Source: an uncultured Paracoccaceae bacterium (lineage in GTDB: Bacteria; Pseudomonadota; Alphaproteobacteria; Rhodobacterales; Rhodobacteraceae). From it: a stretch of DNA of 64,000 bases. The notes under the pieces are model-generated. The model made no database searches. It saw nothing but the letters and a program-made list of their open reading frames with translations, and was not told the origin of the DNA. This document shows, in pieces, positions 1 through 64,000 of this stretch (positions are counted from its first letter, which is position 1; every line of letters starts with the position of its first letter). Made by a program: the position numbers and the translations under genes. The stretch is taken from NCBI GenBank assembly GCA_947499635.1, contig CANMPD010000003.1:186001-250000 (forward strand). The letters are read 5' to 3'.

Positions 1-678
1 CCCTTCTTTAACCGGTGATGTGCAGGGGGCACAACCGATTGACGGATAGCCTTTTGCGACCAATGGATGGCGCGGTAGACGGTTTTCGTCCATATAGGCG
101 CGCACATCTTCGGGGGCCCAATGTGCCAGCGGGTTCACTTTGATCCGGCCAGTGCCGTCTTCGATTTCAAAGAAATCAAGCGCGGCACGCGTGCCAGATT
201 GAAACCGTTTTCGCCCGGTTATCCAACCTTCATACCCGTTTAATGCATGTTGTAATGGCAGTGTTTTTCGCAACGCACAGCACGCATCCGTATCAGAAAA
301 CCGCAGCGCGCCGTAGGGGTCTTTTTCTGCGATGTCTGCGGCCTTGATAAGCTGTACATTACGCAAACCCAGCCGTTCAGTCACCTCTTGTTGATAAACA
401 AGAGTTTCAGTGAACAACAGCTCTGTATCGACAAACAGCACCGGTGTCATTTTATCGGCAAGAGCCGCGAGATGCAGCAGCACCACGGATTCTGCTCCAA
501 AGGAGGACACCAGCGCAAATTTTCCGCGTTCCCCAGCGACACCCGACAGCGTCGCTTCCATCACAGCTGTGGCTGAGTGATGTTTGAAGCGGGCATTCAA
601 GCCCGCAACCTTTTCCACCAAGTCAGAAGAAGGCGCGGTGCTGAGCGTATCATTTTGCCGGGGATCGAGATCGATCAT
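1..678 (-). CDS. cysH: APS/PAPS reductase, C-terminus cut by window edge
   Basis: Reduces adenylyl sulfate (or its 3'-phospho form) to sulfite with thioredoxin, in the cytoplasm, the step before sulfite reductase. The 226 visible codons start at the ATG whose complement ends at 678 (MIDLDPRQND) and stay open to base 1. The PP-loop fold is suggested by SSFGAESVVLLHL near the N-terminus. Both cysteine pairs of the [4Fe-4S] type are visible: DACCALRK in the middle and GCAPCTSP near the cut end, which favours APS over PAPS as substrate. The start lies 3 bases after the sulfite reductase stop, so the two are co-transcribed. About 20 to 30 C-terminal residues should be missing, including the family's usual C-terminal cysteine motif. 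Confidence 0.93.
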   Translation of the reverse strand, partial: MIDLDPRQNDTLSTAPSSDLVEKVAGLNARFKHHSATAVMEATLSGVAGERGKFALVSSFGAESVVLLHLAALADKMTPVLFVDTELLFTETLVYQQEVTERLGLRNVQLIKAADIAEKDPYGALRFSDTDACCALRKTLPLQHALNGYEGWITGRKRFQSGTRAALDFFEIEDGTGRIKVNPLAHWAPEDVRAYMDENRLPRHPLVAKGYPSIGCAPCTSPVKEG

Positions 679-681
679 GGG

Positions 682-2349
682 TTAGGCTACCTTTTTGTCG
701 ACGGGTGGGTAAAGCGCGGCTTTGAACGGATCCATGCCGACACGGCGGTACGTTTCAAGGAAGGTCTCTTCGGCGTTATCACGCACCTCGAGGTAAGCGT
801 GTACAAGGCGTTCAATCGCAGGCACAATTTCGTCATAGGCAAAGCCCGGACCGGTGCGCGTGCCAATGGCGGCCGTTTCTGTCGCATCTCCACCAAGGGT
901 GATTTGATAATTCTCCACACCCGCACGGTCCAACCCGAGAATACCGATATGACCTATATGGTGGTGACCACAGGCGTTAATGCAGCCCGAGATCTTGATT
1001 TGCAGATGGCCGATGTCATGCTCGAGTTTCAGCTCGTCAAATCGGGTTGCGATCTGTTCTGCAACAGGGATCGAACGGGCTGTTGCCAATGCGCAGTAAT
1101 CCATACCAGGGCAGGCGATGATATCTGAAATCAGACCGATGTTGGCCGTTGCCAGACCATGCTCTTTGAGTTTTGCGTGGATCGCGGGGAGATCAGCTTT
1201 GGCCACATGCGGCAAGATCACGTTTTGCTCGTGGCTGATGCGCAGCTCACCATAGGCGAACTCATCCGCCAGATCGGCCATTATGCGCATTTGATCGGCG
1301 GTTGCATCGCCCGGCGTAGCCCCATGCTTTTTCATCGAAATTGTGACAATCGCGTGGTTTTCAGCCTTGTGCGCCGTCAGGTTTGTATCGGCCCAAGCGC
1401 GGAATACCGGATCGGCGTCATAGGCTGCCTGAAAAGGAGCGGTATCCACATTGCGCCAAGCAGGTGGGGCAAAATGTGCTTTGATTTCATTGAACAATGC
1501 AACATCTGCGCCACCAAAGGTTGGGCGTACCAAAGCATAGCGCTCTTCGGTGAGGCGGCGGAATTCGTCAATGCCGTTCTCGTGCACTGTGATCTTGATA
1601 CGCGCCTTATATTTGTTGTCGCGGCGACCAATTTGGTTCCAGACAGAGACAACGGATTCGACATAAGGCAACAGATCTTCTTGCGCGACAAAGTCGTTCA
1701 AAACGTGACCCAACATAGGTGTGCGGCCCAAACCGCCCCCAACCAGAATTTGATACCCAACTTGGCCGGCATCGTTTTTGACGATCTTTACGCCGATATC
1801 ATGCGCCTTGAGAACCGCACGGTCCACAGTTGCACCAGACACGGCGAATTTGAATTTACGGCCCATAAACTGGAACTCGGGATGGTCGGTGGACCACTGA
1901 CGGATCAGTTCCGCGATGGGGCGGGGGTCTTCGATTTCATCCGCAGCGGCACCGGAAAAATGATCGGCAGTAACGTTGCGGATTGTATTGCCCGAGGTCT
2001 GGATCGCATGCATGTCAACCTCGGCCAGGGCGTCCAACATGTCTGGGACATCCTTAAGACGTGGCCAGTTGTATTGAATGTTCTGGCGGGTGGTAAAGTG
2101 ACCATAGCCCTTGTCCCACTTTTCTGCCAACAGCGCCAGTTGGCGCATCTGGTCAGACCCCAACGTGCCGTAGGGGATCGCAACGCGCAGCATATAGGCA
2201 TGTAGCTGTAGATACAGACCGTTCATCAGGCGCAGCGGGCGAAACTCTTCTTCTTCCAGAGATCCGTCAATGCGGCGCTCGACCTGTGCGCGAAACTGGC
2301 GGTTACGTTCGGCCAAAAAGGCGTGATCAAAATCGTTGTACTTATACAT
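682..2349 (-). CDS. cysI: Sulfite reductase hemoprotein (nitrite/sulfite reductase family)
   Basis: Six-electron reduction of sulfite to sulfide on a coupled siroheme-[4Fe-4S] centre, in the cytoplasm. The protein has 555 residues if it begins at MYKYNDFDHA. The frame is open 42 codons further upstream, but that stretch lies inside the DUF2849 gene and does not look like family sequence. The cluster and siroheme ligands are visible as CPGMDYC and, about 35 residues on, CINACGHHHIGHIG. The N-terminal half contains the ferredoxin-like repeat with GHFTTRQNIQYNW. The start overlaps the DUF2849 stop by 8 bases, which suggests translational coupling. No flavoprotein subunit (cysJ) is nearby, so the electron donor is probably ferredoxin or encoded elsewhere; this is inference. 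Confidence 0.93.
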   Translation of the reverse strand: MYKYNDFDHAFLAERNRQFRAQVERRIDGSLEEEEFRPLRLMNGLYLQLHAYMLRVAIPYGTLGSDQMRQLALLAEKWDKGYGHFTTRQNIQYNWPRLKDVPDMLDALAEVDMHAIQTSGNTIRNVTADHFSGAAADEIEDPRPIAELIRQWSTDHPEFQFMGRKFKFAVSGATVDRAVLKAHDIGVKIVKNDAGQVGYQILVGGGLGRTPMLGHVLNDFVAQEDLLPYVESVVSVWNQIGRRDNKYKARIKITVHENGIDEFRRLTEERYALVRPTFGGADVALFNEIKAHFAPPAWRNVDTAPFQAAYDADPVFRAWADTNLTAHKAENHAIVTISMKKHGATPGDATADQMRIMADLADEFAYGELRISHEQNVILPHVAKADLPAIHAKLKEHGLATANIGLISDIIACPGMDYCALATARSIPVAEQIATRFDELKLEHDIGHLQIKISGCINACGHHHIGHIGILGLDRAGVENYQITLGGDATETAAIGTRTGPGFAYDEIVPAIERLVHAYLEVRDNAEETFLETYRRVGMDPFKAALYPPVDKKVA

Positions 2350-2653
2350 TGTCAGAGGCCTCAGCTTGCTTGCCGTGGAAATAGTTAGACGGGCCGGTGC
2401 GGCGGAATTCTTCGCGAAAGTGGGTCGGTTCCGGCCCCGTTTCACCTGCTGCGGCGTCTGCCAAATAGGCGCCAACGATGATTAGGTTATCTTTTTGCGC
2501 TTCGATCAAACGCAAAGGGGCCTGTTCTTGGTCAGTGATCAGATCGGCCTCGGACAAATCACGTGTCCAGCGGTTATCTGCCGTAAAGTAGATCACATCG
2601 CCGTCGAGCAGGTCATTGGCGGTGATGACTTTGGGGGTAAATGCGCGGGCCAT
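2342..2653 (-). CDS. DUF2849 family protein of the sulfite reduction operon
   Basis: A 103-residue soluble protein that I recognise as DUF2849 from its opening KVITANDLLDGDVIYF and the following WTRDL and A-L-I-ADQ-like stretch. No signal peptide, membrane segment or metal-binding cysteine is visible. Its start ATG overlaps the stop of the methyltransferase by one base and its end overlaps the start of cysI by 8 bases, so it is made together with both. The family is commonly found in this position in alphaproteobacteria, but its biochemical role is not established. A part in sulfite reduction or siroheme delivery is suggested by context only. Confidence 0.85.
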   Translation of the reverse strand: MARAFTPKVITANDLLDGDVIYFTADNRWTRDLSEADLITDQEQAPLRLIEAQKDNLIIVGAYLADAAAGETGPEPTHFREEFRRTGPSNYFHGKQAEASDNV

Positions 2654-3474
2654 TAGGCAAGCTCCATGGTGAGTGTCGTGAGGGCTGTCGCGCTTTGACG
2701 CGGTGCAAGCCCGATGAATGTTAGCGCCGGGCCAGTCAAATCGGCTGCGGCAAGGTCAGTTGGTAAAGATGCCAGAGTGGTAGAAACAATACGCTGTGTC
2801 GTACGCGATGCATTTTCCACCACACTCACGGGGGTCATGGGGTCTGCGCCATGCATCAACAAGCGCCCCTGTACGAAGCGCGCTGCTTTTTTACCCATAT
2901 AGATGGCGGCCACTTGCCCTTCACGCGCAAGAGCGGCCCAATCTTGATCCGCGAAACCTTGGACATCATGTCCCGTGACAAACCGCACTGATGAATTGCG
3001 CCCGCGTTGCGTGAGACTTTGTCCTAGCGCTGCTACCGCAGCCGAGGCAGAGGTGATGCCGGGGAAAATGTGATAAGGCACATCGGCGTCTTCGCATGCG
3101 CTGATTTCTTCGTCCAGGCGGCCAAATATTGTGGGATCCCCTGATTTCAAGCGCAGTACCTTGCGGCCCGTTTGTGCATGGGCAACCAATCGCGCGCAAA
3201 TTTCATCTTGGGACATCGAAGGACCAAAACCCTCTTTGCCGACATCTTCGAGAATGGCATCGTCATGCGCCAGATCAAGAATTTCCGCGCTCACCAGTCT
3301 GTCAAATAGAATGACATCTGCAACTTGTAACGCTTTGTAGACTTTGAGGGTCAGCAAATCAGGGTCGCCGGGGCCTGAACCCGCAAATGCGACGCTACCT
3401 GTCTCGATGCACGGCTGTTCAATGTGCGAGCTGGCAGGCAAAGCAGGTACTGACGGGGTCTGGCGCGGCATCAT
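2653..3474 (-). CDS. cobA: Uroporphyrinogen-III C-methyltransferase (SUMT)
   Basis: Transfers two methyl groups from S-adenosylmethionine to uroporphyrinogen III, giving precorrin-2, the precursor of siroheme needed by CysI. Family motifs in order: GSGPGDPDLLTLKV, DRLVS, VGKEG, LRLKSGDPTIFGR and PGITSASAA. I place the start at MMPRQTPS because AAAGGA lies 5 bases before this ATG; a GTG ten codons upstream has no such site. The protein has about 273 residues and is only the methyltransferase module, without the N-terminal dehydrogenase/chelatase of full CysG. It is first in the operon with DUF2849, cysI and cysH. A second SUMT lies in the nitrate operon (24042 to 23149). Confidence 0.93.
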   Translation of the reverse strand: MMPRQTPSVPALPASSHIEQPCIETGSVAFAGSGPGDPDLLTLKVYKALQVADVILFDRLVSAEILDLAHDDAILEDVGKEGFGPSMSQDEICARLVAHAQTGRKVLRLKSGDPTIFGRLDEEISACEDADVPYHIFPGITSASAAVAALGQSLTQRGRNSSVRFVTGHDVQGFADQDWAALAREGQVAAIYMGKKAARFVQGRLLMHGADPMTPVSVVENASRTTQRIVSTTLASLPTDLAAADLTGPALTFIGLAPRQSATALTTLTMELA

Positions 3475-3649
3475 TGCGATCCTTTGCTGGTACTGTGTGA
3501 GCACAGGTTTGTAGCTATGCGGTGTTTACTTGAATTATAATATAGGAAATATTCCCGTATGAGCGCTATACGCTGCGCAGAATAAGGATCATTGTTCTGA
3601 TCTTTAGAACCGGGCAGGGGAAAAGTTCCGCGCTGAGAAGGAATTTGGA
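3475..3649. promoter_or_regulatory. Divergent promoter region between the sulfite operon and the Lrp-type regulator
   Basis: This 175-base stretch separates the two divergent transcripts and must hold both promoters. An AT-rich core (3535-3555) contains the palindrome GGAAATATTCC at 3545-3555, with TATA just before it. Lrp/AsnC proteins usually bind short AT-centred palindromes next to their own gene, so this is a plausible operator. I cannot fix -35 and -10 boxes with confidence. Confidence 0.35.
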
Positions 3650-4129
3650 ATGACCATACGCATCGACGCCACCGACAGGAAGATTTTAACAGAGCTGCAG
3701 CGCGACGCGGGGCAGTCTTTGGATGAAATTGCCAAGCAAGTTGGGAGTTCCAAGACGCCTGTATGGAATCGTATTCGCAAGTTGCGCGATGCGGGTGTCG
3801 TTGGACGGCAGACAATGGTTTTAGATGCAGAGGCGCTGGGGCTTGAGGCATGCTTTTTTGTTCTTATCCGGACCTCTGAACACGAGGCAATCTGGCAAGA
3901 AACGTTTCTTAAGGCCTTGCAAGAGCGACCCGAAGTTCAAGAAGCCCACCGTCTTGCCGGGGACATTGATTACATTCTCAAAGTACGGGTTAAGAATGCG
4001 CGCGCCTATGACGCGTTCTATCAGGCCCTTATTTCCGAAGTTCGAGTGTACAATGTGACGGCCTTGTTATCGATGGAGGAGATTAAATCCACGACGCTTT
4101 TGCCGCTTGACCAAATCGAGGTCAGCTAG
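3650..4129 (+). CDS. Lrp/AsnC family transcriptional regulator
   Basis: A 159-residue regulator. Residues 4-60 form the winged helix-turn-helix (DATDRKILTELQRD, then EIAKQVGSSKTPVWNRIRKL). The rest is the RAM ligand-binding and oligomerisation domain, with AGDIDYILKV as its typical core. The AAGGAATTT stretch before the ATG is the likely ribosome site. It is divergent to the sulfate assimilation operon, so I infer that it controls that operon, perhaps in response to a sulfur amino acid. The effector is unknown. The gene stops 3 bases before dctB, which could mean some read-through into the dct genes. Confidence 0.9.
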   Translation: MTIRIDATDRKILTELQRDAGQSLDEIAKQVGSSKTPVWNRIRKLRDAGVVGRQTMVLDAEALGLEACFFVLIRTSEHEAIWQETFLKALQERPEVQEAHRLAGDIDYILKVRVKNARAYDAFYQALISEVRVYNVTALLSMEEIKSTTLLPLDQIEVS

Positions 4130-4132
4130 GGC

Positions 4133-5935
4133 GTGGCAACCGACGGTTCTTTGATGCGCCATAGTATGTGGCACCGTTTCCAGTGGGGTGTGTTAGGACT
4201 TTGGTTGACTGCTGCGGTGACCGGCGTTGTCTGGATCTCGGCATATGATCAGGCGTTGGATACGCTGCAAACACGGACCGAAGCTGATCTGACACTGGCT
4301 TCAGAACGGGTCACAACGCAATTACAAATTTATCGCGAGTTGGCTGTCTTGACTGTCGACCATCCTGTGTTGGGCCGGTTGAGTCACGATACAGGTCAAC
4401 AAGCGGCAGCCACCTTGTTGCGTAGCTACGCGGATAAGACCGGAGCGCTGGATATCTTTTATGCGGATCGTTTTGGGCAGGTGCTCGCTGCGGCGGATGG
4501 GGATGTGGCGACTGATGTGGCCACCACAGGATATTTCAAACGTGCGATGCAGGGCGTTTTGGCACATGAACCGCGCGTTCTGGCAGATGGGAAGCGGGTC
4601 TATGTATTCGCAGCGCCGGATTTCGGGCCGGACAATCATGTGCGCGGTGTCTTGGTTATTGCCGCAGAAGTTCTGTACCTCGAGCAAAGCTGGCCTGGAT
4701 CCTTACCTGCGGTGTATTTCACCACGCAGGAGGGGATGGTGTTTATTTCCAACCGATCAGAGCTGTTGTTTTGGCAGCGTCTACAGGCGGGGCCCGGACT
4801 TACCCCACCTGCAGGTACCCCATCCGTTGCGCCGCCGCAGGTGAAACTGCGTGCAGGGCATGAGATTTGGAAATTAGGATGGAGCCCATATCTGCCGCAA
4901 AATGCGTTGCATCTGGCTGTGGATTTACCATCTGTGGACATGTACGGCGAAATTTTAGTGGATGTCTCACAGGCCCAGCGTTTCGCGACCTTACAGGCTG
5001 CAGCTGTTGCAGCCCTGTGTTTAGCCATCGCATCCTTGGTTTTTTTCACTTCAGAACGCCGCCGGGCTTTGGCGTTGGTCAATGCGGATTTAGAGGTGCG
5101 GGTCCAACAACGTACGCAGGATCTGCAGACGGCGAATGTTCATCTGACCCGCGAAATTCACGAGCGTAAAGAAGCTGAGGCCGCGTTGAAACGGGCTCAG
5201 TTCGAATTGGTACGGGTTGATAAACTCTCGGCACTTGGTCGGATGTCCGCGGGAATTAGCCATGAATTGAATCAGCCTTTGATGGCGATCCAGCAGTTTG
5301 CTGAAAACGGCAACGCGTTTCTGGCGCGACAAAATTTGGATCGTGCAGGTGAAAACCTAACGAGAATCTCGGATATGGCTATGCGCATGGGGCGCATTAT
5401 TAAAAATATGCGTGCCTTTGCACGCAACGAGAGTGAGCCCACTGGCCGGGTGGATTTGGTTAAAGTCATCGACGATGCATTGGAGCTGACGCAGACGCGG
5501 CTGCACGACTGTAACGTGCGCCTTAGGTGGTCGCCGCAGCCGCGAGGAAAGGTTTTCGTGCGCGGTGGCGAAGTCCGTTTGACGCAGGTGTTTGTGAACC
5601 TGATCAACAATGCCATTGATGCCATGTTGGACCAAGAAGAGCGGCTGATCACCGTGTCGCTCGAAACACGTAACACTGTTAAAGTATATGTTCGCGATAT
5701 TGGCCCGGGTTTACATGAGCCTGAAAAGGTTTTTGACCCATTTTATTCGACGAAAACAACAAGTACCCACTCCAGTCAAGAAGGCATGGGGCTGGGCTTG
5801 TCGATCTCTTATGGGTTGGTGCAAAGTTTTGGCGGCAACATCCATGGAGAAAACGCGGATGAAGGAGCTATGTTTACTGTCGAACTGGATCATTACGTAC
5901 CAGAGACAGAGCTTAAGACGAGGGACGTGATATGA
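4133..5935 (+). CDS. dctB: C4-dicarboxylate sensor histidine kinase DctB
   Basis: Membrane kinase expected to sense C4-dicarboxylates (succinate, malate, fumarate) and phosphorylate DctD. Order of parts in 600 residues: a membrane segment at about 18-36, a periplasmic double-Cache-like sensor domain to about 280, a second membrane segment (ending SLVFFTSERRR), a coiled coil, and a HisKA domain with SAGISHELNQPL in which H377 is the phosphoacceptor. The ATPase follows, with NLINNAIDAM, DIGPGL and GMGLGLSIS. The start is a GTG 3 bases after the regulator's stop, with TAGGGC in front; an ATG seven codons later (MRHSMW) has no better site. The end overlaps dctD by 4 bases. Confidence 0.9.
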   Translation: MATDGSLMRHSMWHRFQWGVLGLWLTAAVTGVVWISAYDQALDTLQTRTEADLTLASERVTTQLQIYRELAVLTVDHPVLGRLSHDTGQQAAATLLRSYADKTGALDIFYADRFGQVLAAADGDVATDVATTGYFKRAMQGVLAHEPRVLADGKRVYVFAAPDFGPDNHVRGVLVIAAEVLYLEQSWPGSLPAVYFTTQEGMVFISNRSELLFWQRLQAGPGLTPPAGTPSVAPPQVKLRAGHEIWKLGWSPYLPQNALHLAVDLPSVDMYGEILVDVSQAQRFATLQAAAVAALCLAIASLVFFTSERRRALALVNADLEVRVQQRTQDLQTANVHLTREIHERKEAEAALKRAQFELVRVDKLSALGRMSAGISHELNQPLMAIQQFAENGNAFLARQNLDRAGENLTRISDMAMRMGRIIKNMRAFARNESEPTGRVDLVKVIDDALELTQTRLHDCNVRLRWSPQPRGKVFVRGGEVRLTQVFVNLINNAIDAMLDQEERLITVSLETRNTVKVYVRDIGPGLHEPEKVFDPFYSTKTTSTHSSQEGMGLGLSISYGLVQSFGGNIHGENADEGAMFTVELDHYVPETELKTRDVI

Positions 5936-7200
5936 TGTCTGGCAGACCCATCTCACTCGGACAGAATACGAATTTGCGCAGGGTTCTGTTGGTTGACGAC
6001 GATCCCGCAGTGCGAGACGCCTTAAGTCAGACGCTTGAGTTAAACGATGTTGATGCTCTGACAGTTGGCTCGTTTGTTGCCGCCAAGGATCTCATTACGG
6101 CAGATTTTACCGGTGTGATCCTGTCTGATATACGTATGCCAGGGCGAGACGGGTTTCATCTGCTAGACTACGCGCGCAGTATGGATCCTGAATTGCCAGT
6201 GATTTTGCTGACCGGAGAAGGGGATATTCCCATGGCCGTTCGAGCGATGTCGCAAGGGGCCTTTGATTTTCTAGAAAAACCCTGTGCATCTGATGCATTG
6301 ATGACGGTTTTAGAACGCGCGTTGCAGACACGATCGTTGGTCTTGGAAAACCGTCGCCTGAAAACGCAACTGGAAACAGGGGATGCAGCAGCGCGCATGA
6401 TCTTTGGTACTTCATCACAGATTGATGCTTTGCGTGCACGGGTGCGCGCGGTCGCAGCCAACCATGCTGAAGTGTTGATTTCTGGGCCAACGGGCAGCAG
6501 CGTGCCCAAAGTCGCGGAAGTTATTCATTTAATGTCACCGCGCGGGCAGGGGCCTTTTGTGAAACGACCCGCCTCGGAATTGACACCAGAAGAGCTTCAA
6601 AGCCTGTGTCAACAAGCAGAAGGAGGAACGGTGTTTTTAGACGAAATTTCGACGTTGCCGCCCCCCACCCAATACGCATTATTGGATCTGTTAGACACTC
6701 AGGGCCACCCTCGGTTTTTACTCGGGGCGACGACTGATTTAGCGCGGTTGACGCAGGAAGGGACATTCAACGTCGATCTTTATTATCGGCTGGATGTTAT
6801 GCGTGTACGCATTCCAAGCTTGGCGGAACGCCCAACGGATATTCCTGTTTTGTTTCGCCTTTACGTGAGGCAAGCTGCAGAGCAAGCGGGGATCGCTGCA
6901 CCTGAAGTAAAGGCGGATACTTTGGCTGCTTTGATGGCCGAAGATTGGCCGGGGAATGCGCGTTCGTTGATGTCCGCTGCGATGCGTTTTGTGCTTGGTA
7001 TGCCGGATGAGGTGACCAAGGCAGATGATCTGGGTTTAAGTGAACGCATGGCGCAGGTGGAGCGGTCTTTATTGATTTCAGCGCTGGGCCGTCAAAATGG
7101 CAAAGCATCTGCAGCTGCAGAAGCACTGAAACTGCCACGTAAAACGTTTTACGATAAATTGGCGCGCTATGGGATTCGCCCTGAGGACTATCGTCGTTGA
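5932..7200 (+). CDS. dctD: DctD-type response regulator with degenerate AAA+ domain
   Basis: Response regulator of the dicarboxylate system, 422 residues. The receiver domain is intact (VDDD near residue 22, phosphoacceptor D66 in LSDIRMPG, LTGEG, K in FLEKP). The C-terminus is a Fis-type helix-turn-helix (ASAAAEALKLPRKTFYDKL). The central domain is an NtrC-like AAA+ module but degenerate: the Walker A region reads GPTGSSVPK (185-193), where the P-loop lysine is V191, and the segment that normally carries ESELFGHEKGAFTGA is absent, with only about 25 residues between PFVKRP and GGTVFLDE. Walker B and WPGNAR remain. I infer that it binds DNA and activates without sigma-54 remodelling. Its likely sites lie just after its own stop. 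Confidence 0.88.
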   Translation: MMSGRPISLGQNTNLRRVLLVDDDPAVRDALSQTLELNDVDALTVGSFVAAKDLITADFTGVILSDIRMPGRDGFHLLDYARSMDPELPVILLTGEGDIPMAVRAMSQGAFDFLEKPCASDALMTVLERALQTRSLVLENRRLKTQLETGDAAARMIFGTSSQIDALRARVRAVAANHAEVLISGPTGSSVPKVAEVIHLMSPRGQGPFVKRPASELTPEELQSLCQQAEGGTVFLDEISTLPPPTQYALLDLLDTQGHPRFLLGATTDLARLTQEGTFNVDLYYRLDVMRVRIPSLAERPTDIPVLFRLYVRQAAEQAGIAAPEVKADTLAALMAEDWPGNARSLMSAAMRFVLGMPDEVTKADDLGLSERMAQVERSLLISALGRQNGKASAAAEALKLPRKTFYDKLARYGIRPEDYRR

Positions 7201-7205
7201 AAGCT

Positions 7206-7254
7206 GTGCGGATTTCCGCACGATTACATGAGGTCAATGTGCGAAAATCCGCAC
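7206..7254. promoter_or_regulatory. Pair of palindromic DctD-type operators upstream of dctP
   Basis: Two copies of a 16-base palindrome: GTGCGGATTTCCGCAC at 7206-7221 and GTGCGAAAATCCGCAC at 7239-7254. Their centres are 33 bases apart, close to three helical turns, so dimers would bind on one face. The motif resembles the upstream activating sequence known for rhizobial DctD. The sites lie between the dctD stop and dctP, about 185 to 230 bases before the dctP start. I do not see a convincing sigma-54 promoter (TGGCAC, five bases, TTGC) between them and dctP. Confidence 0.7.
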
Positions 7255-7437
7255 TGTTTGTTGAGTGTCATGTATTTCATGTTGTGATTCGTGATCTTAG
7301 TGTGCTGATTTTAAAAGATTAATATCTATTTTTCGAACGCGTAGAATCACTTCTTGAGTCGTGTGACTATTTTGAAGACTCTGTCGATCAACGGGCTTGT
7401 ACGGCTCGCTACCAAGAATGGATCGAGGGAGGAAACG

Positions 7438-8433
7438 ATGAAATTCTTAACTGTAGCCGCAACGGCACTGACGTTAACTGCTGGTGTGGCAAACGCTGCC
7501 TGTGACGATGGCGAAATTGTTGTAAAATTTAGCCATGTCACCAATACTGACAAACACCCCAAAGGCATTGCCGCCTCTTTGTTGGAACAGCGCGTCAATG
7601 ACGAGATGAACGGCACAATGTGCATGGTCGTCTATCCAAACTCGACCCTGTATGACGACAATAAAGTGCTTGAGGCGATGTTGCAGGGAGATGTGCAACT
7701 GGCCGCGCCGTCGCTTTCCAAGTTTGAGAAATTCACAAAACAATTCCGCCTGTTCGATCTGCCGTTCATGTTCAAGAACATTGAAGCAGTTGACGCGTTT
7801 CAGGCATCTGAAGACGGTCAAGATCTGTTGAACAGCATGCAGCGACGTGGTCTGCAAGGTTTGGCATATTGGCACAACGGTATGAAACAAATGTCGGCGA
7901 ACAAGCCGCTGTTGACACCTGCGGATGCGGATGGGCTGAAATTCCGCGTGCAATCATCTGACGTACTGGCCGCGCAAATGAAAGCCATTGGCGGGTCGCC
8001 TCAGAAGATGGCGTTCTCCGAGGTATACGGTGCTTTGCAACAAGGTGTTGTAGATGGCCAATCCAACACATGGTCGAACATCTATGGTAAGAAGTTCTTT
8101 GAAGTTCAGGACGGCGTGACCGAAACCAACCACGGTGTATTGGACTATCTGCTTGTCGCCAATATCGACTGGCTTGACAGTCTTGACCCTGCCGTACGGG
8201 AACAGTTCACGACCATCGTTCACGAAGTGAGCGCAACGCGTAACGCTGAATCCACCAAGGTGAACCAAGAAGCCAAAGATGCCATCATCTCTGCCGGTGG
8301 TGTTGTCCGTCAGTTGACACCAGAGCAGCGCGAAGGATGGGTTTCCACGATGAAACCGGTTTGGGCGCAGTTCTCTGATGATGTTGGCCAAGACAAGATT
8401 GATGCGGCACAGGCGATTAACGCCGGTCTGTAA
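7438..8433 (+). CDS. dctP: TRAP transporter dicarboxylate-binding protein DctP
   Basis: Periplasmic binding protein that captures C4-dicarboxylates for the DctQM membrane unit. I chose the ATG at 7438 because GGGAGGAAACG sits directly before it and a clean signal peptide follows (MKFLTVAATALTLTAGVANA, then ACDDGE). An upstream ATG in frame at 7354 would bury that peptide. The 331-residue precursor shows TRAP family features: VKFSHV near the mature N-terminus, KFRVQSSDVL with the substrate-binding arginine region, and GQSNTWSNIY. It is preceded by the paired DctD operators and followed by an intercistronic hairpin, so it can be made in excess over DctQM. Confidence 0.93.
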   Translation: MKFLTVAATALTLTAGVANAACDDGEIVVKFSHVTNTDKHPKGIAASLLEQRVNDEMNGTMCMVVYPNSTLYDDNKVLEAMLQGDVQLAAPSLSKFEKFTKQFRLFDLPFMFKNIEAVDAFQASEDGQDLLNSMQRRGLQGLAYWHNGMKQMSANKPLLTPADADGLKFRVQSSDVLAAQMKAIGGSPQKMAFSEVYGALQQGVVDGQSNTWSNIYGKKFFEVQDGVTETNHGVLDYLLVANIDWLDSLDPAVREQFTTIVHEVSATRNAESTKVNQEAKDAIISAGGVVRQLTPEQREGWVSTMKPVWAQFSDDVGQDKIDAAQAINAGL

Positions 8434-8448
8434 CATCAAGATCTCAGG

Positions 8449-8470
8449 CGTACTCTGGAAACAGGGTACG
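8449..8470 (+). other. Intercistronic hairpin between dctP and dctQ
   Basis: CGTACTCTG (8449-8457), loop GAAA, CAGGGTACG (8462-8470): a 9-pair stem including one G-U pair, closed by a GNRA tetraloop and followed by TCTTTTC. It lies 15 bases after the dctP stop and 71 before dctQ. It is likely an RNA-stabilising or partially terminating element that makes dctP mRNA more abundant than dctQM mRNA. Confidence 0.6.
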
Positions 8471-8541
8471 TCTTTTCATTATGCGACGCCCTTTAGACGA
8501 GGGTATCGCCCCAATTTTCCAAATATTCGGAGGCTTGAGCT

Positions 8542-9219
8542 ATGTCGGGGGCAACGACCCAACCGTCAGGGTTCATTTCGGCCCTAGAAGAGACACTGAT
8601 CGCAGTGCTTCTAGGCTGTATGACACTGTTAACATTCGCCAATGTAATCGCGCGTTATGTTTTTAATTCCAATATTGCATGGGCGCTTGAGGCAACCGTG
8701 TTTTTGTTTGCATGGCTTGTTTTGTTAGGGGCAGCCTATGCAGTGAAAAAGCACGCGCATTTGGGTGTGGATGCCATCTTGAATATGTTGCCTCCGGCAG
8801 GGCGTCGCTTGCTGGGCCTCATTTCCGCGGCTTGCTGTATTGCGTTTTCGCTATTGCTGCTGAAAGGGGCCTATGATTACTGGTCTGTCTTTGCGGATTT
8901 GCCACCCACGTCAGGACGTTGGTTTCCCACTGGTTTCGACCTTAAGGCACGCAGCCAAAGCTTTTACGAAGTGCAAGACATTCCAATGTTGGGCGCATTC
9001 CGTTTTCTAGAAGACATGATCAACTATGGCGACTCTTACGAGAAACTGCCCAAAGTTGTGCCTTATATCGTGCTACCGCTGTCGATGCTTTTACTGGTGG
9101 TACGTTTTGTGCAGGCCGCGATCCAGATTGTGACGGGCAAAACCGACCGCTTGGTTGCCAGCCACGAAGTGGAAGAAGAACTTGAGGCGGTACGCGCCCA
9201 ACACGGAGACCGCACCTAA
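8542..9219 (+). CDS. dctQ: TRAP transporter small membrane subunit DctQ
   Basis: Small integral membrane subunit of the dicarboxylate TRAP transporter, 225 residues. Hydrophobic helices are visible at about residues 16-38, 48-68, 88-108 and 170-190, giving the usual four. Between the third and fourth helices is a long periplasmic or cytoplasmic loop of about 60 residues, as in the longer DctQ proteins of the C4-dicarboxylate systems. ATTCGGAGGCTTGAGC precedes the ATG. The last base of its stop is the first base of the dctM start, so the two are translated together. Confidence 0.9.
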   Translation: MSGATTQPSGFISALEETLIAVLLGCMTLLTFANVIARYVFNSNIAWALEATVFLFAWLVLLGAAYAVKKHAHLGVDAILNMLPPAGRRLLGLISAACCIAFSLLLLKGAYDYWSVFADLPPTSGRWFPTGFDLKARSQSFYEVQDIPMLGAFRFLEDMINYGDSYEKLPKVVPYIVLPLSMLLLVVRFVQAAIQIVTGKTDRLVASHEVEEELEAVRAQHGDRT

Positions 9220-10595
9220 TGGAAGTTGTTCTACTTTTTGCCATGGTCATCGGCTTGTTGTTGATCGGCGTGCCGATTGCGGTTTCGCTGGGCCTGTCGT
9301 CGACCTTGTTCTTGTTGCTGTTCTCGGACAGCTCGCTTGCCTCTGTCGCGGGAACCTTGTTTCAGGCGTTTGAGGGTCACTTTACCCTATTGGCGATCCC
9401 GTTCTTTATTTTGGCGTCATCCTTTATGACAACCGGTGGTGTGGCACAGCGGATCATTCGCTTTTCCATCGCTTGTGTCGGGCACTTACCGGGCGGTCTG
9501 GCCATTGCCGGTGTCTTTGCCTGTATGCTGTTTGCGGCATTGTCCGGCTCATCCCCTGCAACCGTGGTCGCCATTGGGACAATTGTCATCGCAGGGATGC
9601 GTCAGGTTGGTTACACTAAAGAATTCGCTGCCGGTGTGATTTGTAACGCCGGGACATTGGGCATCTTGATCCCACCGTCGATTGTTATGGTGGTTTACGC
9701 CGCCGCGGTCGAAGTCTCTGTGGGTCGGATGTTCCTTGCTGGTGTCATTCCGGGCTTGATGGCCGGGATTATGCTGATGGTCACAATCTATGTGATGGCC
9801 AAGGTGAAAAACCTCCCTCAAGGCGAGTGGAAAGGGTGGGGCGAAGTCCTGACCTCTGCCAAAGATGCAGGCTGGGGCCTGTTCTTGATCGTGATCATTC
9901 TGGGCGGTATCTATGGGGGTATCTTCACACCGACCGAAGCCGCTGCAGTAGCCGCTGTTTATGCGTTTTTGATTGCGTGTTTCGTCTACAAAGACATGGG
10001 ACCGCTGTCGAATGGTGAAGATGCACCCAAGACGCCGCTGTACCAAAAGCCCTATGCGCTGGTTACGGCCTTTGTGCATCCTGATACGCAAAAGACTTTG
10101 TTTGAGGCGGGCAAACTGACTGTCACCTTGTTGTTCGTGATTGCCAACGCGCTGATCCTCAAACATGTTTTAACAGACGAGCAAGTGCCACAACATATCG
10201 CCAATGCGATGCTGTCGGCGGGTTTTGGCCCGGTGATGTTTCTGATCGTGGTTAACATCATATTGTTGATCGGGGGCCAATTCATGGAGCCGTCAGGCCT
10301 GTTGGTTATCGTGGCGCCGCTGGTGTTCCCGATTGCGATTGAGCTGGGGGTGGACCCAATCCATTTGGGCATCATCATGGTCGTCAATATGGAGATTGGG
10401 ATGATCACACCGCCGGTTGGTCTGAACCTCTTTGTGACGTCGGGTGTAGCAGGCATGCCAATGATGGCCGTGGTCCGTGCGGCGTTGCCGTTCCTTGCCG
10501 TTCTCTTCGTCTTTTTGATTATGGTGACTTACATTCCTTGGTTGTCTACGGCTCTCCCCAATTACTTTATGGGGCCAGAGATCATCACCAAGTAA
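9219..10595 (+). CDS. dctM: TRAP transporter large membrane subunit DctM
   Basis: Large transport subunit, 458 residues, almost wholly hydrophobic with about a dozen predicted membrane helices. It carries the sodium-driven transport path. Typical DctM stretches are AISLGLSST-like at the start (here AVSLGLSST), FFILASSFMTTGG, ALSGSSPATVVAIG, GILIPPSIVMVVYA, and MITPPVGLNLFV near the end. A hydrophilic insert at about 255-290 is normal for the longer members. It overlaps dctQ by one base and is followed by a strong terminator at 10611-10638 that ends the dct operon. Confidence 0.94.
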   Translation: MEVVLLFAMVIGLLLIGVPIAVSLGLSSTLFLLLFSDSSLASVAGTLFQAFEGHFTLLAIPFFILASSFMTTGGVAQRIIRFSIACVGHLPGGLAIAGVFACMLFAALSGSSPATVVAIGTIVIAGMRQVGYTKEFAAGVICNAGTLGILIPPSIVMVVYAAAVEVSVGRMFLAGVIPGLMAGIMLMVTIYVMAKVKNLPQGEWKGWGEVLTSAKDAGWGLFLIVIILGGIYGGIFTPTEAAAVAAVYAFLIACFVYKDMGPLSNGEDAPKTPLYQKPYALVTAFVHPDTQKTLFEAGKLTVTLLFVIANALILKHVLTDEQVPQHIANAMLSAGFGPVMFLIVVNIILLIGGQFMEPSGLLVIVAPLVFPIAIELGVDPIHLGIIMVVNMEIGMITPPVGLNLFVTSGVAGMPMMAVVRAALPFLAVLFVFLIMVTYIPWLSTALPNYFMGPEIITK

Positions 10596-10610
10596 ACCAT
10601 GACCCTACAG

Positions 10611-10638
10611 AAAAGCGCCCCCAATCGGGGGCGCTTTT
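10611..10638. terminator. Bidirectional terminator between dctM and tpiA
   Basis: AAAAGCGCCCCC, loop AATC, GGGGGCGCTTTT: a perfect 12-pair stem with an A run on one side and a T run on the other. It can stop transcription arriving from dctM (plus) and from tpiA (minus). Confidence 0.85.
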
Positions 10639-10672
10639 GCAATACGTGTCGCAATACTTTTCAGAGTGCCGC

Positions 10673-11413
10673 TCAAGCAGCGGCGAGAGCGGCAATGATC
10701 GGGGAAAAATCTGCAGCTTTCAGACTGGCACCACCCACCAGCGCGCCGTCGACGTTGGGGACACCAAAAATATCGACAGCATTGCTTGCTTTGACCGATC
10801 CGCCATATAGCAGTGAAAACTGCAGGCCATCGTCCCCAAAACGTTCAACGAGTGCCGCACGCAGGGCATCGTGCACTTCGCTGATTTGCTCTAGCGTAGG
10901 CACCTTGCCGGTTCCAATCGCCCAGATCGGCTCGTAAGCGACGACACAGGTCGCACTGGTGGCGGTGTCGGGCAGAGATGCTGCCAACTGACCACAGACG
11001 ATTTCTAGGGTCTGGCCAGCGTTTCTCTCGTCTAGTGTTTCACCGATGCAAACAACTGCAATCAAACCGGCATCAACGGCAGCCTGGGTTTTCGCGCAAA
11101 CCTGAGCATCTGTTTCGGCATGATCACTGCGGCGTTCAGAGTGGCCTAAAATCACATAACTTGCACCTGCATCACGCAGCATATCTGCCGAGATATCGCC
11201 GGTATGCGCGCCAGAGCTTTTAGCATGACAATCCTGAGCACCAATTTTGACGGCACCAGCCACAGCGGCTGCGCGTGAAATCAAAGGTGCAGGAGGGCAG
11301 ATCAGTACATCTACCCCATCTGGCACTGGGTCTTGGGTCAAGCTGTCCAGCTCTGCCAAGGCTGCGCCCGTACCATTCATCTTCCAATTGCCAGCAGCGA
11401 TTTTACGAGCCAT
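10673..11413 (-). CDS. tpiA: Triosephosphate isomerase
   Basis: Interconverts dihydroxyacetone phosphate and glyceraldehyde 3-phosphate in glycolysis and gluconeogenesis. It has 246 residues, the usual length for the (beta/alpha)8 barrel. Active-site elements are visible: GNWKMNG near the start (catalytic lysine), ILGHSERR (histidine) and AYEPIWAIGTG (glutamate and the flexible loop), then LLYGGSVK for phosphate binding. I start at MARKIAAGNWK because the 19 upstream in-frame residues are not family-like. It is a single-gene transcript between two terminators. Confidence 0.95.
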   Translation of the reverse strand: MARKIAAGNWKMNGTGAALAELDSLTQDPVPDGVDVLICPPAPLISRAAAVAGAVKIGAQDCHAKSSGAHTGDISADMLRDAGASYVILGHSERRSDHAETDAQVCAKTQAAVDAGLIAVVCIGETLDERNAGQTLEIVCGQLAASLPDTATSATCVVAYEPIWAIGTGKVPTLEQISEVHDALRAALVERFGDDGLQFSLLYGGSVKASNAVDIFGVPNVDGALVGGASLKAADFSPIIAALAAA

Positions 11414-11510
11414 GTTTGTTTCCCTATTTTGCTTGAGGTTATTGCTAGCAGTCAGGGCAAAGGGTCGCAATTGTGCTGGATGTAGGTAGCGTTAACAGTT
11501 GCACTATTTT

Positions 11511-11539
11511 TACAAAAACAGGCGGTCAGAGCCGCCTGT
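11511..11539 (-). terminator. Terminator of the Fe-S assembly gene pair
   Basis: ACAGGCGG at 11518-11525 pairs with CCGCCTGT at 11532-11539 across a 6-base loop. Read on the minus strand, it is followed by TTTTTGTA. It lies 35 bases after the stop of the A-type carrier gene. Confidence 0.8.
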
Positions 11540-11573
11540 GTCGTGGTCAATAGACTTAAAACGATTGCCCGCT

Positions 11574-11927
11574 CTATTCTGGTGTTTTAAAGCTAATGCT
11601 TTCACCACATCCGCAGGCGTCTGCGACATTGGGATTGTTGAATTTGAAACTCGATTCAAGCAACGTAGTTTCATAGTCAATTTCGGTGCCAAACAGGAAC
11701 ATCTGTGCCATAGGCGCGATGAGAACCTTGGCGCCATCCTGCTCGACCACCTCATCATTGGGGTCAGGCTGTTCGACATATTCCATTGTATATTCCATGC
11801 CGGCACAGCCGCCTTTTTTGACACCTATGCGCAGACCAGCATGGCCCGCGCTTTGCATCAGTTTGGCGATCTGTCCCGCAGCACGCGGGGTTATTGTTAC
11901 GGCTTGTTTACCTGGAATTGCGAACAT
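11574..11927 (-). CDS. A-type Fe-S cluster carrier (HesB/IscA/SufA family)
   Basis: A 117-residue scaffold or carrier that holds an Fe-S cluster and passes it to target proteins. The three ligand cysteines are in place: C41 in GGCAG, and C105 and C107 in ACGCGES. ITPRAAGQI at the start is the usual beginning of the fold. It overlaps the DUF59 gene by one base, and such pairs occur at the end of suf clusters; the sufBCDS genes are not in this window. Whether it corresponds to SufA, IscA or ErpA cannot be decided from sequence alone. Confidence 0.9.
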   Translation of the reverse strand: MFAIPGKQAVTITPRAAGQIAKLMQSAGHAGLRIGVKKGGCAGMEYTMEYVEQPDPNDEVVEQDGAKVLIAPMAQMFLFGTEIDYETTLLESSFKFNNPNVADACGCGESISFKTPE

Positions 11928-12289
11928 TACATAAATCCTAGCTCAAGGCGGGCCTCGTCGGACATCATTTCCATGCCCCACGGTGGATCCCAGACCAGTT
12001 CCACATCAACCGATTTGACCCCAGCCACAGCCGAGACCGCATCCACGATCCATCCGGGCATCTCCCCTGCAACGGGGCAGCCGGGCGCGGTGAGGGTCAT
12101 GATGATTTTGACATCATTTTCGTCTGAAATATCAATCGTGTATATCAAGCCGAGTTCATAGATATTCACCGGTATTTCCGGGTCATAGATTGAACGGCAA
12201 GCATCAGACACGCTGTCAAACAACGGGTGATTGACAGTTGAGGGCGCAATCAGCGGAGCGCCTTCCATAGGTTCGGTTGCGTCAGTCAT
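11927..12289 (-). CDS. sufT: MIP18/DUF59 Fe-S assembly protein, SufT-like
   Basis: A 120-residue protein of the MIP18 (DUF59) family that helps mature Fe-S proteins. Visible core: IYDPEIPVNIYELGLIY, then MTLTAPGCPV with the conserved cysteine, and VELVWDPPWG. This domain without a P-loop partner is the SufT type. It is first of the two-gene unit and its stop overlaps the start of the A-type carrier by one base, so the two are made together. Confidence 0.88.
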   Translation of the reverse strand: MTDATEPMEGAPLIAPSTVNHPLFDSVSDACRSIYDPEIPVNIYELGLIYTIDISDENDVKIIMTLTAPGCPVAGEMPGWIVDAVSAVAGVKSVDVELVWDPPWGMEMMSDEARLELGFM

Positions 12290-12380
12290 ACAAGTCTCAT
12301 CACGGTTTCTGGTTATTTATATAGGAAACCTATTGGCATAGGTCCAGTGTAAGCACAGATCACATGCGTGAATGTGTGGT

Positions 12381-12653
12381 CTAATCGTTGATATCGTGAT
12401 CAAAAGTTTTGACCTGTCCCGTGGGAAGGGCAAAGATACGGCGCAAAACGAGCCACGACGCCAGAGATGAAGCAGCAAAAATAACCAATAGAACGGGCAA
12501 GTTGGTCAGCGGCATCAGATATTGTAGCAATGCCGTCAAACCTGCACCAATTGCAAAGCCTAAGAATATAAATCCAGGTGCAAGAATTTCGACTATGGCA
12601 AGTCCAATTGCAATCGCAAACCAAACCCACCATAGCATCATGTAATCGATCAC
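12381..12653 (-). CDS. NfeD-like membrane protein (short form)
   Basis: A 90-residue membrane protein with two or three hydrophobic segments (about residues 5-24, 28-45 and 52-70) and a short soluble tail. It corresponds to the short NfeD type that lacks both the serine protease domain and most of the C-terminal OB-fold. Its start overlaps the stop of the upstream SPFH protein by 4 bases. NfeD and SPFH (stomatin or flotillin) proteins are regular partners, thought to act in membrane microdomains or membrane protein quality control. Confidence 0.8.
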   Translation of the reverse strand: MIDYMMLWWVWFAIAIGLAIVEILAPGFIFLGFAIGAGLTALLQYLMPLTNLPVLLVIFAASSLASWLVLRRIFALPTGQVKTFDHDIND

Positions 12654-13540
12654 TTGCTAAATCCTTTGAGCATTTTAAATGCATCTCCAAAGGCTTCGAG
12701 GGCCTGAGCTGGGACAATCACTGTTTGTTTTCCTTCGCCAGCCCCTAATGCATTCAGAGCTTCGACCTGTTTCAGGGCGACTTGGTACTGTGCTGCTTCA
12801 ATGCCATGTTCCGAGATGGCTTTGGCAACCACTTGGGTGGCATAAGCTTCGGCTTCGGCTTGGATGCGGCGGGCTTTGGCGATTTGTTCTGCCGCATAAA
12901 GTTCTGCATCAGCGTTAAGCTCAACAGCACGCTTTTGGCCTTCGGCTTCTGTGACCTGCGCGCGGCGGGCACGTTCGGCATTTAACTGTTGTAACATCGC
13001 GTCACGGGTGGCTTGATCAAGGTTTACATCAAGTATTTCTGCACGGGTGACCTCGATTCCCCAATCATCCACGGCGCTTTCGACGCTGTGTTGGATTTGC
13101 CCGATCAGGCTGGACCGGTTTGATTGCACCTCGTCGAGATCCATTTTGCCGATCTCGGCACGCACGATCCCGGCGACCGTTGTGGCAATTGCGCCGTCAA
13201 CATCGCGGATCCGGTAAACGGTCTTTTCGGGTTCAAGGATGCGATAGAATACCGATGTATCAATTTGGACAAGGACGTTGTCCTTGGTGATTGCGTCCTG
13301 ACTGGCGTTTGGCAATTGGCGTTCTAGGATCGAAACTTTATGGGCGACGTTATCCAGAAACGGGACGATGAAGTTGATCCCCGGGCCAAGCACGGCATGC
13401 AGACGACCAAACCGCTCCACAACAAATTTTTCAGATTGCGGCACAATACGTACGCCTTTGACAACGACAATGACGATGAAGGCCGCAATCAGCACCAAAG
13501 GCAGGTTGTTAGAGAGAAGGGCGATAATCTGTTGTTCCAT
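12650..13540 (-). CDS. qmcA: SPFH/Band 7 (stomatin-like) membrane protein
   Basis: A 296-residue stomatin-like protein: one N-terminal membrane anchor (residues about 8-28), then the SPFH domain (VPQSEKFVVERFGR, GPGINFIVPFLD, ITKDNVLVQIDTSVFYRI), then a helical EA-rich segment that forms the oligomer wall. It matches QmcA in size and layout. Such proteins build large ring assemblies around membrane proteases. It is translated together with the NfeD-like gene through a 4-base overlap. The exact client is unknown. Confidence 0.87.
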   Translation of the reverse strand: MEQQIIALLSNNLPLVLIAAFIVIVVVKGVRIVPQSEKFVVERFGRLHAVLGPGINFIVPFLDNVAHKVSILERQLPNASQDAITKDNVLVQIDTSVFYRILEPEKTVYRIRDVDGAIATTVAGIVRAEIGKMDLDEVQSNRSSLIGQIQHSVESAVDDWGIEVTRAEILDVNLDQATRDAMLQQLNAERARRAQVTEAEGQKRAVELNADAELYAAEQIAKARRIQAEAEAYATQVVAKAISEHGIEAAQYQVALKQVEALNALGAGEGKQTVIVPAQALEAFGDAFKMLKGFSK

Positions 13541-13691
13541 TGGATGACTCTCTCAGGTTTGGATGAGGCATAAGTCGGGTCTGACTTGCCTTTGGTCAAG
13601 GGGAAAACGGTGTGTTTCTCGCGTTGACGTGCTGGTTTACTCAGGACCCTAAAGCGCGGCAGCTGATTAAGTTATGCGATATTGGGCTGTT

Positions 13692-14741
13692 TTAGTGGTG
13701 GATATAATTCATCAAACGCCCCAAGACGCCACCATCAGGCCCTTCTTTCAAGCATTGGCCATCCTCGCCTAATTGGCAGCCCGTTGCCCCCATATGACAG
13801 CCCAATATCGCGTTCGATCCGGGTGCACCTGCGTGGTAATGATATCCAAGGCTGGGCGTTTCGTGACCACCACACATATCGAGATCTTCGGGTACCATGC
13901 CTTCATCATCTGCGCGCGCATGTATCATGTAGCCATCCATTGCCACACCGATTACGTCGCTGTGGTCGGTGACATCAGCAGGCATCGACGCGAGACAATC
14001 GTCCACGACCGCGTGGAGATGATACCCTACATGCGGATTAACGTGGCCACCGCAATCATCAAAGGCTGCAATCGTATGAGCGGCCAAGATCGCGTCTACT
14101 GGCGCGGGTCCCTCAAGGCGGGTGCCATTGAAAGATATGCCTGCAACGTCGTGGTCGGAATGTGTTGGCGATTTTTTTGAGGGGATCGGTTTGACGGGTA
14201 TAACAAATGTAAACTCTAGCGACTGGTCAATATCCGCTAACGCGCATTCCACGCAATAGTTCTGATAAGTCTCGTCTACATCGGGCCGCGCGGCCGCCAT
14301 GCAGCCCTCAAGGGTTTCCGTAACGTGGATGTCGCCGGTTTCTTCGCTGTATAGTTTCCAGTCCGAATCACCATACAATTTATCAAGAGATGTGATGAAC
14401 TCTCCATCCAGATCAACAAGATCACCTTCGTAGATCCACTTGCCCGCGCGATCTGCTGTGTCGGAGGTATTCCTAGGGCACCAGGGGCCAATACGCATGT
14501 CAGCGGGCTCGATTTTGAGAGTTAGCTGCACGCAATCGACGTTAGATCCGTCTGACAAAGTACAGTGCACAAGCTTTGGATCGGTGGTCAATGCATCGGG
14601 GCGGAAATATTCTGTATATGTGGGCAGCGGGCTGTTGGGGTCATGGGCCCAAGCCGCTGGGGTATTTAGGATATTGAATGTGCCAGCGAGCCCGAAAGCC
14701 GCGTAGACAAAGCTACGGAGGAGCAAAGGAGACAGGGACAT
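13692..14741 (-). CDS. Secreted YHYH domain protein
   Basis: A 349-residue exported protein with a signal peptide ending near PAAWAHD. The C-terminal half carries the YHYH signature: VGYHLHAVVDD, then DGYMIHARADDEG, and GYHYHAGAPG near the end. It also has many cysteines (about a dozen), as expected for an oxidising compartment. The domain is named for its histidine motif; metal binding is likely but no reaction is established. It stands alone and is divergent to tgt. Confidence 0.8.
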   Translation of the reverse strand: MSLSPLLLRSFVYAAFGLAGTFNILNTPAAWAHDPNSPLPTYTEYFRPDALTTDPKLVHCTLSDGSNVDCVQLTLKIEPADMRIGPWCPRNTSDTADRAGKWIYEGDLVDLDGEFITSLDKLYGDSDWKLYSEETGDIHVTETLEGCMAAARPDVDETYQNYCVECALADIDQSLEFTFVIPVKPIPSKKSPTHSDHDVAGISFNGTRLEGPAPVDAILAAHTIAAFDDCGGHVNPHVGYHLHAVVDDCLASMPADVTDHSDVIGVAMDGYMIHARADDEGMVPEDLDMCGGHETPSLGYHYHAGAPGSNAILGCHMGATGCQLGEDGQCLKEGPDGGVLGRLMNYIHH

Positions 14742-14959
14742 TGTGAAACTTTCTCGAGTAAATCTATGGAGTGACTGCGCAAGCAGTATGCGTTGTAAAG
14801 ATTACTGGAGTTTGAAAGACGATATGGATCGTGATGACCGCGTTTTAGCCTATACCTGTTTTGAGACAGGTCCCGGAAGCTCTGGACTTGGCTTTTGATT
14901 GGAAAGGTTTTATGCAGCCAGACTGCACCCTTCGCAGCCCTAATCGCTCAGGACATGTT

Positions 14960-16105
14960 ATGACGCATTCGCCCACGCCGCCGCGCATTGAATTTGATCT
15001 CAAGGCCACCGATGGTAAGGCCCGTACCGGGGTGATCAAGACGCCGCGTGGCGATATTCGCACGCCGGCCTTTATGCCAGTTGGGACGGCTGCAACGGTT
15101 AAGGCGATGATGCCCGAAAGCGTGCGTGCAACCGGGGCGGATATTTTGCTGGGGAACACCTATCACCTGATGTTGCGCCCGAGTGCCGAACGGATTGATC
15201 GTTTGGGCGGTTTGCACAAGTTCATGAATTGGGAACGACCAATTTTGACGGACAGTGGCGGGTTTCAAGTGATGTCCTTGGCAGGACTGCGCAAGTTGAC
15301 GGAAAAAGGCGTGACGTTCAAAAGCCATATCGATGGCTCTAAACATGAACTTACGCCGGAACGCTCAATGGAGATCCAACGTCTGTTAGGGTCGGATATC
15401 GTGATGTGTTTTGATGAATGCCCGGCGTTGCCTGCTGATAAAGACCGTATTGCCGAAAGCATGCGTCTTTCTATGCGGTGGGCGCAACGATCGCGAGATG
15501 CGTTTGGTGACCGTCCAGGGCATGCGTTGTTTGGGATTGTTCAAGGCGGACTAGAGGCGGATCTGCGCGAAGAAAGCGCACAGGCGTTGAAAGACATCGG
15601 ATTTGAGGGGTATGCCGTTGGTGGCCTTGCAGTGGGTGAAGGACAGGAGGCGATGTTTGAGTGTCTGGATTACACACCTGATTTCCTGCCACAGGACAAA
15701 CCGCGCTATTTGATGGGAGTCGGCAAACCTGATGATATTGTCGGGGCCGTCGCACGCGGCATTGATATGATGGATTGTGTCCTGCCATCGCGTTCGGGGC
15801 GTACGGGTCAGGCCTTTACACGTCACGGTGTTGTGAATATCAAAAACGCCCGCCACCAAGATGATCCGCGCCCATTGGACGAAAACTGCAGTTGCCCAGC
15901 CTGTCAAAACTATAGCCGTGCCTATCTGCATCATGTTTTCCGCAGCAACGAGATGATTTCAGGCATGCTGCTGACTTGGCATAACCTGCAGTATTTTCAG
16001 GATATTATGCAAGGTATGCGCGACGCGATTGCCGCCGGATCTTTTGCGGCTTGGCAGGCAGATTTTCATGCTGGGCGCGCGCAGGGTGATATCGACGCGC
16101 TGTAA
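14960..16105 (+). CDS. tgt: tRNA-guanine (queuine) transglycosylase
   Basis: Exchanges guanine-34 for preQ1 in tRNAs with GUN anticodons, the entry point to queuosine. The protein has 381 residues from the ATG at 14960, preceded by CAGGAC; the frame is open 33 codons upstream but that part is not family-like. Active-site pieces: [19 protein letters not shown] with substrate-binding glycines, and [18 protein letters not shown] around the nucleophilic aspartate. Zinc ligands appear in [16 protein letters not shown]. Followed by a probable terminator at 16134-16167. Confidence 0.95.
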
Positions 16106-16133
16106 TCCACTGGAATATGGTTTGTTACTTATT

Positions 16134-16167
16134 CTGCCCTTTTTACAGTCTTTAGGGCAGGATTTTT
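16134..16167 (+). terminator. Probable terminator after tgt
   Basis: CTGCCCT at 16134-16140 pairs with AGGGCAG at 16154-16160 across a 13-base loop, followed by GATTTTTC. It lies 28 bases after the tgt stop. The remaining bases up to lon (16168-16379) must hold the lon promoter; I see no box that I would call. Confidence 0.55.
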
Positions 16168-16379
16168 CTTTGAAACGTACGTCTGTAAGATTTTGGTGAC
16201 CTTGCTTACAATTGTCCCCTTGTGGTCGATGGGGCATGGGGGCACAGTAATGCAAAGCCCATCGTGACAGTTGAAATATGGACACTGTCACACCAGATAA
16301 TAAAATCGAATGAGAAAGCGTCTGATCGTCGCCGTAGATCGGGACCGGACGTTTTGCTAGAATAAATAAAGGACCGAGT

Positions 16380-18791
16380 ATGCAAGAGCCTCTCAACGCT
16401 TCCTATCCTGTGTTGCCGTTACGCGATATCGTTGTTTTCCCCCATATGATTGTGCCGCTGTTTGTAGGGCGCGAAAAATCTGTTCACGCGCTCGAAGAGG
16501 TTATGGCGGACGACAAACATATTTTGTTGGCCAGCCAGATTGATCCATCCGAGGATGAGCCAGAACAGGACGGTATCTACCGCACAGGTGTTTTGGCCAG
16601 CGTATTGCAATTGCTGAAATTGCCTGATGGTACTGTGAAGGTGCTAGTCGAAGGGCAAGCACGGGTTCGTATTGCAGAGTTTCTGGAAAACGATCGGTTT
16701 TTCGAAGCAAGCGCAGAATATCTAAATGAAATCCCTGGCGATGTGACCGCGACAGAGGCGCTGCTGCGCACGGTGGGTGACGAGTTTGAGCGTTATTCCA
16801 AAGTACGCAAAAACATCCCCGAAGAGGCTCTATCAACAGTTGGTGAAACAACCGAACCTGCGAAATTGGCGGATCTGGTCGCTGGGCATTTAGGCATCGA
16901 GGTTGATCGCAAGCAAGAACTGTTGGAAACTCTGTCGACGTCCGAGCGGTTGGAAAAAGTCTATGGTTTGATGCAGGGTGAGCTGTCGGTTCTGCAGGTC
17001 GAGAAAAAGATCAAGACCCGCGTGAAAACGCAGATGGAAAAAACCCAACGCGAATACTATCTGAACGAGCAAATGAAGGCTATTCAGAAAGAGCTTGGCG
17101 ATGGCGAAGAGGGCGCGGGTGAAATCGCGGAACTCGAAGAGAAAATCGCAGCGACCAAACTCAGCAAAGAAGCCCGTGAAAAAGCGGATGCCGAGCTGAA
17201 GAAGCTGAAGAATATGTCGCCGATGTCCGCTGAGGCAACTGTGGTGCGTAACTATCTCGACTGGATGCTGTCGATCCCTTGGGAGACAAAATCCCGCGTG
17301 AAAAAAGATCTGTCACGTGCCCAAGAAATCCTTGATGCGGATCACCATGGCCTTGAAAAAGTAAAAGAGCGTATCGTTGAATACCTCGCAGTTCAAAAAC
17401 GCTCTTCCAAGCTGAAGGGCCCGATTTTATGCCTCGTTGGCCCTCCCGGTGTTGGTAAAACATCGCTTGGTCAATCCGTGGCAAAAGCAACAGGGCGCGA
17501 GTTTATTCGTATTTCATTGGGCGGTGTGCGTGATGAAAGCGAAATCCGTGGGCACCGCCGCACGTATATTGGCTCGATGCCGGGTAAAATTATTCAGGCG
17601 CTCAAAAAAGCCAAAACAACCAACCCGCTTATTTTGCTCGATGAAATCGACAAGATGGGGCAAGATTTCCGTGGTGATCCTGCGTCTGCTATGCTTGAGG
17701 TTCTGGATCCAGAGCAAAATAGCACGTTTATCGATCACTACCTTGAGGTCGAATATGACCTGTCCAACGTGATGTTCCTGACCACATCCAACAGCTATAA
17801 CATGCCAGGGCCATTGCTGGATCGGATGGAAATTATCCCGCTGTCTGGCTACACCGAAGACGAAAAACACGAAATCGCTAAGCAGCATTTGATCTCTAAA
17901 GAGGTCAAGAACCATGGTTTGAAAGCCAAGGAGTTTACGCTAAGCGACGAGGCGTTGACAGCGATCATTCGCACCTACACTCGCGAGGCTGGTGTACGGA
18001 ACCTCAAGCGTGAAATCGCTAAAGTGACCCGCAAGGCACTGACATCGATTGTGAAAAAGGAAACAGACAGCGTAACTGTGACGCCGGACAATTTGGATGA
18101 TTTCCTAGGTGTACCCAAATATCGCTTTGGTCTGGCCGAAAAAGAAGACCAAGTTGGTGTGGTCACTGGTCTGGCCTATACCTCTGTTGGTGGTGAATTG
18201 CTGTCCATCGAGGCACTGCGCCTTCCCGGTAAGGGGCGGATGAAGACCACAGGTAAGCTGGGCGATGTTATGAAAGAGAGCATCGAGGCTGCGTCAAGCT
18301 ATGTGCGCTCGATCTCGCCACAAATCGGGGTGAAGCCGCCGCGCTTTGATCGCCTTGATATCCACGTGCACGTGCCCGAAGGTGCGACGCCAAAAGATGG
18401 TCCTTCGGCCGGTTTGGCGATGGTGACGTCTATTGTGTCGGTGTTGACGCAAATTCCGGTGCGCAAAGATATCGCGATGACTGGTGAAGTGACGCTGCGC
18501 GGTAATGCATTGGCGATTGGCGGTCTTAAGGAAAAACTTCTGGCTGCGTTGCGCGGTGGGATCACGACGGTTTTCATTCCGAAAGAGAATGAAAAAGATC
18601 TTCCAGACATTCCCGATAATGTAAAAGCAGGGATCGAAATTATCCCGGTGGAGCATGTGTCAGAAGTGCTTGCACAGGCATTGATCCGTCAACCTGAGGC
18701 GGTTGAATGGGATGAGGAAGCAGAAGAGGCCGCCGCCGCTGCAGCAGCTTTGGCGTCACGTCAGGGCGATGCCGCCGCGACAGCCCACTAA
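16380..18791 (+). CDS. lon: ATP-dependent protease Lon
   Basis: Cytoplasmic hexameric protease that degrades misfolded and regulatory proteins. It has 803 residues, a normal length. Order: N-terminal substrate domain (VLPLRDIVVFPHMIVPLFVG) to about 200, a coiled coil to 300, the AAA+ module with GPPGVGKTS (K360) and LLDEIDKM, and the C-terminal protease domain. S676 in DGPSAGLAM is the nucleophile, with the partner lysine in IGGLKEKLLAA. AAAGGA precedes the ATG. The tail after about 780 is an alanine- and glutamate-rich extension. Heat-shock control is usual for lon, but I could not identify a promoter of that class. Confidence 0.97.
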   Translation: MQEPLNASYPVLPLRDIVVFPHMIVPLFVGREKSVHALEEVMADDKHILLASQIDPSEDEPEQDGIYRTGVLASVLQLLKLPDGTVKVLVEGQARVRIAEFLENDRFFEASAEYLNEIPGDVTATEALLRTVGDEFERYSKVRKNIPEEALSTVGETTEPAKLADLVAGHLGIEVDRKQELLETLSTSERLEKVYGLMQGELSVLQVEKKIKTRVKTQMEKTQREYYLNEQMKAIQKELGDGEEGAGEIAELEEKIAATKLSKEAREKADAELKKLKNMSPMSAEATVVRNYLDWMLSIPWETKSRVKKDLSRAQEILDADHHGLEKVKERIVEYLAVQKRSSKLKGPILCLVGPPGVGKTSLGQSVAKATGREFIRISLGGVRDESEIRGHRRTYIGSMPGKIIQALKKAKTTNPLILLDEIDKMGQDFRGDPASAMLEVLDPEQNSTFIDHYLEVEYDLSNVMFLTTSNSYNMPGPLLDRMEIIPLSGYTEDEKHEIAKQHLISKEVKNHGLKAKEFTLSDEALTAIIRTYTREAGVRNLKREIAKVTRKALTSIVKKETDSVTVTPDNLDDFLGVPKYRFGLAEKEDQVGVVTGLAYTSVGGELLSIEALRLPGKGRMKTTGKLGDVMKESIEAASSYVRSISPQIGVKPPRFDRLDIHVHVPEGATPKDGPSAGLAMVTSIVSVLTQIPVRKDIAMTGEVTLRGNALAIGGLKEKLLAALRGGITTVFIPKENEKDLPDIPDNVKAGIEIIPVEHVSEVLAQALIRQPEAVEWDEEAEEAAAAAAALASRQGDAAATAH

Positions 18792-18823
18792 GCAACTCAT
18801 GCGTTGCAATCAATTTTGAACTC

Positions 18824-18850
18824 AAAGGCATCCTTAGCGGGGTGCCTTTT
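18824..18850 (+). terminator. Terminator after lon
   Basis: AAAGGCATCC, loop TTAGC, GGGGTGCCTTTT: a stem of about 9 pairs with one bulge, ending in a T run, 32 bases after the lon stop. Confidence 0.7.
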
Positions 18851-18952
18851 GCTTTGTGTCATTGTGTCTTGGACATGCGCTTGGTTTGAGCGTTACCTCT
18901 TTACTGTTTGTAGGCGCTGTGGCTTTCTGAGGTAAAACCAGAAAGAGGCAGC

Positions 18953-19582
18953 ATGGATTTTCAAATATGGCTAACATTTGTTGCGACCTCGATCGCTCTT
19001 TTACTGGTGCCGGGGCCAACGGTCTTGCTCGTTTTGAGTTATGCGATCAGTCACGGTAAAAAAGTTGCTCTTGCGACAGTCGCTGGTGTTGCCCTAGGTG
19101 ATTTGATCGCGATGTCTGCGTCTTTGGCCGGTCTTGGCACTTTGATTTTGGCCTCAGCAACATTATTTAGCGTCCTGAAATGGGCAGGTGCAATTTACCT
19201 TGTATACCTTGGGGTGAAACTTTTCCGCAGTGCAGCGACCGCGTCATTAGGAGAGGTATACAGATCTACGGAGATCCACACGTCACGGGTGCTTGGGCAT
19301 GCAGTTGCGGTTACAGCACTTAACCCTAAGTCAATCGTCTTTTTCATCGCCTTTGTTCCACAATTCATTGTGGTGGAACATGTGTTGATCCCTCAGTTTT
19401 TGATCCTCATCGCGACTTTTGTCGGTTTGGCTGCGGTGAATGCGCTGATCTACGCACTTTTAGCGGATCGTTTGCGTTCCAAGATTGCACGACCGGCCAT
19501 CTTGGCGTGGTTTGCACGTGTGGGCGGGGGCGCATTGGTTGCGATGGGTGTCGCGACAGCAGTGTTTAAACGGGCGCAGTAG
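18953..19582 (+). CDS. LysE/RhtB family amino acid exporter
   Basis: A 209-residue inner-membrane protein with about six hydrophobic segments. Its opening VPGPTVLLVLSYAISHGKK and the following GVALGD are the LysE-type signature, and LNPKSIVFFIAFVPQF is also typical of the family. It probably exports an amino acid such as threonine or homoserine, but the substrate cannot be read from sequence. GAAAGAGGCAGC precedes the ATG. Its last 17 bases overlap the 3' end of the opposing kinase gene, so the two transcripts are convergent. Confidence 0.88.
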   Translation: MDFQIWLTFVATSIALLLVPGPTVLLVLSYAISHGKKVALATVAGVALGDLIAMSASLAGLGTLILASATLFSVLKWAGAIYLVYLGVKLFRSAATASLGEVYRSTEIHTSRVLGHAVAVTALNPKSIVFFIAFVPQFIVVEHVLIPQFLILIATFVGLAAVNALIYALLADRLRSKIARPAILAWFARVGGGALVAMGVATAVFKRAQ

Positions 19583-20957
19583 AGGGGGCTGTGTGTGATA
19601 TCGTCGAGATCTGAGGGAAGCGGATCTGCACGTCCAATCCAAGATTCTTGATCTGATCGCTTGCCGCTAAACACAGATCCGCACCATGTGCTTGTACGAT
19701 GGCTTCAACCAGCGCTAATCCCAAACCATGCCCAGCCGTGGAGCGGCTTGCCTCAAGCCGGTAAAGTCTGCGGGTGACCAAAGAACGTTGCGCCTCAGGT
19801 ATTCCGGGCCCATTGTCGCGCAGACCTATACAGTTTGGCGCGACCATAAGGTGTAATGTACTGCCTGTCGGTGTGTGACGTAGGGCGTTCTCAACCAAGT
19901 TCACGATGGCCTGCGTCAACAAATCCCGGTTGCCATGAACGGGGCAAGGGGCAGTTGGGGGGCTGTAGTGCAGATCGTGACCACTGTCCTCTGCGACGGC
20001 TTGGTAGAGCTCAAAAACTTGTGTTGCAATGTCGCGCAAATCCACCTCTGAGCGCTCCAGCTCCACCTCACCCCCTTCGATACGTGCGATTTGTAACAAA
20101 CCACGGAAAATGGCGACAGATCTATCCGCCTCGTCGCGGGCTGCCTGAACCAATGTTGCGGCTGGGCCATCATCGGGCAGGGTGTCTGATAGTTGTTCAA
20201 GATGAACCGATAACCGTTGCAAAGGGGTGCGCAAATCGTGGGCAATATCGGTGCTGACTTGGCGCAATGCAGCCAGAGTTTCTTGGTGTCGGGAGGCCAT
20301 ATGGTTTAGCCGCTGCGCAATGCGCCCCAGATCGTCGTCGCGCGGCCCGTCGTTTTCAACGCGGGCTTGATACTGACTGTCGGCGAGTTTTCCTAAAGTC
20401 GCCTCAATGGCATCAACACGATGGGCCGCGCGGCGCGCGAGCCATGCGGCGACTGACAGAGATAAACCAGCGGTGGGCAATAAAGTGAGCCATAGCAATT
20501 CGCCAAACGTCCTGCGCAAATCCTCTAACGGGGTGAGCGCCATGGCAACAAGAACAACCCCACCCGAAATTCGGCGGGTTTCTTGCATGTAGCCGCCGGC
20601 CAGTCGTCGCCGGCCACGTGGATGCAAAACCAATTGGCCATGGATTGGACGCGCGCGGGCATTGCCGACTTGCGTGCCATCTTTGCCGAGAAACACAATT
20701 GCTGTTTCTCGCGGGTTCATCGCCTCTGCTTTGGCGGCGACAATGGCGGCCATCGCCCGCGGCGTCGCGCTGACGTCTAATTCATCCAATTGCTGTGTCA
20801 TTTGAGACCGCAAACTAAGCCGCAAATCCTGGCGCATTTTTACATAGCTACCGCCCAAAGCGATCGTATACATTAGGGCAAAGATTGCAGTCAGTACAAA
20901 GGCTTGCCGTAAAGGCGTAGACCGTAACAAGCGGGTTATGCTCAAACGTTTAGCCAT
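19566..20957 (-). CDS. Two-component sensor histidine kinase (HAMP, HisKA)
   Basis: A 463-residue membrane kinase. First membrane segment at about 19-40, an extracytoplasmic sensor of about 110 residues, a second segment at about 150-168, and then a HAMP linker. HisKA carries the phosphoacceptor in STDIAHDLRTPLQRL. The ATPase part has NLVENALRHTP, LRDNGPGIP and GHGLGLALV. It overlaps the regulator by 8 bases and follows it in the same transcript. The divergent neighbour is a DegP protease, so an envelope-stress role similar to CpxA or PhoQ is plausible but unproven. Confidence 0.88.
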   Translation of the reverse strand: MAKRLSITRLLRSTPLRQAFVLTAIFALMYTIALGGSYVKMRQDLRLSLRSQMTQQLDELDVSATPRAMAAIVAAKAEAMNPRETAIVFLGKDGTQVGNARARPIHGQLVLHPRGRRRLAGGYMQETRRISGGVVLVAMALTPLEDLRRTFGELLWLTLLPTAGLSLSVAAWLARRAAHRVDAIEATLGKLADSQYQARVENDGPRDDDLGRIAQRLNHMASRHQETLAALRQVSTDIAHDLRTPLQRLSVHLEQLSDTLPDDGPAATLVQAARDEADRSVAIFRGLLQIARIEGGEVELERSEVDLRDIATQVFELYQAVAEDSGHDLHYSPPTAPCPVHGNRDLLTQAIVNLVENALRHTPTGSTLHLMVAPNCIGLRDNGPGIPEAQRSLVTRRLYRLEASRSTAGHGLGLALVEAIVQAHGADLCLAASDQIKNLGLDVQIRFPQISTISHTAPSTAPV

Positions 20958-21621
20958 CCAGACGATATCCCGCGCCGCGCACTGTTGCGATCAGATGTCG
21001 CTCAAAAGGTTTGTCGAATTTCGCACGCAGTCGGCTCATGTGTGCTTCGACGACATTGGTTTGCGGGTCAAAACTTAATCCCCAAACGGTTTCCAATAGC
21101 ATCGTGCGTGTCAAAACACGTCCTTTGGCCTGAAACAATTGTTCTAACAACGAAAATTCGCGCGGAAGGAGATCAATGTCTTGCCCGCCTCGGGTGACGC
21201 GACGGCGCAGAAGGTCGATCTCTGCGTCGGCAATACGTAAAACGGTCTCGTGTTCCTGAATTGTCGGACGTCTCGCCAGTGCATCAACCCGTGCAGATAA
21301 CTCGCCAAAGGCAAAAGGTTTGACCAGATAATCATCGCCGCCTGCACGGAGCCCCTGAATACGGTCTTCTAATCCATCCATTGCAGTTAGAAAAATCGCA
21401 GGTGTTTTCACATGCGCCGCGCGCAGGGCTTTGATCAGGGATAGACCATCCAGGCCCGGCAACATCCGATCAACGATCAAGATATCATAGGTGCCACGCA
21501 TCGCATCACTCAAGGCATCCCGCCCGTCTGCGAGATGGTCAACCGCATGTCCTTCTTGGCGCAAACCTTTGCACAAGAAATCCGCTGTTGTCTGATCGTC
21601 TTCAACCACAAGAATTTGCAC
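20950..21621 (-). CDS. OmpR/PhoB family response regulator
   Basis: A 223-residue regulator. Receiver domain: VVEDD near the start, the phosphoacceptor in LIVDRMLPGLDG, the conserved threonine in FLTAMD and lysine in LVKPFAF. The C-terminal winged helix spans about 125-220 (LLPREFSLLEQL, ending GAGYRLDG). I place the start at a GTG (MQILVVEDD) because AAAGG stands 7 bases ahead and this gives the standard length; the frame runs 32 codons further without family character. TGTAACC overlaps its ribosome site, matching half-sites in the shared intergenic region, so autoregulation is likely. Confidence 0.9.
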   Translation of the reverse strand: MQILVVEDDQTTADFLCKGLRQEGHAVDHLADGRDALSDAMRGTYDILIVDRMLPGLDGLSLIKALRAAHVKTPAIFLTAMDGLEDRIQGLRAGGDDYLVKPFAFGELSARVDALARRPTIQEHETVLRIADAEIDLLRRRVTRGGQDIDLLPREFSLLEQLFQAKGRVLTRTMLLETVWGLSFDPQTNVVEAHMSRLRAKFDKPFERHLIATVRGAGYRLDG

Positions 21622-21696
21622 AGTGTAACCTTTGTCTGTGAGGTTGCGTTGTTCCAGTCTACCCCTATCGGGTTCGGACCTTTTACCGCAAGGCTC

Positions 21697-21747
21697 GGTT
21701 AGGTTACAAATTTGCAATCTTATATGGGTTGGTCCTGTAACCTCACC
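21697..21747. promoter_or_regulatory. Inverted repeat between the response regulator and degP
   Basis: GGTTAGGTTACA at 21697-21708 and TGTAACCTCACC at 21736-21747 form an inverted repeat that matches at 11 of 12 positions, with centres about 39 bases apart. A further TGTAACC is at 21624-21630 next to the regulator's start. This is the likely binding region of the neighbouring response regulator, shared by both divergent promoters. Confidence 0.5.
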
Positions 21748-21849
21748 AATCCAATCTTAGTCTCAACGATGGGTACGGCGAATAATGATCGCCACCGATC
21801 GGATCTAGGCCCTCATGGGTCAGTTCTTGTATCGCATAAGGAGACGAAC

Positions 21850-23016
21850 ATGCGTACTTCAAACTCTCTCTTGGGTAAGACGGCTCTTGCTCTTTCGCTG
21901 GCAGCAGCTGTGACAGCAGGTGCGATCACCACAACGATGTCTCCGGCTGTCGCGGCCGTACCTGCGGGTGGATATATTGACCTCGTTCAACAGGTCAGCC
22001 CCGCAGTGGTGTCCATTGAAGTCGAAATGAACCGCGATGGAAAACGCGAGAAAATGGGCCGAAAGGGCGCATCGCCCTTTGACGATTATGCCCGCCGCTT
22101 TGGTCAAGGGGACGCGGTCCCAGACCGTTTCCACGGCGAACGGAAACCTCAAAATAAGGATCGTAACGAACGGCATGAACATGCGCGCGGCGCCGGTAGC
22201 GGGTTTATCGTTGACTCAGACGGTATCATTGTCACCAACGCACATGTGGTAAGGCGTGCGGATAAAGTCACGGTTACCCTGAAAGATGGCCGTAAACTTG
22301 ATGCCGAAGTTCTGGGGCGCGACGATGCGACAGATTTGGCTGTCTTAAAAGTGGACGCAACAGGTTTACCTAGTCTTGAGTTCGGAGACTCTGACGCACT
22401 TTTGGTCGGCGCGCTTGTTGTGGCCGTGGGGAACCCGTTTGGCCTAGGTCAAACCGTGACCAGCGGGATCGTCTCAGCCTTGGGACGGGATATTAAGTCT
22501 GGTCCGTTTGACAGCTTTATTCAGACAGATGCAGCCATCAACCGTGGCAATTCTGGCGGGCCGTTATTGAACGAAGAGGGGCAAGTTGTTGGGATCAACA
22601 CCGCGATTTTCTCTCCTACGGGTGGATCTGTAGGGCTTGGTTTCGCAGTGCCAAGTGATATTGCTCAAGACGTGGTTGCAGATCTTCAAAAGGACGGCAA
22701 AGTTGACCGTGGGTTTTTAGGAGTCGCCATTAAACCGCTAAGCAATGATGTTATTACGGCCTTGGGATTGGATGAAGATGCAGATGGCGTGATGATTGTT
22801 GAGGTCAGCGCGGGCTCGGCAGCCGAGAAAGCAGGTCTTCAAAGAGGTGACATTGTCCTTGGTGTGGATGGAGCCACGGTCAACTCTCCGCGCGAGCTGA
22901 CCCGCAGTATTGCGACAATGCAGCCAGGGAATGAGACGACACTGAACATTCTTCGGGCGGGTGATAAGTTGGACTTTACGGTTGAACTCGGGAACCGTGC
23001 GGATCGCAAAACTTAA
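21850..23016 (+). CDS. Periplasmic serine protease of the DegP/HtrA family with one PDZ domain
   Basis: A 388-residue secreted protease and chaperone. Signal peptide of about 38 residues ends near SPAVAA. The trypsin-like domain has the full catalytic set: H132 in TNAHVV, D162 in ATDLAVL and S235 in GNSGGPL. Only one PDZ domain follows (about 285-380, with SAAEKAGLQRGDIVLGVDG), so it is a DegS- or short-DegQ-like layout, not two-PDZ DegP. A basic low-complexity stretch rich in R, K and D lies between the signal peptide region and the protease core. AAGGAGACGAAC gives a clear start. It is divergent to a two-component pair that probably controls it. Confidence 0.93.
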   Translation: MRTSNSLLGKTALALSLAAAVTAGAITTTMSPAVAAVPAGGYIDLVQQVSPAVVSIEVEMNRDGKREKMGRKGASPFDDYARRFGQGDAVPDRFHGERKPQNKDRNERHEHARGAGSGFIVDSDGIIVTNAHVVRRADKVTVTLKDGRKLDAEVLGRDDATDLAVLKVDATGLPSLEFGDSDALLVGALVVAVGNPFGLGQTVTSGIVSALGRDIKSGPFDSFIQTDAAINRGNSGGPLLNEEGQVVGINTAIFSPTGGSVGLGFAVPSDIAQDVVADLQKDGKVDRGFLGVAIKPLSNDVITALGLDEDADGVMIVEVSAGSAAEKAGLQRGDIVLGVDGATVNSPRELTRSIATMQPGNETTLNILRAGDKLDFTVELGNRADRKT

Positions 23017-23034
23017 AGCCATTATCCATATGAT

Positions 23035-23058
23035 GTCGGGGCGAAAGCCCCGACGTTT
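23035..23058 (+). terminator. Hairpin terminator after the DegP-like gene
   Basis: GTCGGGGC (23035-23042), GAAA loop, GCCCCGAC (23047-23054), then GTTTA. The stem is perfect but the T run is short, so it may act partly as an mRNA-end stabiliser. Confidence 0.6.
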
Positions 23059-23148
23059 AGAGCAATGAACCCCATCTCAATGAATGCCGTCTCTATGTGC
23101 GCGAGGGCGCGTGCAACGGATGAAAATGTCTGACCTGCTTTGGTTGAT

Positions 23149-24042
23149 CTACAGCGCAGCACCTACAAAATCGTACTGCTTGGCCTGCATTTTTATCTCT
23201 TTTGGCCATGTTAGTATAAGAATGGCACAGCCGTTAATATTTGCCTCTTGCAAACACTCGGGCAGGTCTCGCAATGCGCAACTGAGGTGCTGTTCGCTGG
23301 GCTTAGCCACATCTGCGGCAATTTGAATTTGAACCCCATTCGGAACTCCGCGCATAATAAGACCGTCGCGAATACGCGTGGCTTGGCGAACGGACATATA
23401 AAAGACAGTCGTTGTCCCTGGACGGGCATGTAGGGCGCTTTCGGGCAGTGGATCGCCTTCGCGGCACGTGCCTGTGGTCAAAATGAGCGTATCTGCCACG
23501 CCGCGCTCTGTCAGTGAAACCTGCCGGTGCGCTGCTGCGGCACAGGCTGCGGTGACACCGGGGACGATCTCGACCTCAATCCCTGCAGCGCGCGCTGCGA
23601 TCAACTCTTCGGTGACACGTCCAAAAATACTCGGGTCGCCCGATTTGAGTCTCACGACCCGCTGACCTTTGCGGGCCTCTTCAATGATTTTGGCGTCAAT
23701 GCGATCTTGGGGCCAAGCGTGGGCGCCGACCTCTTTGCCGACATAGATTTTATGCGCGTTCCGAGAGGATAATGCCACGACTTCCGGTTCTACCAGCCGA
23801 TCATACAAGACCACGTCGGCGGCTGCGATCATGCGCATTGCACGCAGTGTCAACAAATCCGCTGCGCCGGGGCCAACGCCAACCAATGCGATATGTGCCT
23901 GTTTGCCTCCGATTTGACCCGTATCAGGCATGGCTCTACGCGCGGCTTCTCTGCGCTGAACATGTGACAGAGATGCGCCAAGACGGCGGCTTATACGTTC
24001 AAGCACTCCCCAAGCGGGCAGAGAGGGAAGGGGGCGGATCAT
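23149..24042 (-). CDS. cobA: Uroporphyrinogen-III C-methyltransferase of the nitrate operon
   Basis: Second SUMT of the window, making precorrin-2 for the siroheme of NirB. The 297 residues include an N-terminal extension of about 45 residues rich in arginine before the core starts at HIALVGVGPGAADLLTLRA. Further motifs: YDRLV, VGKEVG, RLKSGDPSIFGR and PGVTAACAAA. The start overlaps the nasA stop by 4 bases, which supports the long form, though MPDTGQIGGK is a possible internal start. It is last in the operon. No dehydrogenase/ferrochelatase module is fused to it. Confidence 0.92.
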   Translation of the reverse strand: MIRPLPSLPAWGVLERISRRLGASLSHVQRREAARRAMPDTGQIGGKQAHIALVGVGPGAADLLTLRAMRMIAAADVVLYDRLVEPEVVALSSRNAHKIYVGKEVGAHAWPQDRIDAKIIEEARKGQRVVRLKSGDPSIFGRVTEELIAARAAGIEVEIVPGVTAACAAAAHRQVSLTERGVADTLILTTGTCREGDPLPESALHARPGTTTVFYMSVRQATRIRDGLIMRGVPNGVQIQIAADVAKPSEQHLSCALRDLPECLQEANINGCAILILTWPKEIKMQAKQYDFVGAAL

Positions 24043-26720
24043 TCGGCGGCGTCCTTCAGTTGAATTTTGGCCAATAGATCACCGATTTCGGGACGGCAAG
24101 ATCCGCAATTTGTTCCTGCCTGTAGGGCTTCGCCAATGGCCTCAACAGTCATCAAGCCTTGGGTCTCAACCGCGTTAAGAATGGTATTCACCCCAACCGA
24201 GAAACAGGAACACAGGATGGGGCCAGGGTCAGGTCGATCCTGTGGCGCGCGGCCAGATAACACCGTGTCCTGTGCCTGATCACCGGGGAGGGTTGCCAGA
24301 TAATCTCGCATCACCGCAACCGGCTCGCGCGCGACAAACAGCGCGGCCAAGAGCACTCCGTTGTCATACAGTGCAATTCGGGCGCTGCCACGTCCCTTAT
24401 CTTCAAGGCGCTGAACACAAGCATCAGGTAGATCGAACAGCCTGCGAGCTTCGGCTTCCCAGTCTTGGGGGGATTGCGAACTTGCGAGCTCTAACCGCCA
24501 GCCCCGCTGGGTGCGGGCCCGCGCCCAGTAATCCGCTTGAGGATGGACAGCATTACAGCTGATGGCAAACCCATACCATTGTGCTTCAAACCGCTGTGCT
24601 GCGACGACGCTGGCTTTGCTTTCAGGTTGGCCTGAAACGGGATCGACGACCGGTGCCACGAGAGTATCCACACAGGCAGAGGGGGCGGTTTCACCTGTCC
24701 AATGGATTGGTGTGAACATATCCCCGGGGCGTACGTCGCAGGTGATGCGGGCCCGTAAAATCGACTGTCCTTGTGGGCTGCGTAGGCGTACCAAATCTGC
24801 CGCTTGTATCCCTAATTCCTTGGCGTCTTGCGGATGGATATCAACAAAAGGCTCTGCCAAATGGCTCGACAGACGTGGGGACAGGCCAGTGCGGGTCATT
24901 GTATGCCACTGGTCGCGTAGTCGGCCCGTGTTCAGATAATACGGATATTTTCTGGCTTGTTTCGCTGCAGGGGCGCGGTGACGGAGAGGGAGCATTTTAG
25001 CTTTGCCATTGATGTGATAAAACTGTCCGTCGGCAAAGAAGCGTCCGTTGGATGTCTGAGGTGGGTTTGTTTGGGGATGTGGCCAGCGCAAGGGGGCGAT
25101 ACCGTCGTACTGTGCATCGGAAAGAGTTTTGAGGCCGCTTATGTCAAAGTCACGCCCAAAATCTTTGGCGATGCCTGACAGAGCGGCATATTCGCGAAAA
25201 ATCTCCGCTTCGGTGCTGTAGTTAAAACCATCTTTCCAGCCCATACGGCAGGCAACATCTGCCAGAATAACCCAATCAGGTCGAGCCTGACCAGGCACTG
25301 GCAAAAAGGCACGCTGGCGGCTGATTGTGCGATCCGAATTTGTCACGGTACCAGATTTCTCGCCCCAGCCGGTTGCCGGTAAGACAACATCAGCCAGACG
25401 TGCGGTATCTGTTTGTGCAGTGATGTCGCTGACTACCGTGAAATCGCATCGTTTGATTGCTTCACGCACGCGATCTGCATCTGGCATCGATACGGCGGGG
25501 TTTGTGTGAATGATCCAAAGAGCTTTGATTTTTCCTTGGTAAACGGCCTCAAACATATCAACGGCCTTGAGACCTTGGTGTTGCGCCATTGTAGGGGCAG
25601 CCCAATGGGCCTGTACGGCATCGCGGTGATCGGCGTTCTCTATATCCAAATGACAAGCCAGCATATTCGCCAAACCGCCAACTTCGCGTCCGCCCATGGC
25701 ATTGGGTTGTCCGGTGACCGAGAATGGTCCAGAGCCCGGTAAACCAATCCGGCCGGTGGCCAGATGGCAATTTAAGATGGCATTGACCTTGTCCGCGCCA
25801 GCAGAGGATTGGTTTACGCCTTGGCTATAAATCGTCACCACACGTTCGGTGCCAATCCACATATCGCAGAACTGCCTTATCAGGTCGTCATCGAGTCCCG
25901 TGGGCGCAAGCGTATCCGCACGTGCGGCCTCCAAAGCGGCCTCTAATCCTTCGACATGGGGCAGAAAATCCTGGTTCAGCATGCCACGGGCATCGATCTC
26001 GCTTAGCAGGTGATTGAACAGCGCCACATCTGATCCAATCGCCAGCGGCAAATGTAGATCAGCAGACTCGACGCTGGCCGTGCGGCGCGGGTCGATCACG
26101 ATGATCTTGGTGCCACGGGTTTGACGCGCCGCCAGCAAGCGTTGATGTAATACAGGATGGCACCAAGCAAGGTTCGATCCTACCAAGACCACCAGATCTG
26201 CGGCCTCGATATCCTCATAGGTGCCGGGTACCGTATCGGTCCCAAAGGCGCGTTTGTGACCCGCCACAGACGAGGCCATACAAAGGCGCGAATTCGTGTC
26301 GATATTTGCGCTGCCAATATAGCCTTTCATCAACTTGTTGGCGACATAGTAGTCCTCGGTCAGCAGCTGTCCCGAGACATAAAAGGCCACGCTATCAGGC
26401 CCGTGTTCCGCAATGGTTTTGGAGAATTTCTCAGCAACCAAATCCAGCGCACCGTCCCAGTTAACGGTCTGACCGTTGACCTGCGGCGCGAGCAGACGCT
26501 CTGACAGGCCAACGGTTTCACCCAAAGCGGATCCTTTTGAACACAATCGTCCAAAATTTGCCGGGTGCTCTGGGTCGCCTTTGATTGTGACAGATCCATC
26601 CTGTTGAGGTTGCGCTAGAATGCCACAGCCCACTCCACAATAGGCGCAGGTGGTGCGAGTCCAGCTGGTCAGATCATCGCTTTCACGACCAATTGCATTG
26701 CGGATCACGGTGGTGTTCAT
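24039..26720 (-). CDS. nasA: Assimilatory nitrate reductase catalytic subunit
   Basis: Reduces nitrate to nitrite in the cytoplasm, using a Mo-bis-MGD centre. 893 residues. The N-terminal [4Fe-4S] ligands are in CAYCGVGCGIL and GRLCSKGSAL. The molybdopterin core contains VSGQLLTEDYYVANKL, NTNSRLCMASS-like DTNSRLCMASS, and GMNQSSAG-like GVNQSSAGAD. The molybdopterin-binding C-terminal domain follows at about 560-690. The last 60 residues are a BFD-type [2Fe-2S] domain (CSCFSVGVNTI, then TNCGSCRPEI), which suits a NasC/NasA enzyme fed by a flavoprotein. No separate NasB-like reductase gene is present, so NirB may supply electrons. It overlaps nirD and the methyltransferase by 4 bases each. Confidence 0.95.
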   Translation of the reverse strand: MNTTVIRNAIGRESDDLTSWTRTTCAYCGVGCGILAQPQQDGSVTIKGDPEHPANFGRLCSKGSALGETVGLSERLLAPQVNGQTVNWDGALDLVAEKFSKTIAEHGPDSVAFYVSGQLLTEDYYVANKLMKGYIGSANIDTNSRLCMASSVAGHKRAFGTDTVPGTYEDIEAADLVVLVGSNLAWCHPVLHQRLLAARQTRGTKIIVIDPRRTASVESADLHLPLAIGSDVALFNHLLSEIDARGMLNQDFLPHVEGLEAALEAARADTLAPTGLDDDLIRQFCDMWIGTERVVTIYSQGVNQSSAGADKVNAILNCHLATGRIGLPGSGPFSVTGQPNAMGGREVGGLANMLACHLDIENADHRDAVQAHWAAPTMAQHQGLKAVDMFEAVYQGKIKALWIIHTNPAVSMPDADRVREAIKRCDFTVVSDITAQTDTARLADVVLPATGWGEKSGTVTNSDRTISRQRAFLPVPGQARPDWVILADVACRMGWKDGFNYSTEAEIFREYAALSGIAKDFGRDFDISGLKTLSDAQYDGIAPLRWPHPQTNPPQTSNGRFFADGQFYHINGKAKMLPLRHRAPAAKQARKYPYYLNTGRLRDQWHTMTRTGLSPRLSSHLAEPFVDIHPQDAKELGIQAADLVRLRSPQGQSILRARITCDVRPGDMFTPIHWTGETAPSACVDTLVAPVVDPVSGQPESKASVVAAQRFEAQWYGFAISCNAVHPQADYWARARTQRGWRLELASSQSPQDWEAEARRLFDLPDACVQRLEDKGRGSARIALYDNGVLLAALFVAREPVAVMRDYLATLPGDQAQDTVLSGRAPQDRPDPGPILCSCFSVGVNTILNAVETQGLMTVEAIGEALQAGTNCGSCRPEIGDLLAKIQLKDAAE

Positions 26721-27049
26721 GCGGCGCTCCGTGCCCCAAGTTCTGCAGGGTTCATCAGGATGCGCCCGTCTTTTACGCGTACAGAAAAGGTATCAATTTG
26801 CCCGTCGTCGGCCCCTTGAGCTTCGCCACTTTCCAATGAGAAAACCCAGTTATGCAGAGGGCAGGTGACGGACTTTCCATGAACGATACCTTCGGAGAGG
26901 GGGCCGCCCTTGTGGGGGCAGCGATCCGAGGTTGCAAAAACTTCGGCCTCATCCGTACGAAACAGGGCGATACAGCCAAGTGGTGTTTTGACGATACGTG
27001 CGCCACGCAGCGGGATGTCGTCGATTGCGCCTACATCAATCCAGCTCAT
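26717..27049 (-). CDS. nirD: Nitrite reductase small subunit (Rieske type)
   Basis: A 110-residue partner of NirB with a Rieske-like fold. The cluster-ligand pattern is intact, CPHKGGPLSEG and CPLHNWVF, so it should hold a [2Fe-2S] cluster; some NirD proteins have lost these residues. It overlaps nirB at its start and nasA at its end by 4 bases each, so the three are translated as a unit. Confidence 0.92.
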   Translation of the reverse strand: MSWIDVGAIDDIPLRGARIVKTPLGCIALFRTDEAEVFATSDRCPHKGGPLSEGIVHGKSVTCPLHNWVFSLESGEAQGADDGQIDTFSVRVKDGRILMNPAELGARSAA

Positions 27050-29484
27050 TCTGCGGCCTCCGTCGTCAAATCTGCAAGAGGTTGATAGATATCGGACTTC
27101 TCTTTGGCATGCTCAGCCCATGGATCTTTGCGATAGATGGTTTGTGACAGCTCAAACCGGTCCGCCAGCGCCTTGCGTTGTTCAGCGTCGTCAACGACCT
27201 GCTCCTTGAGCCATTCAAGGCCAACTTTGTTGATCCATTTGTGAACACGGTCGAGGTACTTGGCGTTCTCGCGATAGATCTGTGTGATGGCAGAGATCAT
27301 CTCCATCGCTTGATCTTCGGTTTCGACCTTGCACAGAACCACGGTGCCGATGATTTCCATACCAGCAGCACCACCCACATGGATTTCATAACCGCTGTCG
27401 ACGCAGATCACGCCAATGTCTTTACAGGTCGCTTCGGCGCAATTACGTGGACAGCCTGAAACAGCGAGTTTCAGTTTATGTGGTGTCCAAGAGCCCCACA
27501 GATGTTTTTCCAGTTTGATACCCAGACCGGTAGAGTCCTGCGTGCCAAAGCGGCAATGGTCCGTGCCAACACAGGTTTTTACGGTGCGCAGGCCCTTGGA
27601 ATAGGCGTGCCCCGAGACCAGACCCGCTTGGTTGAGATCATACCACATGGACGGCAGATCCGCGCCCTTGACGCCCAGCAAATCGATACGCTGGCCGCCG
27701 GTCACTTTTACCGTGGGCACGTTGTATTTGTCCGCAGCATCGGCAATGGCCCGCAGTTCGTCCGGCGTGGTGATCCCGCCCCACATCCGTGGCACAACTG
27801 AATAAGTGCCGTCTTTCTGGATGTTGGCGTGTTTGCGTTCGTTGACAAAACGTGACTGGGGATCATCTTGGTATTCAATCGGCCAATCTGCCAGCAGATA
27901 ATAGTTGATTGCCGGACGGCAGACGTGACAGCCGTTGACTGTTTTCCAGCCCAGTTCCTGCCAAACGGCGGCTTGGCTTTTGAGTTCCTTAGCCTTGATA
28001 AGACGGCGTACGTCTTCGTGGGTCAATTCACAGCAGCCACATACAGGTTGGGCCTGTGGCATCTGAAAGCTGTCACCAAGTGTGACTTGCAGCACCTGCT
28101 CGACCAGACCGGTACATGTGCCACAAGAGGCAGAGGCCTTGGTGCTTGCGCGAACGGCAGCCAGATCACCTGCGCCGTCATTGATTGCCTCTACAATCGT
28201 TCCTTTGCAAATGCCGTTGCAGCCACAAATTTCCGCATCAAGCGGCAATGCTGCAACGGCTGACAACGGGTCCACAGTGGACCCTCCCTGATACGAGGGG
28301 CCAAAGATCAGCGTTTCGCGCATGTCGGAAATTTCGGTGCCATCTTTGATCATCTGGAAGAACCAGCTGCCGTCTGCGGTATCGCCGTACATTACGGCAC
28401 CGATGATTTTATCGCCTTCGATGACCAGACGTTTGTAAACGCCGCGTGCGGGATCGCGAAAGACGATGTCTTCACGACCTGGGCCTTCGGCGAAATCACC
28501 GGCGCTGAACAGATCACATCCGGTGACTTTGAGTTTTGTTGAAAGGGTTTTTTGGGTGAACTTCGCTTCTTCCCCCAACAAGGTTTTGGCAACGACTTTT
28601 GCTTGGTCATAAAGCGGAGCAACAAGGCCAAAGACTGCCCCGTCGTGTTCTACACATTCACCAACACCTAAGATGTTTTCGTCCGAGGTAAGCATTTGAT
28701 CATCAACATGGATACCGCGGCCTGTCGCCAAACCTGCCTCGGTTGCCAAGGCAATATTGGGGCGAATGCCGACAGCCATAACAAGCAGGTCACAGGGCAG
28801 TTCTGTCCCATCATCCAACATCAATGCGCTAACTTTTCCGTCAGTGCCTTTGATCTCTTTGGAATTGGCGCCGCACAAAACGGTGATGCCTTTTTCCTCA
28901 AGCGATTTTTTCAGCAGATACCCTGCGGCCTCGTCCAGTTGACGTTCCATGAGGTGGCCCATGATATGCACAACCGTCACATCAACGCCATGCGCAGCCA
29001 TGCCAGCCGCCGCTTCAAGACCCAGTAGACCGCCGCCGATAACAACAACTTTGTCGCCTTTGCCTTTGGCCATCATCAGTTGCGTGTCTTCAAGATCGCG
29101 ATAGGCGATCACACCGTCGAGATCATGACCGGGTAGGGGGATGATGAACGGATTAGACCCTGTGCCAAAGACCAGTTTATCATAGGGTAAAACATCGCCA
29201 TTGTCTGCTGTCACAGTCTTGACCACACGGTCAATCGCGACGATTTTTTCTCCGAAACGGCAGGTGACATTGTTGTCAGCATACCATTGCGAGTCGTGAA
29301 TTATGATGTCTTCATAGGTTTTGTCGCCCGCCAGAACTGGCGACAACATGATGCGGTCATAGTTGCCACGTGGCTCTGCATTGAACAACGTGACGTCATA
29401 GGCATCAGGGGCTGCGGCAAATAACTGCTCTAACGCCCGGCCCGAAGCCATGCCGGCCCCAATGACAATAAGGTTCTGTTTCAT
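27046..29484 (-). CDS. nirB: NADH-dependent assimilatory nitrite reductase, large subunit
   Basis: Reduces nitrite to ammonium in the cytoplasm. 812 residues in the usual order: FAD/NAD(P)H-binding oxidoreductase (IVIGAGMASGRALEQL, then VVIGGGLLGLEAA) to about 400; a BFD [2Fe-2S] domain (CGCNGICKG and SCGTCTG); a second BFD-like stretch (CGCCELTHEDV and CHVCRP); and the siroheme-[4Fe-4S] half with TCVGTDHCRFG and GCPRNCAEATCKD as ligands. GGAG before the ATG lies inside the end of the globin gene. Its siroheme depends on the methyltransferase at the end of the operon. Confidence 0.96.
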   Translation of the reverse strand: MKQNLIVIGAGMASGRALEQLFAAAPDAYDVTLFNAEPRGNYDRIMLSPVLAGDKTYEDIIIHDSQWYADNNVTCRFGEKIVAIDRVVKTVTADNGDVLPYDKLVFGTGSNPFIIPLPGHDLDGVIAYRDLEDTQLMMAKGKGDKVVVIGGGLLGLEAAAGMAAHGVDVTVVHIMGHLMERQLDEAAGYLLKKSLEEKGITVLCGANSKEIKGTDGKVSALMLDDGTELPCDLLVMAVGIRPNIALATEAGLATGRGIHVDDQMLTSDENILGVGECVEHDGAVFGLVAPLYDQAKVVAKTLLGEEAKFTQKTLSTKLKVTGCDLFSAGDFAEGPGREDIVFRDPARGVYKRLVIEGDKIIGAVMYGDTADGSWFFQMIKDGTEISDMRETLIFGPSYQGGSTVDPLSAVAALPLDAEICGCNGICKGTIVEAINDGAGDLAAVRASTKASASCGTCTGLVEQVLQVTLGDSFQMPQAQPVCGCCELTHEDVRRLIKAKELKSQAAVWQELGWKTVNGCHVCRPAINYYLLADWPIEYQDDPQSRFVNERKHANIQKDGTYSVVPRMWGGITTPDELRAIADAADKYNVPTVKVTGGQRIDLLGVKGADLPSMWYDLNQAGLVSGHAYSKGLRTVKTCVGTDHCRFGTQDSTGLGIKLEKHLWGSWTPHKLKLAVSGCPRNCAEATCKDIGVICVDSGYEIHVGGAAGMEIIGTVVLCKVETEDQAMEMISAITQIYRENAKYLDRVHKWINKVGLEWLKEQVVDDAEQRKALADRFELSQTIYRKDPWAEHAKEKSDIYQPLADLTTEAAE

Positions 29485-29487
29485 AGT

Positions 29488-29907
29488 TTACTCCGTCGCT
29501 GCCGGATAGGCAGTCTCGATCATGAGGTTTGACAGCGTGGTATAAGCGGTGATCCAAGCGGCTTCGGTTTCAGGATCAAAAGCTTCACCCAATCCTTTAT
29601 CGAGGGTGAACAGCAGCGCAGCCCCAACTTTTGCATAGTCTTCAGCTTTGACGCCGTATTCGACATGTTTGATGGCCATAGCCTGTGCTGCGGGTACAAC
29701 CTTTTCGAGGTTGCGCAAGCCGTTGACGATCATGCCGAGGGTGGACATGAGCTTTTTGCCTTGCTCAACCATATCGCCCTTAAAATAAGGACGAACCTCA
29801 GGGGCGATTTCAAACAGGCGATCATAAAAGATCATTCCGGCCTGGTCAGAAATTGGCACAACTTTGGCAAAGCTTTCCTGGACCAGTGTGATCTGGGTGT
29901 CTTGCAT
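29488..29907 (-). CDS. Single-domain globin in the nitrate assimilation operon
   Basis: A 139-residue globin of the flavohemoglobin-type (Vitreoscilla-like) family without a reductase domain. QESFAKVVP starts helix A, IFYDRLFEIAPEVRPYF covers helix B to CD with Y28 at B10, and H81 in IKHVEYGV is the proximal haem ligand. It lies 5 bases after the ATPase gene and 3 before nirB. The likely role is removal of nitric oxide formed as a side product of nitrite reduction, or oxygen or NO sensing. The reductase that would recycle it is not in the operon; NirB is a conceivable partner, which is inference. Confidence 0.88.
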   Translation of the reverse strand: MQDTQITLVQESFAKVVPISDQAGMIFYDRLFEIAPEVRPYFKGDMVEQGKKLMSTLGMIVNGLRNLEKVVPAAQAMAIKHVEYGVKAEDYAKVGAALLFTLDKGLGEAFDPETEAAWITAYTTLSNLMIETAYPAATE

Positions 29908-29912
29908 GTTTG

Positions 29913-31601
29913 TTACTCCGCTGCGATATCAGCTTTGGCTTCAGATGTTTTGGGCTTAGGTTTGGCCCCGTGTTCATACTCTTCAAGGAAATCAAGGACT
30001 TCTTGGCGGTAGGCATAGTAATCTGGATGCTCAAGAAGCGCCTTACGCGTGCGAGGGCGCGGCAGGTCGACATTGGTGATTTTGCCGATTGTTGCTTGTG
30101 GCCCATTGGTCATCATGACAACGCGATCGGCCAAAAGGATTGCCTCGTCTACGTCGTGTGTCACACAGATCGCGGTGACCTTGGTCCGGGACCAAACCTC
30201 CATCAACACCTCTTGCAACTCCCAACGAGTGAGGCTGTCGAGCATGCCAAAAGGTTCATCCAACAACAACAGTTTTGGTGACAAGGCAAACGCGCGCGCG
30301 ATGCCGACGCGTTGTTGCATCCCGTTGGACATAGAGCTTGCCGGTTTGTCCATCGCATCCGCAAGGCCCACGCGTTCAAGGTAGTATTCAACAACATCCT
30401 GGCGTTCTGCTTGGCTGGCCTTGGGATAGACCTTGTCTACGCCAATCGCGCAGTTTTCACGGGCAGACAACCACGGGAATAGGTTGGGCGATTGGAACAC
30501 AACAGCGCGCTCTGGATCCGCGCCTTCGACGTGTTTTTTGTCCAGTTTGATCGCCCCTTTGGAGATTGGGTTCAAACCAGCTGCCATGGTCAATACGGTT
30601 GACTTCCCACACCCCGAGTGCCCGATGAGTGAGATAAATTCACCTTTGTTGATCTTGAGGTTGAAATCTTCGACGACAGTCAACGGACCCTTGGGTGTTG
30701 GATAGACCTTGTGCAGTTGTGAAAAGTCCAAGAACCGTTCTTCGGTTAAGGTTTTTCCTGCATCTGCAAGCGCCGTTGGTACACCGTGAATAGGTGTTAC
30801 ATTTGGCAAGGTTTTTACACCTTCGATTTTGGCTTGGATGCCAACATCCATCAGATAGGTGGTCACATCTGCACGCAGACGTTTAAAGCCTTCGTCGTTG
30901 TTCATTGCAGTGCGATCCCGTGGACGGGGAATAGTGACCGAGAATTCTTCGCCCAATGTTCCGTCTGGGTTTAGCGCAATGATGCGGTCGGCCAGTAAAA
31001 TCGCCTCGTCGACGTCATTGGTGATCAAGACGCAGGTCTTTTTATCTGCATCCCAAATCGCCTCGATCTCATCCGCGAGGTTTGCACGTGTTAAGGCATC
31101 CAGTGCCGACAGAGGTTCGTCGAGTAACAAAACCTCGGGGTCCATTGCCAATGCACGCGCCACATTGACCCGTTGGCGCATTCCGCCAGACAGCTCGGCG
31201 GGGCGGCGGTGGATGGCGTGGCTTAGGCCCACCATATTAATGTAATGCGCGACCTTGGCGTCTTTGTCTGCTTTGGACATGCCCGGGAAAACAGTGTCGA
31301 TGGCAAGAGCGACGTTGCCGCCAACGGTCAACCACGGCATTAGAGAGTAGCTTTGGAAAATCACGCCACGTTCTGGGCCCGGGCTGGTGATTTCGTCACC
31401 TCTGTAGGTGACGCTGCCTTTGGTCGGGGTCTCAAGACCTGCCATTAGGTTGATCAAGGTCGTTTTACCCGACCCTGAAAACCCAAGAAGAACAAGGAAC
31501 TCTCCCTCTTGGACGCTAAGGTTAATGCCGTTCAGAACATCGGTGCGGGCGGTGCCGTGACCAAAGCTTTTGGAGACATTTTTAAACTCAAGAACGCTCA
31601 T
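29913..31601 (-). CDS. nrtC: Nitrate ABC transporter, tandem ATP-binding protein
   Basis: A 562-residue protein with two ABC ATPase domains in one chain, so it serves as both NrtC- and NrtD-type subunits. First half: Walker A GFSGSGKT (40-47), signature LSGGM (137-141), Walker B LLLDE, but the H-loop histidine is replaced (N195 in ITNDVDEA). Second half: GHSGCGKST (327-335), degenerate signature MSNGM (424-428) and a normal H-loop (H482). Between them is a linker of about 80 residues. The NrtA-like fused domain of cyanobacterial NrtC is absent. It is 6 bases downstream of the permease gene. Confidence 0.93.
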   Translation of the reverse strand: MSVLEFKNVSKSFGHGTARTDVLNGINLSVQEGEFLVLLGFSGSGKTTLINLMAGLETPTKGSVTYRGDEITSPGPERGVIFQSYSLMPWLTVGGNVALAIDTVFPGMSKADKDAKVAHYINMVGLSHAIHRRPAELSGGMRQRVNVARALAMDPEVLLLDEPLSALDALTRANLADEIEAIWDADKKTCVLITNDVDEAILLADRIIALNPDGTLGEEFSVTIPRPRDRTAMNNDEGFKRLRADVTTYLMDVGIQAKIEGVKTLPNVTPIHGVPTALADAGKTLTEERFLDFSQLHKVYPTPKGPLTVVEDFNLKINKGEFISLIGHSGCGKSTVLTMAAGLNPISKGAIKLDKKHVEGADPERAVVFQSPNLFPWLSARENCAIGVDKVYPKASQAERQDVVEYYLERVGLADAMDKPASSMSNGMQQRVGIARAFALSPKLLLLDEPFGMLDSLTRWELQEVLMEVWSRTKVTAICVTHDVDEAILLADRVVMMTNGPQATIGKITNVDLPRPRTRKALLEHPDYYAYRQEVLDFLEEYEHGAKPKPKTSEAKADIAAE

Positions 31602-31607
31602 CTCAGA

Positions 31608-32681
31608 TCACCGGTTATTGCTAAAGGTAAACAGCGATTGCAGGGCGAACATGACACGGTCCAACAGAAAGCCGATGATGCCGATGGTCAAAACTGCAAC
31701 GATGATTTTTGCGAGCGACTGGGACGATCCGTTTTGGAATTCATCCCAAACAAACTTGCCCAAACCGGGGTTCTGCGCCAGCATTTCGGCGGCGATCAGA
31801 ACCATCCAGCCGACGCCCAATGACAGACGTAAACCGGTAAAGATCAGCGGTAAAGACGATGGCAAAACCAGTTTGGTGATTTTGGTATATGTGTTCATTT
31901 TCAGAACTTTAGATACATTCACCAAGTCCTTGTCGATGGATGCCACACCCAAGGCTGTGTTGATCAAGGTTGGCCATAGGGAACAGAGGGTCACGGTGAT
32001 CGCGGAGACCAAGAAGGATTTTGAAAACAGCCCGTCATTGGTCGCATAAAGCGCCGAGACAACCATGGTTACAATCGGCAACCATGCCAGCGGTGACACG
32101 GGCTTAAAGATCTGCACCAAAGGGTTAATCGCAGCGTTGGCAATAGGGGATAGACCGGCCATGATGCCTAGCGGGATGGCAATGACCGCCGCAATCAAAA
32201 AGCCAAAGAAGACGGTTTTGATCGACGTCCAGATCTGCGTGTAATACGAGGGCGAACCGGTATAGGGGATATCTTTTACTTTTTCCGGCTGGCCACGGTC
32301 GATGAAACGCTGGTTGCGCGCCTCGACTTTTTCGTAATGCGTTGCCTCTTTTAGGGCTTTGGCTTGTGCATCTTTGTGTAGATTGACGGTTTCAGTCCAG
32401 ACGGCCGCCGGACCAGGGATCGCCCCCAGTGAGGTTTGCACTTTGGGGGCCAAAATGCCCCAAAGCACCAAAAAGGCGAGGATCGCGATTAATGGAACGA
32501 CCAATAGGCGCCAGATTTCTTTGATTTGCGCCTTGGGATTATCACCTGCAACCACCTTTAAAACAGGCGTGATCCAGGCAAGGCCAAACACCTGAAACCA
32601 GGCGTCCAGTTTGTTAATCCGGGTAAAGAGCCGCTCCCGGCGGGCCTCGGGGCTCAGCGTATCAGGGTCAACGGTCGTCAT
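31608..32681 (-). CDS. nrtB: Nitrate ABC transporter permease
   Basis: A 357-residue permease. An amphipathic N-terminal part of about 40 residues is followed by a first membrane segment (about 70-90), a soluble stretch of about 70 residues, then the BPD_transp_1 domain with five or six segments from about 170. The EAA-type loop that contacts the ATPase reads near ALGVASIDKDLVNVSKVL. The long insert between segment one and the core is typical of alphaproteobacterial nitrate permeases. The region between it and nrtA (32682-32848) contains a hairpin. Confidence 0.92.
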   Translation of the reverse strand: MTTVDPDTLSPEARRERLFTRINKLDAWFQVFGLAWITPVLKVVAGDNPKAQIKEIWRLLVVPLIAILAFLVLWGILAPKVQTSLGAIPGPAAVWTETVNLHKDAQAKALKEATHYEKVEARNQRFIDRGQPEKVKDIPYTGSPSYYTQIWTSIKTVFFGFLIAAVIAIPLGIMAGLSPIANAAINPLVQIFKPVSPLAWLPIVTMVVSALYATNDGLFSKSFLVSAITVTLCSLWPTLINTALGVASIDKDLVNVSKVLKMNTYTKITKLVLPSSLPLIFTGLRLSLGVGWMVLIAAEMLAQNPGLGKFVWDEFQNGSSQSLAKIIVAVLTIGIIGFLLDRVMFALQSLFTFSNNR

Positions 32682-32799
32682 AGGTCAGATCCTCGGTCGG
32701 ATGCGCGTGCTGGGACTATTGGAAAATACCCAATATCAAGAGTCCAATATTCGCGCGGGGCAAAAGAAAGGGAGGGGATGGATGTGAGTGGTGGTAAAC

Positions 32800-32830
32800 C
32801 TGATCCGCGAACAAACTGCCCGCGGATCAG
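32800..32830 (-). other. Intercistronic hairpin between nrtA and nrtB
   Basis: CTGATCCGCG (32800-32809) and CGCGGATCAG (32821-32830) form a perfect 10-pair stem with an 11-base loop, 19 bases after the nrtA stop. No T run follows on the minus strand, so it is more likely a 3'-end stabiliser than a terminator. It would allow more NrtA than membrane subunits. Confidence 0.6.
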
Positions 32831-32848
32831 AAGGCTTAGGAGGTTGAA

Positions 32849-34213
32849 TTAACCTTGTACTTCGGTGCCAACGACAGTCTGGTCGCCCTTCAGGCCGATT
32901 GGAAGGCTGTCAATATAGGCGTTGGGTGCTTTGCCATCGAACGGAATGCCGTCAATGATATCCGCTGCAGGCGTCGGTGCCTTGTAGCCATCGCTGTCCC
33001 AAGGAAAGTCTTCTGCGCTTGCCAGACCTTCGTCTACCAGCAGTTTGGCTGCTTCGAGATAGATTTCAGGTTTGTAAACGGACTTTGCGACCTCATCGTA
33101 CCAGCTATCAGGCTTGGCATCAGCAACCTGACCCCAACGGCGCATCTGAGTGAGATACCAAACCGCGTCTGAATAAAATGGGTAAGTCGCATTATAGCGG
33201 AAGAAGACGTTGAAATCAGGAACGTCACGCTTGTCGCCTTTTTCATATTCAAAGGTACCGGTCATCGATGCAGCAATCACATCATAATCGGCGCCCACGT
33301 AATCTGGACGAGACAAGATTTCCACGGCTTCTTCGCGGTTGGCATTGTTATTTTCGTCCAGCCACATTGCTGCGCGGATCAGCGCTTTGACGACAGCTTT
33401 GGTTGTGTTTGGGTTTTCTTCGGCAAACTCTGCTGTGATCCCAAAGACTTTTTCGGGGTTGTTCTTCCACAGCTCATAGTCTGTGATCACAGGAACACCG
33501 ATGCCTTTGAAAACAGCTTGCTGGTTCCACGGCTCACCTACGCTATAGCCAGAGATCGTGCCTGCCTCGAGGGTTGCCGGCATCTGAGGCGGAGGGGTGA
33601 CAGACAAAAAGGCTTCTGCACCGATTTGACCGGTTACGTTTTCTGGTGAGTAGTAACCAGGCTGGATACCACCCGCTGCCAACCAGTAACGCAGTTCATA
33701 GTTGTGCGTGGAGACTGGGAACACCATGCCCATGTTAAAGGGCTTACCCTTAGAATTGAAATCTTCGATCACGGGCTTTAGGTGAGACGCCGAGATTGGG
33801 TGAGATATTTTGCCATCCGCATCGGTCGGCAGGTTCGGCTTCATCATGTCCCAAACTTCGTTGGACAGTGTGATGCCGTTGCCGTTTAGATCCATCGAGA
33901 AAGGCGTGATGATATGCGCTTCGGTTCCATATCCGATTGTCGCGGCCAAAGGTTGGCCTGCTAGCATATGCGCGCCGTCCAATGTTCCGTCGATTACGCC
34001 GTCCAAAAGAACCTTCCAATTGGCTTGCGCTTCGAGTGTGACAAACAAACCTTCATCATCAAAAAAGCCTTGCTCATAGGCAATCGCAAGCGGCGCCATG
34101 TCGGTCAACTTGATGAAACCAAAGGTTAATACGTCTTTTTCCAGTTCCAGCTCAGCAAAGGCCGGGCTGCACAGTGCGGTGGTCGTTGCCATTGCGGCAA
34201 TCAGTTTTTTCAT
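32849..34213 (-). CDS. nrtA: Nitrate-binding periplasmic protein
   Basis: A 454-residue binding protein of the NrtA/CmpA family. The signal peptide is [20 protein letters not shown]; it is a standard type without a lipobox, so the protein is periplasmic and soluble rather than a lipoprotein as in cyanobacteria. Family landmarks: [45 protein letters not shown] and [27 protein letters not shown] precedes the ATG. It is the first structural gene after the NasT-controlled leader. Specificity for nitrate rather than bicarbonate is inferred from the operon. Confidence 0.93.
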
Positions 34214-34271
34214 CGGGTCAGTCCCCCTGTTGGTTGACGCTTGATGACGATGAGAAGGCAGCCATCAAACG

Positions 34272-34334
34272 AAAAAAAGGTCGCTCAACCAAAATCCGCC
34301 GAGAGGAGATGGCGAATAAAGGTTGAGCGACCTT
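34272..34334 (-). terminator. Leader terminator upstream of nrtA
   Basis: On the minus strand, AAGGTCGCTCAACC (34334 down to 34321) pairs perfectly with GGTTGAGCGACCTT (34290 down to 34277), followed by a run of seven T (34278-34272). The loop of about 30 bases holds a further short stem, TTCGCC with GGCGGA. It sits about 60 bases before the nrtA start and well after nasS, so it acts on the nrtA leader. It is mutually exclusive with the hairpin at 34323-34340. Confidence 0.85.
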
Positions 34335-34365
34335 GCTCAAATATATGGTTCCCAAATCACTGGGA
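34323..34365 (-). promoter_or_regulatory. ANTAR-type two-hairpin RNA target of NasT in the nrtA leader
   Basis: Read as RNA on the minus strand, UUGAGC-AAGGUC-GCUCAA (34340 to 34323) is a perfect 6-pair stem with a six-base loop having A at position 1 and G at position 4, as known for ANTAR protein targets. Nine bases upstream lies a second stem, UCCCA/UGGGA (34365 to 34350), with loop GUGAUU; opening its last A-U pair gives AGUGAU, again A1 and G4. The downstream hairpin uses bases of the terminator's 5' arm (34321-34334), so bound NasT would prevent termination. Confidence 0.7.
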
Positions 34366-34482
34366 GAATTCTTTGGCTAGCGTCCTTGCTTGCCTTAACT
34401 CAAGACTGACAGCCACAGCGTTTTTCACAATATCTAAACGTAATGTTAACCTTAAATTGGGGTAAATTTTACGGTTGGGTCC

Positions 34483-34497
34483 ATTAAGTCGCTTAAT
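34483..34497. promoter_or_regulatory. Palindrome in the nrtA promoter region
   Basis: ATTAAGTCGCTTAAT is a perfect palindrome with 6-base arms and a 3-base centre, 12 bases after the nasS stop and upstream of the nrtA leader hairpins. The place where nrtA transcription must begin (about 34370-34509) makes it a candidate operator. It could also be a weak nasS terminator read on the plus-strand side. I see no clear sigma-54 promoter here. Confidence 0.35.
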
Positions 34498-34509
34498 TTT
34501 TCATCACGA

Positions 34510-35739
34510 CTATTTGTTTGGATCAAATATTTTGCCATCAAAAAATCGATTTACACCGTTTTGCTGGGGTGAACCTGCCGTTTCTGGGCTATCAGACGGC
34601 GTATTTGCGTCGTTATTACGAGGCGATGTCAGAATTTGAGAATCGTTTTGGTGAGATGTGCCATGCCCCTCGATACGGCAGTTCTGTGTCGGGATGCCGG
34701 TATCCAACCCTTTTAATGCTGCGCGATACAGATCGCCGCGAAACACTTGTGTGGCAGTTGCCATTGCGGCGTGGCGATCTAGACCCATTCGGGAGGCCAA
34801 TTGATGGGCAATCCACTGTGCCTGACTGTCCCAAGGAAAGGTGGCTTGGTCGCGGTGAAAACGCAAAAAGCCCGGCACTGTACGTTGTAATCCTTGTGGT
34901 GTGACCGTCAGTTTGCCGGATAAGGCGCGATCAATCATCTCTGGTGGCATGTTTAAATAGGGCTCTCGGGACAAAAGTTCCGCAGCCAACACACGGCTGT
35001 TCGGATCAGAGAGCCAACGCCCCGCACGCCAAACCGCACGGATCAAGCGGCCGGAGAGCGCAACTTCGCTTGCGGCCCAATCGCTGCGGACAGCCAAAAC
35101 TTTTTCTGGGGCAAATGACCAAATTGCAGAACTGGGTAGCAAGAGTGCGCCCAAAGCCTCTTCGACGACAAATGTGCCCCAAGGTTCGCCGACACAAAAT
35201 GCATCCACATCACCGGCCCGCATTGCATCTGCCATCAAAGGCGGCGGCACTGTGCGGATGTCGATACTTTGGGGGGCGGGGAAGCCAAGCGCGCTTAACC
35301 AGTAATACAACAGCTCCGCATGCATAGAAAAGGGAAACGGCACGGCGATGCGCAGGCGTTGCGGCGCAGCTTTGATCAGCGCATGGCCGGCGGCATAGGC
35401 GTCGTTAAATCCAAAATCATGTCCAATCTCGCGCAGCCGTTGCGCCATCTCGGCGCTGACGCCGATTACGTTGCCATTGACGGATAGGACAGAAATCGCA
35501 CTGAGCGCGGTGCCAGTGTTGCCCAACCCCAACGCCGAAGCCACGGGCACAGGCGCCAGCATATGCGCGGCATCTACACGGCCAAAGGCCAACATATCCC
35601 GCAGGGATGACCACGATGGTGCCCGCCGTAGATCCAGATCCAAGCCTTCTTCGGCAGCAAAGCCCATTTCCTGTGCCACAATCAGCGGAGCAGCGTCCAC
35701 CAGTGGGATATAGCCCACCGCCAGTGTCGCGCCTCTCAT
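34510..35739 (-). CDS. nasS: Nitrate sensor NasS (cytoplasmic NrtA homologue)
   Basis: A 409-residue homologue of nitrate-binding proteins with no signal peptide (MRGATLAVGYIPLVDAAPL), so it stays in the cytoplasm. This is the NasS type, which holds NasT inactive and releases it on binding nitrate or nitrite. Landmarks parallel to NrtA: GRVDAAHMLAPVPVA, HAELLYYWLSALG and FCVGEPWGTFV. The last 70 residues are polar, low in conservation and unlike the rest. It overlaps the nasT stop by 4 bases. Confidence 0.9.
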   Translation of the reverse strand: MRGATLAVGYIPLVDAAPLIVAQEMGFAAEEGLDLDLRRAPSWSSLRDMLAFGRVDAAHMLAPVPVASALGLGNTGTALSAISVLSVNGNVIGVSAEMAQRLREIGHDFGFNDAYAAGHALIKAAPQRLRIAVPFPFSMHAELLYYWLSALGFPAPQSIDIRTVPPPLMADAMRAGDVDAFCVGEPWGTFVVEEALGALLLPSSAIWSFAPEKVLAVRSDWAASEVALSGRLIRAVWRAGRWLSDPNSRVLAAELLSREPYLNMPPEMIDRALSGKLTVTPQGLQRTVPGFLRFHRDQATFPWDSQAQWIAHQLASRMGLDRHAAMATATQVFRGDLYRAALKGLDTGIPTQNCRIEGHGTSHQNDSQILTSPRNNDANTPSDSPETAGSPQQNGVNRFFDGKIFDPNK

Positions 35740-36320
35740 GACATCAGCTCTGCTGCGGTGACCAGCGATTCCGCCACATCGACCAACCGTTGGTTTTTGT
35801 TCATCGCGGTCTTACGCATAAGGGAATAGGCCTGCTCTTCGCCGATGCCACGTGCCTTCATCAGCAGGCCCTTGGCGCGGTCAATTACTTTGCGTTCCTC
35901 AAGAGCACGTTTGGTCTCTGCCAGCTCAGTGCGCATGCGTTGAAACATTGCAAAGCGTGCAATGGCTGCATCTAAAATGGGTTTCATGCGGGTGGGTTGC
36001 ATCCCATCAACCACATAGGCTGATACTCCGGCCTCAATCGCTGCGGTGGACATACCTTCGTCGGAGCGGTCCACAAACATCGCAACCGGGCGCTCTAGCG
36101 GGCCAGAGGCCAGTGTCAGCTCTTCCAACATGTCTCGGGACGGGCTTTCAAGGTCAATCAATACGACATCCGGATTGAGCGCCTGAATTTGCCGGGCAAG
36201 CCGATTGGCATCAGCAATGACATGTATTTCAAATTCCCCCGCGCTGCGCAGGCTCTCGTGCACTTGTTCGGCACGGTCTGGATCAGGTTCGACCAGAATG
36301 ATGGACAGTGGGCGTGACAT
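35736..36320 (-). CDS. nasT: Transcription antiterminator NasT (receiver plus ANTAR domain)
   Basis: A 194-residue RNA-binding antiterminator. Residues 1-120 are a receiver-like domain (ILVEPD, then VVLIDLESPSRDM). The C-terminal ANTAR domain spans about 130-190, with RKVIDRAKGLLMKARGIGEEQAYSLMRKTAM as its signature region. In known systems, NasT bound by NasS is inactive, and nitrate frees it to bind a two-hairpin leader. Such a leader lies just before nrtA in this window. nasT is the first gene of the locus; 36321-36513 should hold its promoter. Confidence 0.93.
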   Translation of the reverse strand: MSRPLSIILVEPDPDRAEQVHESLRSAGEFEIHVIADANRLARQIQALNPDVVLIDLESPSRDMLEELTLASGPLERPVAMFVDRSDEGMSTAAIEAGVSAYVVDGMQPTRMKPILDAAIARFAMFQRMRTELAETKRALEERKVIDRAKGLLMKARGIGEEQAYSLMRKTAMNKNQRLVDVAESLVTAAELMS

Positions 36321-36513
36321 GAATGCAGGTAGGCCATCTCAGTTAGGAGTAAGTAAAGGGTCTGCGGCGATAGTTTTGCAGGACAGGGAACAACTGCATA
36401 AAAAATAACCGATATCTGTCAAAGTCGCTGTTTCGGTGCCTCACTTCAATGTGAGCTATGGTAGGTGTTGATCAATCTAGAACGGAACACGCGGATTCGG
36501 CGGGCACATTAAT

Positions 36514-37497
36514 ATGATACGTGAGTTGATCTCATTTCCAGCGCTTTTATCAGCGCTTATTTTGTCAATGACAACCTCCATACAAGCACAAGAGCAGACA
36601 CAGGGCACGCAGATCTCTGGGGGCGAGGGGTCTGAGCCTGTCGTGACGGGCAATTGGCAACGTATCGGATATGGTCGTTTGATTGACAACGACCTGTTTG
36701 GCGACGGCGATGATCGCTGGCGGACGGGATCGATTGTGTCGTCTCGGATTTACGCGCGCACATGGGACGGACATCGCCCAGATCGGTTTGGAGAGCTGCT
36801 GGAGTTGCGTTTAATGGGGCAGGTGATCAGCCCCGAAAACTTGCAAGAACAAGCGGAGGATGATCGAAATTTTGTTGGTAATCTTTCTGCAGGTCTGCAC
36901 ACGCATTTTCAAAAAGGTCAGACTGAAATTAGCCTTGGGGCCAGTCTGGAACTGATTGGATCGCAAACTCGCTTGGATGATGTGCAAGAGGCGATCCATG
37001 ATCTGGTTGGGGTGCAAGGTGTCTCTGATGAGGTTGAGGACGCGCAGATTGACAACCAAATCCGACCAACGTTTATTGGCGAACTTGGCCGCAATTACGC
37101 GGTTGCTAACCTCGGTGTGCTGCGCCCGTTTGTGCAATTGCGTGCAGGGGACGAGACATTCGTTCGCGCGGGGGCGGATATCACACTGGGGACCTTGGGT
37201 CGTCGAGAGCTTTTGGTGCGTGACCCTGTAACTGGCCAGCGTTATCGCACGATGTATAACAGTCGCGGTGTCAGTGTCGTCTTTGGCGGGGATGTGGCAT
37301 ATGTTGAGGACAGCGTATATCTACCGTCGCAAGGGCCCCGTGGATTTAAATCGCGCCGCCACCGTCTGCGTGGTGGTTTACACTGGACCACAGATCGCAG
37401 CGCATTGTTTTTTGGGCTGACCTATCTTAGCCCCGAGTTCGAAGCGCAAGACGAGGGGCAAGTTGTCGGATCGCTACGTTTGCGGTGGGCCTTTTAG
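36514..37497 (+). CDS. Outer-membrane protein of the LpxR/DUF2219 family (lipid A deacylase-like)
   Basis: A 327-residue exported protein with a signal peptide (ending near SIQAQ) and a beta-barrel character: alternating hydrophobic strands and a terminal phenylalanine (LRLRWAF). The N-terminal stretch GRLIDNDLFGDGDDRWRTG resembles the catalytic ND region of LpxR, which removes the 3'-acyloxyacyl group of lipid A. HRLRGGLHW and GLTYLSPEF near the end also fit DUF2219. The active-site histidine of LpxR cannot be assigned with certainty, so enzymatic activity is uncertain. Confidence 0.72.
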   Translation: MIRELISFPALLSALILSMTTSIQAQEQTQGTQISGGEGSEPVVTGNWQRIGYGRLIDNDLFGDGDDRWRTGSIVSSRIYARTWDGHRPDRFGELLELRLMGQVISPENLQEQAEDDRNFVGNLSAGLHTHFQKGQTEISLGASLELIGSQTRLDDVQEAIHDLVGVQGVSDEVEDAQIDNQIRPTFIGELGRNYAVANLGVLRPFVQLRAGDETFVRAGADITLGTLGRRELLVRDPVTGQRYRTMYNSRGVSVVFGGDVAYVEDSVYLPSQGPRGFKSRRHRLRGGLHWTTDRSALFFGLTYLSPEFEAQDEGQVVGSLRLRWAF

Positions 37498-37869
37498 GTC
37501 AAAACAAGGTTGAGGGATGAGTTGATGAATGAGCTGCACAGGGGCCTCTCGCAGGTGCGCATATGGCTCGTGTGGAATATATACAGGACCTGCTGCGTGA
37601 GAGAATGTGCAAACATCTGTAAATGCGCAGTTGACTCTGCCCCAAACTCGTCTAAAAGCGCCACTTCATTGGTGTTGGTGGCCCCCGCAAGGGGATGCCT
37701 GTCATGGGGATGGATCGCAGATCTTACCTCAAGAGGACAACGCCCTTTATAGCCGCCGCTGATCCGGCTGCGTTCTGGCTGATTTAAGGTGTCATTCATT
37801 TTGGATGATGCCTGAATAGTGGGAACCAGTTTGGCATAAGCTGCGGAGCCACTAAAAGGAGATCAGCGC
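37498..37869. other. Gap before rpsD with possible structured RNA or small gene
   Basis: This 372-base stretch has no recognisable gene. On the minus strand, 37799-37494 is an open frame of 101 codons (starts MNDTLNQPERSRISGG), with a weak ribosome site and rare codons. On the plus strand, 37620-37790 can fold: GGCCCCC-GCAA-GGGG near 37680, CCTCAAGAGG at 37727, and an outer pairing GCGCAG (37625) with CTGCGT (37768). A 6S-like RNA is conceivable but I cannot match it to a family. The rpsD promoter must also lie here. Confidence 0.3.
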
Positions 37870-38490
37870 GTGACTAAACGTACAGCTGCCAAGTATAAAA
37901 TTGACCGCCGCATGGGCGAAAACATCTGGGGCCGTCCTAAATCCCCATTGAACCGTCGCGAATATGGCCCCGGCCAGCACGGTCAGCGCCGTAAGGGTAA
38001 ACTGTCTGATTTCGGTATTCAGCTGCGTGCGAAGCAAAAGCTTAAAGGTTACTACGGCGACCTGACTGAAAAGCAATTCCGCCGCATCTACGGCGAAGCT
38101 GAGCGTGTAAAAGGCGATACAGGTGAAAACTTGATCGGTCTGCTGGAGCGCCGTCTCGACGCGGTTGTGTACCGTGCGAAATTCGTTGCGACTGTTTTTG
38201 CTGCACGTCAGTTCGTAAACCACGGCCACGTTCTGGTGAACGGCAAGCGCGTCAACATTCCGTCTTACCGTGTTAAAGAAGGCGACGTGATCGAAGTTCG
38301 TGAAAAGTCCAAGCAAATTGCTGTCCTTCTGGAAGCGGTTCAATTGGCTGAGCGTGACGTTCCTGATTACATCGAAGCAGATCACTCCAAAATGACTGCA
38401 ACTTTCGTTCGCGCACCTGGTCTGGCCGACGTGCCATACCCAGTTATCATGGAACCAAATCTGGTTGTTGAATTCTACGCGAAGAACTAA
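37870..38490 (+). CDS. rpsD: 30S ribosomal protein S4
   Basis: Primary binding protein of 16S rRNA in 30S assembly, 206 residues. It starts with GTG, preceded by AAAAGGAGATCAGCGC, a strong site. Landmarks: [28 protein letters not shown], and the S4 RNA-binding motif [15 protein letters not shown] with [16 protein letters not shown]. It is a single transcript here, away from the alpha operon, as is usual in alphaproteobacteria, and is closed by a strong terminator. Confidence 0.97.
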
Positions 38491-38517
38491 TCTTCGCCGA
38501 ACTTCACAGAATTTCGG

Positions 38518-38545
38518 AAGGGCTGCCTATATGGCAGCCCTTTTT
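38518..38545 (+). terminator. rpsD terminator
   Basis: AAGGGCTGCC, loop TATAT with flanking bases, GGCAGCCCTTTTT. The stem is perfect over ten pairs and ends in five T, 27 bases after the rpsD stop. Confidence 0.88.
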
Positions 38546-38638
38546 GCATCTAAATGACGGTTTTTTACGAAAAAGTTTTGGGACTGGGGAGCTTGTCACG
38601 TATCGGTGGCTTATTGATTGCGTCAAAAGGGGACCTGC

Positions 38639-39211
38639 ATGTCTATCGTTCGTACCGCCACAGTTGCAGCTGTTTTTTTCAGTCTCACCAATGCGGTCTT
38701 TGCAGATCCTTTAATGTTGGTCCCCTCTGATCCTCAGCCAAAAGACCTCAAACCTGGTTTGGCTGTGCGATATGCTTATCCGCATGAGGTCAAGAATTTG
38801 CGATCCGCAGAAAAAGCGTTGGCGCGTAAATCCGAAGTTGGCACGCCCTTGGCGGGGCTTGATCATCGCGATACGCTGATTGGCGAAAAGGTCATGACAT
38901 CGCGGCGGGATACTCAGGTTGCCGCGGATATTACTGGCTATGTCCGGTTTGATGCGCCGGGCGTTTACACAATAGATTTCCTCACCAACGACGGGCTGCG
39001 CGCAACGGTTGGTGGTCAGGTTGTTGGCGAATTCGATGGGCGGCAGTCTTGCGAAGAAACCTTTGCGGTTGAGGTCGAAGTGCCCAAGGCCGGGTGGTAC
39101 CCGCTGCATGCCTTGTATTTCCAACGTCTCAATACCGCCTGTTTGCATATGCGGGCAGGTTTGAATACGGACCGCCCCACATGGATGCCAGATACGGCTT
39201 TTGGTCACTAA
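38639..39211 (+). CDS. Secreted protein with PA14-like beta domain
   Basis: A 190-residue exported protein of unknown function. The start is the ATG at 38639, with AAGGGGACCTGC ahead and a signal peptide ending near AVFAD; a TTG seven codons earlier is less likely. The middle (about 95-170) has the alternating pattern of a PA14-type beta sandwich: GYVRFDAPGVYTIDFLTNDG, then WYPLHALYFQR. Such domains often bind carbohydrate. Two cysteines (SCEE and ACLH) could form a disulfide. No partner is evident from the neighbours rpsD and hisC. Confidence 0.7.
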   Translation: MSIVRTATVAAVFFSLTNAVFADPLMLVPSDPQPKDLKPGLAVRYAYPHEVKNLRSAEKALARKSEVGTPLAGLDHRDTLIGEKVMTSRRDTQVAADITGYVRFDAPGVYTIDFLTNDGLRATVGGQVVGEFDGRQSCEETFAVEVEVPKAGWYPLHALYFQRLNTACLHMRAGLNTDRPTWMPDTAFGH

Positions 39212-39291
39212 GGCCGATGTTTGTGGTGACTTGCGGGCTTTTCCATCGTGGCTAACATGGTTATGAGAGAGAGGCACGAAGGAGCCTCGCC

Positions 39292-40377
39292 ATGACGCAG
39301 ATCACACCGCAGCCCGGTATTTTGGACATCGCCCTGTATCAAGGGGGCCAAAGCCAAATTGACGGCCATGCGGAGCCATTAAAACTCAGCTCTAATGAAA
39401 ATCCCTTTGGGCCCAGCCCCAAGGCGATCGCGGCGGCGGCAGCTGAAATGGCGATGATGCATCGTTACCCCAGCACCGATCACAGGGATCTGCGCACCAG
39501 TATTGCCGAGGCTCACGGTGTGCAGGCGGACAATGTGATCTGCGGTGTGGGTTCGGACGAGATCATTCACTTTCTATGTCAGGCCTATGCAGGACCGGGA
39601 GATGAGGTGATCCATACCGAACATGGTTTTGCCATGTACCGTATCTCAACCCTCGCGGCAGGCGCGACACCCGTCGAAGTGGCCGAGCGTGATCGCTATG
39701 TTGATGTCGATGCGATCTTGGCAGCGGTGACCGATGCCACGCGTCTGGTGTTTATCGCCAATCCGGCCAACCCGACTGCGACGCTTTTGCCAACGGCTGA
39801 GATCACCCGCTTGGCTGATGGTCTTCCCAAGAGCTGTATTTTGGTTCTTGATGGCGCCTATGTCGAATTCTCTGAAGGTTACGACGGCGGGCAGACCTTG
39901 GCTGAAACACGCGAGAACGTTTTTGTCACGCGAACCTTTTCGAAACTTTACGGTCTGGGGGGGCTGCGTGTGGGGTGGGGGTATGGCCCGCGCGCAATCA
40001 TTGATGTGCTTAATCGTATCCGCGGCCCGTTTAACCTGTCTGGACCAGCCATCGCTGGGGCACAGGCTGCATTGGCGGACACCGACTGGGTGGCGCAGTG
40101 CCTGCGTATCAATGCGCAGGAACGTGTCCGACTTACGGGGGGACTGCGCCAGCTTGGGCTTGGCTGCGATGACAGCGCTGCGAACTTTGTGCTTGCACGC
40201 TTTGCAGACCAAGCCGCCGCCGAGGATGCCGATACATACTTGAAAGCTCAGGGTATCATTGTCCGCCATCCCAAAAGTTACAAATTGCCCAACTGTCTCC
40301 GTATCACGGTTGGACGCCCCGAGGACAATACCCGTGTCCTGGCTGCCCTTACTCAACACCTCACAGGCCCTGCATGA
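39292..40377 (+). CDS. hisC: Histidinol-phosphate aminotransferase
   Basis: PLP enzyme of histidine synthesis, 361 residues; in Rhodobacterales it often also serves aromatic amino acid transamination. Motifs: [13 protein letters not shown] at the start, [19 protein letters not shown], and [15 protein letters not shown] with the PLP-binding lysine. GAAGGAGCCTCGCC precedes the ATG. It overlaps tyrC by 4 bases, and that link with prephenate/arogenate dehydrogenase suggests a role in tyrosine and phenylalanine synthesis. Confidence 0.94.
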
Positions 40378-41306
40378 GCACGCAAATTTATGACCGTATT
40401 ACCCTGATCGGCCTCGGTCTGATCGCGTCCTCTATGGCTTTGGCGATCAAACGCGCAGGGCTTGCTGGGCGAGTTGTGGGCTATGATCGTGATGCAGATG
40501 TATGCGAGACTGCCCGCGAAATTGGTTTGTGTGACGAGATCTCAGACAGCTTGCACAGCGCTGTTCAAGAGGCTGACCTTGTGGTGCTATGTGTGCCCGT
40601 TGGCGCAATGGGAGAGGTGGCGGCGGCCATGGCGCCTGCCTTGAAAGCGGGGGCAACGGTGTCGGATGTCGGATCCGTCAAACAAGCTGTGATCGACGCG
40701 GTTACGCCACATATCCCTGAAAACGTGCATTTTATTCCAGCACATCCGATTGCGGGGACGGAACACTCTGGTCCTGCGGCGGGGTTCGCCGAGCTGTTTG
40801 ACAACCGTTGGAGCTTGATTGTCCCAACCGAAGGCAGTGATGAGACTGCCGTCGCACAGTTGCAACACCTATGGGAAGGCATGGGCGCAAATGTCAGTGT
40901 GATGGATGCAGGTCATCATGATTTGGTGCTGGCCGTCACATCGCACACTCCGCATTTGATTGCCTATACGATGGTCGGTGTTGCCGATGATCTGCGACGC
41001 GTTACAGATTCCGAAGTTATCAAATACTCGGCGGCCGGATTTCGCGATTTTACTCGTATTGCGGCCTCTGATCCGACCATGTGGCGTGATGTGTTCCTGT
41101 CGAACAAAGAGGCGACGTTGGAGATTTTGGGGCGCTTCACCGAAGAGCTCTTTGCTTTGCAACGGGCTATTCGCACCGGTGATGGTGATACGTTGCATGA
41201 CTACTTCACGCGCACTCGGGCAATTCGGCGTGGCATCATTGATGCGGGCCAAGATACCGACGCACCGGATTTCGGGCGTGGTTCCAAAGTTGGATCAAAA
41301 GCGTGA
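40374..41306 (+). CDS. tyrC: Prephenate/arogenate dehydrogenase
   Basis: Cyclohexadienyl dehydrogenase of tyrosine synthesis, 310 residues, NAD(P)-dependent. The Rossmann motif is near the N-terminus ([16 protein letters not shown]), followed by DVGSVKQAV, and [11 protein letters not shown], in which the histidine is catalytic. SHTPHLIAY is the second conserved block. Translationally coupled to hisC (4-base overlap) and to the extensin-like gene (TGATG). Confidence 0.93.
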
Positions 41307-42055
41307 TGAAGCGGCTGGGGGTGTTATGTGTGGCGGTCGGGATTGGCAGTACGGCTTTCGCCCAAGAACCTCGGCCACGCTTGCGTCCTGCGACCTCCGT
41401 GGTTTTGGCCAGCGCGGCGGTACCCGCTGATCTGACCGTTGATTTGACTGCAGCACCGCGCCCTCGTTTGCGCTCGACCGAGACACTTGAGAAGGTTCTG
41501 TTCGGACGCGCGAAAAAGCGGGCAGAAAAACGCAAAGGCATGGTCTGCCGTGATCCTGAAATCCAAGGCAGTGTTGTTGGCCACGTGCCGGGCCGCATTT
41601 CTGGCTGTGGTATAACAGATGCGGTAAAAGTCACCTCAGTTGCAGGGGTCAGCCTGTCCCAAGCTGCAACAATGACCTGTGAGACGGCTAAATCTTTGCG
41701 CGAATGGGTCGAAGACGATGTGCAAACGGCCTTTGGGCGCCGCCAGCAGGTGACACAACTACGCGTCGCGGCCCATTATGCCTGTCGCACGCGCAACAAT
41801 CGCCCCGGTACGAAACTCTCAGAACACAGCAAGGGGCGCGCGATTGATATCTCCGGCTTTGTACTGGAAAACGGTGAAACTGTGACAGTTCTGAATGGGT
41901 GGCGGGACCGCAAGACCAAAAAAGCATTGCAGTCTATGTGGAAGGGCGCTTGTGGACCGTTTGGTACCGTGCTTGGCCCGAACGCGGATCGGTATCATCA
42001 GGACCATTTCCACCTCGATACAGCGCAGCATCGTGGTGGATCTTATTGCCGCTAG
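41306..42055 (+). CDS. Extensin-like secreted protein
   Basis: A 249-residue exported protein with signal peptide (ending TAFAQ), a proline/arginine-rich stretch, and a C-terminal extensin-like domain (about 75-249). Conserved pieces include ACRTRNNRPGTKLSEHSKG, RAIDISGF and HQDHFHLD, a metal-hydrolase-like set of histidine and aspartate residues related to D,D-peptidase folds. I start at the ATG that overlaps the tyrC stop (TGATG); the GTG one codon earlier is also possible. The role is probably in the cell wall; no reaction is established. Confidence 0.85.
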   Translation: MKRLGVLCVAVGIGSTAFAQEPRPRLRPATSVVLASAAVPADLTVDLTAAPRPRLRSTETLEKVLFGRAKKRAEKRKGMVCRDPEIQGSVVGHVPGRISGCGITDAVKVTSVAGVSLSQAATMTCETAKSLREWVEDDVQTAFGRRQQVTQLRVAAHYACRTRNNRPGTKLSEHSKGRAIDISGFVLENGETVTVLNGWRDRKTKKALQSMWKGACGPFGTVLGPNADRYHQDHFHLDTAQHRGGSYCR

Positions 42056-42063
42056 AAAGGCCT

Positions 42064-43059
42064 TTACCGTAAAAAAATACGCGGCGCAGGCCCCAAAGGA
42101 ACCGGCCCCAACGTTACATAGCCATCACGAAACCCCAGTGTTATGTCCAAATCTTGCTGATTGCCGCTGCTGCGTGCCATAAACCCCAAAAGGCGCGTGG
42201 CCCCGTCGTGGGCTTGGGGTGTGATGGCTCCGCTTCGCTGTGCGAGATTAAGAAACTCCTGCCAGGCTTGGGCTTGAAATGCGATTTCGCCAGTGGGGAC
42301 CCCATCCTGATCGATTGTAAGTGCGCCGCGGGCTTTGAGCCGCATGGCGCCCCATTGGGCTTCGGCTGATGTCAGATCAATGCGGCGGGGTTGTGGGCGG
42401 CTCTGCTCAACTGCGCGACGGTCCCAAGGGGTGTCAAACTCTACAGCCATATCGACTTGCAAGGTGTCCAACAACGCAGGCAGGGCCGCCTGTGCGTTTA
42501 ACACCCTACGCAGCTGTACGCCCGGGCGCAGACCTGCGATATTACCCGTGATTTGATAATGCTCTGGCGTGTCTGTTTGCACCATGGACAGAGTTAAACT
42601 GTCCGCAGAGAGAGTATCCCCGCCGTTCAGGCTCCAATTTTGTGCTGTTAAAGCGAGGCGCTCTAACTCCAGTGACAACCCCGGTGCCAAATGAAGGTTC
42701 GCGGACATGCCATGGGTCTCAAGAGAGAGGCTTTGATCATAATAGGATAAGCGTTGCTCGCCGGGGGCGATCCGCAGGGTTTGGTGCCCGGGCCAAATGG
42801 CGGGGCTGTCAAATTCTAACCAATCAGCGCTCCAGATGATCCCGGTTTCAGGATCAGCCAACGCAGGAAGTGGGATATGACTAATGTGGCGTAATGGATA
42901 CCCCGACAGGGTCGTGTCACCTCGGGCCACTTGCCAACCGCGCTGTTCTTGTTCTGTGAACCAGTGCTCCAAAGCGGAGTTAATGCCCCACGCTGTGGCA
43001 CCCCAATAGGCAGACCATAGAACAGCGCCGCCCATAACCACACGCAACAGACCTTTCAT
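42064..43059 (-). CDS. DUF2125 family protein
   Basis: A 331-residue protein with an N-terminal membrane anchor or signal peptide (residues about 5-25) and a long beta-rich body. It matches DUF2125 by its opening AYWGATAWGINSALEHWFTEQEQRGW and the GYPLR motif, features shared with AsmA-like envelope proteins. Function unknown; a place in the periplasm or inner membrane is likely. Its stop lies only 8 bases from the end of the convergent extensin-like gene. Confidence 0.82.
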   Translation of the reverse strand: MKGLLRVVMGGAVLWSAYWGATAWGINSALEHWFTEQEQRGWQVARGDTTLSGYPLRHISHIPLPALADPETGIIWSADWLEFDSPAIWPGHQTLRIAPGEQRLSYYDQSLSLETHGMSANLHLAPGLSLELERLALTAQNWSLNGGDTLSADSLTLSMVQTDTPEHYQITGNIAGLRPGVQLRRVLNAQAALPALLDTLQVDMAVEFDTPWDRRAVEQSRPQPRRIDLTSAEAQWGAMRLKARGALTIDQDGVPTGEIAFQAQAWQEFLNLAQRSGAITPQAHDGATRLLGFMARSSGNQQDLDITLGFRDGYVTLGPVPLGPAPRIFLR

Positions 43060-43126
43060 GCCGCTTATCCCTTTTGTTTCTATGTAAATTGCTGTTTACA
43101 GAGGCGACACAGAAAGGACCAGCACG

Positions 43127-43654
43127 ATGACAATGTGGGTGTTTGGATATGGATCGCTGCTTTGGAACCCCGAGTTCCCCGTTGCGCGCCGAGAAGTGGC
43201 ATTGCTGCGTGATTACGCACGTTCGTTTTGTATGCGTTCAATCCACCATCGCGGCAGTGTCGAGGAACCTGGTCTGGTTTTGGCGCTGGATAAAGTGCCG
43301 GGACACGATTGCAGCGGTCTGGCCTTGATGGTTGAACCAGGTCACGAAACGGAAACGCTACAGGCGCTGCGTGAGCGCGAATTGATATCTTCGGCTTATC
43401 TTGAACGTCATTTAGAGGTTGAGCTGGCGTCCGGTGAGCGGATAACCACCGTGACGTATATTATTGATCCAAATCACGATCAATATTGCCATCTTGATCT
43501 TGAAGAGCAGGCGCAAATTATTGCCAGATCTCACGGCAAACGTGGTGCGAACAGCGCGTATCTGTTTAATACCGCCGACCATCTGGCACAAATCGGCCTA
43601 GCTGATGCAGATTTGACATGGCTCGCTACACGTGTCCGTGCAATTTTAGCCTAA
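43127..43654 (+). CDS. Gamma-glutamylcyclotransferase, ChaC type
   Basis: A 175-residue enzyme that cleaves glutathione to 5-oxoproline and Cys-Gly. The substrate-binding loop is FGYGSLLWNP at the start, and RERELISSAYL contains the catalytic glutamate. HGKRGANSAYL matches the C-terminal block of the family. AGAAAGGACCAGCACG precedes the ATG. Divergent to the DUF2125 gene. Confidence 0.9.
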   Translation: MTMWVFGYGSLLWNPEFPVARREVALLRDYARSFCMRSIHHRGSVEEPGLVLALDKVPGHDCSGLALMVEPGHETETLQALRERELISSAYLERHLEVELASGERITTVTYIIDPNHDQYCHLDLEEQAQIIARSHGKRGANSAYLFNTADHLAQIGLADADLTWLATRVRAILA

Positions 43655-43733
43655 CCCCCAATAAACCTTGGCGAAGTTTTCCTAATCCGGCTAGTCTGTG
43701 GATAGGATGAAACCCGTCAGGAGCTCCAAAACA

Positions 43734-44903
43734 ATGGCGCAGGACCACAGCGACACAAGGCCACAATTCTCACAACCTGTCCGGCAGGTGATGCTGATGC
43801 TGGTGGCCTTGGGCCTGGCTGGTACGGGTATTTTCATGGCCTTGCCGCGCGTCTTGCCGGTGTTTTTAGCCAATCCCTATTTGAACGGTTTTATTGCCTT
43901 TGTGTTCTCGATTGGTGTTTTGGCAACCTTTGGACAGGTGCTGCAGCTGGTCAATTCCATTCGCTGGATCGAAGGCTTTGCCAGCGGGCAGACATCGGAT
44001 GGCAAGCGCCCACCATCAATGCTCGCACCGTTGGCGTCATTGCTGCGCTCGCGAGGGGCGCGGATGCAATTGGGGTCTTCGTCAACCCGCTCCATTTTGG
44101 ATTCTGTCGCTGAACGTATTGACGAAGAACGTGAAATCACAAGATACATTGTCAACCTTCTGATCTTTTTGGGCCTTTTGGGGACCTTTTATGGTTTGGC
44201 GACGACGGTTCCTGCCCTTGTCGACACCATTCGCTCTCTTGCTCCGCAAGAGGGGGAAACAGGCACAACAATGTTCAACCGCTTAATGAGCGGCCTTGAG
44301 GGGCAATTGTCAGGCATGGGCGTGGCCTTTGCCTCGTCGCTGTTGGGCTTGGCGGGGTCTTTGATCGTTGGCCTGCTCGAGCTGTTTGCAAGTCATGGGC
44401 AAAACCGGTTTTACCGCCAACTTGAAGAATGGTTGACCTCCTTCACACGCGTCGGCCTGTCGTCCGGTGATGACACTGGCAGCGAGGGCGGCGCAGTGAG
44501 CCAAGTGCTCGATACGATGATCGAACAGATGGATGCTTTGCAGGCCATGTTCGTGGAAAGCTCGCAAAGCCGCGCGACGGTTGAAGATAAAATAAGCCGC
44601 CTTGCGGACAGCATCGACGCAATGAACCGCCGCCAAGATGACACCGCCACGATCGCATCCGCCCTCGAACGGGTTGCTGTGGGGCAAGAATCCCTAACCG
44701 AATTGATGCGAGCCCATGGGGATGTTGGCATTGATGCCGAAAGCCGCATGCGTTTGCGCTCGATCGATGTACAGATGTTGCGCATCCTCGAAGAACTTTC
44801 TGCAGGTCGTCAAGAAAGCTTGGCTGAACTGCGCAAAGATATCGACCTTCTGGTCAGAGCATTTGCCCCCCCGCGTACGCGCCGTCACGATGGTGAGGTC
44901 TAG
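43734..44903 (+). CDS. MotA/TolQ/ExbB-like proton-channel protein
   Basis: A 389-residue inner-membrane protein. Hydrophobic segments at about 20-40 and 50-72 form a first hairpin; two more at about 145-165 and 210-235 carry the MotA/ExbB core (YGLATTVPALVDTIR, and GMGVAFASSLLGLAGSLIVG). The last 130 residues are a helical, probably coiled-coil tail (KISRLADSIDAMNRRQD and similar). I start at the ATG with AGGAG 10 bases ahead (MAQDHSDTR). Three bases after its stop comes a MotB-like partner. The pair resembles motor units of unknown output; no flagellar or Ton genes are near. Confidence 0.82.
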   Translation: MAQDHSDTRPQFSQPVRQVMLMLVALGLAGTGIFMALPRVLPVFLANPYLNGFIAFVFSIGVLATFGQVLQLVNSIRWIEGFASGQTSDGKRPPSMLAPLASLLRSRGARMQLGSSSTRSILDSVAERIDEEREITRYIVNLLIFLGLLGTFYGLATTVPALVDTIRSLAPQEGETGTTMFNRLMSGLEGQLSGMGVAFASSLLGLAGSLIVGLLELFASHGQNRFYRQLEEWLTSFTRVGLSSGDDTGSEGGAVSQVLDTMIEQMDALQAMFVESSQSRATVEDKISRLADSIDAMNRRQDDTATIASALERVAVGQESLTELMRAHGDVGIDAESRMRLRSIDVQMLRILEELSAGRQESLAELRKDIDLLVRAFAPPRTRRHDGEV

Positions 44904-44906
44904 ACC

Positions 44907-46832
44907 ATGGCGCTGTCGCGACGCACAGGGCAACGGTTTCAAGGGTCGATTTGGCCGGGATTTGTCGATGCGATGACCGGCCTCCTGCTGGTTTTGATGT
45001 TTGTCTTAACGATCTTTATGGTGGTGCAATCTGTCCTTCGCGAGACAATCTCTGGTCAGGAACACGAGCTTGATGCCCTCTCGGTCGAGGTGCAGGCCCT
45101 TGCAGCGGCCTTGGGTGTTAAAGAACGCGAAGCACGTCAATTGGACGCCCGTCTTGGGGCGCTGAATGCTTCGTTAAATATTGCACGTGCGGATTTATCC
45201 AGTGCTCAAAATCAATTGTCCGAGCAATCCGCATTAATTGCCCGCCTTACAACGCAGCGTGACGATACGGCTGCGGCGCTTCGAACTGCGCAGGACCAGA
45301 TCACCGATTTTGAATCTCAAGTCGCTACATTATTGTCTCAACGCGACGCGCAAGAAACTTTACTGACCGAACGGCAAGCCCAGCTTGATGCACAGGCCGA
45401 AGCCGCGCAATTGGCTGCCAGCCAACGCCAAGCACTTGAGGCATTGGTGGCGCAACTCAAAGACCAAGACGCCACGCAGACCCGCCGTCTGACTGATTTG
45501 GAAACGGCGCTTTCAGATGCCGAAGCCGCACAATTGGCCGAAGCTGCCGCTGCGGAAATCTTGCGAGACCGTCTTGAGAACGCGGATGCGGAACTCACTG
45601 CATTGACCCTTTCGCTTGAACAGCAACGTCAAGAGGCCGAAGATACGCTTACCTTGCTGGCCGCCGCAGATGCAGCCAAGGAACAACTTGATGCTCAACT
45701 CTCTCAGACCTTGGATGAGCTTAATGTGGCGCAGGCTCAGGTCAGTGATCGCGATGCGCTTTCTGAACGTCTGGCGCGCGCCCTCGCGCAGATCAATACC
45801 AGTGAGAGCGACGCCCAATCACGTATTCAAACCTTGGAAACAGATCTTGCGGCTGCGCAGGCCGCACTCGCAAATGGGGCAGAAACCCGCGCATCTGTCG
45901 AGGAACGGTTGTTGGCCGCATTGGACCAGCTTGAAATTGCCCAAGCCGCAGCCAGTGACCATGATGTGTTGCAAAACCGTCTGCTGGCCGCGTTGACAGC
46001 CCAAGAACAAGCCGAAACCGAGGTTGCGGACCAGCGCACGCAAGCCCAACGTAATGCGGATCTCTTGGCGCAAGCCCGTGCAGCGTTGAGCGAAGAACAA
46101 GACAATTCCATTGATGCCCAGCGTGAGACCGCTCTTTTAAATCAACAGGTTGCAGAGTTGCGTAATCAGCTTGGTGGTTTGCAGGCTCTGCTTGATGACT
46201 TCAAAGACCGGGATGCGGCGCAATCGGTTCAGTTGCAAAACCTGGGGCAAGATCTGAATTCCGCTCTGGCACGTGCCGCATCCGAAGAGCGCCGCCGCCG
46301 CCTGCTGGAAGAAGAGGAACGCAAACGTCTTGAGCAAGAACGCAACGCGTTCGCGAACCAAGCCAAGGATTTGGAACAATATCGTTCAGAGTTCTTCGGT
46401 CGCTTGCGCGAGGTTTTGGGGGACCAAGACGGAATTCGCATCGAAGGTGACCGTTTCGTGTTTGCATCCGAGGTGTTGTTTGATTTGGGCAGCGCCGACC
46501 TTGCGCCCGCAGGTGAAATCGAAATCACCAAAGTTGCAGAAATCCTGACAACGATCGCATCGGAAATCCCGTCGGAATTGAATTGGATTATTCGGGTGGA
46601 TGGGCACACGGATAATCAAGCGTTTGTTGGTTTGGGGAAATATGCCGACAATTGGGAGTTGTCACAGGGGCGCGCCTTGTCCGTGGTGCGCTTTATGGTC
46701 GAGAATTTAGGTATTGCCCCTGAACGCCTCGCAGCCAATGGTTTTGGAGAATATCAACCCATCAATCCGGCTGATACCCCCGAAGCACGTGCACAAAATC
46801 GCCGGATCGAATTGAAGCTGACCGAACGGTAA
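44907..46832 (+). CDS. MotB/OmpA-like stator partner with long coiled coil
   Basis: A 641-residue protein with one N-terminal membrane helix (about 20-42). FVDAMTGLLLVLMF holds D21, at the place of the proton-binding aspartate of MotB. Then follows an unusually long region (about 50-490) rich in A, Q, E and L with heptad-like spacing, predicted coiled coil, and a C-terminal OmpA-like peptidoglycan-binding domain (IRVDGHTDNQAF, then RALSVVRFMVENLG and NRRIELKL). Together with the MotA-like gene it should form a proton-driven unit spanning the periplasm. The length of the coil is well above that of MotB. Confidence 0.82.
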   Translation: MALSRRTGQRFQGSIWPGFVDAMTGLLLVLMFVLTIFMVVQSVLRETISGQEHELDALSVEVQALAAALGVKEREARQLDARLGALNASLNIARADLSSAQNQLSEQSALIARLTTQRDDTAAALRTAQDQITDFESQVATLLSQRDAQETLLTERQAQLDAQAEAAQLAASQRQALEALVAQLKDQDATQTRRLTDLETALSDAEAAQLAEAAAAEILRDRLENADAELTALTLSLEQQRQEAEDTLTLLAAADAAKEQLDAQLSQTLDELNVAQAQVSDRDALSERLARALAQINTSESDAQSRIQTLETDLAAAQAALANGAETRASVEERLLAALDQLEIAQAAASDHDVLQNRLLAALTAQEQAETEVADQRTQAQRNADLLAQARAALSEEQDNSIDAQRETALLNQQVAELRNQLGGLQALLDDFKDRDAAQSVQLQNLGQDLNSALARAASEERRRRLLEEEERKRLEQERNAFANQAKDLEQYRSEFFGRLREVLGDQDGIRIEGDRFVFASEVLFDLGSADLAPAGEIEITKVAEILTTIASEIPSELNWIIRVDGHTDNQAFVGLGKYADNWELSQGRALSVVRFMVENLGIAPERLAANGFGEYQPINPADTPEARAQNRRIELKLTER

Positions 46833-46835
46833 TAT

Positions 46836-47798
46836 TTAGCGCACCTGCATTTGATGTGTCATTTGATCCATCTTTCGGCCTTTGCGAAACAGTTCCGCTG
46901 TGGTCACATAGGTGCCACGAGGTAAGCCGTTTGGTAGTCTGCTACCTGCAGCACGAAAATATTGCGCTTGCGGTTTCTCAAGGGTTTGGGTGTTTTCGAA
47001 AACTTTTGCACCACCGGGGCCAGAAATTCGCACGCGCAGTTGATCGCCTGCACGGCTGCCAAAGGCATAAACCCATGTTACAATCGCCTCCGCGCTTTGC
47101 GTCAGCGGCGCACGCCCTGCATCGCCTGTTTTAACCGCGTCGTAACTGGGCACCTCAGGTGCAAAACCGATGGCGATTAACCCACCAGCCTCGTATTCGA
47201 CTGGCTTGCGCCATAGCTGAGCATTTTTGTTTTGGGTGCAGGCTCTAGCAGTCTTTGGCGCAAATGGGTCAACGACCTTTTCGTTATGCCGCACTGACAC
47301 ATGTAAATGCGGGAATTGGGTCGATCCAGAGAGGCCAATCTTTCCCAATATGTGACCAGGACGCACTTTATCACCTTTGCGGACCGCGACTGAACCGCGT
47401 TTGAGGTGGCAGTATTGCGTTTGCCACCCGTCATCATGGCGCAGCGTGACCGCGTTACCGCATTCGCGGCCTTTAATGCTGTTTCGGTTTTTCTCCGTCA
47501 GGTATTGATCCGCCATCCCGTCGCGGCGTGCGATGACAACACCAGAGGCGGCCGCGTAAACGTCAACCCCGGCTTGCATCGCGCGTAATGAGGGCAGGGC
47601 GATATCGGTCCCTTTATGCCCGTCATAGCTCAGCCCATTGCAGGTAAAATCTCTCGAGCCTTTTCCTGGATCGTGGTCGACGTATTGTTGGATATGACAG
47701 TCTTGCCCCAAAGTGCAGTCAACTGGCCAGTCCAGACGAAGATCGCCCGCCTCTGCAACAGAGGCGAGCGATAATACTGCAAATGCGATGAAGCGCAT
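46836..47798 (-). CDS. M23 family metallopeptidase
   Basis: A 320-residue exported zinc peptidase that probably cuts peptidoglycan cross-bridges. The signal peptide ends near SVAEAG. The zinc-binding residues appear as HKGTDIAL and HLHVSVRH, the normal HxxxD and HxH pattern of LytM domains. A C-terminal beta domain of about 110 residues follows. Its ATG directly abuts the clpA stop codon, and its 3' end meets the convergent MotB-like gene with 3 bases between. Confidence 0.9.
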   Translation of the reverse strand: MRFIAFAVLSLASVAEAGDLRLDWPVDCTLGQDCHIQQYVDHDPGKGSRDFTCNGLSYDGHKGTDIALPSLRAMQAGVDVYAAASGVVIARRDGMADQYLTEKNRNSIKGRECGNAVTLRHDDGWQTQYCHLKRGSVAVRKGDKVRPGHILGKIGLSGSTQFPHLHVSVRHNEKVVDPFAPKTARACTQNKNAQLWRKPVEYEAGGLIAIGFAPEVPSYDAVKTGDAGRAPLTQSAEAIVTWVYAFGSRAGDQLRVRISGPGGAKVFENTQTLEKPQAQYFRAAGSRLPNGLPRGTYVTTAELFRKGRKMDQMTHQMQVR

Positions 47799-50141
47799 TT
47801 ATTCAGCCGTAAGGAGTGGGGGTTGCTTGTCGCCTGAGATTCGCGCCTTTCGTGGACCTTCGATCCGCAGTTCCAGGTTGCCATCTTTGATACCGACTTG
47901 CACCAAACCACCTTTGGACAGTTTGCCAAATAGCAACTCTTCGGCGAGCGGTTTCTTGATGTGCTCCTGAATCACGCGCCCCAGTGGACGTGCCCCCATG
48001 GTTTCATCATACCCTTTATCCGCCAGCCATTCAGCGGCCTTACGGGTCAGTTCAATGGATACATTGCGATCCATCAACTGTGCCTCAAGCTGCAGCACGA
48101 ACTTCTCGACCACCTGCATAATAACTTCTTTAGGCAATGCACCAAAGGAGATTACGGCATCCAAGCGGTTGCGGAATTCCGGTGTAAATGTCCGCTCAAT
48201 CGCGGCGGTGTCCTCGCCTTCGCGACGATCACGGCCAAAGCCGATTGCCGCTTTGGCCATATCTGACGCACCAGCATTTGATGTCATGATCAAGATCACA
48301 TTGCGGAAGTTAACCGTGCGACCATTGTGGTCGGTGAGCTGGCCGTTATCCATCACCTGCAACAGGATGTTAAACACATCCGGATGGGCCTTTTCGATTT
48401 CGTCCAGCAACAACACACAATGTGGATGTTGGTCAACGCCGTCGGTCAGCAACCCGCCTTGATCAAAACCGACATAGCCGGGAGGCGCGCCGATCAGACG
48501 TGAAATCGCGTGTTTTTCCATGTATTCCGACATGTCAAACCGCAGCAATTCTACGCCGAGCTGGTCCGCCAATTGATTTGCGACTTCTGTTTTCCCCACA
48601 CCGGTTGGGCCCGCGAACAGGTAGTTGCCGATGGGTTTTTCTGGCTCGCGTAGACCTGCACGGGACAGTTTAATCGCACTCGAGAGAGCTTCGATCGCGT
48701 CATCTTGGCCGAATACCACGCGTTTGAGGCTGGTTTCCAGATCCTTCAGAACCTCGGCATCATCCTTGGACACGCTCTTGGGGGGAATGCGTGCGATCTT
48801 GGCAACGACGGCCTCGATTTCTTTGACACCAATGGTCTTGCGACGTTTGCTTTCAGACACCAGACGCTGTGCCGCGCCGGCCTCGTCGATGACGTCAATC
48901 GCTTTATCCGGCAATTTGCGATCGTTGATATAGCGTGCCGCAAGCTCAACCGCAGTTTTCACCGCATCGGAGGTGAATTTGATCGCATGATGTTCTTCGA
49001 AATAAGGTTTGAGCCCCTTAAGAATTGCCACGGCATCTTCAACCGAGGGTTCATTGACATCGATTTTCTGGAAACGACGCGCCAAAGCACGGTCTTTTTC
49101 GAAATGTTGGCGGAACTCTTTATATGTTGTTGAGCCCATCGTGCGCAGTTTGCCGCCCTGCAACGCAGGTTTCAGCAGGTTTGACGCATCCATCGCACCA
49201 CCAGATGTGGCACCAGCACCAATCACGGTGTGAATTTCGTCGATGAACAAGACGCCATCAGGGTGGTCTTCTAGTTCGGTCACGACCGCCTTAAGACGCT
49301 CTTCGAAATCACCACGATACCGTGTTCCGGCGAGCAATGCGCCCATGTCGAGCGAGAAGATCGTGGTCTCGGACAGGACGTCAGGCACTTCGCCTTGTAC
49401 GATTTTACGGGCCAGACCTTCAGCAATGGCGGTCTTGCCAACACCGGGATCACCAACCAGTAATGGGTTGTTCTTGCGGCGGCGGCATAGCACTTGAATG
49501 CAGCGTTCGACCTCATGTGCACGCCCGATCAGCGGGTCAATGTCGCCTTCGCGCGATTTTGCGTTCAGATCGACAGTATACTTGGCAAGCGCGCTTTCTT
49601 TCTTTTCATCCCCAGGCGCATCGCTGCCGCCGAGAGGGTTCGTCATGTCTTCTTGTTCGTCATCCGCACCAGTCAAAGGGCGGCTTTCGCCAAAGGCGGG
49701 GTCTTTGGCCACACCGTGGGCGATGAAATTCACCGCATCATAGCGGGTCATATCCTGATCTTGCAGGAAGAAAGCCGCGTCGCTTTCGCGTTCGGCAAAG
49801 ATGGCAACCAATACGTTGGCACCTGTGACCTCGGTACGGCCAGAGCTTTGTACGTGTATTGCTGCGCGCTGGATCACGCGCTGGAAGGCTGCCGTTGGCA
49901 CGGCTTCGGAGCCGTCAATATCGGTAACGAGATTTGCTAAATCTTCATCGACAAATTGCAGCAATGTTGTGCGCAATGTGTCCATGTTGACACTACAGGC
50001 GCGCATGACACGCGCAGCATCGTCTTCGTCCAACAACGCCAGCAGCAGGTGCTCCAGCGTTGCAAATTCGTGACGCCGATCATTGGCAAGGCCAAGGGCC
50101 GCGTGGATGGCTTGTTCTAATGTGCTCGAGAATGAAGGCAC
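47799..50141 (-). CDS. clpA: ATP-dependent Clp protease ATP-binding subunit ClpA
   Basis: Unfoldase of the ClpAP protease, 780 residues. N-terminal Clp repeat domain (1-150), first AAA+ module with [13 protein letters not shown], second with [13 protein letters not shown], and the ClpP-docking loop IGFGRD in between segments of the second module. The region at 150-175 is an acidic linker. No clpS lies directly upstream in this window. The M23 gene follows immediately. The 240 bases upstream (50142-50381) hold its promoter and nothing else that I recognise. Confidence 0.96.
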
Positions 50142-50381
50142 GGGGGTGCTCCTTCTGTCTTGTGATGTGCGAGAAACGCAGCGAACGCCGCTATGCCTCT
50201 CCCGACAACAATGTCCTCATACTGTTAGAGTTTGGTTGATAACGCGCAAGCTTCAAGTATTTTTTTCGTATTTGTCATGAGAACGTGTCGATTTTTAACA
50301 GGATTGAGTAGAAAGCCACGCTTTAGCAGAGTTTACATTGTTTCGGATAGGTTTTTGTGGGGTATTATAATGGGTAAGGTG

Positions 50382-51161
50382 TCAAAACGTATCCTTACGC
50401 CGACGCAATTCTGCAAAAACCTGAGCGTCCGTGGCGTCTACCATCCCTAATGCGCGTTTCATTTCAGCAAGAGACGCGCGTAAAAACGGGTTGGTTTTCT
50501 TTTCTAAATCCAGACGGGCAGGGACGGTTGGCTGACCTTTGGCGCGCAGGGCCTCGACCTCGGCTGCGCGGGTTTGCAGCGTGGTATTGTCAGGGTCCAC
50601 ACTGAGCGCAAAGCGCATATTCGACGCGGTGTATTCATGACCGGAATAGATCTGCGTTTCGTCGGGTAAGTTCAGCAGCATGTCCAGAGTGTTCCACATC
50701 TGCGCCGCTGTGCCTTCGAACAAGCGTCCACAGCCCATGACCATCAAACTGTCGGCGCTAAACAAGGCAGAAGCTTCGGGGTAATAATAAGCGATGTGCC
50801 CCAATGTGTGACCAGGGACATGCAACACCTGATAGCGCCCTACGCCAGAGCCGCTCTCGAATCCCGGATCTACGGCCACATCCAAGTCTGGCAAGCGATC
50901 AGCTTCGGCTCTGGGGCCAAATACTTTTAGCTTGTAACGGTCGCGCAAAGCCCGTGTGCCGCCATGGTGATCATGGTGGTGATGCGTGATTAAAAGCGTG
51001 TCAGCCTCCCAGCCGCGCGCATCGAGGGCTGCGATGATCGGGGCGGCTTCGGGGGCATCTATAATGGCGACGCCATCGGGGCTTTTGACGATATAGGCAT
51101 AGTTGTCACTGAGGCAGGGGACAGTGATGATCTCGAACAGAGTCTTATCGGGCATGATCAT
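50382..51161 (-). CDS. gloB: Hydroxyacylglutathione hydrolase (glyoxalase II)
   Basis: Hydrolyses S-lactoylglutathione to lactate and glutathione in methylglyoxal detoxification, 259 residues. The metal site THHHHDHHGG is clear, followed by HVPGHTLGHI and SGHEYTASN, all characteristic of the binuclear metallo-beta-lactamase fold. The start may be MIMPDK or the ATG two codons later; the ribosome site does not decide. It is divergent to a methyltransferase across a short region with a tandem repeat. Confidence 0.94.
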   Translation of the reverse strand: MIMPDKTLFEIITVPCLSDNYAYIVKSPDGVAIIDAPEAAPIIAALDARGWEADTLLITHHHHDHHGGTRALRDRYKLKVFGPRAEADRLPDLDVAVDPGFESGSGVGRYQVLHVPGHTLGHIAYYYPEASALFSADSLMVMGCGRLFEGTAAQMWNTLDMLLNLPDETQIYSGHEYTASNMRFALSVDPDNTTLQTRAAEVEALRAKGQPTVPARLDLEKKTNPFLRASLAEMKRALGMVDATDAQVFAELRRRKDTF

Positions 51162-51168
51162 TTCGCTT

Positions 51169-51192
51169 TATAGTGATACATATAGTGATACA
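51169..51192. repeat. Perfect tandem 12-base repeat between gloB and the methyltransferase gene
   Basis: TATAGTGATACA occurs twice with no gap (51169-51180 and 51181-51192), 8 bases upstream of the gloB start and in the shared promoter region. It could be a duplicated half-site for a regulator, or a recent slippage product. Confidence 0.85.
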
Positions 51193-51261
51193 GTGGCCGC
51201 TAAAGACCGGCACACCACCGGTACATTTACCATAAGATGATCTAAGGCACAGGCAACCGCA

Positions 51262-52035
51262 ATGCATCTTGATGTGCAGGACTTGAGAAATTTCTATTAC
51301 CGCAGCCAGCTTGGCCGTGCGGCGCAGGCTTCGGTCCGCTCGCAATTGCAGCAGATTTGGCCGGATGCAACGGGCGAGACTGTTGGCGGCTTTGGTTTTG
51401 CGGTGCCATTGATGCGCCCCTATTTGCGGGACGCACGTCGTGTGATCGCTCTTATGCCGGGGCCTCAGGGGGTGATGCAATGGCCTGCTGGCCTGCCCAA
51501 TGTCTCAGTCCTGTGCCATGAAACGCGCTGGCCGGTGGAAACCGGACGGCTGGACAAGCTGGTGGTGCTGCACGGATTGGAAACCTCTGAACGGCCCTCG
51601 CAATTGCTAGAGGAATGCTGGCGGTGCCTTGGGCCGGGCGGGCGGGCCGTCTTTATTGTTCCCAATCGGGCAGGGCTCTGGGCGCGTTCGGATATCACGC
51701 CGTTTGGATATGGGCGCCCCTATACATTGATGCAGGTTGAAAGCCAGCTGCGCAGCCATCATTTTGTGATCGAACGTCACGCGCCAGCGCTATATCGTTT
51801 GCCATCCAAGCGGCGTTTTGCCCTGAAATCCGGCAGGGTGATTGAGCGTCTGGGGCACAAGTTACCTGCCATGCTGGCAGCGGGTGTATTTTTGGTTGAA
51901 GTGTCCAAACAAACCACCCCGCAGCGCGGTCATATGATCAAGACGCAAGCTCGTAATCCTATCCGCGTGCTCGAAGGGCTGTCTAATCCGTTGCCCGAAC
52001 CCGCAGTCGGGTCAGGACAGCAATCTCGGACGTAA
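51262..52035 (+). CDS. SAM-dependent methyltransferase-like protein
   Basis: A 257-residue protein with the class I methyltransferase topology: VGGFGFAVPLMRPYL as a modified SAM-binding loop, then DKLVVLHGLE and ECWRCLGPGGRAVFIVPN, the usual post-motif LxPGG stretch. The first glycine motif is degenerate (GGFGFA), so SAM binding should be tested. Divergent to gloB, an arrangement I know from other Rhodobacterales. Substrate unknown. Confidence 0.8.
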   Translation: MHLDVQDLRNFYYRSQLGRAAQASVRSQLQQIWPDATGETVGGFGFAVPLMRPYLRDARRVIALMPGPQGVMQWPAGLPNVSVLCHETRWPVETGRLDKLVVLHGLETSERPSQLLEECWRCLGPGGRAVFIVPNRAGLWARSDITPFGYGRPYTLMQVESQLRSHHFVIERHAPALYRLPSKRRFALKSGRVIERLGHKLPAMLAAGVFLVEVSKQTTPQRGHMIKTQARNPIRVLEGLSNPLPEPAVGSGQQSRT

Positions 52036-52365
52036 GAACGGCTGCGCAACGGTGTCTGACTTTTCGCGTCAAAGCTGTGGCGAATCCCGTCTGGCATGCG
52101 GCGTTGTAACGGGGCTGTGATTGGTAAATATCTGTAAATTTGGGCGCGCATTTATTCATCGTTGTGCATGCTCGAGGGATCGGGCGGGCTCGAATACTGC
52201 GAATTTCAGCGTCAAAATGAAGTTTTTTTACCCAGCGACATCGCTAAAAAATAGCAATTTAGCGCTAACTATTTGATAAGTAACTAAATAAGATTTTCTA
52301 TCTCGTTAACACAGACAGTTGCGAGGTTACGCTAGCTCTGCTAGATCAACTGCGATTTCAGCGTT
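52036..52365. other. Non-coding stretch upstream of the atp operon
   Basis: I see no convincing gene here. A T-rich core (52220-52310, with TTTTTTTACCC and several AT stretches) contrasts with the flanks and probably holds the promoter of atpHAGDC. Small open frames on both strands lack ribosome sites and family features. Confidence 0.5.
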
Positions 52366-52430
52366 CGGGGAAACCCGGGCTATGCTCACACCCCCGGATG
52401 TATCCAAGGACGGATACATAGCAACCGGGG
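52366..52430 (+). promoter_or_regulatory. Structured 5' leader of the atp operon
   Basis: Two hairpins follow each other directly before atpH. CGGG-GAAA-CCCG lies at 52366-52377. The second is bipartite: CCCCGG (52392-52397) pairs with CCGGGG (52425-52430), and inside it TGTATCC (52399-52405) pairs with GGATACA (52112 offset, 52412-52418), with a 6-base loop. The last stem ends 25 bases before the GTG start. No T run follows, so it is not a simple terminator; control of mRNA stability or translation is possible. Confidence 0.55.
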
Positions 52431-52455
52431 CCAAAATAATATCGGAAGGGTGGAC

Positions 52456-53016
52456 GTGTCCGAACCAGCTTCGATTTCCGCAGGCATTGCTGACCGCTAT
52501 GCCACTGCGATCTTCGAGATCGCGACCGAGGGTAAAGCCCTCGAGTCTCTTGAATCCAGCATGACAGATCTGGCGACCGCTTTGGCGGATAGTGCAGACC
52601 TGCAAGAGCTGATCTCTTCCCCGCTTTTGTCGCGCGAAGAGCAGTCTGTAGGCATCAAAGCCGTTGCCGCAAAGATGGGTCTCGACGAGACCCTGAGCAA
52701 TGCTTTGGCATTGATGGCGTCCAAACGCCGCTTGTTTGTTGTGCCAGCTCTGATCGAGGCCCTGCGTGCGCGCATTGCCGAAGAACGTGGCGAAATCACC
52801 GCTGAGGTGATCTCTGCCAAGGCTCTCACCAAAACCCAAAGCGAAAAGCTGGCCAAAACTCTGGCGGAACGCGTGGGTAAAACAGTTACGATCAATGCGA
52901 CCGTTGATGCCAGCATCATCGGTGGTCTTGTTGTCAAAGTGGGCTCAAAGATGATCGACAGCTCGATCCGCTCCAAGCTCAACTCCCTACAGAATGCAAT
53001 GAAAGAGGTCGGATAA
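52456..53016 (+). CDS. atpH: ATP synthase F1 delta subunit
   Basis: Connects the F1 head to the peripheral stalk. 186 residues from the second of two nearby GTG codons (MSEPASISAGIADRYA), chosen because GGAAGGG stands 5 bases before it, while the first GTG overlaps that site. Landmarks: RYATAIFEIA near the start and GGLVVKVGSKMIDSSIRSKL at the end. Its TAA is followed directly by the ATG of atpA. Confidence 0.94.
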   Translation: MSEPASISAGIADRYATAIFEIATEGKALESLESSMTDLATALADSADLQELISSPLLSREEQSVGIKAVAAKMGLDETLSNALALMASKRRLFVVPALIEALRARIAEERGEITAEVISAKALTKTQSEKLAKTLAERVGKTVTINATVDASIIGGLVVKVGSKMIDSSIRSKLNSLQNAMKEVG

Positions 53017-54558
53017 ATGGGTATCCAAGCAGCAGAAATTTCTGCGATCCTTAAAGACCAAATCAAAAATTTTGGTCAAGACGCCGAAGTGGCGGAAATT
53101 GGTCGCGTACTCTCCGTCGGTGATGGTATTGCGCGTGTCCACGGCCTCGACAACGTCCAAGCGGGCGAAATGGTCGAATTCCCCGGTGGCATCATGGGCA
53201 TGGCCCTGAACCTCGAAGCTGACAACGTTGGTGTTGTTATCTTCGGCACCGACCGTGATATTAAAGAAGGCGATACCGTCAAGCGCACCAACTCTATCGT
53301 TGATGTGCCCGTAGGAAACGGCCTTTTGGGGCGTGTCGTTGACGGTCTGGGTAACCCGCTGGATGGCAAAGGTCCGATTGTGACCGACGAACGTAAAGTT
53401 GCGGACGTTAAAGCGCCTGGCATTATCCCACGTAAATCTGTTCACGAGCCAATGCCAACAGGTCTCAAGTCTATCGACGCGATGATCCCAATCGGCCGCG
53501 GCCAGCGTGAATTGGTTATTGGTGACCGTCAGACCGGCAAAACAGCTGTTGCTCTGGATGCGATCCTGAACCAAAAATCTTACAACGACGCAGCTGGGGA
53601 CGACGAAAGCAAAAAAGTTTTCTGTGTCTATGTTGCGATCGGCCAAAAGCGTTCAACTGTTGCGCAGCTGGTTAAAAAGCTCGAAGAAAGCGGCGCGATG
53701 GCATATTCCATCGTTGTGGCTGCAACCGCGTCCGATCCGGCGCCTATGCAGTTCCTTGCGCCTTATGCCGCGACATCTATGGCGGAATTTTTCCGCGACA
53801 ATGGCAAGCACGCGCTGATCATCTATGATGATCTGTCCAAACAAGCGGTTGCATATCGTCAAATGTCCTTGCTGCTGCGTCGCCCACCAGGCCGCGAAGC
53901 GTATCCAGGTGACGTTTTCTACCTTCACTCCCGTTTGCTTGAGCGTTCTGCAAAGCTGAACGAAGATTTCGGTGCAGGCTCGCTGACCGCGCTGCCGATC
54001 ATTGAAACCCAAGGTGGCGACGTTTCTGCGTTTATTCCGACCAACGTGATTTCGATCACTGACGGTCAGATCTTCTTAGAAACAGAACTGTTCTACCAAG
54101 GTATCCGTCCTGCTGTGAACACCGGTCTGTCCGTTTCACGTGTTGGCTCTTCTGCGCAAACAGACTCCATGTCTTCTGTTGCGGGTCCGGTGAAACTGTC
54201 TCTGGCGCAATACCGCGAAATGGCGGCCTTTGCTCAGTTTGGTTCTGATCTTGATGCCGCAACCCAGCAGTTGCTGGCGCGTGGTGCGCGTTTGACCGAG
54301 CTGATGAAACAGCCTCAGTACGCACCGCTGACCAACTCTGAAATCGTCTGCGTTATCTTCGCAGGCACAAACGGCTATCTCGATAACGTCGACGTCAAAG
54401 AAGTCGGCCGTTACGAGCAAGAGCTGCTCACCTTCCTGCGCACCAAAAAAGCAGACTTCCTTCAGTGGATCACCGACACCGACCCGAAATTCAAAAAGGG
54501 CGAGCCGGTTGAGAAGATGAAGGCCGCTCTGGACGAATTCGCCGCAGATTTCGCATAG
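53017..54558 (+). CDS. atpA: ATP synthase F1 alpha subunit
   Basis: Non-catalytic nucleotide-binding subunit of the F1 head, 513 residues. Walker A is [10 protein letters not shown], followed by [14 protein letters not shown], the arginine-finger region and the signature [14 protein letters not shown]. The N-terminal beta-barrel domain is in the usual place ([17 protein letters not shown]). Part of atpHAGDC. Confidence 0.97.
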
Positions 54559-54572
54559 GGAGAGAGTAGGAC

Positions 54573-55448
54573 ATGCCTTCTCTCAAGGACCTTAAAAACC
54601 GGATCTCGAGTGTGAAAAACACCCGGAAGATCACGAAAGCCATGCAAATGGTGGCCGCGGCGAAACTTCGCCGCGCCCAAGAAGCTGCCCAGGATGCACG
54701 CCCCTATACAGAACGGTTTAACGCCGTGATGGCTGGGCTGGCGGCCTCTGTTGGCGACAGTGCAACAGCACCGAAACTCCTTGCCGGTACAGGCAAGGAT
54801 GACGTGCAGTTGTTGATCGTTATGACCGCGGAACGTGGTCTGTGCGGCGGCTTCAACTCCAATATCGCAAAGCTTGCGCGCCAAAAGACAACAGAGCTTC
54901 TGGCGCAGGGCAAAACGGTCAAAATCCTGACCGTCGGCAAAAAAGGGCGCGATTCAATCAAGCGCGACCTTGGTGAATACTTTGTCGGCCACGTGGATTT
55001 GTCTGAGGTGAAACGTCTGGGCTATGTAAATGCCCAGGATATCGCCAAAGACGTGCTTGGCCGTTTTGATATGGGTGAATTTGACGTCGCGACTTTGTTC
55101 TACGCAAAGTTCCAAAACGTTGTGACCCAAATCCCAACTGCACAGCAGATCATTCCAGCCAAGTTCGATACGGACGCGGCCGAAGCGGTTTCTTCTGTGG
55201 TGGAATATGAGCCAAGTGAAGAGGCAATCCTCGCGGATCTGCTGCCACGTGGTGTGGCAACTCAGATCTTTGCAGGATTGTTGGAAAACGCCGCATCCGA
55301 ACAGGGTGCACGAATGAGCGCAATGGACAATGCGACCCGCAACGCGGGCGACATGATCGACAAACTGACAATCGAGTACAACCGCTCCCGTCAGGCCGTC
55401 ATCACCAGCGAGCTGATTGAAATTATTTCGGGCGCTGAGGCGCTCTAA
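54573..55448 (+). CDS. atpG: ATP synthase F1 gamma subunit
   Basis: Central rotor shaft of F1, 291 residues. The opening [20 protein letters not shown] is typical, as are [12 protein letters not shown] in the middle and [21 protein letters not shown] in the C-terminal helix. GAGAGAGTAGGAC precedes the ATG. Confidence 0.96.
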
Positions 55449-56894
<1,446 letters not shown>

Positions 56895-56905
56895 GGAGGG
56901 TCCTT

Positions 56906-57319
56906 ATGGCTGATACGATGCAATTCGATCTCGTGAGCCCAGAGCGTAGCCTTGCTTCGCTCCAGGCCACAGCGGTTCAGATCCCTGGTGCCGAAGGCGA
57001 CATGACAGCAATGCCAATGCATGCGCCAACACTTACGACGTTGCGCCCAGGCGTGCTAAAAGTTGACGCGCCCGAAGGCACAACCGAGTTTCTCGTCACA
57101 GGCGGGTTCGCACAAATCTCTGCCGAGGGCCTGTCGGTCCTCGCAGAAAAGGCGATCCCAATGGATGAGTTCACACGTGAGCATCTGGATGAGCTCATCG
57201 AGGAAGCCCGCGCGACATACGAAACTGCGCAAAAGGCTGACGGTCCGCATGGCTTGGTAGAAGATGCTGCTAAAATGCTCGCCGATATGGAAGCACTTGG
57301 GACACATATGTCTCTGTGA
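56906..57319 (+). CDS. atpC: ATP synthase F1 epsilon subunit
   Basis: Small rotor subunit that couples gamma to the c-ring and inhibits hydrolysis, 137 residues. [12 protein letters not shown] and [23 protein letters not shown] mark the beta-sandwich domain; a helical part of about 45 residues follows. AAGGAGGGTCCTT is a near-perfect ribosome site. It ends the operon, with a terminator 29 bases on. The F0 genes are not in this window, as usual in alphaproteobacteria. Confidence 0.95.
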
Positions 57320-57347
57320 TTGTTCCGCAAATATCGGATGAAATTCA

Positions 57348-57379
57348 AACGGGCCTGTGTATGACACGGGCCCGTTTTG
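57348..57379 (+). terminator. Terminator of the atp operon
   Basis: AAACGGGCCTGTGT, loop ATG, ACACGGGCCCGTTTTG: a stem of about 13 pairs with one mismatch, ending in a T run. Confidence 0.82.
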
Positions 57380-57568
57380 TTTATGACCCTGCTGATCGAA
57401 GCAGGCACCGTATTATTACAGCTCAACTGGGGTGTGCGGTATATCATCCGGTGCTTGGATGTCACGGATGCTGGGTGTTAGCTTGTTGATATGTCGTGAT
57501 ATTATATGTTGATCTAAATAGAATATCGACTATAGCAACGCATTCTACCCCATTAGGAATTCATTTAG

Positions 57569-57823
57569 ATGTCTTTTAAATACGTAACGGTTCTCAGCGC
57601 TGTTCTTCTGTCAGCTTGTGTTAGCAAATCCGATAACTTCTCTGCGGCATCCATCGGCAATGGATCCGAGTTCAAACAGAAAATCGAAACTTGCTGGCGA
57701 CAAGCCGAACTAGCGGGTGACCTGTATAAGTTCATTACGCCGGCTGAAGCATCAGGAATAACGAGCATCAGCGGTGCGACTGCTGCGCAGGTTCAGACGT
57801 TTAACTCCTGCGTTTCTGTGTGA
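57569..57823 (+). CDS. Small hypothetical lipoprotein
   Basis: 84 residues with a lipoprotein signal: a short basic start, a hydrophobic stretch and the lipobox LLSAC (C17). The mature part has two more cysteines (ETCWRQ and FNSCVS) that could pair. I recognise no family. AGGA lies 11 bases before the ATG, a little far. The upstream 190 bases after the atp terminator are AT-rich and hold its promoter. A terminator follows, so it is a single-gene unit. Confidence 0.65.
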   Translation: MSFKYVTVLSAVLLSACVSKSDNFSAASIGNGSEFKQKIETCWRQAELAGDLYKFITPAEASGITSISGATAAQVQTFNSCVSV

Positions 57824-57864
57824 TTGTGCCATTTTATCGGAGGATCTTGGGATCTCTCCAACGG

Positions 57865-57899
57865 AGAAAGGGCGCCTGAGTGGTGCCCTTTCTTGTTTT
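57865..57899 (+). terminator. Terminator after the small lipoprotein gene
   Basis: AGAAAGGGC (57865-57873) pairs with GCCCTTTCT (57885-57893), with a further CC/GG pair inside, then TGTTTT. 41 bases after the stop. Confidence 0.75.
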
Positions 57900-57964
57900 A
57901 ATATACTGTGAGCTTTGTGCCGTTGGCGACAATGCTCATTGCTTTAACAGCTCATGATCCGACG

Positions 57965-58492
57965 TTAATGGTGTGTGTGATCATGCGTATTGGTGATGTG
58001 TAAACCCGGAGCAGGTTCGTCAATATCGTGGCTATTTTGGCCTTCTGCCGGAATGTTTACCCAATTATGCGCGCCATGGGTGCAGTCTTGGATGACGGGA
58101 AAGTAAACAGTTGTATCTGCTTTCAAGCTGTCCGTCAGCTTGCCGCGAAATGCAAATTGATCAAAATGCGCGTCGTCAAGTGAACCGGTCCAAATGAGTT
58201 CGCGTGGGCCTTCTTTCATCTCTGTTCCATAATAATCATAGGTTGTCGCGTAATCACCTGTGATGATTTCCAAGTCCCACCCTGGCTTTGGCACGGGCTT
58301 TACAGCAATCATACCTTCGGGGATTTGAACGCGCACACGCAATGTTGGCTCGCCTTCGCAGCCGTGGCCGACGTTCAAGACACCAATATAGGTAGATCCC
58401 TGAGGGGCAGTGGGTGTTTCTAAAGTGACATGAGCAAAGGCTGTATTGGTTAATGCAACAAGTGCCGCAATTGCGGTTCCGATAGTTTTCAT
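57965..58492 (-). CDS. YcnI/DUF1775 copper-binding periplasmic protein
   Basis: 175 residues. The signal peptide ends NTAFA and the mature protein begins with histidine (HVTLETPTAP), the N-terminal copper ligand of YcnI-type proteins. The body is a cupredoxin-like beta sandwich with VGHGCEGEPTLRVRVQIPEG and PGWDLEI. Conserved tryptophan and glutamate residues complete the copper site. The tail is histidine-rich (HDHTHH), which may also bind metal. I start at MKTIGTAIAA, with GGAAACGAAC ahead, rather than four codons upstream. The DUF2946 gene precedes it in the same direction. Confidence 0.88.
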   Translation of the reverse strand: MKTIGTAIAALVALTNTAFAHVTLETPTAPQGSTYIGVLNVGHGCEGEPTLRVRVQIPEGMIAVKPVPKPGWDLEIITGDYATTYDYYGTEMKEGPRELIWTGSLDDAHFDQFAFRGKLTDSLKADTTVYFPVIQDCTHGAHNWVNIPAEGQNSHDIDEPAPGLHITNTHDHTHH

Positions 58493-58647
58493 GTTCGTTT
58501 CCAATGAGGTTTTTATCGATATGTGTTAATATTCGGAGCGCCGATCAGAAGATGACACGCACTTACGACCCACACAGGCGGTGGTGTCAGTCAGACTGTG
58601 ACCGATCATATCACGTGCCTAAATTCGACACGAAGGGCTCCGCTTGA

Positions 58648-59088
58648 TCAGACTAAAGCAGGCGGCGCGCGCGGCTGAAGAGGGGTGTACGCCGGAGCAC
58701 GCGCACGGCGTTGATCCACAAAGACCAGTCGATGCGGCGTAAATTCGCTTGGGTGTGCTAAAGCACCAAGCCATGACTGGATCAAAACCAGCGATAACGT
58801 GATGGCAAGGCAGTCCGACATCTCGGCCGGCTCATGCTCAGTCGGGGCATTTTCTTGAATATCCCCATCCGTTGAAAGCCAGACCTGTTTTGGACCTTCG
58901 GTCGTGCAAAGCACAAGCGACATACCGTCATCACCTGCGCTGCGCATAAACCCTTGGGGGATGGTTCCTGAAAGGAATAACGCAAGAAAAAGCGTATGAA
59001 ATATTGTCGTCTTCCATAGCGCAACGGGCAACTTACGAGGCCAAACCCCGGCAAATAAGCGCCTGTTGTAATGGGATAGAATCGACAA
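58648..59088 (-). CDS. DUF2946-like membrane-anchored protein
   Basis: A 146-residue protein with one hydrophobic segment at about 24-44, a soluble middle with CTTEGPKQVWL and an acidic stretch (NAPTEHEPAEMSDC), and a second hydrophobic stretch near 95-110. It ends in a proline/arginine-rich tail (LQPRAPPAL) typical of DUF2946, a family that frequently neighbours copper proteins. It precedes the YcnI gene, so a role in copper handling is suggested by context. Family assignment is moderate. Confidence 0.6.
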   Translation of the reverse strand: MSILSHYNRRLFAGVWPRKLPVALWKTTIFHTLFLALFLSGTIPQGFMRSAGDDGMSLVLCTTEGPKQVWLSTDGDIQENAPTEHEPAEMSDCLAITLSLVLIQSWLGALAHPSEFTPHRLVFVDQRRARAPAYTPLQPRAPPALV

Positions 59089-59252
59089 AATGAAATCCTC
59101 TTTGATTGTTTGTTATCAACCAAACCGTGTTGTCACAAACATCTTTGCAAGGCAGGCGCTCTTGAAACTAAGCTCAATTGCCAAGTTCAGATATGTATTT
59201 TCCGTCTGATGCTGTTTTAATATATTAATGAATACAATTACTTATCGGATCT

Positions 59253-59378
59253 ATGCATGCCTCTTTGATCAAGGGGCAAAATGTCGCAACGGGGGATGTC
59301 ACCGTCTTTGCGACGTACTATCGTGCTGGGCCTGTATTTCGGGAAAAAGTAAATATTCTTACCACAGGCCGCTTATAG
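59253..59378 (+). pseudogene. Possible remnant of an H-type lectin gene
   Basis: A 41-codon frame (MHASLIKGQNVATGDVTVF at its start) resembles the opening of the lectin gene at 59563, which has SIAQGDVEVF: both have a short lead, then GDV-x-VF and an aromatic-rich stretch. It stops early and no related sequence follows in other frames. The likeness is short, so chance is possible. The remainder of the gap 59089-59562 is AT-rich and I see no other gene; the promoter of the lectin gene should lie in it. Confidence 0.25.
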
Positions 59379-59562
59379 GGTTGGCAGCTGTCTTATGGGA
59401 ATACAGCGGTCAGAAGGAAATGAATTGAAATAAATTTTCGCAAATATCCGCGATACTTCAGCGCGTTCTTACTTTGTTAACCATTATTTTTTAATCTGAA
59501 ATCACGCGACATAATACAAAAATAACAACACAAAACGTGCAGTGCGATAAGGATACAGGCAG

Positions 59563-59916
59563 ATGATGATGCGCTTAAGCGGACCGCGCACCAGCATTGC
59601 TCAGGGCGACGTTGAGGTTTTCTCTGAGTTCGAAGACGGCGGTGAGATGTGGACCGGAGAGGGCGGGCGCGAACGGCGTGCGACTGTCTTTTTTGAGAAT
59701 AAATTTTCGACACCACCTGCCGTTTTCGTATCCCCCTCTTTAATGGATATGAACAACCAAGGCGCCTATCGTGCGGAATTGGTTGCCGAAAGCATCACGG
59801 AAACATCCTTTGATGTGGTGTTTCGAACATGGTCAGACAGTCGCGTCGCCCGTGTACGCGCAGCCTGGATGGCTGTTGGCGAGATCCCATTTTCGGATGA
59901 TTGGGACGTGAATTAG
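59563..59916 (+). CDS. H-type lectin domain protein
   Basis: 117 residues, without a signal peptide. The whole protein looks like one H-type lectin domain: GEMWTGEGGRERRATVFFENKF, then PPAVFVSPSLMDM, and a last stretch with WSDSRVARVRAAWMAVGE. Such domains form trimers and bind N-acetylgalactosamine in animals; the bacterial role is unknown. The start has three ATG codons in a row (MMM), with AAGGATACAGGCAG before them. A putative truncated copy lies about 200 bases upstream. Confidence 0.72.
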   Translation: MMMRLSGPRTSIAQGDVEVFSEFEDGGEMWTGEGGRERRATVFFENKFSTPPAVFVSPSLMDMNNQGAYRAELVAESITETSFDVVFRTWSDSRVARVRAAWMAVGEIPFSDDWDVN

Positions 59917-60207
59917 GTTAAATCGCCAGTTCGCCCTCGCTATATTTCTATTAAATGATGCTTAGAAGAGGTCATGCCGCCGTTAATGTCGCTGTGAAAG
60001 CCACCGTAAAAGGTGCTGCATTCCCTTGCGTATTAATTTTGAGAAATAACACCCATTTATGCATAGAAAATAATATTACAATTACTATCAACAATTATTG
60101 ACTAATTGTTAATAATTTTGAATATGCATCAAGCAAGCCGCCGCCAGCATAAATAATAATTTGCTCTGGTGGCTATCGACTCCAGAGCCGTATTTTGGAG
60201 TTGCTGC

Positions 60208-61440
60208 ATGTATAGCAATCTACTTGTCCGATCATTCGTGTCGTCCGTAGCCTTGGGGCTTATCCTGTCTGGCCCTGCATTTGCGGCGACATTGCTTTCG
60301 GATCAGACACTTGACGGTATTTATTTCTCGTCGGATGCAAATGACGATGGTGACGCAAATGATATCGGCGAGACATCTCTTTTCTTTGGCGAAGGCAATG
60401 ACAGCGCGCTGACGACACCGGCTGGCAATGTGTTTAGCATGAGCCAAGCTGACAGTGGTGACGTCTACATTGGCGATGGCAGCACGGATACGGTCTACAG
60501 ATTGCTTGACACCAATGGCGACAATGACGCGATGGATGCAGGCGAGGCCGCGGTTTGGTTTTCGGCCGATAACGCCGAAGGTCACTCCTTGTTGACACCT
60601 AACGGTATTTCAGTTGGGGCAGACGGGGCTATCTATGTTGTCCAAGCGGATACCAGCGGATCGCCGACTGGCGACGTTGTGTACCGTACCGAAGACCTGA
60701 ACGGGGATGGCGATGCCAATGACGCAGGGGAGTCAAGCGTTTGGTTGGATCTGACCGAATTGAACAGCTCTTCCTCGCCGTTTGAAATTCGCTTTGATGG
60801 GGATACGGCCTATATCATCGATACCGTCGGAACCGACAGCGATGTGATCTACCGGGCGCAGGATACCGACGGCAACGGCACGATCGACAGTTCTGAAGTG
60901 AATAGCTTTATCGACGAAGACAACGCCTTGGGTGTGACCTTTGACTTTGCCTTGGATACCAACGACGGGCAGGTTTTTGTCTATGACCTCTTGGGCGCGT
61001 TTAACCTAGGGATCTTTGAATTTGATCCCAACCGCCTCTTTGCGCTCGAAGATCTCGACTTTAGCGGCACGATCGACAGTGCGAGTGAAGCAAGCGAGAT
61101 TTGGAACACGTCCTTTTTGCCAGAAGGCTTTGAAGCCGGGGCAGGGTTCTCGATTACGGTGGACGATTCAGGGATCTTCATCACGTCGAATGGCGGATCA
61201 GGCGCACCTGAAGAGGACAACGTGTTTCACCTCGTTGATCTGAACGGTGATGGCGACTTCTTTGATGAAGGCGAGACAACAATTTGGTTGAGCTTGGTCG
61301 ACAATGGCGAATTCCCGATCCGTGCAAGATCCGTGATCGGTTATGAAAGCCCGGCACCTGTGCCATTGCCAGCGTCTCTGCCGCTGCTGATTGCAGGTCT
61401 TGGCGGTCTAAGCGCTCTGCGTCGCCGCCGCCGCACCTAG
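60208..61440 (+). CDS. VPLPA-CTERM surface protein with calcium-loop repeats
   Basis: A 410-residue exported protein. Start: ATG with GGAG 7 bases ahead, and a signal peptide ending GPAFAA. The C-terminus is a VPLPA-CTERM sorting signal: PVPLPASLPLLIAGLGG, then a hydrophobic helix and RRRRRT. This signal is processed by a dedicated exosortase, which is not in the window. The body contains at least six acidic loops of EF-hand/dockerin type, for example DANDDGDANDIGE, DLNGDGDANDAGE and DTDGNGTIDSSE, alternating with beta-propeller-like repeats (VYRLLD, VVYRTED, VIYRAQD). It is likely a calcium-binding cell-surface or matrix protein. The 291 bases upstream are AT-rich and without a gene. Confidence 0.85.
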   Translation: MYSNLLVRSFVSSVALGLILSGPAFAATLLSDQTLDGIYFSSDANDDGDANDIGETSLFFGEGNDSALTTPAGNVFSMSQADSGDVYIGDGSTDTVYRLLDTNGDNDAMDAGEAAVWFSADNAEGHSLLTPNGISVGADGAIYVVQADTSGSPTGDVVYRTEDLNGDGDANDAGESSVWLDLTELNSSSSPFEIRFDGDTAYIIDTVGTDSDVIYRAQDTDGNGTIDSSEVNSFIDEDNALGVTFDFALDTNDGQVFVYDLLGAFNLGIFEFDPNRLFALEDLDFSGTIDSASEASEIWNTSFLPEGFEAGAGFSITVDDSGIFITSNGGSGAPEEDNVFHLVDLNGDGDFFDEGETTIWLSLVDNGEFPIRARSVIGYESPAPVPLPASLPLLIAGLGGLSALRRRRRT

Positions 61441-61459
61441 TCTCTAGGTGAACAAGGCC

Positions 61460-61494
61460 CCCTAAACCGCGCAGATTGAGCGCGCGGTTTAGGG
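61460..61494. terminator. Large hairpin between convergent genes
   Basis: CCCTAAACCGCGC (61460-61472) and GCGCGGTTTAGGG (61482-61494) form a perfect 13-pair stem with a 9-base loop. Neither side has a good T run. It sits 20 bases after the surface-protein stop and 17 bases from the DM13 gene's stop, so it probably ends both transcripts. Confidence 0.65.
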
Positions 61495-61511
61495 AATAGG
61501 AGGAGGAGAGA

Positions 61512-61910
61512 TTAGTGCAGGTCAGCAACGCCCAATGGCACTGAGAACTCTTTGCACCAGATGTAGACTTCGTTGAAATCGTCCACGTTTACACTTGCTG
61601 GAACTACATAAATTTGCAGGCCGGTCAGGTTTTGCAACTCGCCAAGATCTGTCGATTCCGCGAATGTCCCGTCTGTGCCAAAGCCCACGCGTGGATCAGG
61701 GCCACCGTCCAGGCTGAAATCTGTATCAAGGATAACCAGCGCACCGCCGTCAGCGGTTTTCACGATTTTAACACCACCGGTGGTGACATGGTTGCTTGCA
61801 CCAGTGAACGACCCATGAGGTTCTGCACTGTCTGCTGATGCAGTCAACGGCGCGAAAGTGAGTGCAGCTGCAGCGACAAGGCCGAGAGATTTAGTGAAAA
61901 TGTTTTTCAT
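61512..61910 (-). CDS. Secreted DM13 domain protein
   Basis: 132 residues with a signal peptide (ending TASAD). The mature protein is one DM13 domain: GSFTGASNHVTTGGVKIV, LVILDTDFSLDGGPDPRVGFG, and a final FNEVYIWCKEFSVPLGVADL with the single conserved cysteine. DM13 domains are proposed to take part in redox or electron transfer reactions in the periplasm. It is divergent to a TetR regulator that probably controls it. Confidence 0.85.
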   Translation of the reverse strand: MKNIFTKSLGLVAAAALTFAPLTASADSAEPHGSFTGASNHVTTGGVKIVKTADGGALVILDTDFSLDGGPDPRVGFGTDGTFAESTDLGELQNLTGLQIYVVPASVNVDDFNEVYIWCKEFSVPLGVADLH

Positions 61911-61974
61911 AAGGTATCCGATCAGATTAGAACGACCTTGACTGGTCGCTGGTTGATAACGTCACCCTACATTG

Positions 61975-62031
61975 GGAACCGCTTAGTTCCAAAACACAAA
62001 GCCGTGATTGTAAACTAACCGGTTCCGAACC
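61975..62031. promoter_or_regulatory. Candidate TetR operators between the DM13 gene and its regulator
   Basis: GGAACCGCTTAGTTCC (61975-61990) is a palindrome with 5-base arms; GGTTCCGAACC (62021-62031) is an 11-base palindrome. Both contain GTTCC. They lie in the 148-base divergent region, the usual place for autoregulated TetR binding. Confidence 0.4.
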
Positions 62032-62058
62032 GCGCAAAAAGCTGATAAGTGTTGTTTT

Positions 62059-62631
62059 ATGGCCAGACCTCGCGAATTTAATACGGATACAGCTCTCGCG
62101 CAGGCGATGACAGTGTTTTGGGAGCATGGCTATAGCGATGCCACCTTGCCAGACCTGTTGGAGGGGATGAATTTAACGCGTGGCAGTCTCTATAAGGCGT
62201 TCACGGACAAGAAGACGTTGTTCCTAAAGGTACTCGCGCGTTACGATACACATCATGTCGGCAAGGCTGTCGCGCTGCTGAGTGATCCAGACGAAACAGG
62301 CTGGGCGCCGGTTTTGAGCTTATTTGAAACCATTGCACAAGCGGTTGAGGCTGGCGAACATCGGGGATGTCTGCTGTGTTCTGCTATCGCAGGTCCCGCA
62401 ACATATGACCCCGAAATTAGAGCGGTCGCAGAACGTTCGCTCGACAGGTTAGGGCAGGCCTTTGAAACAGCGCTTAAAACCAAGGTGCCCGCACAGATGC
62501 GGCCTGCTTTGGCGCAGCTCTTGGTGACGCAATATGTTGGGATGCGGATTTTGTCGCAAAGGCAAGAAACTGCTGCAGTCATCCGACAAAATTTGGCGGC
62601 TCTGAAAGAGATGTCACACCGTTTTACATAA
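62059..62631 (+). CDS. TetR/AcrR family transcriptional regulator
   Basis: A 190-residue repressor. The N-terminal helix-turn-helix covers about residues 8-55, starting FNTDTALAQAMTVFWEHGY and with TRGSLYKAFTDKKTLFLKVL as the recognition part. The C-terminal ligand domain resembles the group with RGCLLCSAIAG. A cysteine pair here (CLLC) could make it redox- or metal-sensitive, which is speculation. Divergent to the DM13 gene and preceded by two palindromes. Confidence 0.9.
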   Translation: MARPREFNTDTALAQAMTVFWEHGYSDATLPDLLEGMNLTRGSLYKAFTDKKTLFLKVLARYDTHHVGKAVALLSDPDETGWAPVLSLFETIAQAVEAGEHRGCLLCSAIAGPATYDPEIRAVAERSLDRLGQAFETALKTKVPAQMRPALAQLLVTQYVGMRILSQRQETAAVIRQNLAALKEMSHRFT

Positions 62632-62658
62632 ACGATGGATGCCATCATTCAGCAGCTA

Positions 62659-62691
62659 AATGCCCCGCCTGTTTGGAACGGGCAGGGCATT
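62659..62691. terminator. Hairpin between convergent tetR and prs
   Basis: AATGCCCCGCCTGTT (62659-62673), loop TGG, AACGGGCAGGGCATT (62677-62691): 14 of 15 positions pair. T runs are absent, so it may serve both transcripts as a barrier or mRNA end. Confidence 0.55.
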
Positions 62692-62706
62692 AGCATTAAG
62701 GGTCAA

Positions 62707-63747
62707 TTATCCGGTGGGATGTTCAATGCTACCGGAGGAGTACAGGGACTCGTAAATCGGGCCGAGTGTTTTATCTTCGAACAAAGATGACACAGATGTA
62801 CCGTGCCAGATGTTCAGGATGGCCTGTGTGAACAGCGGCGAGGTGGGCACAACGCGGATATTGGGCGTTGCCAAAATCGCTTTGGTGGGCTGGATTGAGT
62901 CGGTGATGACCAAAGATTTCATCACTGAATTGGTGACACGTTCAACCGCAGGGCCGGACATGACACCGTGGCTGATATAGGCATGCACCTCTTTGGCACC
63001 GTTATCGAGCAGTACTTCAGCGGCTTTGCACAACGTGCCGGCAGTGTCGCACATGTCATCGACGATCAGACAGATTTTGTCAGTGACATCCCCAATAACG
63101 GTCATTTCAGCAATTTCACCGGGCTTTTCACGGCGCTTGTCCACGATGGACAACGGTGCATTGATCCGCTTGGCCAGTTCACGGGCGCGGGCCACGCCGC
63201 CCACGTCGGGTGAAACCACCATCAATTCGTCCATACGGTCATGGAACTGATCTTTTACATCCAATGCAAAGATCGGGCTGGCATAAAGGTTATCCACTGG
63301 AATGTCGAAAAAACCTTGGATCTGCGCGGCGTGCAAATCCATGGTCAAAATACGCTCAACACCCGCTTCGACCAGCATATTCGCGACCAATTTGGCCGAG
63401 ATCGGTGTCCGCGCTTTGGTGCGGCGATCCTGGCGGGCATAGCCGAAATACGGAATCACGGCTGTGATGCGCTGTGCAGATGACCGGCGTAGGGCGTCTG
63501 CTATGATGAGCAACTCCATTAGGTTGTCGTTTGCTGGGTTCGACGTCGGTTGGATGATAAACATATCTTCCCCCCGAACATTTTCGAAAACCTCAACAAA
63601 GATCTCCCCGTCGTTAAAGCGTTCAACACGGGCATCGACCAGATTTTGGTCGGCACCTCTATGAAGGCTCATACGGCGGGCAATAGACTTGGCGAGTGGA
63701 CGGTTGGCGTTCCCAGAAATAAGCTTGGGTTCGTGCAAGGTCGGCAT
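62707..63747 (-). CDS. prs: Ribose-phosphate pyrophosphokinase
   Basis: Makes PRPP from ribose 5-phosphate and ATP for nucleotide, histidine and tryptophan synthesis. 346 residues from [14 protein letters not shown], after which the frame upstream loses family character. Motifs: [39 protein letters not shown], and the PRPP-binding loop [12 protein letters not shown]. It is a little longer than the usual 310 to 330 residues, with extra residues at both ends. Confidence 0.96.
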
Positions 63748-63847
63748 TGGCTGTAATCCCCGGCAGCAATGTGACAGATTCGTAACTTGCTCTCCGCTTA
63801 GCATGGGCTAGTGTGCGTGCAAAGTTCTAAGGGTAAGGATTCTTAAT

Positions 63848-64000
63848 ATGACACAAATCGACTATTACTTCTCAACGTTGTCACCATTCACATATTTGGC
63901 TGGTGGGCGCCTTGAAGAGGTTGCAGCCAAACATGGCGCGACGATCGTTTACAAACCTCTCGACATTATGGCGCTGTTTGGCCGTACAGGCGGTACAGCC
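63848..64000 (+). CDS. 2-hydroxychromene-2-carboxylate isomerase-like (DsbA fold), partial
   Basis: The first 51 codons of a gene cut by the window edge: MTQIDYYFSTLSPFTYLAGG, then the helix LEEVAAKHG and VYKPLDIMALFGRTGG. This start matches the kappa-class glutathione transferase or HCCA isomerase family, with SPFTYL as the glutathione-binding serine region. AAGGAT precedes the ATG. Divergent to prs. Confidence 0.82.
   Translation, partial: MTQIDYYFSTLSPFTYLAGGRLEEVAAKHGATIVYKPLDIMALFGRTGGTA

Follow-up and report, generated by a model that had tools for sequence, protein, structure and literature searches.

A three-hairpin array in the leader of a nitrate operon from an uncultured Paracoccaceae bacterium, a probable NasT-controlled transcription attenuator

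Introduction

In the openly available text of the papers cited here, the RNA targets of ANTAR proteins follow a dual hexaloop rule. The target consists of two hairpins with six-base loops carrying A at position 1 and G at position 4 (A1/G4), and the second hairpin overlaps a terminator (PMC3369931). The linker between the two hairpins of the EutV targets is 5-12 nt, and induction suffers when it is 3 or 14 nt long (PMC3369931), while a survey of actinobacteria accepted 2-25 nt between the hexaloop hairpins (PMC8164766). As to how ANTAR proteins use several hairpins, the 2022 paper on the structure of EutV argues against simultaneous binding and favours a stepwise transfer between the hexaloops (PMC8934654). 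In nitrate assimilation, NasT is freed from NasS by nitrate and binds the leader (PMC3795266), and binding of Paracoccus denitrificans NasT to the nasA leader was observed by gel shift (PMC3795266).

A leader of this kind is described here from a stretch of 64,000 nucleotides, called the window below, of an uncultured Paracoccaceae bacterium. It is compared with the leaders of relatives and with the systems already known.

Materials and Methods

Eighty NrtA loci were fetched. One of them (L083, Hirschia) lacks a leader of this type and was set aside; the other 79 together with the window make up the 80 leaders compared. The P2 hairpins of L039, L049, L058 and L062 were recovered after the first P2 pattern, and P0 of L015 was re-registered by hand. 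Four leaders of odd spacing (L033, L050, L054 and L063) were excluded from alignment A1 and from the P1 counts. Near-identical leaders were removed, alignment A1 keeping 64 and alignment A2 keeping 68 sequences. Genomes were searched with R1, a covariance model that covers all three hairpins.

Results and Discussion

The features of the locus are presented in Table 1. The leader is read from the minus strand and separates nasS from nrtA. The two frames farthest downstream were named from their sequences, and we take them to be an assimilatory nitrate reductase and a siroheme gene of the uroporphyrinogen methyltransferase type. An ANTAR regulator adjoins an NrtA-like nitrate sensor beside the genes of nitrate assimilation, and the Pfam matches and gene order agree with the earlier note on this DNA, which had placed NasT, with its ANTAR domain, and NasS directly upstream of the leader. 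Rfam gave no family match in the whole window at the gathering threshold and no family of ANTAR type in the leader at E-values up to 10, where one mir-87 match scored far below the gathering score.

Table 1. Coordinates of the genes and leader elements in the window
Feature	Position	Strand	Description and basis
nasT	35736..36320	-	194 aa; receiver-like domain and ANTAR; Pfam ANTAR 5.7e-22, Response_reg 2.2e-07; PDB sequence matches
nasS	34510..35739	-	409 aa; nitrate-sensor type, Pfam NMT1_2; overlaps the end of nasT
Candidate promoter	34403..34430	-	-35-like TTGTGA (34430-34425), 16-nt spacer, -10-like CAGTCT (34408-34403)
Hairpin P0	34375..34394	-	GGCaAGC-AAGGAC-GCUaGCC; A1/G4 hexaloop, loop 34387-34382; folding and comparison
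Hairpin P1 (middle)	34350..34365	-	UCCCA-GUGAUU-UGGGA; sequence, folding and comparison with relatives
Hairpin P2 (putative antiterminator)	34323..34340	-	UUGAGC (34340-34335), A1/G4 hexaloop AAGGUC (34334-34329), GCUCAA (34328-34323); sequence and folding
Intrinsic terminator	34272..34334	-	stem of 14 pairs (34334-34321 and 34290-34277) around an inner hairpin, then U7 (34278-34272)
nrtA	32849..34213	-	nitrate ABC transporter binding protein, Pfam NMT1_2; first gene past the leader
nrtB	31608..32681	-	permease; Pfam
nrtC/D-type protein	29913..31601	-	562 aa, two ABC ATPase stretches; Pfam
Globin	29488..29907	-	Pfam
nirB-type nitrite reductase	27046..29484	-	Pfam
Assimilatory nitrate reductase frame (presumed)	24039..26720	-	read from sequence
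Siroheme (uroporphyrinogen methyltransferase-type) gene frame (presumed)	23149..24042	-	read from sequence

The sequence of NasT matches the PDB entries 6wsh (8.4e-18), 1s8n and 4akk, which we take to be EutV, Rv1626 and NasR, respectively. Relative to 6wsh, the receiver-like domain keeps the Asp, but the second acidic residue is replaced by Pro and the conserved Lys by Asp; the roles of these residues are assumed by us. A receiver without the conserved Lys would be consistent with release of NasT from NasS rather than with its phosphorylation. The EutV residues in contact with RNA are Arg142, Lys143, Lys147, Tyr164 and Met172 (PMC8934654). In the 6wsh alignment, from which a numbering shift of two residues was read and assumed, the corresponding residues of NasT are Arg, Lys, Arg, Tyr and Met, with one Lys to Arg substitution. 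A second ANTAR protein, a frame of 207 aa, is found in the same genome (locus L002, G000:C1:418212-418367) beside an AmiC-like binding protein and two ABC permeases, and by its sequence this locus would be a system of the AmiC-AmiR type.

The arms of the terminator are AAGGUCGCUCAACC and GGUUGAGCGACCUU, and 8 of the 14 pairs are G-C. The fold of the 136 nt of 34265-34400 has an energy of -53.2 kcal/mol (z -5.29, with none of 200 shuffles as low), and five terminator-like sites are found on the two strands of 34100-34700, compared with 0.7 in shuffles. The loop and 3' arm of P2 are at the same time the 5' arm of the terminator, the stem of which begins at position 1 of the P2 loop. Sequence and folding therefore confirm what the earlier note had claimed, a 14-pair terminator with seven T overlapped by a hairpin with an A1/G4 loop. 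In folds of the growing transcript P2 is seen at the shorter lengths, and it is replaced by the terminator once the 3' arm of the latter has been made.

This overlap, taken as a stem of at least 8 pairs starting within the P2 loop and followed by a U-run, is kept in 76 of the 80 leaders, while 1.5 would be expected with shuffled downstream DNA. Of these 76 leaders, 65 have the start of the stem precisely at position 1 of the loop; the overlap so defined was not found in L027, L036, L038 and L046. The terminator did not steer the choice of P2, because 79 of the 80 leaders offered one candidate only (P2 of L063 was set by hand). A1 and G4 occur together in the P2 loop of 76/80 leaders, G4 being required by the P2 pattern itself, and in the covariation analysis P2 varies little among the relatives. 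The presence of the overlap in 76 leaders gives this region the layout of an ANTAR attenuator.

The hairpin P0 is located 9 nt further upstream than P1, outside the region of 34272-34365 covered by the earlier note, and was missed there. Its stem in the window has one A-A mismatch. A1 and G4 are found together in 76/80 leaders, where the loop letters helped to choose P0, and in 68/80 when P0 was chosen by its stem alone. By position, A1 is present in 76, A2 in 79 and G4 in all 80 leaders, and positions 3, 5 and 6 vary. It was observed that where A1 is lost from P0 or P2 it is replaced by G, in both hairpins of L058 and L062 and in only one of the two in L072, L075, L039 and L049.

Among 68 non-redundant sequences, compared with a shuffle control that does not keep the relatedness of the sequences, both partners had changed in six of the seven P0 pairs (as many in 4 of 500 shuffles), cells with both partners changed numbered 140 versus 45.3, paired cells amounted to 85.1% versus 58.7%, and the covariation score was 0.674 versus 0.227, the last three values being reached by 0 of 500 shuffles. 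Slid partners scored no higher than 0.204. The further pair types of P0 were not above the shuffles (22 versus 21.6, a number reached in 269 of 500). RNAalifold, unaided, recovers both P0 and P2. The earlier note had proposed a search for covariation in the leaders of Rhodobacterales, and covariation is indeed present, strong in P0 and slight in P1; P2 varies little. P0 thus combines the strictest A1/G4 loop upstream of P2 with the strongest covariation among the three hairpins.

The register of P1 that is kept in relatives corresponds in the window to CCC-AGUGAUUU-GGG, which gives A1 and G4 in a loop of 8 nt. The earlier note was right that this hairpin lies 9 nt from P2 and that it fits the A1/G4 pattern only with its A-U pair open. 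The motif CCC-N6..8-GGG is found between P0 and P2 in 59 of 76 leaders, with 0.98 expected, and is absent from the other 17. The loop of these 59 has 7 nt in 40, 8 nt in 15 and 6 nt in 4 leaders; its letters include G4 in 52, A1 in 36, and A or G at position 1 together with G4 in 51. A broader count of the 76 leaders called gave A1 in 42, G4 in 52 and both in 33, mixed with an alternative hairpin. The covariation of P1 is slight (8, 2, 0 and 1 cells with both partners changed), and P1 is absent from the RNAalifold prediction. The alternative hairpin pairs the 3' arm of P1 with the 5' arm of P2 and may be a third state of the leader.

The two gaps between neighbouring hairpins in the window are 9 nt each, inside the range of 5-12 nt for EutV, while the direct gap of P0 to P2 is outside it. 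Among the 59 leaders with P1, the P0-P1 gap has a median of 10 nt (range 1-16; 5-12 nt in 44) and the P1-P2 gap a median of 5 nt (range 1-11; 5-12 nt in 43), but both gaps are 4-13 nt in only 39. The loops of P0 and P2 are 46-55 nt apart in 75/80 leaders (search range 25-85), with a gap of 29-34 nt between the hairpins in 65/80. P0 (AAGGAC) and P2 (AAGGUC) correspond to the published pair of hairpins with at least 3 stem pairs and A1/G4 hexaloops, and the overlap of the second with an intrinsic terminator also agrees with the published form in 76/80 leaders. However, a short linker exists only between neighbouring hairpins, one of which has a relaxed loop. The gap of P0 to P2 breaks the short-linker rule, so that this leader is a variant and not a plain member of the dual-hexaloop group.

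A variant target had been suspected in the earlier note, correctly, as there are three hairpins and not two. Its proposal of a NasT-responsive antiterminator stands as to the class of switch, in view of the conserved overlap and of nasT and nasS upstream, but the anatomy has to be revised, the third hairpin having been overlooked. The strict A1/G4 partner of P2 is P0, and P1, which had been taken for that partner, stands in the middle and has a relaxed loop. In one leader upstream of nrtA (L033), the loops of P0 and P2 are 76 nt apart compared with the usual distance of about 49, and two hairpins can be seen by eye between them; this is possibly a four-hairpin array.

In the genome of the window R1 gave one match (E 1.2e-9); the others had E-values of at least 2.2 and were treated as chance. 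Matches were found in 70 of 198 genomes of the family (E <=0.01), the 198 being taken regardless of their content of nasT. All 30 best-match loci fetched in the family lie between nasS and nrtA. Among the matches listed, five genomes have two each, and eight of these matches were examined. The second arrays of L214 (2527-2593), L215 (2494-2561), L216 (4373-4439) and L218 (6438-6500) are second three-hairpin leaders, with the three hairpins seen by eye, in front of a gene read as a siroheme gene. This reading holds from the start of the frame in L216, and no match to nasT or nasS was found within the 6.4-7.0 kb fetched for L214, L215 and L216. The matches in L217 and L219 and the first one in L218 precede nrtA. 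The context of L220 is not clear, and the nrtA-side matches of genomes G358 and G375 are L129 and L136. In the window the siroheme gene sits downstream within the nitrate cluster. From these gene orders, NasT may control the cofactor of nitrite reductase in a separate unit in the four relatives.

Beyond this group, 95 neighbourhoods of nasT and nasS, 94 of them from other families, were scanned for hairpins, and 53 loci were found to combine P2 and a terminator with one or more A1/G4 hairpins upstream. Two or more upstream hairpins are present in 16 of the 53 (1.9 expected for the outer part), one within 12 nt, as in the published form, in 22, and one at a distance of at least 20 nt in 13. R1 was run over 93 of the neighbourhoods (without L212 and L213) together with the records of P. 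denitrificans and P. pantotrophus and gave 15 matches with E <=0.1, missing both Paracoccus leaders. By hand comparison of coordinates, 12 of these are in register with leaders from the hairpin scan, one (L191) overlaps a leader out of register, and L167 and L194 are elsewhere. Because R1 gives few matches there, the three-hairpin array beyond the group of the window rests on the hairpin scans.

The nasA leader of P. denitrificans HAMBI_2443, which is not the strain of the published work, contains exactly both primers given for the gel shift (PMC3795266). It has the hexaloops AACGGC at -155, AAUGAU at -130 and GACGAU at -107, a further hairpin with A or G at position 1 and G4 at -241, and no clear U-run after the array. 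Three hexaloops with A or G at position 1 and G4 at like spacing occurred in 2 of 1000 shuffles of this leader and in 0 of 1000 for P. pantotrophus. Eight leaders from Paracoccus and Rhodobacter were scanned; L225, where nasTS is present without a following nasA, was left out. Three hairpins are found in L221-L224. In L229, P0 and P1 come from the scan, and a 3-pair hairpin, GGC-AAUGAC-GCC, that overlaps the terminator was seen by eye. In L228 the scan gave P1, and P0 and P2 were recognised by eye. Only two hexaloops are present in L226 and L227. The leaders of Paracoccus yeei and P. alcaliphilus contain two hexaloops only, and those of Paracoccus marcusii and Rhodobacter sp. CZR27 have, as judged by eye, an A1/G4 hexaloop at the place expected for P1. 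The available text on P. denitrificans describes mutants of the leader hairpins HI (-137) and HII (-91) (PMC5424462); an assignment of HI and HII to P0 and P2 by their distance of 46 bp was dropped, as the sequence does not settle the match. Judging from the sequences compared, three hairpins are not obligatory in NasT-type leaders, because two-hairpin forms occur in P. yeei, in P. alcaliphilus and in the 22 loci of published form among the 53.

RNA from the candidate promoter would start near 34396, at the foot of P0. The promoter-like hexamers of the window are weak, and a scan of the leader region with the sigma-70 consensus found none. A pair of -10-like and -35-like hexamers scoring at least 8/12 is present in 51/80 leaders, whereas shuffles give about 21. 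Of these 51 leaders, 32 have the end of the -10-like hexamer 7-9 nt ahead of P0, although the comparison is partly circular as the hexamers were chosen by eye from the same sequences. This suggests that the RNA would start at P0, in which case P0 would form before any other structure of the RNA. For the earlier note, a start of nrtA transcription downstream of 34323 would have spoken against the switch; the promoter-like elements are upstream of the hairpins in the relatives, though weak in the window.

Boxes of the form TGC-N11-GCA, which we take to resemble NtrC sites, occur with all 6 letters in 20/80 leaders, compared with 3.6 in shuffles. In 13 of these 20 the box falls near -110 or near -120, two positions separated by about one helical turn; these boxes lie about 109-122 nt before P0 (L014, L019, L021, L022, L026, L027, L029, L030, L031, L036, L038, L048 and L079). 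Such a box was rejected for the leader of the window, where the best candidate has only 4/6 letters and the pattern occurs at chance level over the whole window. NasT-type leaders of other alphaproteobacterial families (L086, L088, L092, L112, L113 and L117) have, by eye, elements like TGGCAC-N5-TTGC shortly before the hairpins. These are presumably of the sigma-54 type and differ from what is found in the group of the window.

Taken together, we propose, with a probability of roughly 0.8, that this leader acts as a transcription attenuator under the control of NasT, placed ahead of the nitrate operon, with the three-hairpin array as its recognition element. The basis of this proposal is the array itself with its sequence, structure, covariation and spacing, the overlap with the terminator and the gene context. 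From these we infer that NasT binds this leader and uses all three hairpins, as well as the role of P1 and the order of events. Without nitrate or nitrite, NasS would hold NasT, the terminator (34334-34277) would form, and transcription would stop about 60 nt before nrtA. With nitrate, the released NasT would stabilise P2 through the ANTAR domain and the polymerase would read on, since the loop and 3' arm of P2 belong to the terminator as well. NasT would load on P0, the first structure transcribed, and then pass via P1 to P2. The target of NasT in Rhodobacterales may be a relay of three stations, in which the protein must be handed from P0 to P1 and from P1 to P2; we put this forward tentatively, at somewhat below even odds. 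If true, the relay would be a natural test of the model of successive ANTAR binding, one step beyond the leader targets that we found described.

It is important to compare this proposal with simpler ones. P0 and P2, as the two strict hexaloops, could form a dual hexaloop by themselves, with P1 merely a folded spacer joining them. The varying length and sequence of the P1 loop and its little covariation would agree with such a role, but a spacer has no need of G4, which is kept in 52/59 leaders, nor of the A1/G4 hexaloop at the place of P1 in P. marcusii and Rhodobacter sp. CZR27. A longer linker also impairs antitermination by EutV, although a folded spacer is not covered in the accessible text of those papers (PMC3369931, PMC8934654). 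We regard this arrangement as rather doubtful. An ordinary dual-hairpin target made of P1 and P2, with P0 serving separately, for example as a stabiliser of the 5' end, appears unlikely. The P1-P2 gap of 9 nt is within the EutV range, and this arrangement finds parallels in the 22 of 53 NasT-type loci with one upstream A1/G4 hairpin at no more than 12 nt and in the two hairpins of P. yeei and P. alcaliphilus. However, it is P0 that has the strictest upstream loop, the strongest covariation and a fairly fixed distance to P2, whereas the P1 loop is mostly 7 nt long with A1 in only 36/59; a stabiliser, moreover, would presumably not need an A1/G4 loop.

The strong terminator located between nasTS and the structural genes could also simply end the nasTS transcript, the hairpin in its 5' arm being there by chance and antitermination playing no part. 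This is very improbable in view of the overlap kept in 76/80 leaders compared with 1.5 expected, the covariation of P0, and the arrays of L214-L216, which precede a siroheme-type gene and where the fetched 6.4-7.0 kb contain no match to nasT or nasS. The three-hairpin attenuator remains our preferred reading.

Comparison with known systems

The kind of switch is already known, but with three hairpins in a row this leader departs from the published two-hairpin rule. The conserved array, with strict outer loops, a relaxed middle one and fairly fixed spacing, offers natural variants with two, three and possibly four hairpins for testing transfer. It also changes the two-hairpin picture of nitrate assimilation, both for a large group of marine bacteria and, on the evidence of the same scan, for P. 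denitrificans, whose leader mutants are already in print (PMC5424462). In the open-access literature, with most subscription journals, supplements and figures outside this scope, no description of a three-hairpin ANTAR leader was found.

As far as the available text of the papers goes, this leader resembles those of eut, nasF and amiE, the targets of EutV, NasR and AmiR (PMC3369931, PMC8934654), in its A1/G4 hexaloops, the ANTAR regulator, the short gaps between neighbours, the sharing of the loop and 3' arm of the last hairpin with the terminator, and the conserved pair closing the loop. It differs from them by its three hairpins and the middle loop of 6-8 nt. The strict hexaloop hairpins are mostly 29-34 nt apart here, farther than in eut (5-12 nt) or in the actinobacterial survey (2-25 nt; PMC8164766). 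The nasABGHC leader of P. denitrificans is similar in having NasS-NasT directly upstream and in its location, with nasS on one side and the first structural gene on the other; it is bound by NasT, and its hairpin HI is needed for expression (PMC3795266, PMC5424462). Unlike the window, the first gene there is nasA and not nrtA, and HAMBI_2443 has no clear U-run. The accessible text of those papers describes a series of hairpins with HI and HII and not three ANTAR hexaloops (PMC3795266, PMC5424462). The EutX RNA, a small RNA that is said to sequester EutV and not a leader attenuator, contains a dual hexaloop and a further G4 hexaloop in one RNA (PMC8934654) and is the nearest precedent that we found for the array presented here.
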